Source: Streptacidiphilus melanogenes (GTDB lineage: Bacteria; Actinomycetota; Actinomycetes; Streptomycetales; Streptomycetaceae). Taken from it: 51,517 nt of DNA. The first letter of the stretch is position 1, and every line of letters begins with the position of its first letter. The position numbers and the translations under genes were made by a program. Below the pieces are notes generated by a model. It was not told the DNA's origin. It searched no databases and saw only the letters and a program-made list of their open reading frames with translations. Shown in pieces: positions 1-51,517 of this stretch. The DNA lies in contig NZ_BBPP01000033.1 in assembly GCF_000787835.1 (NCBI RefSeq), forward strand, positions 1 through 51,517. The letters run 5' to 3'.

Positions 1-1
1 G

Positions 2-1603
2 GGCGCCGCCGCCACCGCGACCGTCGCCACCGAGGCCGCCCAGGCGTCCGCCAGCGCCGCCCCGGCCCAGTCGCAGCAGGCGGAGAAGACCGAGAAGGCC
101 GAGAAGGCCACCGCCGAGAAGCCCGCCGTCGAGGCGCAGGCCGGCACCGAGACCCGCGAGCGTGCCGACCGCGGGGACCGCGGCGACGGTCGCGAGAGCC
201 GTCGCGAGCGCCGCAACCGCCGTGACCGCCGTGACGGGGGCCAGGACGGCGGCCAGGGCCAGCAGGGCCAGGGCGGCCGCCAGCAGGACGGCGGCGGCCA
301 GGGCGGCCGTCAGGGTCGTCAGCAGCAGGGCCAGAGCCAGGGCCAGCAGGGCGGCGGCGACTTCGAGGACGACGAGTTCGGCGGCCGTCGCCGCGGCCGT
401 TACCGCGACCGCAACCGCCGTCGCGGTGACCGCTTCGACGGTGTGGCCGAGCCGCAGGTCGGCGAGGACGACGTCCTGATCCCGGTCGCGGGCATCCTGG
501 ACATCCTGGACAACTACGCCTTCGTCCGCACCTCGGGTTACCTGGCCGGGCCGAACGACGTCTACGTCTCGCTGGCCCAGGTTCGCAAGAACGGCCTGCG
601 CAAGGGCGACGCCATCACCGGCGCGGTCAAGCAGCCGAAGGAGGGCGAGCGCCGCGAGAAGTTCAACGCGCTGGTCCGCCTCGACTCGGTCAACGGCACG
701 GACGCCGAGGGCGCCCGCAACCGTCCCGAGTTCACCAAGCTCACGCCGCTGTACCCGCAGGAGCGGCTGCGCCTGGAGACCGACCCGGGCGTGCTGACCA
801 CCCGCATCATCGACCTGGTCGCCCCGATCGGTAAGGGCCAGCGTGGTCTGATCGTCGCCCCGCCGAAGACCGGCAAGACGATGATCATGCAGGCCATCGC
901 CAACGCGATCACCCACAACAACCCCGAGACCCACCTGATGGTCGTCCTCGTCGACGAGCGTCCGGAGGAGGTCACGGACATGCAGCGCTCGGTCAAGGGC
1001 GAGGTCATCTCCTCGACCTTCGACCGCCCCGCCGAGGACCACACCACCGTCGCCGAGCTCGCCATCGAGCGCGCCAAGCGCCTGGTGGAGCTGGGCCACG
1101 ACGTGGTCGTGCTGCTGGACTCGATCACCCGCCTGGGCCGCGCCTACAACCTGGCGGCGCCGGCCTCCGGCCGCATCCTGTCCGGTGGTGTCGACTCGAC
1201 CGCGCTCTACCCGCCGAAGAAGTTCTTCGGCGCCGCGCGCAACATCGAGAACGGCGGCTCCCTGACGATCCTCGCCACCGCGCTCGTCGAGACCGGCTCG
1301 CGCATGGACGAGGTGATCTTCGAGGAGTTCAAGGGCACCGGCAACATGGAGCTCAAGCTCGACCGGAAGCTCGCCGACAAGCGCATCTTCCCCGCGGTGG
1401 ACGTCGACCCGTCCGGCACCCGCAAGGAAGAGATCCTCATGTCCCCCGAGGAGCTCAAGATCGTCTGGAAGCTGCGCCGGGTGCTGCACGCGCTCGACTC
1501 GCAGCAGGCGATCGAGCTGCTGCTGGACAAGATGAAGCAGACGAAGAGCAACGCCGAGTTCCTGATGCAGATCGCCAAGACCACTCCCGGTCAGGACGAC
1601 TGA
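2..1603 (+). CDS. rho: Transcription termination factor Rho (5' end missing)
   Basis: Hexameric RNA-dependent ATPase/helicase that ends transcription. The gene runs in from the left edge and 533 codons are visible. The first ~145 visible residues are low-complexity: Ala/Glu-rich, then Arg/Gly/Gln/Asp-rich with [10 protein letters not shown]-type runs. This is the extra N-terminal RNA-binding region known from high-GC actinobacterial Rho. The conserved core starts near 440 with [19 protein letters not shown], continues with an OB-fold RNA-binding domain (YAFVRTSGY), the Walker A motif APPKTGKT near 860, the Walker B region [11 protein letters not shown] near 1105, and the Q/R-loop region. A GTG at 443 could be mistaken for the start, but the frame is open and coding far upstream of it. 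A strong hairpin follows the stop. Confidence 0.97.
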
Positions 1604-1624
1604 TCTCACCTTTTTCGGTGAATG

Positions 1625-1666
1625 AACGTGAGGCCCCGGGCTTTCTGCCCGGGGTTTCACGTTTTT
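1625..1666 (+). terminator. Rho-gene intrinsic terminator
   Basis: A long inverted repeat begins 21 bases after the rho stop codon. Arms of about 16 bp (AACGTGAGGCCCCGGG and CCCGGGGTTTCACGTT, pairing with G-U tolerated) flank a 7-base loop CTTTCTG and are followed by a run of five T. This is a textbook factor-independent terminator and separates rho from the LCP gene. Confidence 0.93.
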
Positions 1667-1706
1667 CTGAGAAGGGTTTTAAGGCGCATCACGTACCTTC
1701 GAGGAC

Positions 1707-2744
1707 ATGTCCGACAAGTGGGCGAAGCTGCGCGGAGCGCGTTCGCGCCGTGCCATGCGCTTCCTGGCGTTGTGCACGGCCGTGGTGGTCCTGCTCTGCG
1801 GGGCCGGTGCGGGCTGGGTGTACTGGAAGCTCAGCCACAATCTCAAGACGGTCGACCTGAGCGGTGAGCTGACCCCGCCCGCGCAGGACGCCTCCGGCGC
1901 GATGAACATCCTCGTCCTGGGCTCCGACTCCCGTGCGGGGGCGAACGGGCAGCTGGCGGGCGGGACCACCGACGGCACGGCCCGCTCGGACACGGCCATG
2001 GTGGTGCACGTCAACGAGGCGCACACGGCCGCCACGGTGGTCTCCGTCCCCCGCGACACCCTGGTGGACCGCCCGGCCTGCGGGGCGGTCCCGGCGGCGT
2101 CCGGCGTCATGTTCAACACCGCCTTCGAGGTCGGCGGCGCGAGCTGCGCGGTCAGGACCGTCGAGGCGATGACCGGCCTGCAGATGAACCACTACCTCGA
2201 GGTCGACTTCTCCGGCTTCGCCAAGCTGATCGACGCGCTCGGCGGCGTGGACGTCACCACGACGATTCCCATCGACGACGTCCAGAGCGGCCTCCACCTC
2301 CCTGCGGGAACCCACCACCTGGGCGGCGACCAGGCCCTGGCCTTCGTGCGCACCCGGCACGGCGTGGGGGACGGCAGCGATCTCGGCCGCATACAGCTTC
2401 AGCAGGAGATGGTGAAGTCGGTGCTGAAGCAGGTGGAGAACCTGGACCTGTTCAGCAGCCCGACGAAGCTGTTCTCGATCGCGGACTCCGCGACCGGCTC
2501 GGTGACCACGGACTCCACACTCGGCTCGGTCCACTCCCTGCTCGGCTTCGCCGAGGGTCTGCAGCACGTCAAGTCCACCGACATCACCGGCGTGACGATG
2601 CCGACCACGACGGCGCCGGGCGATCCCAACCGTCTGGTGACCCTCCGGCCGCAGGCGGACGAGCTCTGGTCGGCGCTCAAGGCCGACCGGCCGGTGCCGG
2701 CCTCGGTGATGGAGCTCCAGCCGAAGAACCCGGCCGACAGCTGA
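1707..2744 (+). CDS. LytR-CpsA-Psr (LCP) family cell-wall ligase
   Basis: Membrane-anchored phosphotransferase of the family that moves undecaprenyl-linked glycopolymers onto peptidoglycan. The protein has 345 residues: a short basic cytoplasmic start, one membrane segment (about residues 20-42, ending GAGWVYW), then an extracellular LCP domain. Family motifs are present in order: NILVLGSDSR, RSDTAMVVHV, VSVPRDTLV, the GGVDV turn, and FVRTRH with its pyrophosphate-binding arginines. Length is typical for a minimal LCP protein without a C-terminal extension. A -10-like TACCTT (1694-1699) lies 7 bases before the ATG, so the message could be leaderless, although GAGGAC could act as a weak ribosome site. 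The exact acceptor glycopolymer cannot be inferred. Confidence 0.93.
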   Translation: MSDKWAKLRGARSRRAMRFLALCTAVVVLLCGAGAGWVYWKLSHNLKTVDLSGELTPPAQDASGAMNILVLGSDSRAGANGQLAGGTTDGTARSDTAMVVHVNEAHTAATVVSVPRDTLVDRPACGAVPAASGVMFNTAFEVGGASCAVRTVEAMTGLQMNHYLEVDFSGFAKLIDALGGVDVTTTIPIDDVQSGLHLPAGTHHLGGDQALAFVRTRHGVGDGSDLGRIQLQQEMVKSVLKQVENLDLFSSPTKLFSIADSATGSVTTDSTLGSVHSLLGFAEGLQHVKSTDITGVTMPTTTAPGDPNRLVTLRPQADELWSALKADRPVPASVMELQPKNPADS

Positions 2745-2758
2745 CGTCGGCACGGCCT

Positions 2759-2784
2759 GGAATATCCGCCCGCGCAAGGTCGTT
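2759..2784 (+). promoter_or_regulatory. Sigma-R-type promoter of rpmE
   Basis: GGAAT at 2759-2763 and GTT at 2782-2784 are separated by exactly 18 bases. This matches the known Streptomyces sigma-R (disulfide-stress ECF sigma) consensus GGAAT-N18/19-GTT. Transcription would start near 2790, giving a leader of about 100 nt before rpmE. From memory, rpmE is a reported sigma-R target in S. coelicolor, which supports the call. Confidence 0.72.
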
Positions 2785-2888
2785 TTGGTCCGTGGCGCCA
2801 GTGCTGGCAGACTGGTACGTCGGTCCCGGTTCACGGACAGCGTCCGCTCCTCCGACCCGGAACCCTCCCGCAAACCTAGGAGCATCCC

Positions 2889-3107
2889 TTGAAGCGCGAC
2901 ATCCACCCGACCTACGTGGTCACCCAGGTCACCTGCACCTGTGGCAACGAGTTCACCACCCGCAGCACCGAGAACTCCGGCGTCATCCGCGCCGAGGTGT
3001 GCTCGGCCTGCCACCCCTTCTACACCGGCAAGCAGAAGATCATGGACACCGGTGGCCGCGTGGCCCGCTTCGAGGCCCGCTTCGGCAAGAAGCACGCCAA
3101 GGCCTAA
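2889..3107 (+). CDS. rpmE: 50S ribosomal protein L31, zinc-binding (C+) form
   Basis: Component of the large ribosomal subunit that bridges toward the 30S head. The protein has 72 residues and starts with TTG at 2889, placed by the ribosome site AGGAG at 2877-2881 and by family alignment (MKRDIHP). Cysteines C16, C18, C37 and C40 (CTCGN ... CSAC) form the zinc site, so this is the zinc-containing C+ paralogue and not the zinc-free one made under zinc starvation. A perfect sigma-R-type promoter lies 105 bp upstream. The cysteine zinc site and a thiol-stress promoter fit together functionally. Confidence 0.96.
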
Positions 3108-3194
3108 CCGCCTTGCGGCGCCGGCCGGGCGTACCCGTGGTTCCCGCGGGTGCGTTCCGGTCGGCGCCGTTCGCGTTGGCCCCCTTGCCTATTC

Positions 3195-3225
3195 CGGTCA
3201 TCTCGGTCATCCCGGTCATCTCGGT
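3195..3225 (+). repeat. Short tandem repeat between rpmE and prfA
   Basis: Three consecutive 9-bp units CGGTCATCT, CGGTCATCC, CGGTCATCT and a partial fourth lie in the intergenic leader just before the prfA ribosome site. They may be slippage-generated; no function is visible. Confidence 0.6.
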
Positions 3226-3246
3226 TCGAAAGAAGGCTCAGCTCCC

Positions 3247-4320
<1,074 letters not shown>

Positions 4321-4330
4321 TCCACCCGTC

Positions 4331-4346
4331 GGGGCCGGAAGGCCCC
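4331..4346 (+). other. Hairpin between prfA and prmC
   Basis: Perfect GGGGCC-GGAA-GGCCCC stem-loop 10 bases after the prfA stop. There is no T tract, so it is more likely an mRNA-processing or stabilising structure, or a weak terminator, than a full stop. Confidence 0.45.
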
Positions 4347-4381
4347 GTCGGACCGCTCAAGTCCGCTAAGAGAGGCGCGAC

Positions 4382-5248
4382 GTGAACCTCCTTCTCGCCG
4401 AGGTGGCCCGAGCCACCCAGCGGTTGGCCGATGCCGGTGTGCCCTCGCCGCGGTTCGACGCGGAGGAGCTCGCGGCGTACGTCCACGACGTCAAGCGCGG
4501 CGAGCTGCACGGCGTCAGGGACGCCGACTTCGACGCCCGCTACTGGGAGGTCATCTCCCGGCGCGAGGCGCGCGAGCCGCTGCAGCACATCACCGGGCGG
4601 GCCTTCTTCCGCTACCTGGAGCTCCAGGTCGGCCCGGGCGTCTTCGTGCCCCGTCCGGAGACGGAGTCGGTGGTCGGCTGGGCGATAGACGCGCTGCGCG
4701 ACATGGACGTCGCAGAGCCGACGGTGGTCGACCTGTGCACCGGTTCCGGCGCGATCGCGCTGGCGCTGGCGCAGGAGGTGCCGCGCAGCCGCGTGCACGC
4801 CGTGGAGCTCTCCGACGAGGCCTACGCCTGGGCCCGCCGCAACGTCGACGCCAGCCCGGACGCCGCGCGGATCGAGCTGATCCAGGGTGACGCCACCCGC
4901 GCCTTCGAGGACCGCCCGGAGCTGAGCGGCCAGTTCGACCTGGTCATCAGCAACCCGCCGTACATCCCGCTGACCGAGTGGGAATACGTCGCTCCTGAGG
5001 CTCGCGACCACGACCCGGAGATGGCACTCTTCTCCGGCGAGGACGGACTCCACACCATCCGCGGCATCGAGCGCGTCGCCGCGCGCCTGCTGCGGCCCGG
5101 GGGAGTGGTCGTCGTCGAGCACGCGGACACCCAGGGCGGGGTCGTCCCCTGGATCTTCCGCGAGGAGGACGGCTGGACCGACGCCGCCGACCACCGCGAC
5201 CTGAACAACCGCCCCCGCTTCGCCACCGCGCGCCGCGCCGTCCTGTAG
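4382..5248 (+). CDS. prmC: Release factor glutamine methyltransferase
   Basis: SAM-dependent enzyme that methylates the GGQ glutamine of release factors. The 288-residue protein has the N-terminal helical RF-binding domain, the PRPETE substrate motif, the SAM-binding loop VVDLCTGSGAIALALA, and the catalytic NPPY motif (ISNPPYIP) that contacts the target glutamine. The GTG start is preceded by GAGAGG. It lies immediately downstream of prfA, its substrate gene, and 15 bases before the Sua5-type gene. Confidence 0.96.
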   Translation: MNLLLAEVARATQRLADAGVPSPRFDAEELAAYVHDVKRGELHGVRDADFDARYWEVISRREAREPLQHITGRAFFRYLELQVGPGVFVPRPETESVVGWAIDALRDMDVAEPTVVDLCTGSGAIALALAQEVPRSRVHAVELSDEAYAWARRNVDASPDAARIELIQGDATRAFEDRPELSGQFDLVISNPPYIPLTEWEYVAPEARDHDPEMALFSGEDGLHTIRGIERVAARLLRPGGVVVVEHADTQGGVVPWIFREEDGWTDAADHRDLNNRPRFATARRAVL

Positions 5249-5263
5249 GGAAGGGATCCACCG

Positions 5264-5911
5264 ATGAGTCGTCGCTACGACTGCTCCGACGCGACCGAGC
5301 GCGCCGCCGGTCTGCGTGAGGCCGCCTCCGCGATCCGCCGGGGCGAGCTGGTGGTCATCCCCACCGACACCGTCTACGGTCTGGCCGCCGACGCCTTCTC
5401 CGCCGAGGCCGTCGCCGAGCTGCTCGCGGCCAAGGGCCGCGGCCGCAACATGCCCACCCCGGTGCTGGTCGGCTCGCCGACCACGCTGCACGGTCTGGTC
5501 ACCGACTTCTCCGAGTCCGCGTGGGAGCTCGTCGACGCGTTCTGGCCGGGCGGGCTGACCCTGGTCACCCGTCACCAGCCCTCGCTGCGGTGGGACCTGG
5601 GCGACACCCGCGGCACCGTCGCCGTCCGCATGCCGCTGCACCCGGTCGCGATCGAGCTGCTGAACACCACCGGCCCGCTCGCCGTCTCCAGCGCCAACCT
5701 GACCGGCGGCCCGTCCCCGGCCACCTGCGACGAGGCCGAGGAGCAGCTCGGCCAGTCCGTCTCCGTCTACCTCGACGGCGGCCGTGCCGACCACGCCGTG
5801 CCGTCCACGATCGTCGACGTCACCGGCAAGATCCCCGTCCTGCGTCGTGCCGGCGCGGTCTCACTGGAGCAGCTCCGCGAGGTCGTACCAGACGTGGAGG
5901 CCGGCAGTTGA
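5264..5911 (+). CDS. L-threonylcarbamoyladenylate synthase (Sua5/TsaC family)
   Basis: Makes threonylcarbamoyl-AMP from threonine, bicarbonate and ATP, the first step of the universal t6A37 tRNA modification. The 215-residue YrdC-fold protein shows the expected N-terminal RGELVVIPTDTVYGLAADA, a Lys/Arg-rich KGRGRNMP nucleotide-binding stretch, FWPGGLTLV, and VAVRMPLHP with SSANLTGG. It has only the YrdC domain and lacks the C-terminal Sua5 domain. Ribosome site GGAAGGGA precedes the ATG. Its stop overlaps the TTG of the next gene in TTGA, which suggests translational coupling. Confidence 0.94.
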   Translation: MSRRYDCSDATERAAGLREAASAIRRGELVVIPTDTVYGLAADAFSAEAVAELLAAKGRGRNMPTPVLVGSPTTLHGLVTDFSESAWELVDAFWPGGLTLVTRHQPSLRWDLGDTRGTVAVRMPLHPVAIELLNTTGPLAVSSANLTGGPSPATCDEAEEQLGQSVSVYLDGGRADHAVPSTIVDVTGKIPVLRRAGAVSLEQLREVVPDVEAGS

Positions 5912-6594
5912 CCGGGCGCCATCGCCTCCGGCCGCCGATACGTCCCCTCCCGCGTCTGCACCACGAGGTCGTGGGCCATCGTTTCGGCGCGTTCCGGATC
6001 CTTTACGTCTGCACCGGCGGCGTCTGCCGCTCGCCCATGGCCGAGCGGCTGACCCGTCATGAGCTGACGCTCCGTCTCGGGGAGGGCGCGGAGACCGAGA
6101 TATCGGTCGAGAGCGCCGGCACCTGGGGCCACGAGGGCGCCCCGATGGAGTCCCACGCCGCGGAGATCCTCGCCGAGTTCGGCGCGGACTCCACCGGCTT
6201 CGTCGGCCGCGAGCTGCTCGACGACCACGTCATCGAGGCGGACCTGGTGCTGACGGCCACCCGCGACCACCGGGCCCAGGTGATCTCCATGGGCCACGAC
6301 GCCGGTCTGCGGACCTTCACCCTGAAGGAGTTCACCCGCCTGGTCCGTGCCATCGACCCGGCGACGCTGCCGGACTCCGTCGGGGAGGGCGCCCTGGCCG
6401 AGCGCGCCCGCGTCCTGGTGCGCGCCGCCGCGGCGCTGCGCGGCTGGCTCCTGGCGGCTTCCCCGGAGGCGGACGAGGTCGACGACCCGTACGGAGCACC
6501 GCTCGGGATGTTCCGCAACTGCGGCGAGGAGATCTTCGACGCCCTGGATCCGATCGTCACCGCGTTGACGGGCGTCAGCCGGGTGCGCGTCTGA
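5908..6594 (+). CDS. Low-molecular-weight protein-tyrosine phosphatase
   Basis: Cysteine-dependent phosphatase (arsenate-reductase-like fold), usually opposing bacterial tyrosine kinases. The phosphate loop is CTGGVCRS (nucleophile Cys, binding Arg) and the general acid is in DDPYG near the C-terminus; both are intact. The chosen start is TTG 5908, which overlaps the previous stop (TTGA) and has GGAGG 7 bases upstream, giving 228 residues. A GTG at 5971 is the alternative and would drop a 21-residue basic N-terminal extension that is not part of the fold. Position between the tRNA-modification gene and the SHMT-like/WecA genes suggests an envelope-polymer role, but this is inference. Confidence 0.88.
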   Translation: MTGRHRLRPPIRPLPRLHHEVVGHRFGAFRILYVCTGGVCRSPMAERLTRHELTLRLGEGAETEISVESAGTWGHEGAPMESHAAEILAEFGADSTGFVGRELLDDHVIEADLVLTATRDHRAQVISMGHDAGLRTFTLKEFTRLVRAIDPATLPDSVGEGALAERARVLVRAAAALRGWLLAASPEADEVDDPYGAPLGMFRNCGEEIFDALDPIVTALTGVSRVRV

Positions 6595-6658
6595 GCCGTT
6601 GCTGGCGTGCTGCAACCTCCGGCTCGGCGTACCGTGACCACCGGAGGTGCATGCGGCC

Positions 6659-7951
6659 ATGGCGACCCTTGCGACCAGTGACGAGTCCACGCAGGCGGCG
6701 CTCGCCGATGTGCCCGACGACGCGCTTGCGGCGCTGCTGGCACGCGAGGACGACCGCCGTCGCCGGCAGGTGAACCTTCTCGCCGGGGAGAACCTGGAGT
6801 CGCCCGGCGTGCTCGCGCTGCTGGGGAGCGCGTTCGCGGACAAGTACGCCGAGGGGTACCCCGAGCGGCGGCACCACACCGGGTGCGGTCCGGCCGACGA
6901 CGTGGAGACCCTGGCCGTGGCCCGCGCCAAGAAGCTGTTCGGGGCCGACCACGCGAACGTGCAGCCCTACTCCGGCTCCATCGCCGTCCTGGCCGCCGCC
7001 GCGGCGCTGCTGCGGCCGGGGGACGCCGTGCTGGCCATGTCCCTGGCGCACGGCGGCCACCTGACCCACGGGTCCTCGGCGAACTTCTCCGGCCGCTGGT
7101 TCGCCGTCTCCGCCTACGGGGTCCGCGAGAGCGACGGCCTGATCGACCTCGACCAGGTGCGGGACCTGGCGCGGGCGCGCCGGCCCAAGGTGATCGTCGC
7201 GGGGGCGATCTCCTACCCGCGCGTGATCGACTGGGAGGGCTTCCGGGCCGTCGCGGACGAGGTGGGCGCGTACCTCGTCGCGGGCGCCGCCCAGACGCTC
7301 GGTCTCTCCGCCGCCGGGGTGATCCCGTCGCCCGTGCCGTATGCGGACGTCGTCTGCGGAGTCACCCACAAGGTGCTGGGCGGGCCGCGCGGCGGGCTGA
7401 TCCTGTGCACGCGGGAGCTGGCCGAGCGGGTGGACCGGGCGGTGTTCCCCTTCATCCAGGGCGGGCCGATGGTCAACCAGCTCGCCGCCAAGGCGTACGT
7501 GCTCGGCCGGGCGGCCACGCCCGCCTTCCGCGGGTACGCGCAGCGGACCGTCGTGAACGCGCAGCGCCTCGCCGCCGCGCTGGACGGCCACGGGCTGCGC
7601 CCGCTCACCGGGGGGACGGATACCCACCTGGTCACCGTGGACGCCAGGGGCCTCGGCCTGACCGGCCGCGAGGTCGAGCGCCGGTGCGAGCGTGCGGGGC
7701 TGCTGCTGGGCCACTGCGCGGTGCCCTACGAGGACGTGCCGCCGGCGTCCGCCTCCGGGCTGCGGATGGGGACGCTGAGCGCGACCACCGTGGGCATGGC
7801 GGAGCAGGAGATGACCGAGGTCGCCGAGCTGGTCCACGCGGCGGCCACCGGGAAAGCCGATGATTCCGTCACGCAGCGTGTGGAATCCCTTGCCCAGCGT
7901 TTTCCCAGTCTGTCGACAAAACCGCAATGCGGGAACTCGACGTCCTCATGA
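6659..7951 (+). CDS. Serine-hydroxymethyltransferase-like protein with altered PLP site
   Basis: The 430-residue protein aligns end to end with bacterial SHMT (KYAEGYP, LAHGGHLTHGS, THKVLGGPRGG, SGLRMGT). The PLP-forming lysine (K238 in VTHK) and the stacking histidine are kept. Several residues that are near-invariant in true SHMT are changed. The Asp that salt-bridges the PLP ring nitrogen (VDMAH in E. coli) is Gly209, and the His of the same motif is Gln212. The RYY pair is RHH, and the four Thr before HK are reduced to one (CGVTHK). Start is ATG 6659 with GGAGG at 6643-6647; a -10-like TACCGT lies at 6630-6635. It may be a repurposed or inactive paralogue, and a housekeeping SHMT would be expected elsewhere in the genome. 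Confidence 0.85.
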   Translation: MATLATSDESTQAALADVPDDALAALLAREDDRRRRQVNLLAGENLESPGVLALLGSAFADKYAEGYPERRHHTGCGPADDVETLAVARAKKLFGADHANVQPYSGSIAVLAAAAALLRPGDAVLAMSLAHGGHLTHGSSANFSGRWFAVSAYGVRESDGLIDLDQVRDLARARRPKVIVAGAISYPRVIDWEGFRAVADEVGAYLVAGAAQTLGLSAAGVIPSPVPYADVVCGVTHKVLGGPRGGLILCTRELAERVDRAVFPFIQGGPMVNQLAAKAYVLGRAATPAFRGYAQRTVVNAQRLAAALDGHGLRPLTGGTDTHLVTVDARGLGLTGREVERRCERAGLLLGHCAVPYEDVPPASASGLRMGTLSATTVGMAEQEMTEVAELVHAAATGKADDSVTQRVESLAQRFPSLSTKPQCGNSTSS

Positions 7952-8070
7952 ATAGGGTGTGCACGTGACGCACCTCCATTCCCGAGCGCACAGCCATCTC
8001 GCGCCCAAGGCAAGGCGGCTATGCTCTGCCGTTGTCACGGGGGTGTCCAGCGCAGCACAGGAGGACTCTG

Positions 8071-9447
8071 GTGCGTGAGTTCCTGCTGACGCTCTGCGTG
8101 ACCGCGGCGGTGACCTACCTGCTGACCGGTCCGGCACGGAAGTTCGCCATCATCGCGGGCGCCATGCCGGCGGTCCGCGACCGCGACGTGCACAAGGAGC
8201 CGACGCCACGACTCGGCGGCATCGCCATGTTCGGCGGTCTGTGCGCCGGTCTGCTCACCGCTGACCACCTGTCGGCCCTGCACGCCGTCTTCCAGAACTC
8301 CAGCGATGTGCCGGCCCTGCTGTCCGGCGCGACCATCATGTGGGTGCTGGGCGTGCTGGACGACAAGTGGGGCGTGGACGCGCTGGTGAAGCTCGGCGGG
8401 CAGATGGTCGCCGCGGGCGTGATGGTCTACCAGGGCCTCACCGTGCTGTGGCTGCCGATTCCCGGCGTCGGGACCGTCGCCGTGACGGACACCTGGGGCT
8501 CCTTCATCACCGTCGCGCTGGTGGTCATAAGCGTGAACGCGGTGAACTTCATCGACGGCCTGGACGGTCTGGCGGCCGGCATGGTCTGCATCGCGGCCGG
8601 GGCCTTCTTCGTCTACGCCTACCGGCTCTGGTACGGCTTCTCGGTGCCGGACGCGGCGCCGGCCGCGCTGTTCAGCGTGATCCTGGTCGGCATGGTGCTG
8701 GGCTTCCTGCCGCACAACTTCCATCCCGCGCGGATCTTCATGGGGGACTCGGGCGCGCTGCTGCTCGGTCTCGTCCTCTCGGTCTGCATGATCTCGGTGA
8801 CGGGCCGGGTCGACCCGGACGTGATCACCGCGCAGAGCGGTGGCAGCCAGACCACCACGGTGCACGCGATGGTGCCGATCTACATCGTGCTGCTGCTTCC
8901 GCTGACCGTGATCGCCATTCCGCTCGCGGATCTCATTCTCGCGGTGGTGCGCCGCACTTGGGCGGGAAAGTCCCCATTCGCCGCGGACAAGCAGCATCTG
9001 CACCACCGACTGCTGCAACTCGGCCATTCCCACAGTCGCGCAGTACTGATCATGTATTTCTGGGCCGCGCTGCTCGCCTTCGGCACCGTCGCCTTCTCGG
9101 TCGACCGCACCGAGCGCCTCGCGCTCAACGTGCTGCTCGGCCTGCTGGTTCTCGGCATCCTGATGCTGCTCTTCCCGCGGTTCCGGCCGCATGCGCCGCG
9201 CATGGTGGAGCGCTTCGTTCCGCCCCGGTATCGCCGGACCGTAAAGGTAAGGGATGTTCTTACCGAAGAGACGGTAAAGGAGATCGCGGACGACTCCATT
9301 CCGGCAGGTGCGGCTGTCTCCGTCGCAGATGGGGACCTGTTGGACAAGATCGGAACTGGCTCGCACGCGGTGCGTCGCCATTCGGGCACATCGGGACGAT
9401 CCGGCAGTGGTGCAGAGCGTGTGTCAAGGAGCACACCAAGAAAGTAA
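8071..9447 (+). CDS. WecA/MraY-family undecaprenyl-phosphate sugar-1-phosphate transferase
   Basis: Integral membrane enzyme that loads an N-acetylhexosamine-1-phosphate (GlcNAc-1-P in WecA/TagO relatives) onto undecaprenyl phosphate, starting a wall polymer. The 458-residue protein has about 10-11 membrane segments and the family motifs DRDVHKEPTPRLGG, VLDDKWG, NAVNFIDGLDGLA, FMGDSGAL and the sugar-binding DKQHLHHRL. The GTG at 8071 has a perfect AGGAGG 6 bases upstream. A -10-like TATGCT at 8020-8025 may be the promoter. The C-terminal ~90 residues form a cytoplasmic Ser/Arg-rich tail unlike the enzyme core. It lies just before the atp operon, as in other streptomycetes. Confidence 0.93.
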   Translation: MREFLLTLCVTAAVTYLLTGPARKFAIIAGAMPAVRDRDVHKEPTPRLGGIAMFGGLCAGLLTADHLSALHAVFQNSSDVPALLSGATIMWVLGVLDDKWGVDALVKLGGQMVAAGVMVYQGLTVLWLPIPGVGTVAVTDTWGSFITVALVVISVNAVNFIDGLDGLAAGMVCIAAGAFFVYAYRLWYGFSVPDAAPAALFSVILVGMVLGFLPHNFHPARIFMGDSGALLLGLVLSVCMISVTGRVDPDVITAQSGGSQTTTVHAMVPIYIVLLLPLTVIAIPLADLILAVVRRTWAGKSPFAADKQHLHHRLLQLGHSHSRAVLIMYFWAALLAFGTVAFSVDRTERLALNVLLGLLVLGILMLLFPRFRPHAPRMVERFVPPRYRRTVKVRDVLTEETVKEIADDSIPAGAAVSVADGDLLDKIGTGSHAVRRHSGTSGRSGSGAERVSRSTPRK

Positions 9448-9581
9448 AGACTGCACCAAATAGCTTGTGATATCGTTCACGACATCAGGAGAGCTGCCGA
9501 AGGACCTTATGGGAGAAGGTCGTTCGGGCCCCGTCTCCTCCTGATCGTCCGCACGACCCCCACCCCCCCGGAGCTTTGACG
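9448..9581 (+). promoter_or_regulatory. atp operon promoter region
   Basis: This gap holds an extended -10 TGATATCGT (TATCGT at 9471-9476) and a ribosome site GGAG at 9570-9573 before atpI. No good -35 is visible. An inverted repeat (GGAGA... with TCTCC near 9510-9538) occupies the leader. It is the most likely place for the main atp operon promoter. Confidence 0.45.
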
Positions 9582-10004
9582 ATGCTGTCCAGCGACGCCC
9601 GGATCCTGCGCGGCTGCGCCCTCGTGGCGACGCCGGTGGGCATCCTCGCCGTGGTGCTCAGCACCGTGCTGGCCGGCTCCAAGGGACTGATCGGCGCCTT
9701 GGTGGCGCTCGCCGTGGTCGCGGTGGTGTTCGCGGGCGGGTTCGCGGCGCTGATGAGGCTCAGCCGGGACCGGCCGCAGCTGGTCCTGACCGGCGGTCTG
9801 CTGGTCTATGCGGTGCAGATGCTGATCGCGGGCGTCTTCATCGTGGTGTTCAAGCACGCTTCGTTCTTCAACGGCAAGGCCTTCGGCTTCTCCCTGCTGG
9901 CGACTCTGCTGGCCTGGGTCGGCGGTCAGGTCTGGTTCACGGTGAAGAGCAAGACCCTCTACGTCGATCCTTCGGCCGGTCCCAAGCCCGACGGCAGGGA
10001 CTGA
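9582..10004 (+). CDS. atpI: AtpI-like membrane protein heading the atp operon
   Basis: Small membrane protein of 140 residues with four hydrophobic segments (ALVATPVGILAVVLS, GALVALAVVAVVFAGGFAAL, LTGGLLVYAVQMLIAGVF, FGFSLLATLLAWVGGQVW). It matches the size and position of ATP synthase protein I, thought to help c-ring assembly or Mg2+ supply. The ATG at 9582 is favoured over a TTG at 9576 because GGAG lies 8 bases before the ATG but only 2 before the TTG. Sequence conservation is weak, so the name rests mostly on topology and location. Confidence 0.8.
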   Translation: MLSSDARILRGCALVATPVGILAVVLSTVLAGSKGLIGALVALAVVAVVFAGGFAALMRLSRDRPQLVLTGGLLVYAVQMLIAGVFIVVFKHASFFNGKAFGFSLLATLLAWVGGQVWFTVKSKTLYVDPSAGPKPDGRD

Positions 10005-10193
10005 ACGTAAGGCCCGCGTAAAGGTAGTACCAAGACATCTGCTATCGTCCGGATTCCGGAGCCCCCTGCGCGACCACGAGCGTCAAGCGGCCTGTGTGGC
10101 TCCGGTCAACCCGATCACGGTGCCAACGCGGCGGCCCCGTCGCGCCGACACACAAGGTTGCAGTTCTGATGCTTCACGACGAAGGAGTCAAGG
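10005..10193 (+). promoter_or_regulatory. Second promoter and structured leader before atpB
   Basis: An extended -10 TGCTATCGT (TATCGT at 10043-10048) uses the same hexamer as the site before atpI. Downstream, CCGGAGCC (10056-10063) and GGCTCCGG (10098-10105) form a perfect 8-bp stem in the leader. AAGGAG at 10182-10187 serves the atpB GTG. This suggests an internal promoter that can uncouple atpI from the structural genes. Confidence 0.4.
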
Positions 10194-11003
10194 GTGAGTA
10201 ACCCCTCCACGCTGCTCGCGAGCGGGTGTCACATCACACCCTCTGGTTGTGGTTTCCCGGCGCCCGGGCTGAACTCCTTCAACTTCAAGCCGATCTTCAG
10301 TATCGGAAGCTTCCACTTCACGAAGCCGATGCTGCTGGCGCTCATCTGCATGGTGCTGGTGGTCGGCTTCTTCTGGGCGGCGTTCCGCAAGCCGAAGCTG
10401 GTTCCGGGCAAGCTGCAGCTGGTCGGCGAGATCGGCTACAACTTCATCGCGCGGAGCATCGCGCGTGAGGTCATCGGCAAGAAGGGCGACAAGTTCGTCC
10501 CGTTCCTGACGTCGATCTTCTTCTTCGTCTGGCTGATGAACATCATGTCCATCATCCCGTTCGCCCAGTTCCCGGTGGCCTCGCGCTTCGCGTACCCGGT
10601 GGCTCTGGCGCTGCTGGTGTGGATCACCTACATGTACCTCACCTTCAAGACGCACGGCTTCGTCGGCGGCTGGAAGCACCTGACGTACATGCAGGGCCTG
10701 CCGAAGCCCCTGGTGCCGCTGATCGTCTTCCTGGAGTTCCTCCAGAACGTCATCACGCGTCCGTTCACCCTTGCGGTGCGACTCTGGGCCAACATGTTCG
10801 CCGGCCACATGCTGATCGTGATGTTCAGCGTCGCGACCTGGTACCTGCTGACCCCGTCGTTCTACGCGGTCTTCTCCGGCGCGTCCTTCACCCTCTCGAT
10901 CGGCATGACCGCCTTCGAGGTCCTGATCCAGTTCCTGCAGGCGTACATCTTCACGCTGCTCGCCTCGCTTTACATCAGCGGAGCGCTCGAAGAGGGCCAC
11001 TGA
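10194..11003 (+). CDS. atpB: ATP synthase F0 subunit a
   Basis: Membrane stator subunit that forms the proton half-channels against the c-ring. The 269-residue protein has 5-6 membrane helices. The essential arginine is in RLWANMFAGHMLIVM on the fourth main helix, and the C-terminal helix contains FLQAYIFTLLASLYI. GTG start, with AAGGAG upstream. The short N-terminal segment (SGCHITPSGCGFPAPGLNSF) is typical of actinobacterial a subunits. Confidence 0.97.
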   Translation: MSNPSTLLASGCHITPSGCGFPAPGLNSFNFKPIFSIGSFHFTKPMLLALICMVLVVGFFWAAFRKPKLVPGKLQLVGEIGYNFIARSIAREVIGKKGDKFVPFLTSIFFFVWLMNIMSIIPFAQFPVASRFAYPVALALLVWITYMYLTFKTHGFVGGWKHLTYMQGLPKPLVPLIVFLEFLQNVITRPFTLAVRLWANMFAGHMLIVMFSVATWYLLTPSFYAVFSGASFTLSIGMTAFEVLIQFLQAYIFTLLASLYISGALEEGH

Positions 11004-11336
<333 letters not shown>

Positions 11337-11376
11337 GTCGACCGACCAGTAGCCACGCTCGACGAAAGGTAGAGAC

Positions 11377-11928
11377 ATGCTGAGCCAGTTTTTGGCTGAG
11401 GAGGCGCCGCAGAACCCGCTGCTGCCCTCCACGCCGGAACTCATCATCGGCCTGATCGCCTTCTTCATCGTCTTCGGCGTCCTCGGCAAGAAGCTCCTGC
11501 CCAACATCCAGAAGACTCTGGAGGAGCGGCGCGACGCGATCGAGGGTGGCCTGGAGCGGGCGGCTGAGGCGCAGGCCGAGGCCACCCGGACGCTGGAGGA
11601 GTACAAGGCCCAGCTCGCGGAGGCCCGTCACGAGGCCGCTCGGATCACCGAGCACGCCCGTGAGCAGGGTTCCATGATCATCGCCGAGGCCCGCGAGGAG
11701 GCGCAGCGTCAGGCTGCCGTCACCGTCGCCCACGCCCAGGCGGAGATCGAGCGCACCCGTGGTCAGGTGACCACCGCGCTGCGGCACGACATCGGCCGCA
11801 TCTCGCTCGAACTGGCCGGCAAGGTCGTCGGCGAGTCCCTCGAGGACTCCGCCCGCCAGAGCCGCACCATCGACCGCTTCCTTGACGAGCTCGAAGCCAA
11901 GGCAGCGGAGTCGGCGGGTGCCAAGTGA
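11377..11928 (+). CDS. atpF: ATP synthase F0 subunit b
   Basis: Peripheral-stalk subunit of 183 residues with one N-terminal membrane helix (TPELIIGLIAFFIVFGVLG) and a long charged coiled coil rich in Glu, Arg and Ala. GAAAGG lies upstream of the ATG. Its last codons overlap the GTG of atpH by 4 bases, so the two peripheral-stalk subunits are likely translationally coupled. Confidence 0.97.
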   Translation: MLSQFLAEEAPQNPLLPSTPELIIGLIAFFIVFGVLGKKLLPNIQKTLEERRDAIEGGLERAAEAQAEATRTLEEYKAQLAEARHEAARITEHAREQGSMIIAEAREEAQRQAAVTVAHAQAEIERTRGQVTTALRHDIGRISLELAGKVVGESLEDSARQSRTIDRFLDELEAKAAESAGAK

Positions 11929-12740
11929 GCGGCTCCACCCGGCAGTCCACCACGGCCGCCCGTGAGCGTCTCGAGGCGCTGACGGACAACACGTCCGTCG
12001 ACCTCGCCGCGCTGTCGAGCGACCTGCTGGACGTGACCCGGGTGCTCGACCGCGAGGTCACGCTGCGCCGCATCCTGACGGACCCGGCCGCCCCCGGTCA
12101 GGCCAAGGCCGATCTGGTCGCGAGCCTGCTCCAGGGCAAGGTCGGGGCCGAGACGGTCGACCTGCTCTCGGGCATGGTCCGCTCCCGCTGGAGCGCCGGC
12201 CGCGACCTGTCGGACGCGACCGAGCAGCTGGCCGCCCTGGCGCTGATCATCAGCGCCGACAAGGCGGGCGAGCTGGACGACGTCGAGGACGAGCTGTTCC
12301 GCTTCGGCCGCGTGGTCGCGGGCAACGTGGAGCTCCGCTCCGCGCTGACCGACAGCGCCGCCGCCTCCTCCGCCAAGGCGGAGCTGGTCGCGAACCTGCT
12401 CGGCGGCAAGGCCAAGGCCGTGACCGTCGCGCTGGTCACCGCCCTGGTGACGCAGCCGCGTGGTCGTAGCCTGGAGAGTGGCCTGGACGAGTACGCCCGT
12501 CTGGCCGCCGGCCGTCGTGGTCGCGTGGTCGCCCTGGTGACCACCGCGGTGCCGATGTCGGACGCGCAGAAGGACCGCCTCGCCGCCTCCCTGGCGACCC
12601 TCGTGGGCCGCCCGGTGCACCTGAACCTCGACGTGGACCCTGAGGTCCTCGGCGGAGTCCGGGTCCAGGTCGGCGACGAGATCATCGAGGGCACCATCGC
12701 GGGTCGTCTCGACTCCGCGAACCGGAGCCTGGCCGGCTGA
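11925..12740 (+). CDS. atpH: ATP synthase F1 subunit delta
   Basis: Peripheral-stalk protein linking subunit b to the F1 head. It has 271 residues, about 90 longer than the E. coli protein, because an N-terminal duplicated helical region precedes the OSCP/delta domain. This long form is usual in actinomycetes. The C-terminal delta signature is GGVRVQVGDEIIEGTIAGRL. The GTG start overlaps the atpF stop by 4 bases. Confidence 0.96.
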   Translation: MSGSTRQSTTAARERLEALTDNTSVDLAALSSDLLDVTRVLDREVTLRRILTDPAAPGQAKADLVASLLQGKVGAETVDLLSGMVRSRWSAGRDLSDATEQLAALALIISADKAGELDDVEDELFRFGRVVAGNVELRSALTDSAAASSAKAELVANLLGGKAKAVTVALVTALVTQPRGRSLESGLDEYARLAAGRRGRVVALVTTAVPMSDAQKDRLAASLATLVGRPVHLNLDVDPEVLGGVRVQVGDEIIEGTIAGRLDSANRSLAG

Positions 12741-12878
12741 GAAAGCCGCATCCCGACCCTCGGTCGGTACACAACAGAGGACGGTCAGAGCCTCGTTCGC
12801 GGGACCTGACCGAGAGTCGAATACTTGCGGCCCTCCACGGGCGGGCCGAGGACGCAACTAGGAGAGCAGGGAACCCAG

Positions 12879-14453
12879 ATGGCGGAGCTCACGATCCGGC
12901 CGGAGGAGATCCGGAACGCGCTGGACAACTTCGTCCAGTCGTACCAGCCGGATGCCGCCTCGCGTGAAGAGGTCGGCACCGTCACCTTCACCGCTGACGG
13001 CATCGCCAAGGTCGAGGGTCTTCCCTCGGTCATGGCCAACGAGCTGCTGAAGTTCGAGGACGGCACCCTCGGCCTCGCGCTCAACCTCGACACCCGCGAG
13101 ATCGGTGTCGTCGTCCTCGGCGAGTTCGGTGCGATCGAGGAGGGCCAGACGGTCCGCCGCACCGGCGAGGTGCTGTCCGTTCCGGTCGGCGAGGGCTACC
13201 TCGGCCGCGTGGTGGACCCCCTCGGCAACCCGATCGACGGTCTCGGCGAGATCGAGACCCACGGCCGCCGCGCGCTGGAGCTGCAGGCTCCGGGCGTCAT
13301 GGTCCGCAAGTCGGTGCACGAGCCGATGCAGACCGGCATCAAGGCCATCGACGCGATGACCCCGATCGGCCGTGGCCAGCGTCAGCTGATCATCGGCGAC
13401 CGCCAGACCGGCAAGACCGCGGTGGCGATCGACACCATCATCAACCAGCGTGACAACTGGCGCTCGGGCGACCCGAAGAAGCAGGTCCGCTGCATCTACG
13501 TCGCCGTCGGCCAGAAGGGCTCCACCATCGCCTCCGTTCGCGGTGCGCTGGAGGAGGCCGGTGCGCTCGAGTACACCACCATCGTCGCCGCCCCGGCGTC
13601 GGACCCGGCGGGCTTCAAGTACCTGGCCCCCTACACCGGCTCCGCCATCGGCCAGGAGTGGATGTACGACGGCAAGCACGTCCTCATCATCTTCGACGAC
13701 CTGTCGAAGCAGGCCGAGGCCTACCGCGCCGTTTCGCTGCTGCTGCGCCGTCCGCCGGGCCGCGAGGCCTACCCGGGTGACGTCTTCTACCTGCACTCCC
13801 GCCTGCTGGAGCGCTGCGCGAAGCTCTCCGACGAGCTGGGCGCCGGCTCGATGACCGGTCTGCCGATCATCGAGACCAAGGCCAACGACGTCTCGGCGTA
13901 CATCCCGACCAACGTCATCTCCATCACCGACGGCCAGTGCTTCCTGGAGTCCGACCTGTTCAACGCCGGCATCCGCCCGGCCGTGAACGTCGGTATCTCG
14001 GTCTCCCGCGTCGGTGGCTCCGCCCAGATCAAGGCCATGAAGTCGGTGGCCGGCCGTCTGCGTCTGGACCTGGCCCAGTACCGCGAGCTGGAGGCCTTCG
14101 CCGCCTTCTCCTCCGACCTGGACTCGGCCTCCAAGGCCCAGCTGGAGCGTGGCGCCCGTCTGGTCGAGCTGCTGAAGCAGGGCCAGTACGCGCCGTTCCC
14201 GGTCGAGGAGCAGGTCGTCTCGATCTGGGCCGGCACCACCGGTCGCCTGGACGACGTCCCGGTCGCGGACATCCGCAAGTTCGAGCGTGAGTTCCTGGAC
14301 TACCTGCGCCGCGAGCACAAGGGCGTCCTGACCACCATCGTCGAGACGCAGAAGCTCGAGGACGGCACGATCGAGTCCCTCACCGAGGCGATCAACGCCT
14401 TCAAGCGCGAGTTCACCACCCACACCGGTGCGCTGCTCGGCGAAGACGCCTGA
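12879..14453 (+). CDS. atpA: ATP synthase F1 subunit alpha
   Basis: Non-catalytic nucleotide-binding subunit of the alpha3beta3 head. The protein has 524 residues. Walker A is GDRQTGKT, and the signature [21 protein letters not shown] is present near the C-terminal third. Start is ATG 12879 ([10 protein letters not shown]), after CAGGGA; the frame is open upstream but that part is not conserved. The 138-bp gap after atpH contains no clear terminator. Confidence 0.98.
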
Positions 14454-14478
14454 CGAGACGGAAAGGACGTAGCGACCC

Positions 14479-16840
<2,362 letters not shown>

Positions 16841-16850
16841 TCGTGAGGTA

Positions 16851-16887
16851 GAGGGGCGGTCCGACCGCTGGTTGGGTCCGCCCCTTT
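16851..16887 (+). other. Intra-operon hairpin between atpD and atpC
   Basis: GAGGGGCGG (16851-16859) pairs with CCGCCCCTTTC (16878-16888) around an 18-base loop. No run of T follows directly. It may attenuate atpC relative to atpD or protect the upstream message. Confidence 0.5.
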
Positions 16888-16950
16888 CCCACCCGTTATT
16901 CTTTCCCCACCCCCGCTTTGCGGCGGGGGGTCGAGACCGAGGAGCCCACT

Positions 16951-17322
16951 GTGGCTGAGCTGCACGTCGAGCTGGTCGCGGCCGACCGAAAGGTCTGGTC
17001 GGGCGAGGCCACGATCGTCCTTGCCCGTACCAAGTCCGGTGACATCGGCATCCAGCCGAACCACACCCCGGTCCTGGGGGCCATGGACCCCCAGCCGGTG
17101 ACCATCCGCCAGGCGGATGGCACCACGGTGGTCGCGGCGGTGCACGGCGGCTTCCTGTCCTTCGCGGACAACAAGCTGTCGATCCTGGCCGAGGTCGCGG
17201 AGCTGGCCGACGAGATCGACGTCGACCGCGCCGAGCGGGCGCTGGCCGGCGCCAAGGCCGACTCCGAGGCCGTGGCCCAGCGCCGCGCCGAGGTTCGGCT
17301 CCTCGCGGCGACCGGCCGCTGA
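16951..17322 (+). CDS. atpC: ATP synthase F1 subunit epsilon
   Basis: Rotor subunit that links gamma to the c-ring and can inhibit ATP hydrolysis. It has 123 residues: an N-terminal beta-sandwich (ADRKVWSGEATIV, GDIGIQPNHTPVLG) and a C-terminal pair of helices (LADEIDVDRAERALAGAKAD). GTG start at 16951, with GAGGAG 6 bases upstream. It is the last gene of the operon and is followed by a very stable hairpin. Confidence 0.96.
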   Translation: MAELHVELVAADRKVWSGEATIVLARTKSGDIGIQPNHTPVLGAMDPQPVTIRQADGTTVVAAVHGGFLSFADNKLSILAEVAELADEIDVDRAERALAGAKADSEAVAQRRAEVRLLAATGR

Positions 17323-17367
17323 CGCGCGAGGCACCCGCCGAGCGCTGAAGCGACACGAGCTTCACCG

Positions 17368-17404
17368 GCAGTCCCGGGGCACCTACGGGTGACCCCGGGA
17401 CTGC
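17368..17404. terminator. atp operon terminator hairpin
   Basis: GCAGTCCCGGGG-CACC and GGTG-ACCCCGGGACTGC form a 16-bp stem with one bulged base and a TACG loop, 46 bases after the atpC stop. There is no T tract, as is common for terminators in high-GC actinomycetes. Confidence 0.75.
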
Positions 17405-17486
17405 TGTATCAGTTGAGCAGACTGCCACGTCCGTCGGGCGTGCGGGCAGGACGTCGGCTCGGGGGCCGACGAGGAGGGAGCCGGGC

Positions 17487-17954
17487 ATGGTGCTCGCGGT
17501 GGTACTCGTCATCGCGGTGCTGCTGGTCTGCCTGCTCGGGCTGGGGGCCTTCGCGGTACGGCGGCGTCTGATCCAGAGACCCGGTGGCACCTTCGACTGT
17601 TCGGCGCGCCTGGACGTGCCGCCGCCCCCCGCGCCGGGGGAGCCCGCCGGCGAGGCCGCCGGAAAGGGCTGGATCTTCGGGATCGCCCGCTACAACAACG
17701 ACTCCGTGGAGTGGTTCCGCGTCTTCAGCTGGGCTCCGCGCCCTCGCCGGGTGCTGGAGCGCTCGCAGATCGAGGTGATCGAGCGGCGCACGCCCGAGGG
17801 GCAGGAGGAGCTGGCGCTGCTGTCCGGCGCGGTGGTCCTGGTCTGCACGCACGCGGGCGAGCCGCTGGAGCTCGCGATGAGCGAGGACGCGCTCACCGGC
17901 TTCCTGGCCTGGCTGGAGGCCGCGCCTCCCGGCCAGCGCGTGAACGTGGCCTGA
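17487..17954 (+). CDS. DUF2550 family membrane-anchored protein
   Basis: Protein of unknown function, 155 residues. One N-terminal membrane segment (VLAVVLVIAVLLVCLLGLGAFAV) is followed by RRRLIQRPGGTFDCS and a cytoplasmic domain with the DUF2550 pattern RYNNDSVEWFRVFSWAPRPRRVLER. The family is restricted to actinobacteria and typically sits directly downstream of atpC, as here. Ribosome site GAGGAGGGA precedes the ATG. No catalytic motif is visible. Confidence 0.9.
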   Translation: MVLAVVLVIAVLLVCLLGLGAFAVRRRLIQRPGGTFDCSARLDVPPPPAPGEPAGEAAGKGWIFGIARYNNDSVEWFRVFSWAPRPRRVLERSQIEVIERRTPEGQEELALLSGAVVLVCTHAGEPLELAMSEDALTGFLAWLEAAPPGQRVNVA

Positions 17955-17964
17955 GGGTCCGCGC

Positions 17965-18414
17965 ATGGACGAGCTCGTCGAGCACGAGGGCGTGGTCCTC
18001 TGGGGCCTGATGGGCAACGTGTACCGGCTGATCAACGACCGGCTGCGGCACGACATCGCCGACGCCACCGGCCTGGACGGCTCCGAGTTCGAGTTCCTGC
18101 TGCGCCTGGCCCGTTTCCCCGGCGCCCACGGCATGGCCACCCGGGTCGGCGAGACCATGGGCTTCACCTCCGCCGGCACCACGAAGCTCGTCGCCCGGCT
18201 GGAACGCAAGGGCCTGATCGAGCGCACCCGCGACCCCGAGGACGGCCGCGCCTACCTGGTCGGGATGACCGCGAAGGGGGCCCGGGCGCTGCAGCTGGGC
18301 CTGGAGGCCCACGTCCCGCGCCTGGAGGAGGAGGTCCTCGGCCACCTCAGCGCGGCCGAGCGCGCCTCCCTGCGCAGGCTGCTGACCCGCCTGGACCCCA
18401 CCCTGAGGGACTAG
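17965..18414 (+). CDS. MarR-family transcriptional regulator
   Basis: 149-residue protein with the MarR winged-helix core: the recognition-helix region GFTSAGTTKLVARLERKGLIERTRDPEDGRAYLVGMTAKG and N- and C-terminal dimerisation helices. It begins only 10 bases after the DUF2550 gene and is probably co-transcribed. The next gene, 22 bases on, has its own -10-like element, so it may or may not be a target. The ligand is unknown. Confidence 0.88.
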   Translation: MDELVEHEGVVLWGLMGNVYRLINDRLRHDIADATGLDGSEFEFLLRLARFPGAHGMATRVGETMGFTSAGTTKLVARLERKGLIERTRDPEDGRAYLVGMTAKGARALQLGLEAHVPRLEEEVLGHLSAAERASLRRLLTRLDPTLRD

Positions 18415-18436
18415 TCGGCGGCGTTAGGCTGCGGGC

Positions 18437-19009
18437 ATGGTCAACCTCACCCGTATCTACACCCGGACCGGCGACGACGGCAGCACCGCGCTGGGCGACA
18501 TGAGCCGCACCCGCAAGACGGACACCCGCCTGGCCGCCTACGCCGACTCCAACGAGGCCAACGCCGCCCTGGGCGTCGCCCTGGCCTGCGGCGCGCTCGA
18601 CGAGGAGATCGCGGCGGTGCTGACCCGCGTTCAGAACGACCTCTTCGATGTCGGCGCGGACCTGGCCACGCCGATCGTCCCGGACCCCAAGTACCCGCCG
18701 CTGCGCGTCGAGCAGTCCTACATCGACCGGCTGGAGGCGGACTGCGACCGCTTCAACGCTGAGCTGGAGAAGCTGCGCAGCTTCATCCTGCCCGGCGGCA
18801 CGCCGGGCGCGGCCCACCTGCACGTGGCCTGCACGGTGGTCCGCCGCGCCGAGCGCAGCACCTGGGCCGCGATCGAGGAGTACGGCGAAGGCATCAACCC
18901 GCTGACCGCGAAGTACCTGAACCGCCTCTCGGACCTGCTGTTCATCCTGGCTCGGACGGCGAACAAGTCGGTCGGCGACGTGCTGTGGGTGCCGGGGGAG
19001 AACCGCTAG
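18437..19009 (+). CDS. PduO-type cob(I)alamin adenosyltransferase
   Basis: Transfers adenosyl from ATP to cob(I)alamin, making coenzyme B12. The 190-residue trimeric helical-bundle enzyme shows the N-terminal ATP loop TRTGDDGSTALGD, the SRTRKTDTRLAAYADSNEANA stretch, FILPGG, and RRAERSTW with the conserved Arg/Glu pair, then NRLSDLLFILAR. A -10-like TAGGCT (18425-18430) ends 6 bases before the ATG and there is no ribosome site, so the message is probably leaderless. Its product would serve the B12 mutase IcmA encoded in this window and related enzymes. Confidence 0.94.
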   Translation: MVNLTRIYTRTGDDGSTALGDMSRTRKTDTRLAAYADSNEANAALGVALACGALDEEIAAVLTRVQNDLFDVGADLATPIVPDPKYPPLRVEQSYIDRLEADCDRFNAELEKLRSFILPGGTPGAAHLHVACTVVRRAERSTWAAIEEYGEGINPLTAKYLNRLSDLLFILARTANKSVGDVLWVPGENR

Positions 19010-19012
19010 GGC

Positions 19013-19495
19013 CTAGCGGGGCGGCTCGGCCGCGCCCAGCTCGACGTCGTCGAAGAGCTCCAGCAGGCGGCCCAGCACGCGCACGGTCGTGGCCACGTCG
19101 GCGTCGGTGAGATCGCCGCGGGTGCGGCGCAGCACCGCGTGCTCGCGGGCCACGATCGCGGTGATGGCCGCCTCGCCGGCGTCGGTGAGGCGGATCAGCG
19201 AGGAGCGCGCGTGGGCCGGGTTGGGAACGGCCTCCACCAGCCCGGCGGCCGCGCCCTCGTTGACCATCCGCTGGACGAACTGCCGGCTGAGCGACTGGGC
19301 GCGGCCCATCTGCGGCACGGTCAGCGGCCCGTTCTCGCGCAGCAGGTCCAGCACGGCGCGGACGCCGACGGAGACGCCCTGCTCGGCGTCCAGGTCGATC
19401 CGGCGCTGGACGCGGCGGTAGAGCGGGCCGACGAGCGCGAAGACCTCCATCAGGCGTTCCGGCAGCTCGTCGGGGGAGAGTGGGGTGTCCGTCAC
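19013..19495 (-). CDS. MarR-family repressor divergent from a hydrolase gene
   Basis: 160-residue winged-helix regulator (VGVRAVLDLLRENGPLTVPQMGRAQSLSRQFVQRMVNEGAAAGLVE, then wing and RSSLIRLTDAGEAA). GTG start. It is transcribed away from the alpha/beta hydrolase. The 69-bp space between the two start codons carries two copies of a 19-bp imperfect palindrome, a layout typical of a MarR repressor controlling itself and the divergent gene. It ends 3 bases from the adenosyltransferase gene, convergent with it. Confidence 0.9.
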   Translation of the reverse strand: MTDTPLSPDELPERLMEVFALVGPLYRRVQRRIDLDAEQGVSVGVRAVLDLLRENGPLTVPQMGRAQSLSRQFVQRMVNEGAAAGLVEAVPNPAHARSSLIRLTDAGEAAITAIVAREHAVLRRTRGDLTDADVATTVRVLGRLLELFDDVELGAAEPPR

Positions 19496-19516
19496 CGGTT
19501 CACTATCTCACGTCGA

Positions 19517-19566
19517 ATGACAACCCAGTTGCCATTCTCGGACAGTTATGACACCTTGGTTGTCAT
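19517..19566. promoter_or_regulatory. Twin MarR operators
   Basis: Two 19-bp imperfect palindromes, ATGACAACCCAGTTGCCAT (19517-19535) and ATGACACCTTGGTTGTCAT (19548-19566), share ATGACA/TTGYCAT arms and start 31 bp apart. The second covers the first two bases of the hydrolase start codon (ATG 19565). A possible -35 TTGCCA lies inside the first copy. Binding would block both divergent promoters and the hydrolase start. Confidence 0.75.
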
Positions 19567-20389
19567 GACTGAGTTCGCGTTCTTCGCATCCCAGGACGGA
19601 TCCCTCGCCTACCGTGACGTCGGCCCGCGCGACGGCGCGGTGCTGGTCCTGCTGCACAGCGGCTTCGTCGACAGCACCCAGTTCGACAACCTCGTCCCGC
19701 GCCTGGTCGAGCTCGGCTGTCGCGTCGTCGCCCCCGACGCCCGCGGGCACGGCCGGTCGGACAACGCGTCCCGCCCCTTCCGGCAGACCGACGACCTCGC
19801 CGACCTGCTGCGCCATCTGGGTCTGCGTCAGGTCGTGCTGGTCGGCGTGTCGATGGGCGCGATGATCGCCGTCGACACCGCGCTGGAACACCCCGAACTG
19901 GTCCGGGCGCTCGTCATCAGCGGGCGCGGCATCGGCGACACCGACCGCACCGACCCCTGGGCCGCCGAGGTCGGCACGGCGATGTGGGGCGCCCTCGCCT
20001 CCGGGGACCTGGACGGCTGGCTCGACGGCTTCCTGAAGTGGATCCCCGGCCCGGACCGCTCCCTGGCCGACATCGACCCCGAACTGGTCGGGCAGGTGCG
20101 GGAGATGGGCCTGCGCACGATGCTCAAGCACACCGCGGACGAGCCGGACCACTCCGTCCCCGTCGGCGACGTGGAGACGCGTGTGAAGGACCTCACCCTC
20201 CCGATCCTCGCCGTCGACGGCGCCGCGGACGTGCCCGGCCATCTCGCCACCGTCACCGCCCTCCTCGACGCCGTCCCGAACGGCCGCCGGGTCCTCCTCG
20301 ACGGCGTCGGCCACTACACCTCCATGGAGGCCCCCGCCGAGTTCACCCGCGTCCTCGACGCCTTCGTCCGCGAGCTCGACCAGGCCTGA
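19565..20389 (+). CDS. Alpha/beta-fold hydrolase
   Basis: 274-residue single-domain hydrolase. Oxyanion region LLHSGFVDS, nucleophile elbow VGVSMGAM (Ser), DARGHGRSDN, a probable acidic residue in ILAVDGAADVPGH, and catalytic His in DGVGHYTSME. The substrate is unknown. There is no ribosome site before ATG 19565 and the operator copy reaches into the start codon, so the transcript may be leaderless or carry a very short leader. Control by the divergent MarR protein is inferred from the operators. Confidence 0.9.
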   Translation: MTEFAFFASQDGSLAYRDVGPRDGAVLVLLHSGFVDSTQFDNLVPRLVELGCRVVAPDARGHGRSDNASRPFRQTDDLADLLRHLGLRQVVLVGVSMGAMIAVDTALEHPELVRALVISGRGIGDTDRTDPWAAEVGTAMWGALASGDLDGWLDGFLKWIPGPDRSLADIDPELVGQVREMGLRTMLKHTADEPDHSVPVGDVETRVKDLTLPILAVDGAADVPGHLATVTALLDAVPNGRRVLLDGVGHYTSMEAPAEFTRVLDAFVRELDQA

Positions 20390-20485
20390 GTCCGATGCCT
20401 GAGGTCCGAGGCCTGAGGCCGCCGATGTGACGGGACTCACTCGGTCGGCCCAGCTCCCGGCGGGCGCCACGTACGATGCCTGACC

Positions 20486-21766
20486 ATGGAACGGTTCCGG
20501 GTGATCGGCGGGGCGCGGCTCGCGGGGCGGGTGCGGGTGCCCGGCGCGAAGAACAGCGCGCTCAAGCTGATGGCGGCGACGCTGCTGGCAGAAGGCGAGT
20601 TCAGGATCGGCAACCTGCCGCGCATCCTGGACGTCGAGATCATGGCGGAGCTGCTGCGCCGGATGGGGTGCGAGGTCCGGCTGGAGTGGACCGACGAGTC
20701 CGCCGGAACGGCCTTCGTCACCGTTCCGGGTGAGATCGGCCACGAGGCCGACTACGACCTGGTGCGAAGGTTCCGTGCCTCCATCGCCGTCCTCGGCCCG
20801 CTGCTCGCCCGCTGCGGGCGGGTGCGCGTCGCCCGGCCCGGCGGCGACGCGATCGGCTCGCGCGGGCTGGACATGCACATCGACGGTCTGACCCGGCTCG
20901 GCGCGCGCATCACCACCGAGCACGGCTTCCTGGTCGCCGAGGCCCGTTCCGGCGGCCTCGTCGGCGCGGCGGTGGAGCTGGAGTTCCCGAGCGTCGGCGC
21001 CACGGAGAACATCCTGATGGCCTCGGTCCTGGCCAAGGGCGAGACCGCCATCGACAACGCGGCCCGCGAGCCCGAGATCGTCGACCTGTGCGAGATGCTG
21101 GTCGCGATGGGCGCGAAGATCGACGGCGCGGGCACGTCGACCATCGCGATCCAGGGCGTCGACCGGCTCCTGCCGGTCGCCTACGACACCGTCCCCGACC
21201 GGATCGTGGCCGGGACGTTCGGCGTGGCCGCGGCGATGACCATGGGCGACGTGCGCGTGGACCACGCGCGCGCCGAACACCTGCGCATCGCCCTCGACAA
21301 GCTCGTCGCCGCCGGCGCCCAGGTCAGCGCCGACCCCGAGGGCTTCCGCGTGGTGATGGAGCGTCGCCCGCGCGCGGTGGACGTCGTGACGTTGCCCTAC
21401 CCCGGCTTCGCGACGGACCTCCAGCCCCAGTTCGCCGCGATGAACGCGGTCGCGGAGGGCACCGCGATGATCACCGAGAACATCTTCGAGGCCCGTTTCG
21501 TCTTCCTGCAGGAGCTCGCCCGCCTGGGTGCGGACGTCCGCACCGACGGCCACCACGCGGTGCTGCGCGGCGTCCCGCGCCTGTCCGGCGCACCGGTCGT
21601 CTCCTCCGACGTCCGCGCCGGCGCGGGCCTCGTCCTGGCCGGCCTCGTCGCCGACGGCACGACCCTGGTCTCGGAGATCCACCACATCGACCGGGGCTAC
21701 GCCGGCTTCGAACAGCAACTCCGTGCGCTCGGCGCCCAGATCACCCGCGAGAACGAGTTGCAGTAG
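20486..21766 (+). CDS. murA: UDP-GlcNAc 1-carboxyvinyltransferase with Asp in the active-site loop
   Basis: First committed enzyme of peptidoglycan synthesis: adds enolpyruvate from PEP to UDP-GlcNAc in the cytoplasm. 426 residues, full length, with the two-fold EPSP-synthase-like architecture. The N-terminal motif is [15 protein letters not shown] (Lys/Asn UDP-sugar site). The catalytic loop reads [10 protein letters not shown]: Asp121 stands where most bacteria have the Cys that fosfomycin alkylates. The same Cys-to-Asp change gives intrinsic fosfomycin resistance in Mycobacterium. -10-like TACGAT (20472-20477) lies 8 bases before the ATG with no ribosome site, suggesting a leaderless mRNA. 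A palindromic repeat begins just after the stop. Confidence 0.95.
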
Positions 21767-21869
21767 CCCTCAGGGGCGCGAGGAACTGCGCGAGAGACCG
21801 ACCAGCGGATGACCCTGCGCATTCGGCGCTCGACCCGCGTGGTGGCCTGTCGCGCAGTTCCTCGCGCCC
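21767..21869. repeat. Palindromic dispersed element, copy 1
   Basis: Left arm GGGGCGCGAGGAACTGCGCG (from 21773) and right arm CGCGCAGTTCCTCGCGCCC (to 21869) are complementary and enclose a ~55-base centre. The element fills the whole space between the convergent stop codons of murA and the DUF2007-like gene. The same element recurs near 32431 and 40697. It probably folds into a long hairpin and may act as a bidirectional terminator. Confidence 0.9.
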
Positions 21870-22175
21870 TTAAGGGCGCAGCAGCGCCCTCGCGCGTTCC
21901 GCGTCGTCGGCGAAGACCATGACGCGTGGTCCCGCCTTCGTCCCGGCAAGGGTGTAGCGGATGCCCGCCTCGTCCAGCCGGGCGCCGATCGCCAGCGCCG
22001 CGGCGTCGTCGGGCGGGGCGGCCACCGGGACCAGCAGGCCGTAGTCACCCGGCGCCCCCGGCGCCGGATTGCGCTGGACGACCGAATGGCCTTTGCTCCA
22101 CGTCCAGCGCAGGAGCAGGACGAGGACCCCCACCACCAGAAACGGTGCCAGCACCCGCAGGGTGAGCGCGATCAC
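21870..22175 (-). CDS. Small membrane protein with DUF2007-like domain
   Basis: 101-residue protein: an N-terminal membrane helix (TLRVLAPFLVVGVLVLLLRW), then a small alpha/beta domain (DDAAALAIGARLDEAGIRYTL ... VMVFADDAERARALL). The domain resembles the DUF2007 'putative signal-transducing' fold, in which a helix lists residues for an aminoacid-sized ligand pocket. GTG start at 22175, preceded by a GGGGG ribosome site. Function is unknown. It is convergent with murA and divergent from the dehydrogenase gene. Confidence 0.7.
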   Translation of the reverse strand: MIALTLRVLAPFLVVGVLVLLLRWTWSKGHSVVQRNPAPGAPGDYGLLVPVAAPPDDAAALAIGARLDEAGIRYTLAGTKAGPRVMVFADDAERARALLRP

Positions 22176-22305
22176 GCCCCCATTCTGCTTCGGACGGCCG
22201 CGAAGTGTGTAGATTCCTCGCAGGCACGACGCCGTGCGCGGGTGATCCTCGTCGTGCGGCGGGCCACCGGGCCACACCACACGACACGACACGGAGGACA
22301 CCACC

Positions 22306-23160
22306 GTGACCAGCAGCATCGCCGTCGTCGGAGCCGGCCTCATGGGTTCCGGCATCGCCCAGGTCTCGGCCGCAGCCGGCCACGACGTGGTGCTGCGCGA
22401 CGTGACCGACGCCGCCCTGACCCGCGGTCTGAACGGCATCCGCGACAGCTACGCCCGGTTCGTCTCCAAGGGGAAGATGACCCAGGACGAGATGGACGCC
22501 GCCCTCGCGCGGATCACGACCACCACCGACCTGGGCGCTGCTTCCGGCGCCGACATCATCGTCGAGGCCGTGTTCGAGCAGCTGGAGATCAAGGAAGGCG
22601 TCTTCCGCGAGCTCGACAAGATCGCCAAGCCGGGCGCCGTGCTGGCGACCAACACCTCCGCGATCCCGATCACCCGCATCGCCGCCGTGACGGAGCGTCC
22701 GGAGGACGTCGTCGGCGTGCACTTCTTCTCGCCGGTGCCGATGATGCAGCTGGTCGAGCTGGTCCGCGGCTACAAGACCAGCGACGCCGCCCTCGCCACC
22801 GCCCGCGCCTTCGCCGAGAGCGTCGGCAAGACCTGTGTCGTCGTCAACCGCGACGTCGCCGGCTTCGTGACGACCCGCCTGATCACCGCGCTGGTCGTCG
22901 AGGCCGTCAAGCTGTACGAGTCGGGCGTCGCCAGCGCCGAGGACATCGACACCGCCTGCCGCCTCGGCTTCGGCCACGCGATGGGCCCGCTGGCCACCAC
23001 CGACCTGACCGGCGTCGACATCCTGCTGCACGCCGCGCACAACATCTACGAAGAGACCCAGGACACCAAGTTCGCCGCGCCGGAGATCATGGCCCGGATG
23101 GTGACCGCCGGGGATCTCGGCCGCAAGAGCGGCCAGGGCTTCTACAGCTACGAGAAGTAG
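22306..23160 (+). CDS. 3-hydroxybutyryl-CoA dehydrogenase
   Basis: NAD(P)-dependent enzyme interconverting acetoacetyl-CoA and 3-hydroxybutyryl-CoA. 284 residues. Rossmann motif VVGAGLMGSGIAQ, catalytic His in GVHFFSPVPMMQLVEL with its Glu partner, the NTSAIPIT strand, and the C-terminal dimer domain GPLATTDLTGVDILL. This is the stand-alone (FadB2/Hbd) form and not a fused hydratase. GGAGG precedes the GTG. With the thiolase at 39.5 kb it could feed butyryl-CoA, ethylmalonyl-CoA or polyhydroxybutyrate routes. A -10-like TAGATT lies at 22210-22215. Confidence 0.94.
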   Translation: MTSSIAVVGAGLMGSGIAQVSAAAGHDVVLRDVTDAALTRGLNGIRDSYARFVSKGKMTQDEMDAALARITTTTDLGAASGADIIVEAVFEQLEIKEGVFRELDKIAKPGAVLATNTSAIPITRIAAVTERPEDVVGVHFFSPVPMMQLVELVRGYKTSDAALATARAFAESVGKTCVVVNRDVAGFVTTRLITALVVEAVKLYESGVASAEDIDTACRLGFGHAMGPLATTDLTGVDILLHAAHNIYEETQDTKFAAPEIMARMVTAGDLGRKSGQGFYSYEK

Positions 23161-23172
23161 CACCGAATGTGA

Positions 23173-23211
23173 CGTGGCCCCCAGGTGAGTTGGCTCACCT
23201 AGGGGCCCACG
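23173..23211 (+). terminator. Terminator after the dehydrogenase gene
   Basis: CGTGGCCCCCAGGTGAG pairs with CTCACCTAGGGGCCCACG around a 4-base loop, 12 bases past the stop. The stem is 16-17 bp with small mismatches and no T tract. Confidence 0.7.
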
Positions 23212-23379
23212 TGCCATCCGGAGTCCTCGATAATCAAACGAACATCCGCACGGCCACCGGCAAAACGATTCTTCCTTCACCTGGACGGGTGATTTCCTTT
23301 CAGATCTCGCCGTGGCCAGCAACGTACCCGCCTGTCGTTGCGTCAGATGAGAGAAGTAACGCGAGCGAGGGGAGCCCGC

Positions 23380-23712
23380 ATGTTCATTCGCGGTGACCAC
23401 CGTCACCTCGCCGTGGAGGGCGAACTCGACGTCCGCTCCGCGGCGGACGCGCGCACCGCGCTGCACCGGGCCGTCGACGACGGCGTCGGTGACCTCGTGC
23501 TGGAACTGAGCGGCCTCTCCTCCTGGGACGCGACCGGCCTCGGCGTCATCATGGGTACGCACCGGCGCGCCGGGCGGGCCGGACGGCGCCTCGTGCTGCG
23601 CGGCGTCCCGCTGCAGCTGCAGCGGCTGCTCGTGGCCACCAAGCTGCACCGCATCCTGGCGATCGAGAGCTACTACCCCGAGGCCGACCCCATGCCGGTC
23701 TCCATCCCGTAA
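23380..23712 (+). CDS. STAS-domain protein (anti-sigma-factor-antagonist type) lacking the phospho-serine
   Basis: 110-residue single STAS domain (HLAVEGELDVRSAADARTALHRAV ... LVLELSGLSSWDATGLGVIMGTHRRA ... LVLRGVP). In classical antagonists such as SpoIIAA the loop reads DSSGLG and the first Ser is phosphorylated by the kinase/anti-sigma factor. Here it is D50-A51-T52-G53, so the phospho-acceptor is Ala, although Thr52 remains. The ATG at 23380 is chosen for its GAGGGGAG ribosome site; an in-frame upstream ATG at 23338 has none. No anti-sigma kinase is next to it. The neighbouring STAND-like ATPase starts 65 bases downstream. Confidence 0.88.
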   Translation: MFIRGDHRHLAVEGELDVRSAADARTALHRAVDDGVGDLVLELSGLSSWDATGLGVIMGTHRRAGRAGRRLVLRGVPLQLQRLLVATKLHRILAIESYYPEADPMPVSIP

Positions 23713-23777
23713 CGGTCGGCTCCCGCCGTAACGGTCTGGTCTCGACCACTCCCCACCAGTAACTTCCGTGCCGCAGA

Positions 23778-26147
23778 ATGACCCCCGCATCGTGCCCTTC
23801 CGAGGCACGGTCGTACGGGCCGGAAGACGGGCTGGAAGAAGACGTGGGCGACGCCACAGGCCACCACTCCGCTCACACACCCAGTGGCGGCGAGCTGGTA
23901 CTCAGGAACAACACGAGCGGAGCGGTCGTCAGTACCGTTCCCGAACCGAACCATGCCCAGGCGGCCGGCGGCGACCGCCGTGCCGACGGCAGCGCCCGTA
24001 CCGGCGAGCTCGTCGTCGGCCACCTGCTGCTGACCGTCAACGGCCCCGAGGGTTCCACCCCGGACCCGCTGCCGGAGGAGCGTCGCCCCGCCGCGCCGGC
24101 CGCGCCGGCCGCGCCGGCCGCCCCGACGAGCAGCGCCCGGTACGTCCTATCCGGCCTGCTCGAGCGCGAGGAGCAGTGCGCGCGGCTGCGCGAGCTGCTC
24201 GGCCAGGGCCGCTCGGTGCGGCTCACCGGCCCGCACGGCTCCGGCCGCACCGCCGTCCTGGACGCCGTGGCCGCCTCCTGCGCCGCGCTGACGCCGGGCG
24301 GCGTCGTCCGGCTGAGCGCCCACCACAAGCCCCTCGGAGACGTGCTCCAGGCCCTCTACGAGGGACTCGGCGGCGCACCCGGCCACCGGCCCTCCCGGCG
24401 TGAGCTGCCCGCCCTGCTCGCGGGCGTGCAGGCCATCGTCATCGTCGACGACGTCGACTTCGGCGGCGAGGCCCTCGACGACCTGCTCGGCGCCGCACCC
24501 GACTGCGCCTATCTGATCGCCGCCACGCCGGAGACGCAGGCGCCCTCCGTCGGCGCGCCGATCGAGGAGTCGCGCCTAGGCGGGATGACCCGGGCCGGCA
24601 GCCTCGCGCTGCTCGCCAAGCTGGCCGGACGCTCGCTCGACGAGAGCGAGCGCGCCTGGGCCGTGGACCTGTGGTTCGAGTCCGAGGGCCTGCCGCTGCG
24701 CTTCGTCCAGGCCGCGGCGCTGCTGCGCCACCGCGAGGTGGCGATCGACGCCCTCGCCGGCGGACTGGTCGAGCCGGACGAGGACCCGGTGCCGCTGCCG
24801 ACCGTCGCCGAGAGCGCGGCCCCGGCCGTCCGCATCGCCCGCGGGCTCGGCGAGCCCGCGCGGCGCGTCCTGGAGCTCGCCTCGGCGCTCGGCGGAGAGA
24901 TCCCCACCCCGCCGCACCTGCCCGCGCTCGTCGACGTCGGCCACGGGGAGGCCGCACTGGAGGAGCTGGTCGAGGCGGGCCTCGCCGAGCCGACCCCCGG
25001 GAGCACGCACCGCCTCGTCGAGGGCACCGCGCCGCTGCTCGCGGAGGACTGGCCGGCCGTCGGCCTCGCCGACGCCGCACAGCACTTCACCTGGTGGACC
25101 GGCCACGCCTCGGTGACGGAGGCCCAGATCGCCGCCGAGGCCGAGGTTCTGCTGGCGGTCCTGCGGACCGACCAGGAAGCCGGCCGGCACGAGCAGGTCG
25201 TCCTCCTCGCCCGCGCCTGCGCACCCTCGTTCGCGCTCGCCCAGCGCTGGGGCGCGTGGGAGCGCGCCCTGCGGTACGGCCTGGAGTCCGCGCGGGCGAC
25301 CGAGTCGGTCGCGCAGGAGGCGTGGTTCCACCACGAGCTCGGGGTGCTCACCTTCTGCGCCGGAGCGTACGACCGCTCGCGCGCCGAGCTGGAGGCGTCC
25401 GTGGCGCTGCGGGGCGCCCTCGCGGACACGCGCGGCACCGCCAACGGCCGACACGTGCTCGAACTGCTGGACCAGGCGCTGGTCCTCTCCGGTGCGACCG
25501 CGCTCACCGCGGCCCGCGGGCGCGAGGAGCGCCTGCGGCGTTTCGCGCCGTTCACGACGCTGCGCAACGCCTCCCGCTCTGCCGTCGCGTCCGCGCGCCC
25601 GAGCCCGCGTCCGATGGGCCGGCACGCGCTCGACATCCAGAACCAGCCCGCCACGCGGCGCCAACTGGCGCTGGCCGCAGGCGCGGTGGTCCTGATGGGC
25701 ATTCTCGGCGCGGGCGTCGCGGTGGCCGTCACCTCCTTCGGTGACTCCACCCCGCCGTCCGGCACCCCCGTCGTCCCCGCCGACACGCCGGCCACGACGG
25801 CTCCGGCCTTCCCGTCCACGGCGGACTCCCCGACGGACTCCACCTCCCCGTCCGCCTCGGCCTCCGCCACCGGCAGCGCGTCGGCCTCGCCGTCCGCCTC
25901 CGGTGCACCGTCGGCCAACGACGGTCACACCGGCGGACAGCCGAATCCCGGCACCTCCTCGACGCCCCCGACGCCGACTCCCTCGCGGCCGGGCCGAACG
26001 AGCACCCCGACGAGCACCCCGAGCTCGCCGACGAAGTCACCTACGTCCACTCCGTCCAGCACGCCCACGGTCACGCCGACCCCGACGCCGACGGACACCG
26101 CGACCGCCCCGGCGACCACCCAGGACACGACCGGTCCGATGGGCTGA
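23778..26147 (+). CDS. Membrane-anchored STAND-like ATPase with Ser/Thr/Pro-rich extracytoplasmic tail
   Basis: 789-residue protein of unknown role. Layout: a disordered N-terminus (1-115, with an Ala-Pro run AAPAAPAAPAAP), an NB-ARC/LuxR-type P-loop ATPase domain (about 120-330) with Walker A-like GPHGSGRT (residues 151-158; Arg157 replaces the usual Lys) and Walker B IVIVDDVDF (D224-D225), a winged-helix-like and helical TPR-like region (350-600), one membrane helix (about 630-654, LALAAGAVVLMGILGAGVAVAV), then ~135 residues of Ser/Thr/Pro repeats outside the cell. No ribosome site is seen at ATG 23778; a GTG at 23844 after GGAAGAAG is an alternative start. It is probably linked with the preceding STAS gene. 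Confidence 0.8.
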   Translation: MTPASCPSEARSYGPEDGLEEDVGDATGHHSAHTPSGGELVLRNNTSGAVVSTVPEPNHAQAAGGDRRADGSARTGELVVGHLLLTVNGPEGSTPDPLPEERRPAAPAAPAAPAAPTSSARYVLSGLLEREEQCARLRELLGQGRSVRLTGPHGSGRTAVLDAVAASCAALTPGGVVRLSAHHKPLGDVLQALYEGLGGAPGHRPSRRELPALLAGVQAIVIVDDVDFGGEALDDLLGAAPDCAYLIAATPETQAPSVGAPIEESRLGGMTRAGSLALLAKLAGRSLDESERAWAVDLWFESEGLPLRFVQAAALLRHREVAIDALAGGLVEPDEDPVPLPTVAESAAPAVRIARGLGEPARRVLELASALGGEIPTPPHLPALVDVGHGEAALEELVEAGLAEPTPGSTHRLVEGTAPLLAEDWPAVGLADAAQHFTWWTGHASVTEAQIAAEAEVLLAVLRTDQEAGRHEQVVLLARACAPSFALAQRWGAWERALRYGLESARATESVAQEAWFHHELGVLTFCAGAYDRSRAELEASVALRGALADTRGTANGRHVLELLDQALVLSGATALTAARGREERLRRFAPFTTLRNASRSAVASARPSPRPMGRHALDIQNQPATRRQLALAAGAVVLMGILGAGVAVAVTSFGDSTPPSGTPVVPADTPATTAPAFPSTADSPTDSTSPSASASATGSASASPSASGAPSANDGHTGGQPNPGTSSTPPTPTPSRPGRTSTPTSTPSSPTKSPTSTPSSTPTVTPTPTPTDTATAPATTQDTTGPMG

Positions 26148-26180
26148 TCGCGCCCCCGGCAGGCGGCAACGAGCCCTTGG

Positions 26181-26840
26181 CTAGAACAGCTTGAGCTTGT
26201 CGTCCTCGATGCCGCGAAGGCCGTCGTAGTCGAGAACCACGCAGTCGATGCCGCGGTCCGCAGCCAGGACCCGGGCCTGGGGCTTGATCTGCTGGGCGGC
26301 GAAGACGCCCTTCACCGGTGCCAGCAGGGGGTCGCGGTTCAGCAGTTCCAGGTACCTGGTCAGCTGTTCGACGCCGTCGATCTCGCCGCGGCGCTTGATC
26401 TCGACCGCGACCGTCGCGCCCTCCGCGTTGCGGCAGAGGATGTCGACGGGGCCGATGGCCGTCATGTACTCGCGGCGGATCAGGCTCCAGCCCTCGCCGA
26501 GGACCTCCATGCGATCCGCCAGCAGTTCCTGGAGATGCGCCTCGACGCCGTCCTTGATCAAACCGGGGTCGACACCGAGTTCGTGGGTGGAGTCGAGCAT
26601 CACTTCTTCGAGCGTAATGATCAACTTCTCGCCAGCCTTGTTCTCCACTGTCCAGCGTCCGTCCTCCTCTTTCAGGGAGCACGGCGGTGACATCCAGTTG
26701 AGCGGCTTGTAGGCGCGGTCGTCGGAGTGCACGGCGACACTCCCGTCCGACTTCACCAGGATGAGCCGAGGGGCGGACGGCAGGTGGGCGGTGAGCCGGC
26801 CTGCGTAGTCGACAGAACAGCGGGCAATGACGAGACGCAC
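26181..26840 (-). CDS. nucS: NucS/EndoMS mismatch endonuclease
   Basis: Non-canonical mismatch-repair nuclease that replaces MutS/MutL in many actinobacteria and cuts both strands at G-T, G-G and T-T mismatches. 219 residues. The N-terminal DNA-binding/dimerisation domain starts [16 protein letters not shown]. The C-terminal RecB-like nuclease has GPVDILCRN and [21 protein letters not shown] (catalytic Asp, Glu, Lys). It ends in DKLKLF, a typical sliding-clamp-binding tail. GTG start; TAGCGT (26854-26849) lies 8 bases before it and no ribosome site is seen, so probably leaderless. Confidence 0.95.
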
Positions 26841-27201
26841 GGCCGACCACGCTAGCCCACGGAGGCCATTCGAAGCGATTCCACAGGAAGACGGGCTTTC
26901 CGGTGGTAAGCGGAAACCGGATGCCGCACGGTGGCGTTGTCACTCACAGGAACCGCCGACCACTCAGCGCAGTGGAATGGTGACTGTCAGATCATCTTCG
27001 ACTCTGGCTTGATCCATTCGTTGCGCTCTGGTGCCACTGCTTATGGAGGCTTACGGTGTGTCACGGCCACTCAGGGTAGGGAGATTGCCACATTCCGCTC
27101 CCTGTCCGGCCGTTCCCTGGGACGCTGGTAGCGGTGCCACCGTTCCGCTCTGCACCACCCCCTGGGGGAGCCGCCCCGGGGGCCCTGCGAGAGGAGAACC
27201 C
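26841..27201. other. Divergent intergenic region between nucS and the next gene
   Basis: This 361-base space holds the nucS -10 element near its left end and the GAGGAG ribosome site (27191-27196) at the right. Its middle (about 26930-27060) is less GC-rich than the surroundings and includes a short open frame on the plus strand (26931-27131) with no codon bias or ribosome site. I do not call a gene there. Confidence 0.5.
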
Positions 27202-27594
27202 ATGTCGCTCGACGTCTCACCGGCCCTGCTTGAGAAGGCCGAACGAGGCGAGGTCGACGAGCGGGAATTCGTCGACTGCGTCCGCACCTCCCTGCCCTAT
27301 GCCTGGGACCTGATCAGCTCGCTGGCGCTCCAGCGGGAGGTCGACGGCGGTGAGTTCGCCGACAACCAGGTCCCCCCGCCGTCCGAGAAGGAGCGCGGAC
27401 AACTGCTGCGCGCCCTGGCGAGCGACGCCATCAGGGGTTCTCTGGAACGGCACTTCGGGGTGCGGCTCGCTTTCCAGAACTGCCATCGGGTCGCGGTCTT
27501 CTCCCCGGGGCCCGAGTCCGAGGCCCGCTATGCCGCGTTCACGTCCGTGCGGGCTCAGCTGCTCAACCAGTCACCCGAGTTCCGCGACTGCTGA
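27202..27594 (+). CDS. Uncharacterised actinobacterial protein (SCO5389-like)
   Basis: 130-residue soluble protein starting MSLDVSPALLEKAERGEVDEREFVDCVRTSLPYAW. It is acidic and mostly helical by appearance, with no membrane segment and no known catalytic motif. ATG 27202 has GAGGAG 5 bases upstream. A homologue follows nucS in Streptomyces coelicolor from memory, so the pair may be functionally related, but nothing in the sequence reveals a role. Confidence 0.8.
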   Translation: MSLDVSPALLEKAERGEVDEREFVDCVRTSLPYAWDLISSLALQREVDGGEFADNQVPPPSEKERGQLLRALASDAIRGSLERHFGVRLAFQNCHRVAVFSPGPESEARYAAFTSVRAQLLNQSPEFRDC

Positions 27595-27596
27595 CC

Positions 27597-27651
27597 GGCT
27601 CGAATCCGGCACGATCCTGACTCGAACGCGGCTCGAACCCGGCTCGATCCC
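27597..27651. repeat. Degenerate short tandem repeat
   Basis: GGCTCGAATCC, GGCACGATCC, GGCTCGAACCC and GGCTCGATCCC follow one another with small spacers in the 72-base gap between two convergent genes. It could be a slippage product. Confidence 0.5.
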
Positions 27652-27666
27652 GCGCACGGTCTGCGC

Positions 27667-28920
27667 TCAATCCTGCGGCAGCTGGGGGAGGACTTCCGCA
27701 CCCAGTCGAGCGATGTTGGCCACCGTCTCGGCCCGGTCGCCGGAGCCCTCCACCAGCAGGGCGAAGCGGCGGATGCCCGTGCGCTCGTGCGTGGCGAGCA
27801 GCCGGTCGGCACAGAGCCTGGGGGTGCCCACGGCGTGCAGGTCGCAGAGCAACTCGGTGTACTGCTCCGGATCGCGCATCCGGCGCTCGCGTCCGTCCAC
27901 CGTGCGGTGTGCGCCGAGGCCGAACCGCAGGAAGTCCGGCATGGCCCGCAACAGACGGGAGCGCGCGTCGGCCGTCCGGTCGGCGACCTGGGCCACGCCG
28001 GCGGCGACATGTTCCGCCTCGATCCGGGCCACCTGGTCCGGCGTGCGGCCGGCCTCCAGTGCGGCGGCACGGTAGGCGGCCACCATCTCGGCCTTGTCCT
28101 CGTCGCCCGAGTGCATGCCGAGCAGCATCGGCAGGCCCTGCTGCGCGGCCAGGCGCACGGTGCCGAGCGACGTGCAGGCGACCACCACGGGCGGCCCCCC
28201 GGCCGTCCGTGCGCCGCTCAGGACCGCAGTCGGGGACGGTGCGGAGGCCTCCGCGAAGGCGTGCTGGGCCGGGCCCGACTGACGGTCCGTCCGCGTCGCC
28301 CCTCCCGTCTGGCGGCCGGTGCGATGCGTCGGGAAGGGCTGCTCCGTCGCCCGCGGCACGACGGCGACCTCGGGAAAGTCGTAGCGGGGGCCGGACGCCC
28401 CCACCCGGGAGGACCGCAGCCAGCGCAGCAGCAGATCCAGTGACTCGGGGAAGCCCTGCTCGTACGCCTCCGCGCCACCCCCGAAGACGGCGAGATCCAC
28501 CCACGGGCCGCCGCGCCCCACGCCCAGCGTGAACCGCCCGCCCGAGGTGAGGTGCAGCAGCGCGGCCTGCTCGCCGAGGCGCACCGGATGGTGCGTCGGC
28601 AGCACGCTCACCGCCGTGCCGATGCGCACCCGGCGGGTGCGGCCGAGCAGCAGCCCCGCCAGCGTCGCCGCGTCGGGGCAGACGCCGTAGGGCACGAAGT
28701 GGTGCTCGGCCAGCCAGACGCTGTCCAGGCCCGCCTGCTCGGCGGCCACGGCGGCGGAGACGGTGCGCTCCAGCGCCTCGGCGTGGCCCTGCCCGGGGAA
28801 CTGGGCGGAGAGCAGGAAGACTCCGGTGCTGAGCCCGCCCGGAACCCGCCGCGCGCTGCGCTGCCGGGGCAGCTTGTACGGCGCGAGGGTGGGCGCGGTG
28901 CTGGCGTGCACGGCGGACAT
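27667..28920 (-). CDS. LLM-class flavin-dependent oxidoreductase
   Basis: 417-residue bacterial-luciferase-like monooxygenase (TIM barrel using FMNH2 or F420). Family features: GLDSVWLAEHHF, TRRVRIGTAVSVLPTHHPVRLGEQAALL, HLTSGGRFTLGVGRGGP, and a C-terminal PVVVACTSLGTVRLAAQQGLPML. AAGGAG precedes the ATG. The insertion with PTHRTGRQTGGATRTDRQSGP (about 197-218) looks disordered and is not part of the barrel. The substrate is unknown. Confidence 0.9.
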   Translation of the reverse strand: MSAVHASTAPTLAPYKLPRQRSARRVPGGLSTGVFLLSAQFPGQGHAEALERTVSAAVAAEQAGLDSVWLAEHHFVPYGVCPDAATLAGLLLGRTRRVRIGTAVSVLPTHHPVRLGEQAALLHLTSGGRFTLGVGRGGPWVDLAVFGGGAEAYEQGFPESLDLLLRWLRSSRVGASGPRYDFPEVAVVPRATEQPFPTHRTGRQTGGATRTDRQSGPAQHAFAEASAPSPTAVLSGARTAGGPPVVVACTSLGTVRLAAQQGLPMLLGMHSGDEDKAEMVAAYRAAALEAGRTPDQVARIEAEHVAAGVAQVADRTADARSRLLRAMPDFLRFGLGAHRTVDGRERRMRDPEQYTELLCDLHAVGTPRLCADRLLATHERTGIRRFALLVEGSGDRAETVANIARLGAEVLPQLPQD

Positions 28921-29161
28921 GGAATCAACTCCTTGGCCCCGCGGGGAACTTCGATCCCGCGACTACCACAGGAGTAACGCACGTCATGTGCCAACGGCAC
29001 AGCGGAATCCCGGCTTCGACGTGATAACGGGTGGAATTGCCCTTCAGCCCTGGCAGGATCCGGGCCGCTGTGGTAAAAGCCACCCCCGGCGCGTTCGGAA
29101 GCCCGCACAACCCACTCCACTACCCTTGAGAGACCAGCATGCCGCCCACCTAGGGGGAATG

Positions 29162-29491
29162 ATGTCTCCTCGCCGAAGTCGCCCCCATGGGGACGAACCG
29201 AAGAACGCCCGTACGGTTACCGGCGGCACCTGGCTGGAGCGGACCGAGACCTACGGCGACGAGGAGTGGAAGGTCCGCGCGGTCTCCGGCGACGGCGGCA
29301 AGTCCTACCGCTGCCCCGGCTGCGACCAGGAGATCCCGCGCGGCGTCGGCCACATCGTCGCCTGGCCCGCGCTCTCCATGGGATCGGCCGGCGGGGTCGA
29401 CGACCGCCGCCACTGGCACCGCGCCTGCTGGTCGAACCGCGAACGCCGCGGCCCCAACGTGCTGCGGGGACGCGGCGCTCCGAGGTACTGA
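29162..29491 (+). CDS. Small zinc-ribbon-like protein conserved in streptomycetes
   Basis: 109 residues. A basic start (MSPRRSRPHGDEPK) is followed by a domain with YRCPGCDQEIPRG, then HIVAWP and HWHRACWSNRERR. The Cys-x2-Cys pair with later His and Cys residues looks like a zinc site. Such genes are sometimes labelled 'ATP/GTP-binding' without a P-loop; none is present here. ATG 29162 is preferred over ATG 29159 because AGGGGG (29152-29157) is spaced correctly for the former. It is convergent with the ABC transporter genes. Confidence 0.78.
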   Translation: MSPRRSRPHGDEPKNARTVTGGTWLERTETYGDEEWKVRAVSGDGGKSYRCPGCDQEIPRGVGHIVAWPALSMGSAGGVDDRRHWHRACWSNRERRGPNVLRGRGAPRY

Positions 29492-29497
29492 GACGCG

Positions 29498-30256
29498 TCA
29501 GGCGTCCCGGCGCGCGAAGAGCAGGTAGCCGATCACCACGCAGCCGAGGGACCAGGCGAGGACGATGAAGAAGCCCGCCGTCGGCCCGTAGGGGACGTCC
29601 GTACTCCCCTGCACCGAGTACAGCTGCCGGCCGGCCACGTCCGGGAAGAAGTGCGCGACGTTCTTCACCTTCGGGACCGCGTTGAGGATCGGCGAGATCA
29701 GGAAGAAGAACGGCATCAGGATCGCCAGCGCCGGGATCGGGCGGCGCACCATGAAGGCGACGCCCACGGAGAGCAGCGCCAGCAGAGTCATGTAGATCGC
29801 CATGCCGAAGACCGCGCGGGTCACCCCGGGGTCCGTGATGGACGTCCGGTGGCTGCCGAGCAGGGCCTGACCCAGGAAGAAGCTGATGAAGGCGGTCAGC
29901 ACCGAGACGACCCCGACCAGGCCCAGTACGGTCAGGACCTTGGCGAGCATCAGCGTCATGCGCTGCGGCACGGCGCCGAGCGTCGCGCGGATCATGCCGG
30001 TGCTGTACTCGCTGGTCACGACGAGCACCGCGAAGACGATCAGGGCGAGCTGGCCCAGGGCGATGCCGCTGAAGCTGACCCCCGTCGCGTCGAAGTTGGC
30101 GCGCTCGGTCGGGGTCTGGTTGTTCCAGGTCGAGGCGACCACGGCACTCACGACCGCACCCAGGCCCACCGTGACCACGAACGTGAGCAGCAGCGTGACG
30201 AAGGTGGACCGGACCGTCCTGACCTTGATCCACTCGGAGAGCAGTACCGGGACCAT
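29498..30256 (-). CDS. ABC-2 type transporter permease
   Basis: 252-residue integral membrane protein with six hydrophobic segments (TFVTLLLTFVVTVGLGAVVSAVVA, LGQLALIVFAVLVVTSEYSTG, VLTVLGLVGVVSVLTAFISFFLG and others). The TSEYSTGMIRATL stretch is typical of ABC-2 exporters of this type. It starts 2 bases after the stop of the ATPase gene, with GGAGAG inside the end of that gene, so they form one coupled operon. The substrate is unknown. Confidence 0.9.
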   Translation of the reverse strand: MVPVLLSEWIKVRTVRSTFVTLLLTFVVTVGLGAVVSAVVASTWNNQTPTERANFDATGVSFSGIALGQLALIVFAVLVVTSEYSTGMIRATLGAVPQRMTLMLAKVLTVLGLVGVVSVLTAFISFFLGQALLGSHRTSITDPGVTRAVFGMAIYMTLLALLSVGVAFMVRRPIPALAILMPFFFLISPILNAVPKVKNVAHFFPDVAGRQLYSVQGSTDVPYGPTAGFFIVLAWSLGCVVIGYLLFARRDA

Positions 30257-30258
30257 CG

Positions 30259-31245
30259 TCAGCTCTCCTTCTTCCAGCCCGCGCCCCAGGCGGCCGCGGG
30301 CTCTGGCTTCTGCTCCTGCTCCTGCTCCGGCGGGAGCGCCGGCGCGCCGGTCTGGTACTCGACGGCCTCCGCCGTCATCCGCATGAACGCCTCCTCCAGG
30401 GACGCGCGCTGCGGGCTCAGCTCGTGGAGCGTCACGCGGTGCTCGGCCGCGAGGTCGCCGATGCGGGCGAGGTCGCCGTTCTCCACCTCCCACGTGCCGT
30501 CGGCGCCCTGGAGGGCGGCGATGCCGCCCTGGGAGAGCGCGTCCAGCAACTGCTCCGGCTGCGGGGTCCGCAGCCGGACGAAGGAGCGGGAGTTGCGGTC
30601 GATGAACTCGTTCATCGGCATGTCGGCCAGGAGCCGGCCCAGGCCGATCACGACCAGGTGGTCCGCGGTCAGCGCCATCTCGCTCATCAGGTGCGAGGAG
30701 ACGAAGACGGTGCGGCCCTCCGCGGCCAGCGACTTCATCAGGTTGCGGACCCAGATGATGCCCTCCGGGTCCAGTCCGTTGACCGGCTCGTCGAACATCA
30801 GGATCTTCGGGTCGCCCAGCAGCGCTGCCGCGATCCCGAGCCGCTGGCCCATGCCGAGCGAGAACCCGCCCGAGCGCTTCTTGGCGACGGCGGTCAGCCC
30901 GACCAGGGCGAGCACCTCGTCCACCCGCCGGGTCGGGATGCGGTTGCTGGCCGCGAGCCACAACAGGTGGTTGTAGGCGGTGCGCCCCGGGTGCACGGCC
31001 TTCGCCTCCAGCAGGGCGCCGATGTACTTCAGCGGTTCGCGGAGCTGGCCGTAGTGCTTGCCGTCGATCCGGACCGAACCCGAGGTCGGCCGGTCCAGGT
31101 CGAGCATCATGCGCATGGTCGTCGACTTGCCGGCGCCGTTCGGGCCGAGGAAGCCCGTCACCACGCCCTGCGGGATGGTGAAACTGAGATGGTCGACGGC
31201 GAGTTTGTCGCCGTACCGCTTGGTCAGCTCGTTGACCTCGATCAT
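30259..31245 (-). CDS. ABC transporter ATP-binding protein
   Basis: 328 residues: an ATPase domain with Walker A GPNGAGKST, signature loop SLGMGQRLGIAAALLG (LGMGQ in place of the usual LSGGQ), Walker B ILMFDEPVNGLDPEG and the switch His in FVSSHLMSEM. A C-terminal ~100-residue extension ends in a Glu/Gln/Pro-rich tail. DrrA/CcmA-like exporters have this shape. TAGGGT (31257-31252) lies 6 bases before the ATG and no ribosome site is seen, so the operon message is probably leaderless. Confidence 0.94.
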   Translation of the reverse strand: MIEVNELTKRYGDKLAVDHLSFTIPQGVVTGFLGPNGAGKSTTMRMMLDLDRPTSGSVRIDGKHYGQLREPLKYIGALLEAKAVHPGRTAYNHLLWLAASNRIPTRRVDEVLALVGLTAVAKKRSGGFSLGMGQRLGIAAALLGDPKILMFDEPVNGLDPEGIIWVRNLMKSLAAEGRTVFVSSHLMSEMALTADHLVVIGLGRLLADMPMNEFIDRNSRSFVRLRTPQPEQLLDALSQGGIAALQGADGTWEVENGDLARIGDLAAEHRVTLHELSPQRASLEEAFMRMTAEAVEYQTGAPALPPEQEQEQKPEPAAAWGAGWKKES

Positions 31246-31315
31246 GAGTTCACCCTAGGGCAGGATCGCCGTGGATGGGGGGTTCGGAGCACCGATCGGT
31301 GCATACGCTGTCCCC

Positions 31316-32110
31316 ATGACCGAACGACTCTCCGTGCGCGAGGCGGGCTCCGGCACGCCCCTGGTCCTGCTGCACGCGTTCCCGCTCTCCGCACGGATGT
31401 GGGAGTCCCAGCTCGACGAGCTCCCCGGCCCCGACGGCACCGACGCCCGCGTCCTCGCCGTCGACCTCCGCGGCTTCGGCGGCACCGAGCTCGGGGCCGA
31501 CGCCCCCTCGCTGGACGTCCTCGCCGACGACGTCGCCCTGCTGCTCGACGCCGCGGGCATCGACCGGGCGGTCCTCGGCGGCCTCTCCATGGGCGGCTAC
31601 GTCGCGATGGCCTTCGCCCGACGCCACCCGGGCCGCCTCTCCGGCCTCCTGCTCGCCGACACCAAGGGCACCGCGGACACCGAGACGGCCCGCACCAACC
31701 GCGAACGCATCGCGAAGGCGGTCCTCGCCCGTGACAGCGTCCGCCTCCTCGTGGACGAGCAACTCCCCGCGCCCCTGCTCGGCGGCACGACGGCGAAGCG
31801 CTGCCCCAAGCTCGTCGACTACGTCGCGGAACTGATCGGCGAGGCCTCCCCGGCCTCGGTCGCCTGGGCCCAGCGCGCGATGGCAGCCCGCCCGGACTCC
31901 CTGGACTCCCTCCGCGCCGTCGACGTCCCCGCCCTCGTCATCGTCGGCGACGAGGACGCGCTCACCCCGGTCCCGGACGCCGAAGCCCTGGCCGCGGCCT
32001 TGCCCCAAGCCGAACTGACGATCCTTCCGGGCGCGGGCCACCTCTCGTCCCTGGAGGTCCCCGAGGCCTTCAACACCGCGGTCCGCGGTCTGCTCGCGCG
32101 GATCGACTAG
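31316..32110 (+). CDS. Alpha/beta-fold hydrolase
   Basis: 264-residue hydrolase: oxyanion motif LLHAFPLSARMW, nucleophile elbow GGLSMGGYVAMAFARRHPGRL, acid in IVGDEDALTP, His in PGAGHLSSLE. The fold resembles 3-oxoadipate enol-lactonase/haloperoxidase-like enzymes. TACGCT (31304-31309) ends 6 bases before the ATG, with no ribosome site. It is divergent from the ABC operon with only 70 bases between starts. The substrate is unknown. Confidence 0.9.
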   Translation: MTERLSVREAGSGTPLVLLHAFPLSARMWESQLDELPGPDGTDARVLAVDLRGFGGTELGADAPSLDVLADDVALLLDAAGIDRAVLGGLSMGGYVAMAFARRHPGRLSGLLLADTKGTADTETARTNRERIAKAVLARDSVRLLVDEQLPAPLLGGTTAKRCPKLVDYVAELIGEASPASVAWAQRAMAARPDSLDSLRAVDVPALVIVGDEDALTPVPDAEALAAALPQAELTILPGAGHLSSLEVPEAFNTAVRGLLARID

Positions 32111-32111
32111 C

Positions 32112-32430
32112 GTCACGCGGAAATCCGGACGGGACGATCCGCTGGTTCAACTGATGCCGGGCCCAATCGGAGACGCCGCTCAGCCGGGCTGCGGCTCTGG
32201 CGGGGTCACCGGTTCGCGTGGGCTGGTCCACCTCGAAGTCGTAGCCGGTCAGGCCGCTCTCGGCCTCGGCGATGCGAGCCATGCGACAGGCCGGCTCCAT
32301 CACGTCCAGTGCCGCCGGGCGGACCAACGGTCTCAAGCGTGAGGCTGTACAGGTACGCGGCAACGGGATCGGCCGGCGTTGAGGCGGTCGAGCGTCTCCT
32401 GAGGCGTCAGCCCCGGCACCGACCGAAACA
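32112..32430 (-). pseudogene. Possible gene remnant on the minus strand
   Basis: The gap between the hydrolase and the palindromic element shows protein-like stretches in two minus-strand frames. One reads FRSVPGLTPQETLDRLN (about 32430-32380). The other, after a frame change, reads MARIAEAESGLTGYDFEVDQ (about 32290-32230) and continues through ARLSGVSDWARHQLNQRIVP. The latter has GC-rich third positions. No start or complete frame joins them. It could be the decayed end of a gene; I do not recognise a family. Confidence 0.25.
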
Positions 32431-32540
32431 GCTCAGGGGCGCGGGGAACTGCGCGAGCAACCACCATGTGCGGATGGTCCTGCTCGCTGAGCGACTCACC
32501 ACTCGGGTGGCTTGTCGCGCAGTTCCTCGCGCCCCTGAGC
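32431..32540. repeat. Palindromic dispersed element, copy 2
   Basis: GCTCAGGGGCGCGGGGAACT continuing to GCGCGA (32431-32456) is complementary to the right arm 32515-32540 over 26 bases with one G-T pair. The ~58-base centre is partly shared with the other two copies (GTGCGGATGGTCCTGCTCG). It ends 27 bases before the filP stop codon. Confidence 0.92.
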
Positions 32541-32567
32541 AACTACCGGGCGGCGACCAAAGGAGCG

Positions 32568-33503
32568 TCAGCGGCTCTGCTGGGCGGGGACGCCGCGGCC
32601 GATGACGTCGTCGTCGGGGGCGGCGGCAGCCGCGACTGCCGCGCCCGTGAGGGTGGCGAGCATCTCGCGGACGTTGGTGAGCTGGGCGTTGATGCTGTCG
32701 CGACGGTTCGTCAGCGCCGCGAGCTCGCGCTCGCTCTCGCTGCGGACACGGTCCGCCTTCGCGTTCGCGTCGGCGACGATGTCCTCGGCCTGGCGCTGGG
32801 CGGTCTCGACCGTCTGGCGCGCGCGACGCTCGGCGTCGGTGCGGAGCTTCTCCGCCTCCAGACGGAGCTGCTCGGCGCGGTGCTCGATCTCGGCGAGGCG
32901 CTTCTCGGCCTTGGCCTGACGCGCAGCCAGGTCACGCTCGGACTGCTCGCGGCGCTTGGCCAGGTTGGTCTCGAAGTCGGCCGCGGCCTGGGCGGCCTTG
33001 GCGCGGGTCTCCTCGAAGAGGGCGTCCGCCTCCTCGCGCTTGTTCTGCGCGTCCTTCGCGGCCTCGGCCCGCAGCTGCGCGGAGTCGCTCTTCGCCTTCT
33101 CGACGATACGAGCGCCCTCCTCCTCGGACTTGGCCTTGCGGTCCTTGGCGAAGCCGTCGGCCTCACTGCGGACCTGCTGGGCCGCGGCCTCGGCGAGCTC
33201 ACGGTGCTGCTCGGCGGCCCGACGGGCCTCCTCGCGCAGGTCCTTGGCCTCCTCCTCGGCCAGGCGCAGGATCTTCTCGACCCGGGCGCCCAGGCCCGCG
33301 TAGGACGGCTCGGAGTCCGTGATCTGTGCCTGTGCGGTCTGCGTCTCGAGGTGCAGCTCCTCGATGCGCTTCTCCAGCGCGCCGATCCGGTTGAGGGCGC
33401 CGTCGCGGTCCGTGACCAGCTTGCTGATGCGCTCGTCGACCTGAGCCCGCTCGTACCCGCGGCGCACAACGTCGAAGCCGTGCGGAGAGTGTGTGTCGCT
33501 CAT
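32568..33503 (-). CDS. filP: Filament-forming coiled-coil protein FilP
   Basis: Intermediate-filament-like cytoskeletal protein that stiffens hyphae and gathers behind growing tips with DivIVA. 311 residues: a short head (MSDTHSPHGFDVVRRGYERAQVDERI, DivIVA-like), an uninterrupted Ala/Glu/Arg-rich coiled coil from about 25 to 285, and a short tail ending PDDDVIGRGVPAQQSR. Start is ATG 33503 by match to the known N-terminus; the frame is open further upstream. It lies 123 bases downstream of scy in the same direction, as in S. coelicolor. Confidence 0.95.
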   Translation of the reverse strand: MSDTHSPHGFDVVRRGYERAQVDERISKLVTDRDGALNRIGALEKRIEELHLETQTAQAQITDSEPSYAGLGARVEKILRLAEEEAKDLREEARRAAEQHRELAEAAAQQVRSEADGFAKDRKAKSEEEGARIVEKAKSDSAQLRAEAAKDAQNKREEADALFEETRAKAAQAAADFETNLAKRREQSERDLAARQAKAEKRLAEIEHRAEQLRLEAEKLRTDAERRARQTVETAQRQAEDIVADANAKADRVRSESERELAALTNRRDSINAQLTNVREMLATLTGAAVAAAAAPDDDVIGRGVPAQQSR

Positions 33504-33626
33504 AGGGGTGGAGTTCCTGTCGTATGCCCGGAGAGTCGGATGGTTGAGGTGAGGTGATAGGGCGAATCCTGACACGGATTCGGTGTGTCATCGGCGGAAA
33601 GCCGATGAAGAGTGGAGAATGTCCGC

Positions 33627-36600
33627 TCAATCGGGTGGTTGCGTGCCGGCACGTTTGCCACCCGGACGGGTTGCCCCCGCTCCCACGCCCGCCGGGGCGC
33701 TTCCGCGGCCGCCGCCCGATCTGTTGGTGCTGTCCCCGTTGGCCCTGCTCGCCCCTGGGGCGGCGCCGTTTCCTGCGCCGCCCGATCCCCCGCTGGGCTT
33801 GCCCGCGGACGAGGGCGCCTCGAAGGCCTCGAGGGCCTGGAGGACGTCCTGAACGCGGGCGATCTCGGTGTTGATGTCCTTGCGCCGGCCCACCAGTTCG
33901 TCGAGCTCCCGGCGCCCCTCGTCGGTGATCCGCTTGGCCTCGGACCTCGCCTCCTCGACGGTCTGCTCGGCCTCGGCCCGTGCACGGGCCAGCTCCGTCT
34001 CGCCCGCCTCGACGGCGTCCTGACGAGTCTTCTCGGCGGCCTCGGCCGCCTCCGCACGCCGACGGTCGGCCTCCTCGCGGGCGGCTTCGAGCGCCGCGTC
34101 GGCGTCGGCCTTGCGGGCCTCCGCCTCCTTGAGCAGGCTCTCGGCCTTCCTGACCGCCTGGATGCGCACCTTGCTGGCCTCGGCGGACGCCTCGGCCTGC
34201 AGTTCGGCGGCCTTCTCCTTGGCCACGGCGAGCTCGCGCTCGGCCTCGGCCCGGGTGGCGTCGAGCTGCTCGCCGGTGTCGGCGATCAGCTTGTCCACCC
34301 GCTCGCCGGCCGCGCGCAGCGCCTCCGCGGACTCCTTGCGGGCCCGCTCGTGCAGCGCCTCGATGTCGGCGTGGGTGCGCTCGCGCAGCTCCTCGGCGCG
34401 CTCGCGGATCTGCGTGGCGTCGCCGCGGGCCTCGACCAGCATCTGGTCGGCGTCCCGGCGGGCCTGCTCGACGACCGCGCTGCCCTCGGCGGCGCCCTCG
34501 GCGGTGATCCGCTCGGCCTCCTTGCGGGCGGCCGACACCATGGCGTCGGCCTGCTCCTCCGCGGCGGCCGTGGTGGCCAGCGCGGCGGTCTCTGCGTCGG
34601 CGGTGACCGACTCGGCCAGCTCCTGCGCCTCGGCGAGGGCCCGGGTGGAGTCCTCGGCGGCGCGGGCGCGCAGCTCCTCGGCCTCGGCGCGCAGACGCTG
34701 GGACTCCTGCTCGGCCTGCTCGCGGATCTGCTCGGCCTCGGCGCGCAGCCGGGCGGCCTCGGTCGTGGCCAGCTCCCGGATCTGCGCGGCTTCGCGTTCG
34801 GCGTCGGCGCGGGTCTGCGTGGTCTGCGCCTCGGCCTGCTCGTAGAGGCCGGCGACGGACTGGCGGACCGCCGCGGCCTCGTCCTCGGCCGCGGCGATGC
34901 GGGTCGCGGCGTCGCGCTCGCTCTGCTCGCGCTCGGCCTCGATCCTGGCCCGCTCCTCGGTGAAGGCCTCGGCGGCCTCCGTGCGCAGCGCGGCCAGCTC
35001 GGTGGTGACCCGCTCGCGGTCGTCCGCGGCCTCGGCGCGCAGCCGGGCGGCCTCGGTCGTGGCCAGCTGCCGCACCTGCGCGGCCTCGCGCTCGGCGGCG
35101 TCCCGGGTCTCGCCGGCCACCAGTTCGGCGGCGGTGCGCTGCTCGGCGAGCTCGGCGTCGAAGAGCGCGCGGTCGGCCGCGGCCTTGGCCTCGGCGTCGG
35201 CGAGGACCTTGGCGCGTCCTCGCGCAGTTCGGCGACGGCGGTCTCGGTGTCGGTGAGTGCCTTGGCCGCGGTCTCGCGGGAGTTCTTTGGCGTCGGCGAG
35301 GTCCACCGCGGCGGCCTCGCGGGCCTCGGCGCGGACGCGGTCGGCCTCGGCGTGCGCCTCGGCCATCACCGCGTCACGGCGGTCGGCCAGCTCGTGCTCG
35401 GTCTCCGCGCGCAGCGCGGCCAGGTCGGCGGCGTGCTGGGCGGCGTCCTGCTCGGCCTGGGCGATGATCTCCGCGGTGCGGGCGTCGGCGGCGGTGCGCT
35501 GCTCCATCATCGCCGCGCGCTCGGCCTCGATCGCGGCGTCCGCCTCGGCGCGGATCCGGGCCAGCTCGACGCCGGCCTCGTCGTAGTCGCGGCGGGCCCG
35601 GGCGTGGATCTCGTCGGCGGCGGCCTGAGCGGCCTCGCGGATGCCGGTGGCGGCGCGGTCGGCCTCGGCGCGCAGCTCGGCGAACTCCGCCTCCAGCGCC
35701 TCGCGGTCGGCGGCGACCTTGGCCTCGGCGTCGGCGAGGACCTTGGCGCGTCCTCGCGCAGTTCGGCGACGGCGGTCTCGGTGTCGGTGAGTGCCTTGGC
35801 CGCGGTCTCGCGGGAGTTCTTTGGCGTCGGCGAGGTCGGTGGCGGCGGCCTCGCGAGCCTCGGCGCGGACACGGTCGGCCTCGGCGTGCGCCTCGGCGAG
35901 GACCGTCTCGCGCCGCTCGGCGTGCTCGCGCTCGGCCTTGGCCCGCAGGTCGGCGAGGTCGGCGGCGTGCTGGACGCGCGCCTGCTCGGTCTGCTCCACG
36001 GTGGCCCGGGCCTCGGCGTGCAGGGCCTCGCGCCGGGCGGTGGCGTCCGCCTCGTGCTGGTCCATCGTCAGCCGCAGCTGCTCGGCGGCTCCCTGGGCCT
36101 CGGCGGTGAGCCGCTCGGCCTCCACCTGCGCGGCGACGAGCAGGGCCTCGCGCTGCTGGGCGTCCTCGGCGAGCTGCTGGGCGCGCTCCTGCTCGGCCTG
36201 CTCGGCGGCCTCCTGGGAGCGACCGCGGATCATGTCCGCGTCGGCCTTGGCGGTGGCCAGCATGGTGACGCGGCGCTCGGCGAGCTCGTTCGCCTGCTTC
36301 TCGGCGGCCTGGCGGGCCTCCTCGGCCAGACGTGCGGCCTCCGCCTCGGCCGCCTCCCGGCGGCTGACCAGGTCGGCCTCCAGGTCGCGGGCGGCCTCGC
36401 GGATCCGTTCGGCGTCGGCCTCGGCTTCGGCGATCGACGCGGCGGCCTGCTCGCGCAGCGTCCTGGCGTCCTCGATGTCCTGGGCGGCGGCCTCGTGGGC
36501 CCGGGCCCGGATCTGCTCGGCGTCGCCTTCGGCGGAGTCGGTCGTGGCCTTGGCGGCGGCCAGATCCCGGTCGACGGTCTCCTGCGCCTCGGCGCGCAGC

Positions 36601-38525
36601 CGCTCGATCTCGGAGTCGAGATCGGCGCGCATCCGGGCGAGCTCGTTCTCGGCCTGGGCGCGGGACTCGGCGACCTCGGCGGCGGTGCGCTCGCGCAGCT
36701 CGGCGGCGGCGCGGGCGTCCTCGGCGGCCTGGTCGGCGTCGGCGGCCGCCTGCTGGGCACGCTCGCCGGCCAGCTGCTCGGTGGCGGCCAGGATCTCGTC
36801 GCGCTCCTGCCGCGCCTCGGCGCGGACGCGCTCGGCCTCGGCGGCGGCCTGGACCCGCAACTCGTCGGCGGCGGCCGCGGCGGACTGGTGGGAGTCCTGG
36901 GCGGCGGCCTGGGCGGCGGCGCGGATCTCCTCGGCCTTGGCGGCGCCCTTGGCGGCCTCGGTGTCGCGGACACCCTCGGCCTCGCTGCGGATGCGGTCGC
37001 CCTCGGCCTTGGCGCGGGTCAGCACCTGCTCGGCGCGGGCCTGCATCTCGCGGGCCTCCTCGGCGGCGCGCGCCTTGGCGGCGGCGACCTCCTCGGCGGC
37101 TCCGCCGCGCAGCTCGTCGGCGTCGGCCTTCGCCTTGACCAGGAGCTCCTCGGCCGACCTGGCCGACTCCTCGATCTGCGCTATGGCCTGACGACGGGCT
37201 TCGCCGAGGGTCCGTTCGACCTCGACGGCGGTCTCGGCGCGCAGCTGCTCGGCCTCGGCCCGCAGCTGGGCGGCGGCGTCCTGGTGGGCGGCGATCTCGT
37301 CCAGCGCCATGCCCTGGGCCTGCTCGGCGGCGGATCTGGCCTGCTCGCGCAGGAGCTGCACCTCGGACTTGGCCTCGGCGCGCAGCCGCTCCGCCTCCTC
37401 GGCGGCGTTCTGCCGGACCGTCTCCGCGTCGGCGGTGGCGCGGGCGACGACGTCCTCGGCGGTGCGGGCGGCCTTGGCGAGGTGGACGGTGGCGGTGGCG
37501 GCGCCCTCGGTGCGGGCGGATTCGAGGGCCTCGGCCTTGAGCCGCTCGATCTCGGCGCGGGCCTCCTCCAGCAGGCGCTGGGCCTCGGCCCTGACCTCGT
37601 CGGCCTCCTTGGTCGCGCTCGCGACCATGCGGGCGACCTCGGCCTTGGCGGTGTCGGCGCGCTGCTGACCGGCGGCCTCGGCGGTGGCCAGGCGGGCCTC
37701 GGCCTCGTGGCTGAGCTGCTCGGCCTCGCCGCGCAGGGCGGCGGCTTCATCGCGCAGCCGCTGGATCTCGGCCTGGGCCCCGGCCAGACGCTCGTCGGCC
37801 TCGACCCCGGCGTCGGCGCGGACGCGCTCGGCCCGCTCGGTGGCGTCCTGGGCCTGCGCCGCGGCGGCGTTCAGCAGCCGCTCCGCCTCGGTCCGGGCGC
37901 GGTGCAGCACCGAGTCGGCCTCGGCGCGGGTGGACTCGACGTCGGCGGCGACCTGGGAGGTGGCGACCTCGGAGACGGCCATGGCCTCGGCGCGGGCGAC
38001 ACTGAGCATGCGCTCGGCCTCGGCCCGTGCCTCGTCCATGATCTGCCGGGCCTGCGCCTCGGTCCCGGCGCGGGCCTGTTCGGCCCAGGAGACGTTCTCG
38101 TTGACGTGCTGCTCGGCGTTGCGGCGCAGCTCGGCGAGCTCGGCCTCCAGATGGCGGCGCCGGGCCTCGGCCTCGGCCTGCCACTCGGCCTGGAGCCGGG
38201 CCGACCGCTCCGCGGCCTCCTGCATCAGCCGGGCGGTGGCGTTCTGCGCCTCCATCCGGGTGCGCTCGGCCTCCTGCCGCAGCTGCTCGGCCTGGGCCTC
38301 GGCGTTGCGCAGGATCTGCTCGGCCTGCCCGGCCACGGAGTCGAAAGCGCGCGGCTGGGCGAGCTGCCGACGTGCCTCGTGCAGCTTGGCGCGGAGGACT
38401 TCGACCTGGTAGGCGAGGTCCTCGGCGTGTGTGACGGCCTTCTCGCGCTCCTTGCGAAGCCGCTCCATGTCGGCCTCGAACTTGGCGAGGTGATCGTCAA
38501 CCTCGTAGCCGTCGTTGCCCCGCAC
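33627..38525 (-). CDS. scy: Giant coiled-coil polarity scaffold Scy
   Basis: Tip-organising protein that works with DivIVA and FilP to set sites of polar growth. 1632 residues from GTG 38525 (VRGNDGYEVDD); a GTG at 38564 would add 13. The N-terminus has a DivIVA-like element (HLAKFEADMERLRKERE ... YQVEVLRAKL), then ~1500 residues of Ala/Glu/Arg/Gln coiled coil. The C-terminal ~65 residues are Gly/Ser/Pro-rich and disordered. The S. coelicolor protein is near 1326 residues (from memory), so this one is longer. Two Arg-rich, Pro/Gly-containing patches of ~23 residues (around residues 904-926 and 1082-1104) interrupt the coil; they are out-of-frame readings in two identical 121-bp repeats (35717-35837 and 35183-35303). 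The overall frame remains open. Confidence 0.93.
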   Translation of the reverse strand: MRGNDGYEVDDHLAKFEADMERLRKEREKAVTHAEDLAYQVEVLRAKLHEARRQLAQPRAFDSVAGQAEQILRNAEAQAEQLRQEAERTRMEAQNATARLMQEAAERSARLQAEWQAEAEARRRHLEAELAELRRNAEQHVNENVSWAEQARAGTEAQARQIMDEARAEAERMLSVARAEAMAVSEVATSQVAADVESTRAEADSVLHRARTEAERLLNAAAAQAQDATERAERVRADAGVEADERLAGAQAEIQRLRDEAAALRGEAEQLSHEAEARLATAEAAGQQRADTAKAEVARMVASATKEADEVRAEAQRLLEEARAEIERLKAEALESARTEGAATATVHLAKAARTAEDVVARATADAETVRQNAAEEAERLRAEAKSEVQLLREQARSAAEQAQGMALDEIAAHQDAAAQLRAEAEQLRAETAVEVERTLGEARRQAIAQIEESARSAEELLVKAKADADELRGGAAEEVAAAKARAAEEAREMQARAEQVLTRAKAEGDRIRSEAEGVRDTEAAKGAAKAEEIRAAAQAAAQDSHQSAAAAADELRVQAAAEAERVRAEARQERDEILAATEQLAGERAQQAAADADQAAEDARAAAELRERTAAEVAESRAQAENELARMRADLDSEIERLRAEAQETVDRDLAAAKATTDSAEGDAEQIRARAHEAAAQDIEDARTLREQAAASIAEAEADAERIREAARDLEADLVSRREAAEAEAARLAEEARQAAEKQANELAERRVTMLATAKADADMIRGRSQEAAEQAEQERAQQLAEDAQQREALLVAAQVEAERLTAEAQGAAEQLRLTMDQHEADATARREALHAEARATVEQTEQARVQHAADLADLRAKAEREHAERRETVLAEAHAEADRVRAEAREAAATDLADAKELPRDRGQGTHRHRDRRRRTARGRAKVLADAEAKVAADREALEAEFAELRAEADRAATGIREAAQAAADEIHARARRDYDEAGVELARIRAEADAAIEAERAAMMEQRTAADARTAEIIAQAEQDAAQHAADLAALRAETEHELADRRDAVMAEAHAEADRVRAEAREAAAVDLADAKELPRDRGQGTHRHRDRRRRTARGRAKVLADAEAKAAADRALFDAELAEQRTAAELVAGETRDAAEREAAQVRQLATTEAARLRAEAADDRERVTTELAALRTEAAEAFTEERARIEAEREQSERDAATRIAAAEDEAAAVRQSVAGLYEQAEAQTTQTRADAEREAAQIRELATTEAARLRAEAEQIREQAEQESQRLRAEAEELRARAAEDSTRALAEAQELAESVTADAETAALATTAAAEEQADAMVSAARKEAERITAEGAAEGSAVVEQARRDADQMLVEARGDATQIRERAEELRERTHADIEALHERARKESAEALRAAGERVDKLIADTGEQLDATRAEAERELAVAKEKAAELQAEASAEASKVRIQAVRKAESLLKEAEARKADADAALEAAREEADRRRAEAAEAAEKTRQDAVEAGETELARARAEAEQTVEEARSEAKRITDEGRRELDELVGRRKDINTEIARVQDVLQALEAFEAPSSAGKPSGGSGGAGNGAAPGASRANGDSTNRSGGGRGSAPAGVGAGATRPGGKRAGTQPPD
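35183..35303. repeat. 121-bp direct repeat inside scy, copy A
   Basis: Identical base for base to 35717-35837; copies start 534 bp (178 codons) apart. In the scy frame the middle reads LPRDRGQGTHRHRDRRRR. One frame over it reads RETAAKALTDTETAVAELRE, normal coiled coil. A one-base gain and a one-base loss about 70 bp apart therefore compensate. Confidence 0.9.
35717..35837. repeat. 121-bp direct repeat inside scy, copy B
   Basis: Second identical copy of the repeat above, with the same compensated frame change. Flanking sequences of the two copies differ in several bases, so identity is limited to this block and its nearest surroundings. Confidence 0.9.
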
Positions 38526-38798
38526 TCCGCGGTCCCATCCGTCTCCATGATCGCGTCGCCGCACCGTGCGCGGATCGGGTGTATCCCGCTCCGCCGTCCG
38601 GGTGAGCTCCTTGGTGAACCCTATGCCTTACGGAGAATGGTGGCAGATCGTTGGGAAGGGTGGGCCACTCGGTGTCCTGTTCACCCCACCCGCACCCCCG
38701 ACAACCGGGTCCGTGGCACCGGCGCATTTTCTCACGTCATCGGGGGTGCGCGCAGGGGGGTGGGCCGGATTTTCTGGTTGTGCGTGCCCAGATGTTCG

Positions 38799-39236
38799 TT
38801 ACTGGTGGGTTTCCTGAGCGGCGGAGGTCACCAGCTCGGTGAGGACTCCGTGGCAGTCCTTGGGGTGGAGGAACGTGATCCGGGAGCCCATGGAGCCGAT
38901 ACGCGGCTCGTCGTAGAGGACCCGGACGCCCTTGCCGCGGATGTCCGCCGCGTCGCCGTCCACGTCCGCGGTGCCGAAGGCGATGTGGTGCACGCCCTCG
39001 CCGTTCTTGGCCAGCCACTTGCCCACGGCGGAGTCCTCGCGGGTGGGCTCCAGCAGCTGCAGGTAGCTGGCGCCGCCGTCGGAGGTCTCGTTGATCTTCA
39101 GCATGGCCTCGCGGACGCCCTGCTCCTCGTTGACCTCGGTGTGGAAGACCTCGAAGCCGTAGGTCGCGCGGTAGAACTCGACCGTCTTGTCGAGGTCGAA
39201 GCAGGCGATGCCGATGTGGTCGATGCGCGTCAGCAC
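38799..39236 (-). CDS. mce: Methylmalonyl-CoA epimerase
   Basis: Converts (S)- to (R)-methylmalonyl-CoA (often also ethylmalonyl-CoA) so the mutase can use it. 145-residue vicinal-oxygen-chelate fold: metal ligands in IDHIGIA, GVHHIAFG and the C-terminal GVLTELVT, with the YLQLLEP strand. GTG start at 39236, with AGGAGG upstream. Divergent from the thiolase gene, and near meaB, consistent with acyl-CoA/B12 metabolism. Confidence 0.95.
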   Translation of the reverse strand: MLTRIDHIGIACFDLDKTVEFYRATYGFEVFHTEVNEEQGVREAMLKINETSDGGASYLQLLEPTREDSAVGKWLAKNGEGVHHIAFGTADVDGDAADIRGKGVRVLYDEPRIGSMGSRITFLHPKDCHGVLTELVTSAAQETHQ

Positions 39237-39277
39237 GGGGAGGTCCTCCTGAGGGCTGTGCTGTCCAAAGGGAATGG

Positions 39278-39298
39278 GAAGCGACCTGGGATCGCTTC
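39278..39298. other. Short hairpin in the mce-thiolase divergent region
   Basis: GAAGCGA-CCTGGGA-TCGCTTC is a perfect 7-bp stem with a 7-base loop, followed by TTCAAAT. It may be an operator or a leader hairpin. The rest of the 245-base gap has a -10-like TACATT near 39394 for the thiolase gene. Confidence 0.4.
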
Positions 39299-39481
39299 TT
39301 CAAATAGAGCGCAACTCGCGTTCCGGCGAAACCCGCGCCGACCGTGCCCGTGATCACACCGTGTGCCGGGTGACGGTGTCACGGCTCCTCGATACATTGG
39401 CGGAAAACCCTCAACTGGCACTCGGTGCCGTGGCACACCGCCTCCTGCCAGTTCCCGTCGCAGCAAAGGGGCTCGACCACC

Positions 39482-40690
39482 ATGAGCAACACGGCAAGCC
39501 GCGCCACCACGTCCGTGATCGTCGCGGGCGCCCGCACTCCCATGGGCCGCCTGCTCGGCTCGCTCAAGGGGTTCTCCGGCGCCGACCTCGGCGGCGTCGC
39601 GATCAAGGCCGCGCTGGAGCGCGCGGGTGTCACCGGGGACCAGGTCCAGTACGTGATCATGGGCCAGGTGCTGCAGGCCGGCGCCGGCCAGATCCCCGCC
39701 CGCCAGGCCGCGGTCAAGGCCGGCATCCCGATGAACGTCCCGGCGCTGACCATCAACAAGGTCTGCCTCTCCGGTCTGGACGCCATCGCCCTGGCCGACC
39801 AACTGATCCGCGCGGGTGAGTTCGACATCGTCGTGGCCGGCGGCCAGGAGTCGATGACCAACGCCCCGCACCTGCTGCCCAAGTCCCGCGAGGGCTTCAA
39901 GTACGGCGCGATCGAGATGCTCGACGCGATGGCCCACGACGGCCTGACCGACGCGTTCGACGGCATTCCGATGGGCGAGTCCACCGAGATCCACAACACC
40001 CGCCTCGGCATCGCCCGCCCCGAGCAGGACGAGATCGCCGCCCGTTCGCACCAGCTGGCCGCGGCGGCGCAGAAGAACGGCGTCTTCGAGGCCGAGATCG
40101 TCCCCGTGGAGATCCCGCAGCGCAAGGGCGAGCCGGTGCTGTTCTCCGTGGACGAGGGCGTCCGCGCCGACACCACGGTCGAGTCGCTCGGCAAGCTGCG
40201 TCCGGCCTTCACCAAGGACGGCACCATCACCGCCGGTTCCGCCTCCCAGATCTCCGACGGCGCCGCCGCGGTGGTCGTGATGAGCAAGGCCAAGGCCGAG
40301 GAGCTGGGCCTGACCTGGATCGCCGAGATCGGTGCGCACGGCAACGTGGCCGGTCCGGACAACTCGCTGCAGTCGCAGCCGTCCAACGCGATCAAGCACG
40401 CCCTGGACAAGGAGGGCATCGGCGTCGAGGAGCTCGACCTGGTCGAGATCAACGAGGCCTTCGCGGCCGTCGCCGTGCAGTCCGTGAAGGACCTGGGGAT
40501 TTCCCTCGACAAGGTGAACGTCAACGGCGGCGCGATCGCGCTGGGTCACCCGATCGGGATGTCCGGCGCCCGCCTCGTGCTGTCGCTGGCGCTGGAGCTG
40601 CAGCGCCGCGGCGGCGGCGTCGGCGCGGCCGCGCTGTGCGGCGGCGGCGGCCAGGGCGACGCGCTGATCGTGCGCGTGCCGAAGGCGTAG
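39482..40690 (+). CDS. Acetyl-CoA C-acetyltransferase (thiolase)
   Basis: Condenses two acetyl-CoA to acetoacetyl-CoA or cleaves 3-ketoacyl-CoA. 402 residues. Catalytic residues are in context: nucleophile Cys in [11 protein letters not shown], His in [16 protein letters not shown], and second Cys in [11 protein letters not shown]. The EINEAFAAV motif is present. ATG 39482, with AAAGGGG about 12 bases upstream. The product is the substrate for the 3-hydroxybutyryl-CoA dehydrogenase at 22.3 kb. A palindromic element begins a few bases after the stop. Confidence 0.95.
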
Positions 40691-40696
40691 GCCTTC

Positions 40697-40800
40697 GGGG
40701 GCGCGGGGAACTGCGCGAGCAACCACCCGCGTGCGGATGGCCCTGCTCGATCGCCGAGTCACCACACAGGGTGGCTGGTCGCGCAGTCTCCCGCGCCCCT
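40697..40800. repeat. Palindromic dispersed element, copy 3
   Basis: GGGGCGCGGGGAACTGCGCG (from 40698) and the right arm CGCGCAGTCTCCCGCGCCCC (to 40799) are near-complementary. The inner segments ACCACCCGCGTGCGGATGG... and ...CACAGGGTGGCT resemble copies 1 and 2. It follows the thiolase stop by 7 bases and precedes meaB by 47. Confidence 0.88.
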
Positions 40801-40847
40801 TGCGTAGTGCAGCCGGCCCGATCGATCCCTACCTGGAGCTCCGCACG

Positions 40848-41801
40848 ATGATCGACGTTCCCACCCTCGTCGCACAGGCCCGAGAAGGGCGACCGCGTGC
40901 GGTCGCGCGGCTGATCTCCCTGGTGGAGGGCGCCTCCCCGCAGCTGCGGGAGGTGATGGCCGCGCTGGCCCCGCTCACGGGCCACGCGTATGTCGTGGGC
41001 CTCACCGGTTCCCCCGGGGTGGGCAAGTCGACCTCGACGTCCGCGCTGGTGACGGCCTACCGACGGCTGGGCAAGCGGGTCGGCGTGCTGGCGGTCGACC
41101 CGTCCTCGCCGTTCTCCGGCGGCGCGTTGCTGGGCGACCGGGTGCGGATGCAGGAGCACGCGACGGATCCGGAGGTCTTCATCCGCTCCATGGCCACCCG
41201 TGGCCACCTCGGCGGGCTGGCCTGGTCCGCGCCGCAGGCGATCCGCGTGCTGGACGCGGCGGGCTGTGACGTGATCCTGGTGGAGACGGTCGGCGTCGGT
41301 CAGTCCGAGGTGGAGATCGCCGCCCAGGCGGACACCACGGTCGTGCTGCTCGCCCCGGGCATGGGCGACGGGATCCAGGCCGCGAAGGCGGGCATCCTGG
41401 AGATCGGCGACGTGTACGTCGTCAACAAGGCCGACCGCGACGGCGCGGACGCCACCGCCCGCGAGCTCAACCACATGCTCGGCCTCGGCGAGGCCCGCGG
41501 CGCGGGGGACTGGCGGCCGCCGATCGTGAAGACGGTCGCGGCGAAGCACGAGGGCGTCGGCGAGGTCGTCGAGGCCCTGGAGAAGCACTACGCCTGGATG
41601 TCCAACAACGGCGAACTCGCCGCCCGGAGGCTGCGCCGCGCCGCCCAGGAGATCGAGGCCATCGCCCTGACGGCCCTGCGCGAGCGCTTCGGCAGTCTGC
41701 ACGGCGACCGCCACCTCGACGCCCTGGCCGAGAAGGTGGCGCAGGGCGAGCTGGACTCGTACGCCGCGGCGGACGACCTGATCGCCTCCGTGACCGGCTG
41801 A
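40848..41801 (+). CDS. meaB: MeaB/ArgK-family GTPase, chaperone of B12-dependent mutases
   Basis: G3E GTPase that loads AdoCbl into, and protects, methylmalonyl-CoA-type mutases. 317 residues: Walker A GSPGVGKSTSTSALV, the VDPSSPFSGGALLGDRVRM switch I loop with base-specific metal ligands, ETVGVGQSEVEIAAQAD (Walker B/switch), and NKAD for guanine binding. ATG 40848, with GGAG 10 bases upstream. The matching methylmalonyl-CoA mutase genes are not in the window; IcmA at 46.5 kb is a possible partner type. Confidence 0.94.
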   Translation: MIDVPTLVAQAREGRPRAVARLISLVEGASPQLREVMAALAPLTGHAYVVGLTGSPGVGKSTSTSALVTAYRRLGKRVGVLAVDPSSPFSGGALLGDRVRMQEHATDPEVFIRSMATRGHLGGLAWSAPQAIRVLDAAGCDVILVETVGVGQSEVEIAAQADTTVVLLAPGMGDGIQAAKAGILEIGDVYVVNKADRDGADATARELNHMLGLGEARGAGDWRPPIVKTVAAKHEGVGEVVEALEKHYAWMSNNGELAARRLRRAAQEIEAIALTALRERFGSLHGDRHLDALAEKVAQGELDSYAAADDLIASVTG

Positions 41802-41859
41802 CCTTCCGCTGTACCGCCCTTCGTGGGGGTGCAGCTCCGGGAAGAAGCCAAAGAAAGCG

Positions 41860-41894
41860 TTGACATCCCGAAAAGCCAAAGTACTCTTTGGGGC
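41860..41894 (+). promoter_or_regulatory. Promoter and operator of the ArsR gene
   Basis: TTGACA (41860-41865), 16-base spacer, TACTCT (41882-41887) and the start codon 7 bases later. A perfect palindrome CCAAAG-TACT-CTTTGG (41876-41891) covers the -10 box, and another CCAAAG half-site lies at 41849-41854. Leaderless transcription with autorepression is the simplest reading. Confidence 0.75.
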
Positions 41895-42470
41895 ATGGAG
41901 CTCACCGATCCCAAAGCGATCCGGGCCCTGGCCCACCCGCTCCGGCTCGACCTGCTGGAGCTGCTGACGGCGACCGGCCCGGCCACCGCCGCGCACTGCG
42001 GCCGGGTCCTCGGTCAGACGCAGGCCAGCTGTTCGTTCCACCTGCGGCAGCTCGCGAAGTACGGATTCGTCGAGGACGCGGGTCCTGGCCGGGACCGGCG
42101 GGAGCGGAAGTGGCAGGTGCCGGAGCCCCGCCCGACGCTGCGGATCCGGGGCGCGGGCAAGGAGCTCGAACGCCTCGTCGTCGAGCGGGAGGCCGCGGCG
42201 ATCCTCGACTGGCTGGAGCGGAAGCCCCAGGAGACCGGTGCGTGGCGGGACCGGTCCGACATCGTCAGCGCCCTCGCGGTGCTCACCGTCGAGGAGGCCG
42301 CCGGGCTCAAGGCGCGGATGCACGAGCTGATCGAGCCCTACCTGCTCCGTTCCGGGGACGACGCCCGGCTGCTCCACCCGGACCGCCGCGCGGTCCGCTA
42401 CTTCATGGCCGCCACACCGATGCCGTTGCTCGAAACAGGGGGTACAGAAGATGGGCAAACCGATGACTGA
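41895..42470 (+). CDS. ArsR-family winged-helix regulator
   Basis: 191 residues with an N-terminal ArsR DNA-binding domain (AIRALAHPLRLDLLELLTATGPATAAHCGRVLGQTQASCSFHLRQLAKYGFVEDA) and a longer C-terminal helical region (about 95-190) unlike small metal sensors. No CXC metal motif is seen. The gene overlaps the metallo-beta-lactamase-fold gene by 20 bases, so both are one operon. It probably represses itself through the palindrome on its -10 box. Confidence 0.9.
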   Translation: MELTDPKAIRALAHPLRLDLLELLTATGPATAAHCGRVLGQTQASCSFHLRQLAKYGFVEDAGPGRDRRERKWQVPEPRPTLRIRGAGKELERLVVEREAAAILDWLERKPQETGAWRDRSDIVSALAVLTVEEAAGLKARMHELIEPYLLRSGDDARLLHPDRRAVRYFMAATPMPLLETGGTEDGQTDD

Positions 42471-43374
42471 CGGATCGCTCGACGTCGCGTGGATCCACGG
42501 CGAGCCCGGCGAGCCCGCGATCCAGGTGCACCGCTACGACGCCGGGACCGTGATCCTGCGTCAGAGCAAGCGGCTCAACTACGAGGCGCCGTTCATGTTC
42601 CTGCTCTTCGGCGCGGACCGCGCCCTGCTGCTGGACACCGGGGCCACCGAGGATCCTGCGACGTTCCCGCTGCGGGAGACCGTCGACGGCCTGGTCGCCG
42701 AGTGGCTGGAGCAGCACCCCCGTGAGGGCTACGAGCTGGTCGTCGCGCACACCCACGGTCACGGCGACCACGTGGCCGGCGACGTCCAGTTCGCCGACCG
42801 CCCGCACACGACCGTCGTGGCGCGCGAGGCCGAGGCGGTGCGGGACTTCTTCGGCTTCGGCGCGGACTGGCCCACCGGCAGCGTCCGTTTCGACCTGGGC
42901 GGCCGGGAGTTGACGCTGATCGGCTCGCCGGGGCACCACGCCGCGTCGGTCACCGTCCACGACCCGGAGACCGGTTTCCTGCTCACCGGCGACACCGTGC
43001 TGCCGGGTCGGCTGTACGCCTTCGACTTCCCGGCGTTCGTCGCGACCCTGGACCGCCTGGTCGCCTTCACGGCGGAGCACCGGGTGACGCATGTCATCGG
43101 GTGTCACGTCGAGATGAGCGGCAAGCCGGGGCACGACTACCCGATCGGCGCGCAGTTCCAGCCGGACGAGCGGGCGCCGCAGATGACGCCCGCCCAGCTG
43201 GCCGCCGTCCGCGACGCGGCCGCGGCCGTCGCCGACCGGCGCGGGGTGCACCGGTTCGACGACTTCGTCGTCTACAACGAGCCGCGCAAGCGGGACATGC
43301 TCCGCCTGATGGCGCGGGGCCTGGCCAACAAGGCGCTCGCCCGGCTCAGGCCGCCTGCGGCGGCTGGACGGTGA
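42451..43374 (+). CDS. Metallo-beta-lactamase-fold hydrolase
   Basis: 307 residues. Zinc-site motif THGHGDHVAGD (HxHxDH), SPGHHAASV, LLTGDTVLPG and VIGCHVEMS supply the remaining metal ligands. Substrate unknown: the family includes lactonases, glyoxalase II-like enzymes and others. A ribosome site GGGGG lies before ATG 42451; ATG 42463 is an alternative. It is co-transcribed with the overlapping ArsR gene, implying that its substrate or product is sensed. Confidence 0.9.
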   Translation: MGKPMTDGSLDVAWIHGEPGEPAIQVHRYDAGTVILRQSKRLNYEAPFMFLLFGADRALLLDTGATEDPATFPLRETVDGLVAEWLEQHPREGYELVVAHTHGHGDHVAGDVQFADRPHTTVVAREAEAVRDFFGFGADWPTGSVRFDLGGRELTLIGSPGHHAASVTVHDPETGFLLTGDTVLPGRLYAFDFPAFVATLDRLVAFTAEHRVTHVIGCHVEMSGKPGHDYPIGAQFQPDERAPQMTPAQLAAVRDAAAAVADRRGVHRFDDFVVYNEPRKRDMLRLMARGLANKALARLRPPAAAGR

Positions 43375-43426
43375 GCTAGTGGTCCGCGCGGGATCCGGTC
43401 CTCCCGGGTGAGCAGCAGGAAGGCCC

Positions 43427-43454
43427 GCGCCGGCGCGTGAGGACGCGCCGGCGC
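43427..43454. terminator. Bidirectional terminator hairpin
   Basis: GCGCCGGCGCGT-GAGG-ACGCGCCGGCGC is a perfect 12-bp stem with a 4-base loop, between the convergent metallo-hydrolase and marR genes. Confidence 0.8.
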
Positions 43455-43470
43455 CCCGGATCCCCGGGGT

Positions 43471-43992
43471 CTAGGCCCGGCCGCGCAGCTCGCGGAGGTG
43501 TTCCGCAACGGGGGCCAGCGCCTCGTACATGGAGGCGATCTGGTCCTCGTCGAATCGGTCTATGAAGTGCTCGCGGACCTTGCGGACGTGGTGCGGGGCC
43601 ACGTGGCGCATGGTGTCCCACCCCTGCTCGGTGAGGACCGCGAACAGGCCGCGCCGGTCACCGGGGCAGGTGTCGCGGGCGACCAGGCCCGCGGCCTCCA
43701 TGCGGGTGATCTGGTGGGAGAGGCGGCTCTTCGACTGAAGCGTGGCGACAGCGAGATCCGTCATCCGCATCCGCCGTTGCGGTGCCTCGGAGAGTTCCAC
43801 CAAGATGGTGTAGTCGTTGATCGAGAGCCCGTACGGCTGCAGCTCGCGCTCCAGTTGGTACATCAGGAGCCGGCTGACCTCCAGATGGGCGCGCCACAGA
43901 CGCTGCTCCTCCGCGGTGAGCCAAGGGGCTTCCTCGTCGGCGGCCTTGTGGGACTCGTCGGGGAGGACGGCCGGGGCTGTGGTGGTGTCCAT
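43471..43992 (-). CDS. MarR-family transcriptional regulator
   Basis: 173 residues. Core PYGLSINDYTILVELSEAPQRRMRMTDLAVATLQSKSRLSHQITRMEAAGLVARDTCPGDRRGLFAVLTEQG. ATG start at 43992 with only weak ribosome-site potential. A GTTGAA/TTCAAC palindrome lies just upstream at 44015-44036, consistent with autoregulation. The upstream gene on the same strand ends inside this palindrome. Confidence 0.9.
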   Translation of the reverse strand: MDTTTAPAVLPDESHKAADEEAPWLTAEEQRLWRAHLEVSRLLMYQLERELQPYGLSINDYTILVELSEAPQRRMRMTDLAVATLQSKSRLSHQITRMEAAGLVARDTCPGDRRGLFAVLTEQGWDTMRHVAPHHVRKVREHFIDRFDEDQIASMYEALAPVAEHLRELRGRA

Positions 43993-44014
43993 GGTCCCGA
44001 TGATACGTCGTTTA

Positions 44015-44036
44015 GTTGAAAAGTGTACTATTCAAC
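44015..44036 (-). promoter_or_regulatory. MarR operator
   Basis: GTTGAA (44015-44020) and TTCAAC (44031-44036) are separated by 10 bases (AAGTGTACTA). The palindrome overlaps the stop codon of the DUF2127 gene (44028-44030) and is 23 bases upstream of the marR start. Confidence 0.65.
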
Positions 44037-44912
44037 GATTGTCGAAGGCCCGCCCACGGCCTCGTCCGGCTGCGGTGCCACCCGATCGAGTGGCACCGTC
44101 CGGTGGACGCCCGCCAGCGCCTCGGCCACGTTGGCCTCCCGGGCCCTGAGCGAGGCCTGCTGCGCCGCGGCCTCGACCTCCAGCAGCGAGGCTCCGTGCC
44201 GCTCCGCCTCGAAGGCCTTCGCCCCGCCGCGCAGGCCGAAGAGGCGCTTGGCGAGCAGGATGTAGAGGACGGCCAGCACGTTCAGCGCCAGAGTGCCGAT
44301 CTTGAACCCGCTGACCTTGTGCGTCAGCTCCATGATCTCCAGCGGCAGGAACGCCGCCGTCGCGACGACCGTCAGGTACTCCGCCCAGCGCTTGGCCGCC
44401 CAGAGGCCGAAGGCCTCGACGATCTCGATCAGCGCGTAGGCGAGCAGCGCCACCGCGGTGATCAGCAGCGTGCTGTGCTTGTACTGGAAGGTCTTCTGGA
44501 TCGTGTCGACGATCGGGGAGTGGTCGATGTCGTAGTGGAAGTGCTGGGCGATCGGGCGGAAGAGCGTCAGGTTGTCGTTGAACAGCTGCTGCACCGAGGT
44601 CTGGCTGTTGCTGAACTTCCAGACCGCCCAGGCCACCAGGACGATGAAGACGCCGCGGACCAGCCGCTCCACGGCCAGGAAGCGCAGGATGAAGAGGTCG
44701 CGCAGCGCCTTGCCGCGCGGGACGTAGGGGGCGTCGGCGGCGGCGCCCGTGCCGTGCGGGGCGCCGACGGAGAAGTCCCCGCAGCGCAGGCAGCGCCAGG
44801 CCTCGCCGACCGCCGTCGCGACGTGAAGCCGGTCACGCAGTTCCGGCTCGGTCGGCGCGTAGGTGATGTGGCCCTTGCGGGCGCAGTGTCGGCGGTCCCA
44901 GTCCCTCGTCAT
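44028..44912 (-). CDS. DUF2127 family membrane protein
   Basis: 294 residues. N-terminal Cys/His patch (HCARKGH ... WRCLRCGDFS) resembling a zinc ribbon, then four membrane helices (FIVLVAWAVWKF, LLITAVALLAYALIEIVEAFGLW, LTVVATAAFLPLEIMELTH, LALNVLAVLYILLA) and a cytoplasmic helical tail. ATG 44912 is chosen over a TTG at 44924 because TATTGT (44926-44921) lies 8 bases before the ATG, a leaderless pattern. Function unknown. Confidence 0.85.
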   Translation of the reverse strand: MTRDWDRRHCARKGHITYAPTEPELRDRLHVATAVGEAWRCLRCGDFSVGAPHGTGAAADAPYVPRGKALRDLFILRFLAVERLVRGVFIVLVAWAVWKFSNSQTSVQQLFNDNLTLFRPIAQHFHYDIDHSPIVDTIQKTFQYKHSTLLITAVALLAYALIEIVEAFGLWAAKRWAEYLTVVATAAFLPLEIMELTHKVSGFKIGTLALNVLAVLYILLAKRLFGLRGGAKAFEAERHGASLLEVEAAAQQASLRAREANVAEALAGVHRTVPLDRVAPQPDEAVGGPSTIVE

Positions 44913-45010
44913 GGCTCGGGACAATAGCCGGATTCGGGTGGGAAATACCGGTCGGTCATACTGAACCGGCGCCCTTGGCGCGAGATTGCGACATTCCCGA
45001 GAGGTTCGAA

Positions 45011-45319
45011 GTGAAGACCACCGCCGTCCACCGCCTGCGTCTGGTGTCCATGCCGGAGGGCGTCTCGTTCGTGCTCCTGCTCGTCTGCACCTACCTGAAG
45101 TACAACTCCGGCTTCAATGCGGTCCCGGTGCTCGGCCCGCTGCACGGCTGCCTCTTCATCGCCTACGTGATCTTCGCGATGCTGGCCTGGCGCGAGCAGG
45201 GCTGGAGCTTCGGCCGTTTCGTCTGGATCACCGCGCTGTCGGTCATCCCCTTCGGCGGCCTCTACGCCGAGCGTCTGCTGGCCCGCGAGGAGCGGGAGAC
45301 CGCGCCCTCCGCGGTCTGA
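45011..45319 (+). CDS. DUF3817 family membrane protein (first copy)
   Basis: 102 residues with three hydrophobic segments (GVSFVLLLVCTYLKY, LHGCLFIAYVIFAMLAW, ITALSVIPFGGLYAERLL). The LHG...AY motif is typical of DUF3817. GTG 45011 has GAGAGG 6 bases upstream. A related protein lies 0.7 kb downstream, with a MarR gene between them. Function unknown. Confidence 0.88.
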   Translation: MKTTAVHRLRLVSMPEGVSFVLLLVCTYLKYNSGFNAVPVLGPLHGCLFIAYVIFAMLAWREQGWSFGRFVWITALSVIPFGGLYAERLLAREERETAPSAV

Positions 45320-45400
45320 CCTCCACGCTGACCTCGGCGGTCCGGCGGCGGGCGTGAGACGGCCGGTCACCGTTCGTCGACCAAGCGGTACGGTGTCAGC

Positions 45401-45949
45401 GTGCCGAAGCCGCTGAGCCTGAACTTCGACCCCATCGAGCGCGCCGACGAACTGTGGGCGCGGCGCTGGGGCGCGGTCCCGTCCATGGCGGCGATCACCT
45501 CGGTGATGCGGGCACACCAGATCCTGCTGGCGCAGGTCGACGCGGTGGTCAAGCCGTACAAGCTCACCTTCGCCCGCTACGAGGCGCTGGTGCTGCTCAC
45601 CTTCAGCAAGGCCGGCGAGCTGCCGCTGTCCAAGATCGGCCAGCGGCTGATGGTCCACCCGACCAGCGTCACCAACACCGTGGACCGCCTGGAGGCGGCC
45701 GGGCTGGTCACCCGCCGCCCGAACCCGCTGGACGGCCGCGGCATCCTCGCGGCGATCACGCCCAAGGGCCGGGACGTCGTCGAGGCGGCCACCCGGGACC
45801 TGATGGCCATGGACTTCGGCCTGACCGGCTACGACGCCGAGGGATGCAAGGAGCTCTTCGAGATGCTGCGGCCGCTGCGGATAGCCGCCGGGGACTTCGA
45901 GGACGCGGAGCTCGCGGTCGACCCCGAGGCCAACGCCGGGGCGGTGTGA
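45401..45949 (+). CDS. MarR-family regulator between two DUF3817 genes
   Basis: 182 residues, MarR fold (YKLTFARYEALVLLTFSKAGELPLSKIGQRLMVHPTSVTNTVDRLEAAGLVTRRPNPLDGRG). GTG start at 45401; TACGGT (45389-45394) ends 6 bases before it, so likely leaderless. An inverted repeat follows its stop, in front of the second DUF3817 gene. The arrangement suggests that it controls one or both DUF3817 genes. Confidence 0.9.
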   Translation: MPKPLSLNFDPIERADELWARRWGAVPSMAAITSVMRAHQILLAQVDAVVKPYKLTFARYEALVLLTFSKAGELPLSKIGQRLMVHPTSVTNTVDRLEAAGLVTRRPNPLDGRGILAAITPKGRDVVEAATRDLMAMDFGLTGYDAEGCKELFEMLRPLRIAAGDFEDAELAVDPEANAGAV

Positions 45950-45950
45950 G

Positions 45951-45970
45951 AGATCGACTTTTGTCGGTCT
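45951..45970 (+). promoter_or_regulatory. Probable MarR operator before the second DUF3817 gene
   Basis: AGATCGAC-TTTT-GTCGGTCT: 8-bp arms with one mismatch, 20 bp in all. Its last base is the first of the -10-like TACTCT (45970-45975). It occupies the whole gap between the marR stop and that promoter element. Confidence 0.6.
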
Positions 45971-45983
45971 ACTCTCGATGACT

Positions 45984-46328
45984 ATGAACAAGTCCCCCGC
46001 CTCTCTGCTCACGGCCTACCGTGCACTGGCGTACGTGACCGGCGTGGGCCTGGTCCTGCTGTGCGTCGCCTGCATCGCCCACTACGGCTTCGGTGCCTCG
46101 GCCACGCCCGTGATGATCGTCGGCACCCTGCACGGCTGGTTGTACATGGCCTATGTCGTGGTCGCCTTCGTGCTCGGCATGAAGCTCGAATGGCCCATGG
46201 GCAAGATCGTCTGGACGGTCCTCGCCGGGACCATCCCCACCGCCGTCTTCTTCGTCGAGCGCCGCGTCGTGCGTGAGATGAAGGCCCAGCTCGCCGCCCA
46301 GGAGCAGGAGCAGCTCGTCGGCGCCTGA
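45984..46328 (+). CDS. DUF3817 family membrane protein (second copy)
   Basis: 114 residues with three hydrophobic segments (YVTGVGLVLLCVACIAHYGF, GTLHGWLYMAYVVVAFVLGM, VWTVLAGTIPTAVFFVERRVV). LHG...AY matches the first copy. ATG 45984 is chosen because it lies 8 bases after TACTCT and no ribosome site exists; ATG 45978 would be only 2 bases after it. The operator-like palindrome sits upstream. Confidence 0.86.
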   Translation: MNKSPASLLTAYRALAYVTGVGLVLLCVACIAHYGFGASATPVMIVGTLHGWLYMAYVVVAFVLGMKLEWPMGKIVWTVLAGTIPTAVFFVERRVVREMKAQLAAQEQEQLVGA

Positions 46329-46399
46329 CCTTCGCGACATCTGCCCGCGCCCCACGGTTCACCGGACCGTGGGGCGTTGTGCGTCATGTCTCAATCGAC

Positions 46400-46443
46400 A
46401 GGTAGTAGGACGTCCGAGTAAATTGAGGTAGTAGGACGTCCGA
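46400..46443 (+). promoter_or_regulatory. Twin palindromic sites in the icmA promoter
   Basis: AGGTAGTAGGACGTCCGA occurs twice (46400-46417 and 46426-46443), 26 bp apart, each containing the palindrome GGACGTCC. The second copy lies between a -35-like TTGAGG (46423-46428) and a -10-like TATCTT (46445-46450), so a bound factor would block the polymerase. Confidence 0.7.
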
Positions 46444-46491
46444 ATATCTTCTGTATTCGCAGATTCTGCCGAAGGGCCAGGGCCACCACCG

Positions 46492-48195
46492 ATGGACGCA
46501 CAGCAGACCGACGCCGCCCGGGAGCGGTGGCAGCAGCGCTACGACCGCGCGCGCAAGCGCGACGCGGACTTCACCACGCTCTCCGGCGACGAGGTCGAGC
46601 CCGCGTACGGCCCGCCCGAGGGCACGACGTACCCCGGCTTCGAGCGGATCGGCTGGCCCGGTGAGTTCCCCTTCACCCGCGGCCTCTACCCGACCGGCTA
46701 CCGCGGCCGCACCTGGACCATCCGCCAGTTCGCCGGCTTCGGCAACGCCGAGCAGACCAACGAGCGCTACCGGATGATCCTGGACGCGGGCGGCGGCGGC
46801 CTCTCGGTCGCCTTCGACATGCCGACGCTGATGGGCCGCGACTCCGTCGACCCGCGCTCGCTCGGCGAGGTCGGCCACTGCGGCGTCGCCATCGACTCCG
46901 CGGCCGACATGGAGGTGCTCTTCCGCGGCCTGCCGCTGGCCGACGTCACCACCTCGATGACGATCTCCGGCCCGGCCGTCCCCGTCTTCTGCATGTACCT
47001 CGTCGCCGCCGAGCGCCAGGGCGTCGACCCGGGCGTGCTCAACGGCACCCTGCAGACGGACATCTTCAAGGAGTACATCGCGCAGAAGGAGTGGCTCTTC
47101 GCCCCCGAGCCGCACCTGCGCCTGATCGGCGACCTGATGGAGTACTGCGCCGCCAACATCCCGGCGTACAAGCCGCTCTCGGTCTCCGGCTACCACATCC
47201 GCGAGGCGGGCGCGACGGCCGCGCAGGAGCTGGCCTTCACCCTCGCCGACGGCTTCGCCTACGTCGAGCTGGGCCTCTCGCGCGGGCTGGACGTCGACGT
47301 CTTCGCGCCGGGCCTCTCCTTCTTCTTCGACGCGCACCTGGACTTCTTCGAGGAGATCGCCAAGTTCCGTGCCGCGCGCCGGATCTGGGCCAAGCGCCTG
47401 CGGGACGTCTACGGCGCCAAGACCGAGAAGGCGCAGTGGCTGCGCTTCCACACCCAGACGGCCGGCGTCTCGCTGACCGCACAGCAGCCGTACAACAACG
47501 TGGTGCGCACCGCGGTGGAGGCCCTCTCGGCGGTGCTGGGCGGCACCAACTCCCTGCACACCAACGCCCTGGACGAGACCCTCGCGCTGCCGAGCGAGCA
47601 GGCGGCGGAGATCGCGCTGCGCACCCAGCAGGTGCTGATGGAGGAGACCGGCGTCGCCAACGTCGCCGACCCGCTCGGCGGCTCCTGGTACGTCGAGGCG
47701 CTGACCGACCGGATCGAGGCCCAGGCCGAGGCGATCTTCAGCAAGATCCTGGACATGGGCGAGGCCGCGGTGGGTGCGGGCAAGCAGCACCCGATCGGCC
47801 CGATGACCTCCGGCATCCTGCGCGGCATCGAGAACGGCTGGTTCACCGGCGAGACCGCGGAGGCGGCCTTCCAGTACCAGACCGCGCTGGAGAAGGACGA
47901 GAAGCGCGTCGTCGGCGTCAACTGCCACACCGGCTCGGTGACGCCGCCGCTGGAGATCCTCCGGGTCAGCCACGAGGTCGAGCGCGAGCAGGTCCGCGTC
48001 CTCGCCGACCGCAAGGCGGCCCGCGACGAGGCCGCGGTCAAGGCCGGCCTCGACGCGATGCTCGCCGCGGCGCGCGCGGGCGAGAACATGGTCCCCCCGA
48101 TGCTCGACGCCGTCCGCGCGGAGGCCACCCTCGGCGAGATCTGCGACGCGCTCCGCGCCGAGTGGGGCGTCTACGTGGAGCCGGCCGGCTTCTGA
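46492..48195 (+). CDS. icmA: Isobutyryl-CoA mutase large subunit
   Basis: Adenosylcobalamin-dependent interconversion of isobutyryl-CoA and n-butyryl-CoA. 567 residues, the length of IcmA, with a substrate-binding TIM barrel ([46 protein letters not shown]). The specificity residues are Phe80 and Gln198; methylmalonyl-CoA mutase has Tyr and Arg at these places. The B12-binding DxHxxG domain is absent, so it needs a separate small subunit (IcmB), which is not in this window. The ATG at 46492 lacks a strong ribosome site. Twin palindromes cover its promoter. Confidence 0.93.
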
Positions 48196-48217
48196 CCCTC
48201 CGGATTACCGGCTTCCG

Positions 48218-48291
48218 GGCCGACGGCGTCGATCACGTACGCCGTCGGCCCGCTCTCGTCCTCCGGGTCGACGGCGTACGTGATCGACGCC
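48218..48291. terminator. Compound inverted repeat after icmA
   Basis: Perfect 11-bp stem GGCCGACGGCG/CGCCGTCGGCC (48218-48250) nests inside a larger perfect 23-bp inverted repeat (48225-48247 with 48269-48291). It fills the gap between the convergent icmA and tetR genes, so it can stop transcription from both sides. Confidence 0.75.
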
Positions 48292-48352
48292 CGGCGGACG
48301 CCACACACCCTGACGCCACGGACTGATCCGACCTGGTCCGCAAGACGGGCTC

Positions 48353-48973
48353 CTAGCCCGCGGCGATCTCCGTCAGCGGGGCCAGCAGCAGGGTGGTGAA
48401 GGCGCTGATCCACTCCGCCGTGGCGGGTTCGCCGCTGACCAGCATGCGGTGGACGACCGTGCCGGCGACGGTGTCGAAGATGATGTCGACCGCCGCCGAG
48501 GCCATCTCCTCGCAGGAGTCCATGGGCAGCTCGCCGCGGGCCTGCGCGGCCGCGCGGCCGGCGATGACGAGACGTTTCTGCGGCTCGATGATGGACTCGC
48601 GGACGCGCCTGCGCAGCAGGGGGTCGCGGGTGGCCTCGGCGAAGAGGGCGAGCAGGGCGGCCTGGGTCTCCGGCGCGGACAGGAGCGCGGCGAACTGCGC
48701 GACCACGGCCTCTATGTCGGCGCGGAGGCTGCCGAGGTCCGCCATCTCGAGCTCGTCCAGCTGCTCCGCGACGGCGGCGACGACGAGCTCGTTCTTCGAG
48801 GGCCAGCGCCGGTACAGCGTCGTCTTGGCCACGCCCGCGCGCGCGGCGACGTCGCCCATGGTGAGCCCGCCCCAACCCAGCTCCGCCAGCGCCTCGCGGG
48901 TGGCCGCGAGGATCGCGCCGTCCGCGTCGGCGTTGCGCGGGCGGCCCTTGCGGGGGCCGGACGGTGGGGTCAC
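48353..48973 (-). CDS. TetR-family transcriptional regulator
   Basis: 206 residues. N-terminal helix-turn-helix (AILAATREALAELGWGGLTMGDVAARAGVAKTTLYRRWPSKNELV) and a C-terminal ligand domain. GTG start at 48973, with AAGGAG 6 bases upstream; the open frame continues upstream but is not conserved. It is convergent with icmA and upstream of a divergent thioredoxin-like gene. A 17-bp palindrome at 49101 is a candidate operator. Confidence 0.9.
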   Translation of the reverse strand: MTPPSGPRKGRPRNADADGAILAATREALAELGWGGLTMGDVAARAGVAKTTLYRRWPSKNELVVAAVAEQLDELEMADLGSLRADIEAVVAQFAALLSAPETQAALLALFAEATRDPLLRRRVRESIIEPQKRLVIAGRAAAQARGELPMDSCEEMASAAVDIIFDTVAGTVVHRMLVSGEPATAEWISAFTTLLLAPLTEIAAG

Positions 48974-49283
48974 GTCGGCTCCTTGTGTGACGACTGGGTT
49001 AACGAAGGCTACTCGTCGGTACTCCGGTCGCCGAGAGGCCGTCGGCAAGAGTGGCGCAGCTCACCCGAAACCTGCTGCGCGCCGTCCCGGGCTCGATATA
49101 CGCTACGACTCGTAGCGAAAGAGCGACAACCACGCTGTCGCGCGGATGGGGATCCGCGCTCGCTGACCAGTACGACAAGCGGTACCACCTTGTCACACGC
49201 ATCACAGCCCCCGTGGTCCTGCATCCGGCAGCACAGCGGGGGTATTGGTGCGAACGGACCGGCCGACGGGGGAGGATAGGCCC
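48974..49283. promoter_or_regulatory. Divergent tetR-thioredoxin intergenic region with palindrome
   Basis: 310 bases without a gene. It holds CGCTACGACTCGTAGCG (49101-49117), a perfect 17-bp palindrome with the TACG/CGTA core typical of TetR operators, directly after an AT-rich GATATA. GGAGG (49271-49275) before ATG 49284 serves the downstream gene. Confidence 0.6.
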
Positions 49284-50261
49284 ATGCAGCCACGGAACAA
49301 CATGTCCCTGCGCGGCGCGGTCGACCTCGCCGCGGTCAAGGCGGCCGCCGACGCCGCCGCCAAGGCGGAGCAGATGCGCGCCGAGCGCGCCAGAAAGGCC
49401 GAGGCGAACGGGGTGGACGCCGCGGCCGAGCCTCTGGTCTTCGCCGTCAACGAGGCCGACTTCGAGGCCCAGGTGGTCCCGCTTTCCGCCGAGGTCCCGG
49501 TGCTGCTGCTGTTCTGGGCCGAGGGCTACGGCCCGGCCGAGCAGCAGGTCCCGGTGATGGAGGCGCTCGCCGAGGAGTACGACGGCCGCTTCGTGCTGGC
49601 CGAGGTGGACGTCCGCGAGAACCAGCGCCTGGCCCAGCAGCTCCAGCTGCGCGACCTGCCCACGGTGCTGGTCGTCGTCGCGGGTCAGCTGATCCCGCTC
49701 TTCGAGGGTCCGGCCCTGGCGGAGGAGATCCGCCCGCTGCTGGACCAGCTGATCAAGGAGGCGGCCGAGCGCTTCGGCATCGCCGGCGAGCCCGGCGCCC
49801 GCAGTGGCAAGGGTGAGGCCGTCGTCGCCGAGGGTGTCGAGCCCCCGCAGGACCCGGCGCTCGCCCTGGCCCATGACGCTCTCGACGCCGGTGACCTCGG
49901 CGGCGCCGTTCAGGCCTACCGCAACGTCCTCGCCGAACAGCCCGGCAACGAGGAGGCGAAGCTGGGCCTGGCTCAGGCGGAGCTGCTGCAGCGGGTGCAG
50001 GGCCTGGACCCGGCCGCCGTGCGGGCCGCGGCCGCGGAGAAGCCGAAGGACGCCGAGGCCCAGATCGCCGCGGCCGACCTCGATCTGGTGGGCGGTCATG
50101 TGGACGACGCCTTCGGGCGCCTGGTCGACACCGTGGGCGTCACCTTCGGCGAGGAGCGCGACAAGGTCCGCCTCCACCTGCTCTCACTGTTCGAGGTGAT
50201 CGGCGCCGAGGACCCGCGCGTTGTGAAGGCCCGGGGAGCATTGGCACGCAAGCTCTTCTGA
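49284..50261 (+). CDS. Thioredoxin-fold/TPR co-chaperone (CnoX/YbbN-like)
   Basis: 325 residues. An N-terminal charged helix (about 10-45) is followed by a thioredoxin domain (VPVLLLFWAEGYGPAEQQVPVMEALAEEY ... LRDLPTVLVVVAGQLI, with cis-Pro) and TPR-like helices (DPALALAHDALDAGDLGGAVQAYRNVLAEQPGNEEAKLGLAQAELL). The redox CxxC is replaced by GYGPAE, so it cannot act as a disulfide reductase. YbbN/CnoX proteins of this architecture protect unfolded clients. GGAGG precedes the ATG. Confidence 0.9.
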   Translation: MQPRNNMSLRGAVDLAAVKAAADAAAKAEQMRAERARKAEANGVDAAAEPLVFAVNEADFEAQVVPLSAEVPVLLLFWAEGYGPAEQQVPVMEALAEEYDGRFVLAEVDVRENQRLAQQLQLRDLPTVLVVVAGQLIPLFEGPALAEEIRPLLDQLIKEAAERFGIAGEPGARSGKGEAVVAEGVEPPQDPALALAHDALDAGDLGGAVQAYRNVLAEQPGNEEAKLGLAQAELLQRVQGLDPAAVRAAAAEKPKDAEAQIAAADLDLVGGHVDDAFGRLVDTVGVTFGEERDKVRLHLLSLFEVIGAEDPRVVKARGALARKLF

Positions 50262-50339
50262 CGGGTGTCACCTTTGTGAGCGTGTTGCGGGGATGTGTCG
50301 ACACGGTGATTACGTTTATCAAATCTTGACATAGCGGCG

Positions 50340-50364
50340 AGGCGGTCACTCATCGTGGCCGCCT
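50340..50364 (+). terminator. Terminator after the thioredoxin-like gene
   Basis: AGGCGG/CCGCCT with a 13-base loop, followed by TCGTCTGTTCT; 78 bases past the stop. A TTGACA hexamer at 50326 precedes it but no matching -10 is seen. Confidence 0.5.
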
Positions 50365-50809
50365 TCGTCTGTTCTGCCCGCCTTTCCTGCAGCTTGACCC
50401 TGAGTGCCATCAGTGGCCGCTCACGGAGCGTCATATCGGGCCCACTGAGGCGTGGGGCCTGGTTCACGTGTTCCTTACTCATCGGTAATGAACCACTTGT
50501 GCAGAGGCTCTGCATGGACCACGATCAGCACGCTCGGTCCATCACCTATTTCCCGGCAGCCGGTCGGGAGCGGGAGACGGAATCCCCACCGGGCGGGGTG
50601 TCGGTTCGCCGGCACCTGAGTTGAGGACAGGGGGGTCTCCGTCCACCGGATGGAGCCTGTACTCGCAACGGGCGTGCCTTAAGGCACGCACGAGTGGTTG
50701 TCGCTCGGGGGTGCTCTCACCTCCCGAGGACGTAGCTCTTCTCCCCATCTCCGGCCGGGATCCCACACCTGGTCGGGAGATGTACGTCCGAGAAGGAGGA
50801 TCTCGACTC
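50365..50809 (+). promoter_or_regulatory. Long regulatory region before the DUF6230 gene
   Basis: 445 bases with no convincing gene on either strand. It contains TTACTCATCGGTAA (50475-50488), a TTAC-N6-GTAA motif like those bound by lipid-responsive TetR regulators, nested in GGTTCA/TGAACC arms (50461-50494), and a perfect 18-bp palindrome GCGTGCCTTAAGGCACGC (50672-50689). AAGGAGG (50793-50799) precedes the start codon. Confidence 0.5.
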
Positions 50810-51442
50810 ATGTCCCAGACCTTCGGCAAGACCCGCTGGAAGCGGTTCGCAGTCGTCATGGTCCCGACGCTGGCCGCGACCGCCGCCGTCGGTGTCAGCA
50901 TTGCCCAGGGCGCGCTCGCTGCGTCCTTCGCGCTCTCCGGCGCGTCGTTCAAGGTCGAGGCCGGTTCGCTGCACGGCGACGGCTTCTCGCAGTACGGCAC
51001 CGTCGACGCGGTGGTGGACAGCAAGGGTGCCAAGACCAACCTGCCGGTTGCCGTCTCGGGCTTCAACAGCGCGAGCATCACCAACCTGTGCCAGTCGGTC
51101 GACGTGCCGATGCCGTGGGGCGACTACACCCTGCGCATCACCGCCGGTGACGCGGGCACGCCCGTCGCGGCGTCGAAGCTCTTCATCGACATGACGGACC
51201 TGAAGGCCGACACTGCGACCTTCAACAACATCAACATCGGTGTCGCCGGCGGCGCCATCAGCAAGGGCCCGGTGGACTCCACCTCCGCCGGCCAGCCGGG
51301 CTTCGCCGGCAGCTTCGGCCAGGAGGCGGACTCCGCCGACCTGACCAACGTCAAGCAGACGGCGTGGGCCACCTCGGCCGGCACCTTCGCGCTGGCGAAC
51401 ATGCACCTCAACCTCTCGTCCGGCAGCAACCCCTGCTTCTGA
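50810..51442 (+). CDS. DUF6230 family membrane-anchored protein
   Basis: 210 residues. An N-terminal hydrophobic segment (RFAVVMVPTLAATAAVGVSIAQGALA) without a lipobox or obvious cleavage site is followed by an extracytoplasmic beta-rich domain with two cysteines (NLCQSVDVPMPWGDY and the C-terminal NPCF). Older annotations call such proteins 'cholesterol esterase', but no Ser-His-Asp hydrolase motif is visible. ATG 50810 has AAGGAGG upstream. In Streptomyces it is usually followed by a DUF6114 membrane gene, which would be beyond the window. Confidence 0.88.
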   Translation: MSQTFGKTRWKRFAVVMVPTLAATAAVGVSIAQGALAASFALSGASFKVEAGSLHGDGFSQYGTVDAVVDSKGAKTNLPVAVSGFNSASITNLCQSVDVPMPWGDYTLRITAGDAGTPVAASKLFIDMTDLKADTATFNNINIGVAGGAISKGPVDSTSAGQPGFAGSFGQEADSADLTNVKQTAWATSAGTFALANMHLNLSSGSNPCF

Positions 51443-51468
51443 CGTAACAGAGGTACCTGAGGTCTTTC

Positions 51469-51496
51469 GGCGGGGAGGGCCTGTCCCCTCCCCGCC
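51469..51496 (+). terminator. Hairpin after the DUF6230 gene
   Basis: GGCGGGGAGGG-CCTGTCC-CCTCCCCGCC: a perfect 11-bp stem (51469-51479 with 51486-51496), 26 bases past the stop. No T tract. It could end the transcript or mark the gap to the next gene. Confidence 0.65.
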
Positions 51497-51517
51497 ACAC
51501 CCCTTGAGCCTTTCGAA

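Follow-up and report, generated by a model that had tools for sequence, protein, structure and literature searches.

Cancelling frameshifts in two identical repeat units of a Streptacidiphilus melanogenes scy gene: probable consensus error or candidate compensated pair

Introduction

Gene conversion is known to make repeats within a gene evolve in concert. Compensated pairs of frameshifting mutations (pCFMs) are likewise a known kind of change, described by Biba, Klink and Bazykin (2022; PMC8935012), who report for vertebrates and insects that 6 of the 624 genes with candidates passed their quality filters. The streptomycete protein Scy is described as a coiled coil built on a 51-residue repeat (CC51), which dimerises and binds ParA through the coil (PMC3718342). 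A literature search on scy together with frameshift returned no title on such a case. Here, we analyse the scy gene of Streptacidiphilus melanogenes within a window of 51,517 nucleotides (the whole stretch of DNA studied, NZ_BBPP01000033.1, positions 1 to 51,517), in which two identical blocks are read out of the usual frame.

Results

The scy gene occupies positions 33627–38564 of the minus strand and encodes 1645 amino acids from a GTG at 38564, in an open frame without internal stop. Its product is a long coiled-coil polar-growth scaffold, whose best NCBIfam match is NF041483 (growth_prot_Scy) over residues 23–755 (E = 1.4e-201, 672 bits, under the curated cut-off of 1040). The slips described below are not the cause of this low score, since the Scy proteins of two relatives, G010 and G012, also miss the cut-off (682 and 679 bits). 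The N-terminal region of Scy is conserved: a 113-aa query was matched once per genome in 121 of 121 genomes, with E values up to 1e-25. The neighbouring coiled-coil gene (32568–33575, minus strand) shows a weak DivIVA match (E = 0.0058, below cut-off) and is probably filP, a name that we assume from the gene order of Streptomyces. Antisense to scy runs an open frame of 1913 aa (33612–39353, plus strand), probably no gene but a side effect of the coil repeats with their high G+C. A second repeat pair within scy (34715–34816 and 35009–35110, 102 nt, 86% alike) is spaced by 294 bp, as is a 42-bp exact repeat, which G002 possesses as well.

We confirmed the two identical 121-bp blocks reported in the initial annotation. 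They lie on the minus strand at 35717–35837 (unit A, first in the protein) and 35183–35303 (unit B, second in the protein), are spaced by 534 bp (178 codons) and are maximal, the identity stopping at both ends. In both, the scy frame reads a 24-residue Arg-rich peptide, and the next frame reads RETAAKALTDTETAVAELRED, a normal coil. Delimited by a codon model and by alignment, the off-frame codons span 35748–35819 in unit A (Scy residues about 916–939) and 35214–35285 in unit B (about 1094–1117), that is 24 codons per block relative to relatives, where roughly 23 had first been noted.

The junctions were defined in both blocks against the alignments with G010, G008 and G002. Read in the coding direction, each off-frame stretch opens with one inserted base, seen as TTT on the plus strand where relatives have TT (35820–35822 in unit A, 35286–35288 in unit B; gene on the minus strand). 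It closes where one base is missing from a GGCGG tract, next to a C to G difference (about 35745–35751 and about 35211–35217, respectively, minus strand). The two changes lie about 70 nt apart in each block and leave the length of scy unchanged; the proposal that entry and exit shifts cancel is upheld, as a compensated +1/−1 pair relative to relatives. At the exit of unit B, an inverted repeat of 8 bp with a loop of 8 (GCGAGGAC / GTCCTCGC, 35200–35223) is found, with its copy at the exit of unit A (35734–35757). The corresponding structure has 7 bp and a loop of 11 in G008 and G002, and 6 bp and a loop of 13 in G010. An 8-bp stem is not in itself rare, because scy contains 8 such stems in total; combinations of a deletion and a substitution of the exit type lengthen the inverted repeat in 7 of 168 cases.

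Codon statistics point to the same two places. With codon usage taken from five relatives, the neighbouring frame is ahead by 6–52 bits in 14 windows of 17 codons over both blocks; elsewhere in scy, windows of this kind are confined to the C-terminal tail. Under a leave-one-out codon model, it leads by 21–51 bits in ten passing 17-codon windows, all of them in the blocks. Chance was rejected as the cause of this off-frame signal, the codon-model lead being too strong. We also scanned 1592 ORFs over 492 kb and obtained 38 off-frame islands, two of them in scy. Outside scy, those with coding scores of at least 0.8 comprise one Pro-rich stretch and one ORF running over a neighbouring gene, and the other 34, with lower scores, are taken as spurious ORFs.

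The wider scan covered 65 Scy loci including that of the window's genome (G000), drawn from 60 further Streptomycetaceae genomes out of 115 found plus six genes; G016 is absent from this set, and G007 falls outside it because its scy gene is split. Short off-frame islands flanked by normal frame were found at the window's locus only, none of the other 64 loci showing a compensated island (the G001 and G077 ORFs end early), and among the loci scanned the pair is thereby confined to one species. An off-frame part of any kind occurs in 5 of the 65 loci, the window included. In the other four (G001, G077, G080 and G134; loci L076, L080, L082 and L119, respectively), scy leaves the frame and does not return to it before the ORF ends or is close to its end; the change lies at runs of N in three of them and, in G080, within a short tandem repeat.

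A search of 60 relatives recovered the orthologous region in G010, G008 (Streptacidiphilus jiangxiensis CGMCC 4.1857), G002, G012 and G004 (S. fuscans), and part of it in G007. G010, G007 and G001 appear to be drafts of S. anmyonensis, S. neutrinimicus and S. carbonis produced by the same pipeline as the window's assembly. In G010, G008 and G002, both repeat units are present at the 534-bp spacing, with KNSRESAAKALTDTETAVAELREEAAK or close variants read in frame. In G012 (L038) and G004 (L039), this form is seen in the second unit alone; the units thus vary within the genus, because the first one there lacks the TETAVAELRE part. Both indels are present in G000 and neither in G010, G008 or G002, G007 covering part of one exit; hence, there are two cancelling one-base indels on the same branch, and none of these relatives carries only one of them. 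The alignment with related scy genes, suggested earlier as a check, places the relatives G010, G008 and G002 in the normal frame and the pair in the window's assembly alone.

The exact repeat between the two units extends over 143 bp in G010, 91 bp in G008, 96 bp in G002 and 121 bp in the window. In the core (alignment columns 210–285), the paralogues of four genomes are 96–100% identical and the orthologues among G000, G010 and G002 93–98%. The order is reversed outside this tract, with 42–76% for paralogues versus 78–100% for orthologues in the 3' flank (columns 300–435) and 60–89% versus 80–100% in the 5' flank (columns 0–105). Copies within a genome are closer than orthologues inside the tract only, which is the pattern that gene conversion leaves. 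These identities support the view that units A and B are paralogous Scy coil repeats kept nearly identical by gene conversion in four species. The two patches would then go back to one event, because the units appear to evolve in concert by conversion. Collapse of short-read repeats might also produce identical copies; identity over 91 and 96 bp is seen in the assemblies of G008 (S. jiangxiensis CGMCC 4.1857) and G002. Recent duplication of the block was rejected, as three relatives also have both units, 534 bp apart. Of the earlier suggestion that the change arose once and was copied by duplication or conversion, the single origin and the conversion are retained and the recent duplication is dropped.

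As for the composition of the off-frame peptide, we used as controls 6276 overlapping 23-codon stretches in the entered frame of the scy genes of five relatives, 94% of which are free of stops. The mean Arg fraction in this frame is 0.37 (sd 0.09), and the 0.43 of the off-frame peptide is reached by 32% of the stretches; in the other alternative frame of scy, the mean is 0.24 and 2% reach 0.43. A basic, open peptide is ordinary here, because the entered frame usually gives an Arg-rich, stop-free reading in scy. The gene does stay open, as had been pointed out, yet this says little given the stop-free controls. Between the junctions and before the exit site, one window-only substitution was found, which falls on the third base of an old-frame codon; a single change is too few for selection to be demonstrated in either frame.

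AlphaFold models of the G010 piece and the window piece, built without an alignment, reached mean pLDDT values of 84.9 and 86.5. The former is predicted as an almost unbroken helix with one gap at 165–170. The latter is helical except for breaks at residues 58–65 and 235–243 of the piece, near which pLDDT falls to 63–73. About 15 of the 24 off-frame residues stay helical at low confidence, single-sequence models of coils being a rough guide only.

The assembly of the window comprises 107 contigs and 8,769,984 bases. The published S. melanogenes NBRC 103184 draft has 107 scaffolds and 8,771,919 bp, obtained with MiSeq only at 59-fold coverage and assembled with Newbler 2.6 (PMC4290990), and a draft of 8.77 Mb in 107 contigs is given for this species in PMC7601586; we infer that the window belongs to this MiSeq-only Newbler draft. 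Just past the window end, a run of 392 N occupies 51518–51909; since it begins where the window ends, the contig is in effect a scaffold with gaps. Among exact direct repeats of at least 60 bp in 492,342 bases of the window's genome, the 121-bp block is the longest, the next measuring 77, 76 and 74 bp. In G007, the nearest relative (94–96% identical at the scy region), a contig ends inside this very block and another begins at the equivalent of about 35901, the middle being missing. The scy gene of G001 contains a run of N.

Against G010, we counted 72 frame-changing indels over 63,409 aligned bases, four of them in scy. Judged by position, no further slip in a gene core was recognised over these bases. 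Nor did ORFs with a clear coding score within the 492 kb show other slips, though no second exact repeat longer than 100 bp occurs there. The comparison with G008 covers scy only and returns the same four slips, its other differences being mostly misaligned repeats. An apparent +1/−1 pair relative to G010 lies at 30323 and 30343, 20 nt apart and poorly aligned, near the end of the ORF 30259–31245.

Discussion

On balance, the slips are probably a consensus error in the shared repeat, a reading towards which we lean slightly over that of a real pair. The stretch common to both units would draw reads from both places and might be called a single time, gaining a base near one edge and losing another further in; this erroneous consensus may then have been written into both units, in which case the true protein would be an ordinary uninterrupted coil with no basic patches. 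The slips are confined to the identical block, both copies carry exactly the same two, and the old frame still reads normal coil between the junctions. The same reading is favoured by the length of the block, the longest exact direct repeat in the 492 kb, by the contig break of G007 and the run of N of G001 in scy, by the lack of compensated islands at the other 64 loci scanned, and by how few candidate pairs pass the filters in vertebrates and insects. The segment is also fairly conserved in five species, with 20 invariant columns out of 25 inside it and 118 of 185 outside; this is a weak argument, because 44 of the 186 windows of that width match or exceed it. On the other side, consensus indels in MiSeq data are rare at 59-fold coverage. 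The identical block of G010 is longer (143 bp) and reads in the normal frame, and the exit change is compound, lengthening the inverted repeat as a template-switch mutation would. With MiSeq, read lengths of up to 2 x 300 bp are possible (PMC4381044), long enough to span 121 bp, which would also count against an error, the read length used here being unstated. Pseudogene counts, given in PMC7601586 as 390 for S. melanogenes, 76 for S. jiangxiensis NBRC 100920 and 366 for the single-contig S. albus, do not discriminate. Alternatively, and as a serious though tentative possibility, a close +1 and −1 arose on the strain lineage, the second offsetting the first, and conversion copied the altered unit; the change would be recent and near-neutral or mildly harmful, Scy tolerating two helix interruptions 178 residues apart. 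This agrees with the concerted evolution of the units in four species, of which G008 at least stands outside the NBRC project, with the absence of any further recognised gene-core slip in the 63 kb compared, with the fit of the exit change to a quasipalindrome template switch, with the helix predicted at low confidence for about 15 of 24 off-frame residues, and with a frame tolerant of such shifts, in which nearly all control stretches lack stops and the length stays the same. A one-step intermediate is expected to be harmful, yet it could yield a long protein, because in three relatives the alternative frames run on without a stop for 40 to 334 codons or until the gene ends (12 readings). Against a real pair stand its presence in a single draft assembly, at a repeat, and an old frame that shows no decay; should the pair be real, the undamaged old frame would point to a young age, although the one substitution proves nothing. 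The more specific outcome, in which conversion carried a real double frameshift from one unit into the other and left Scy with two identical basic joints that break the helix, about 178 residues from each other, we hold a shade more tentatively still.

The initial annotation went further and saw in the patches hinge-like exaptations. That they are selected basic hinges, giving Scy a new function in binding or bending, appears very improbable: two identical Arg-rich patches are indeed present and the breaks predicted in the window piece are absent from the G010 piece, but such a composition is usual for the entered frame, the patches were seen in no other species examined, the substitutions are too few to show selection, and the identity of the copies is already accounted for by conversion. 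The view that the patches are exapted is therefore not supported. That the old frame is regained in translation, by programmed ribosomal frameshifting or recoding with an altered code, is hardly credible, as each of the two copies would need a pair of programmed shifts in opposite directions; the old frame does survive from junction to junction, as such a reading would have it, but no slippery heptamer was noticed when the junctions were read by eye, and the relatives need none.

We regard the window's scy as a candidate compensated frameshift pair, conditional on confirmation by reads. If real, it would be a bacterial case of this kind, and gene conversion could multiply such novelty inside one protein. 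If an error, it serves as a warning that repeat-rich coiled-coil genes like scy need checking in draft genomes. Given the frame changes in four other genomes, scy is a weak spot of assemblies.

Compared with the pCFMs described in PMC8935012, the locus presents the same features, namely two close indels of 1–2 nt on one lineage, a restored frame and a radically different peptide in between. Unlike those cases, it is bacterial and present twice through putative conversion, and whereas the filters given there call for several species and for mRNA or protein support, the pair here is known from one assembly. The exit, where a deletion and a substitution lengthen an inverted repeat, resembles the quasipalindrome template-switch mutations treated in PMC7202029, but the likeness extends to one of the two junctions and its support (7/168) is weak. 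By its NF041483 match, the window protein is, like the Scy of Streptomyces, a long coil of the Scy family; it has 1645 aa versus the 1326 aa given for S. coelicolor Scy in PMC3718342, and in this assembly it has two off-frame stretches. As in known concerted evolution, the copies are identical within the genome, the orthologues differ and the flanks have diverged.
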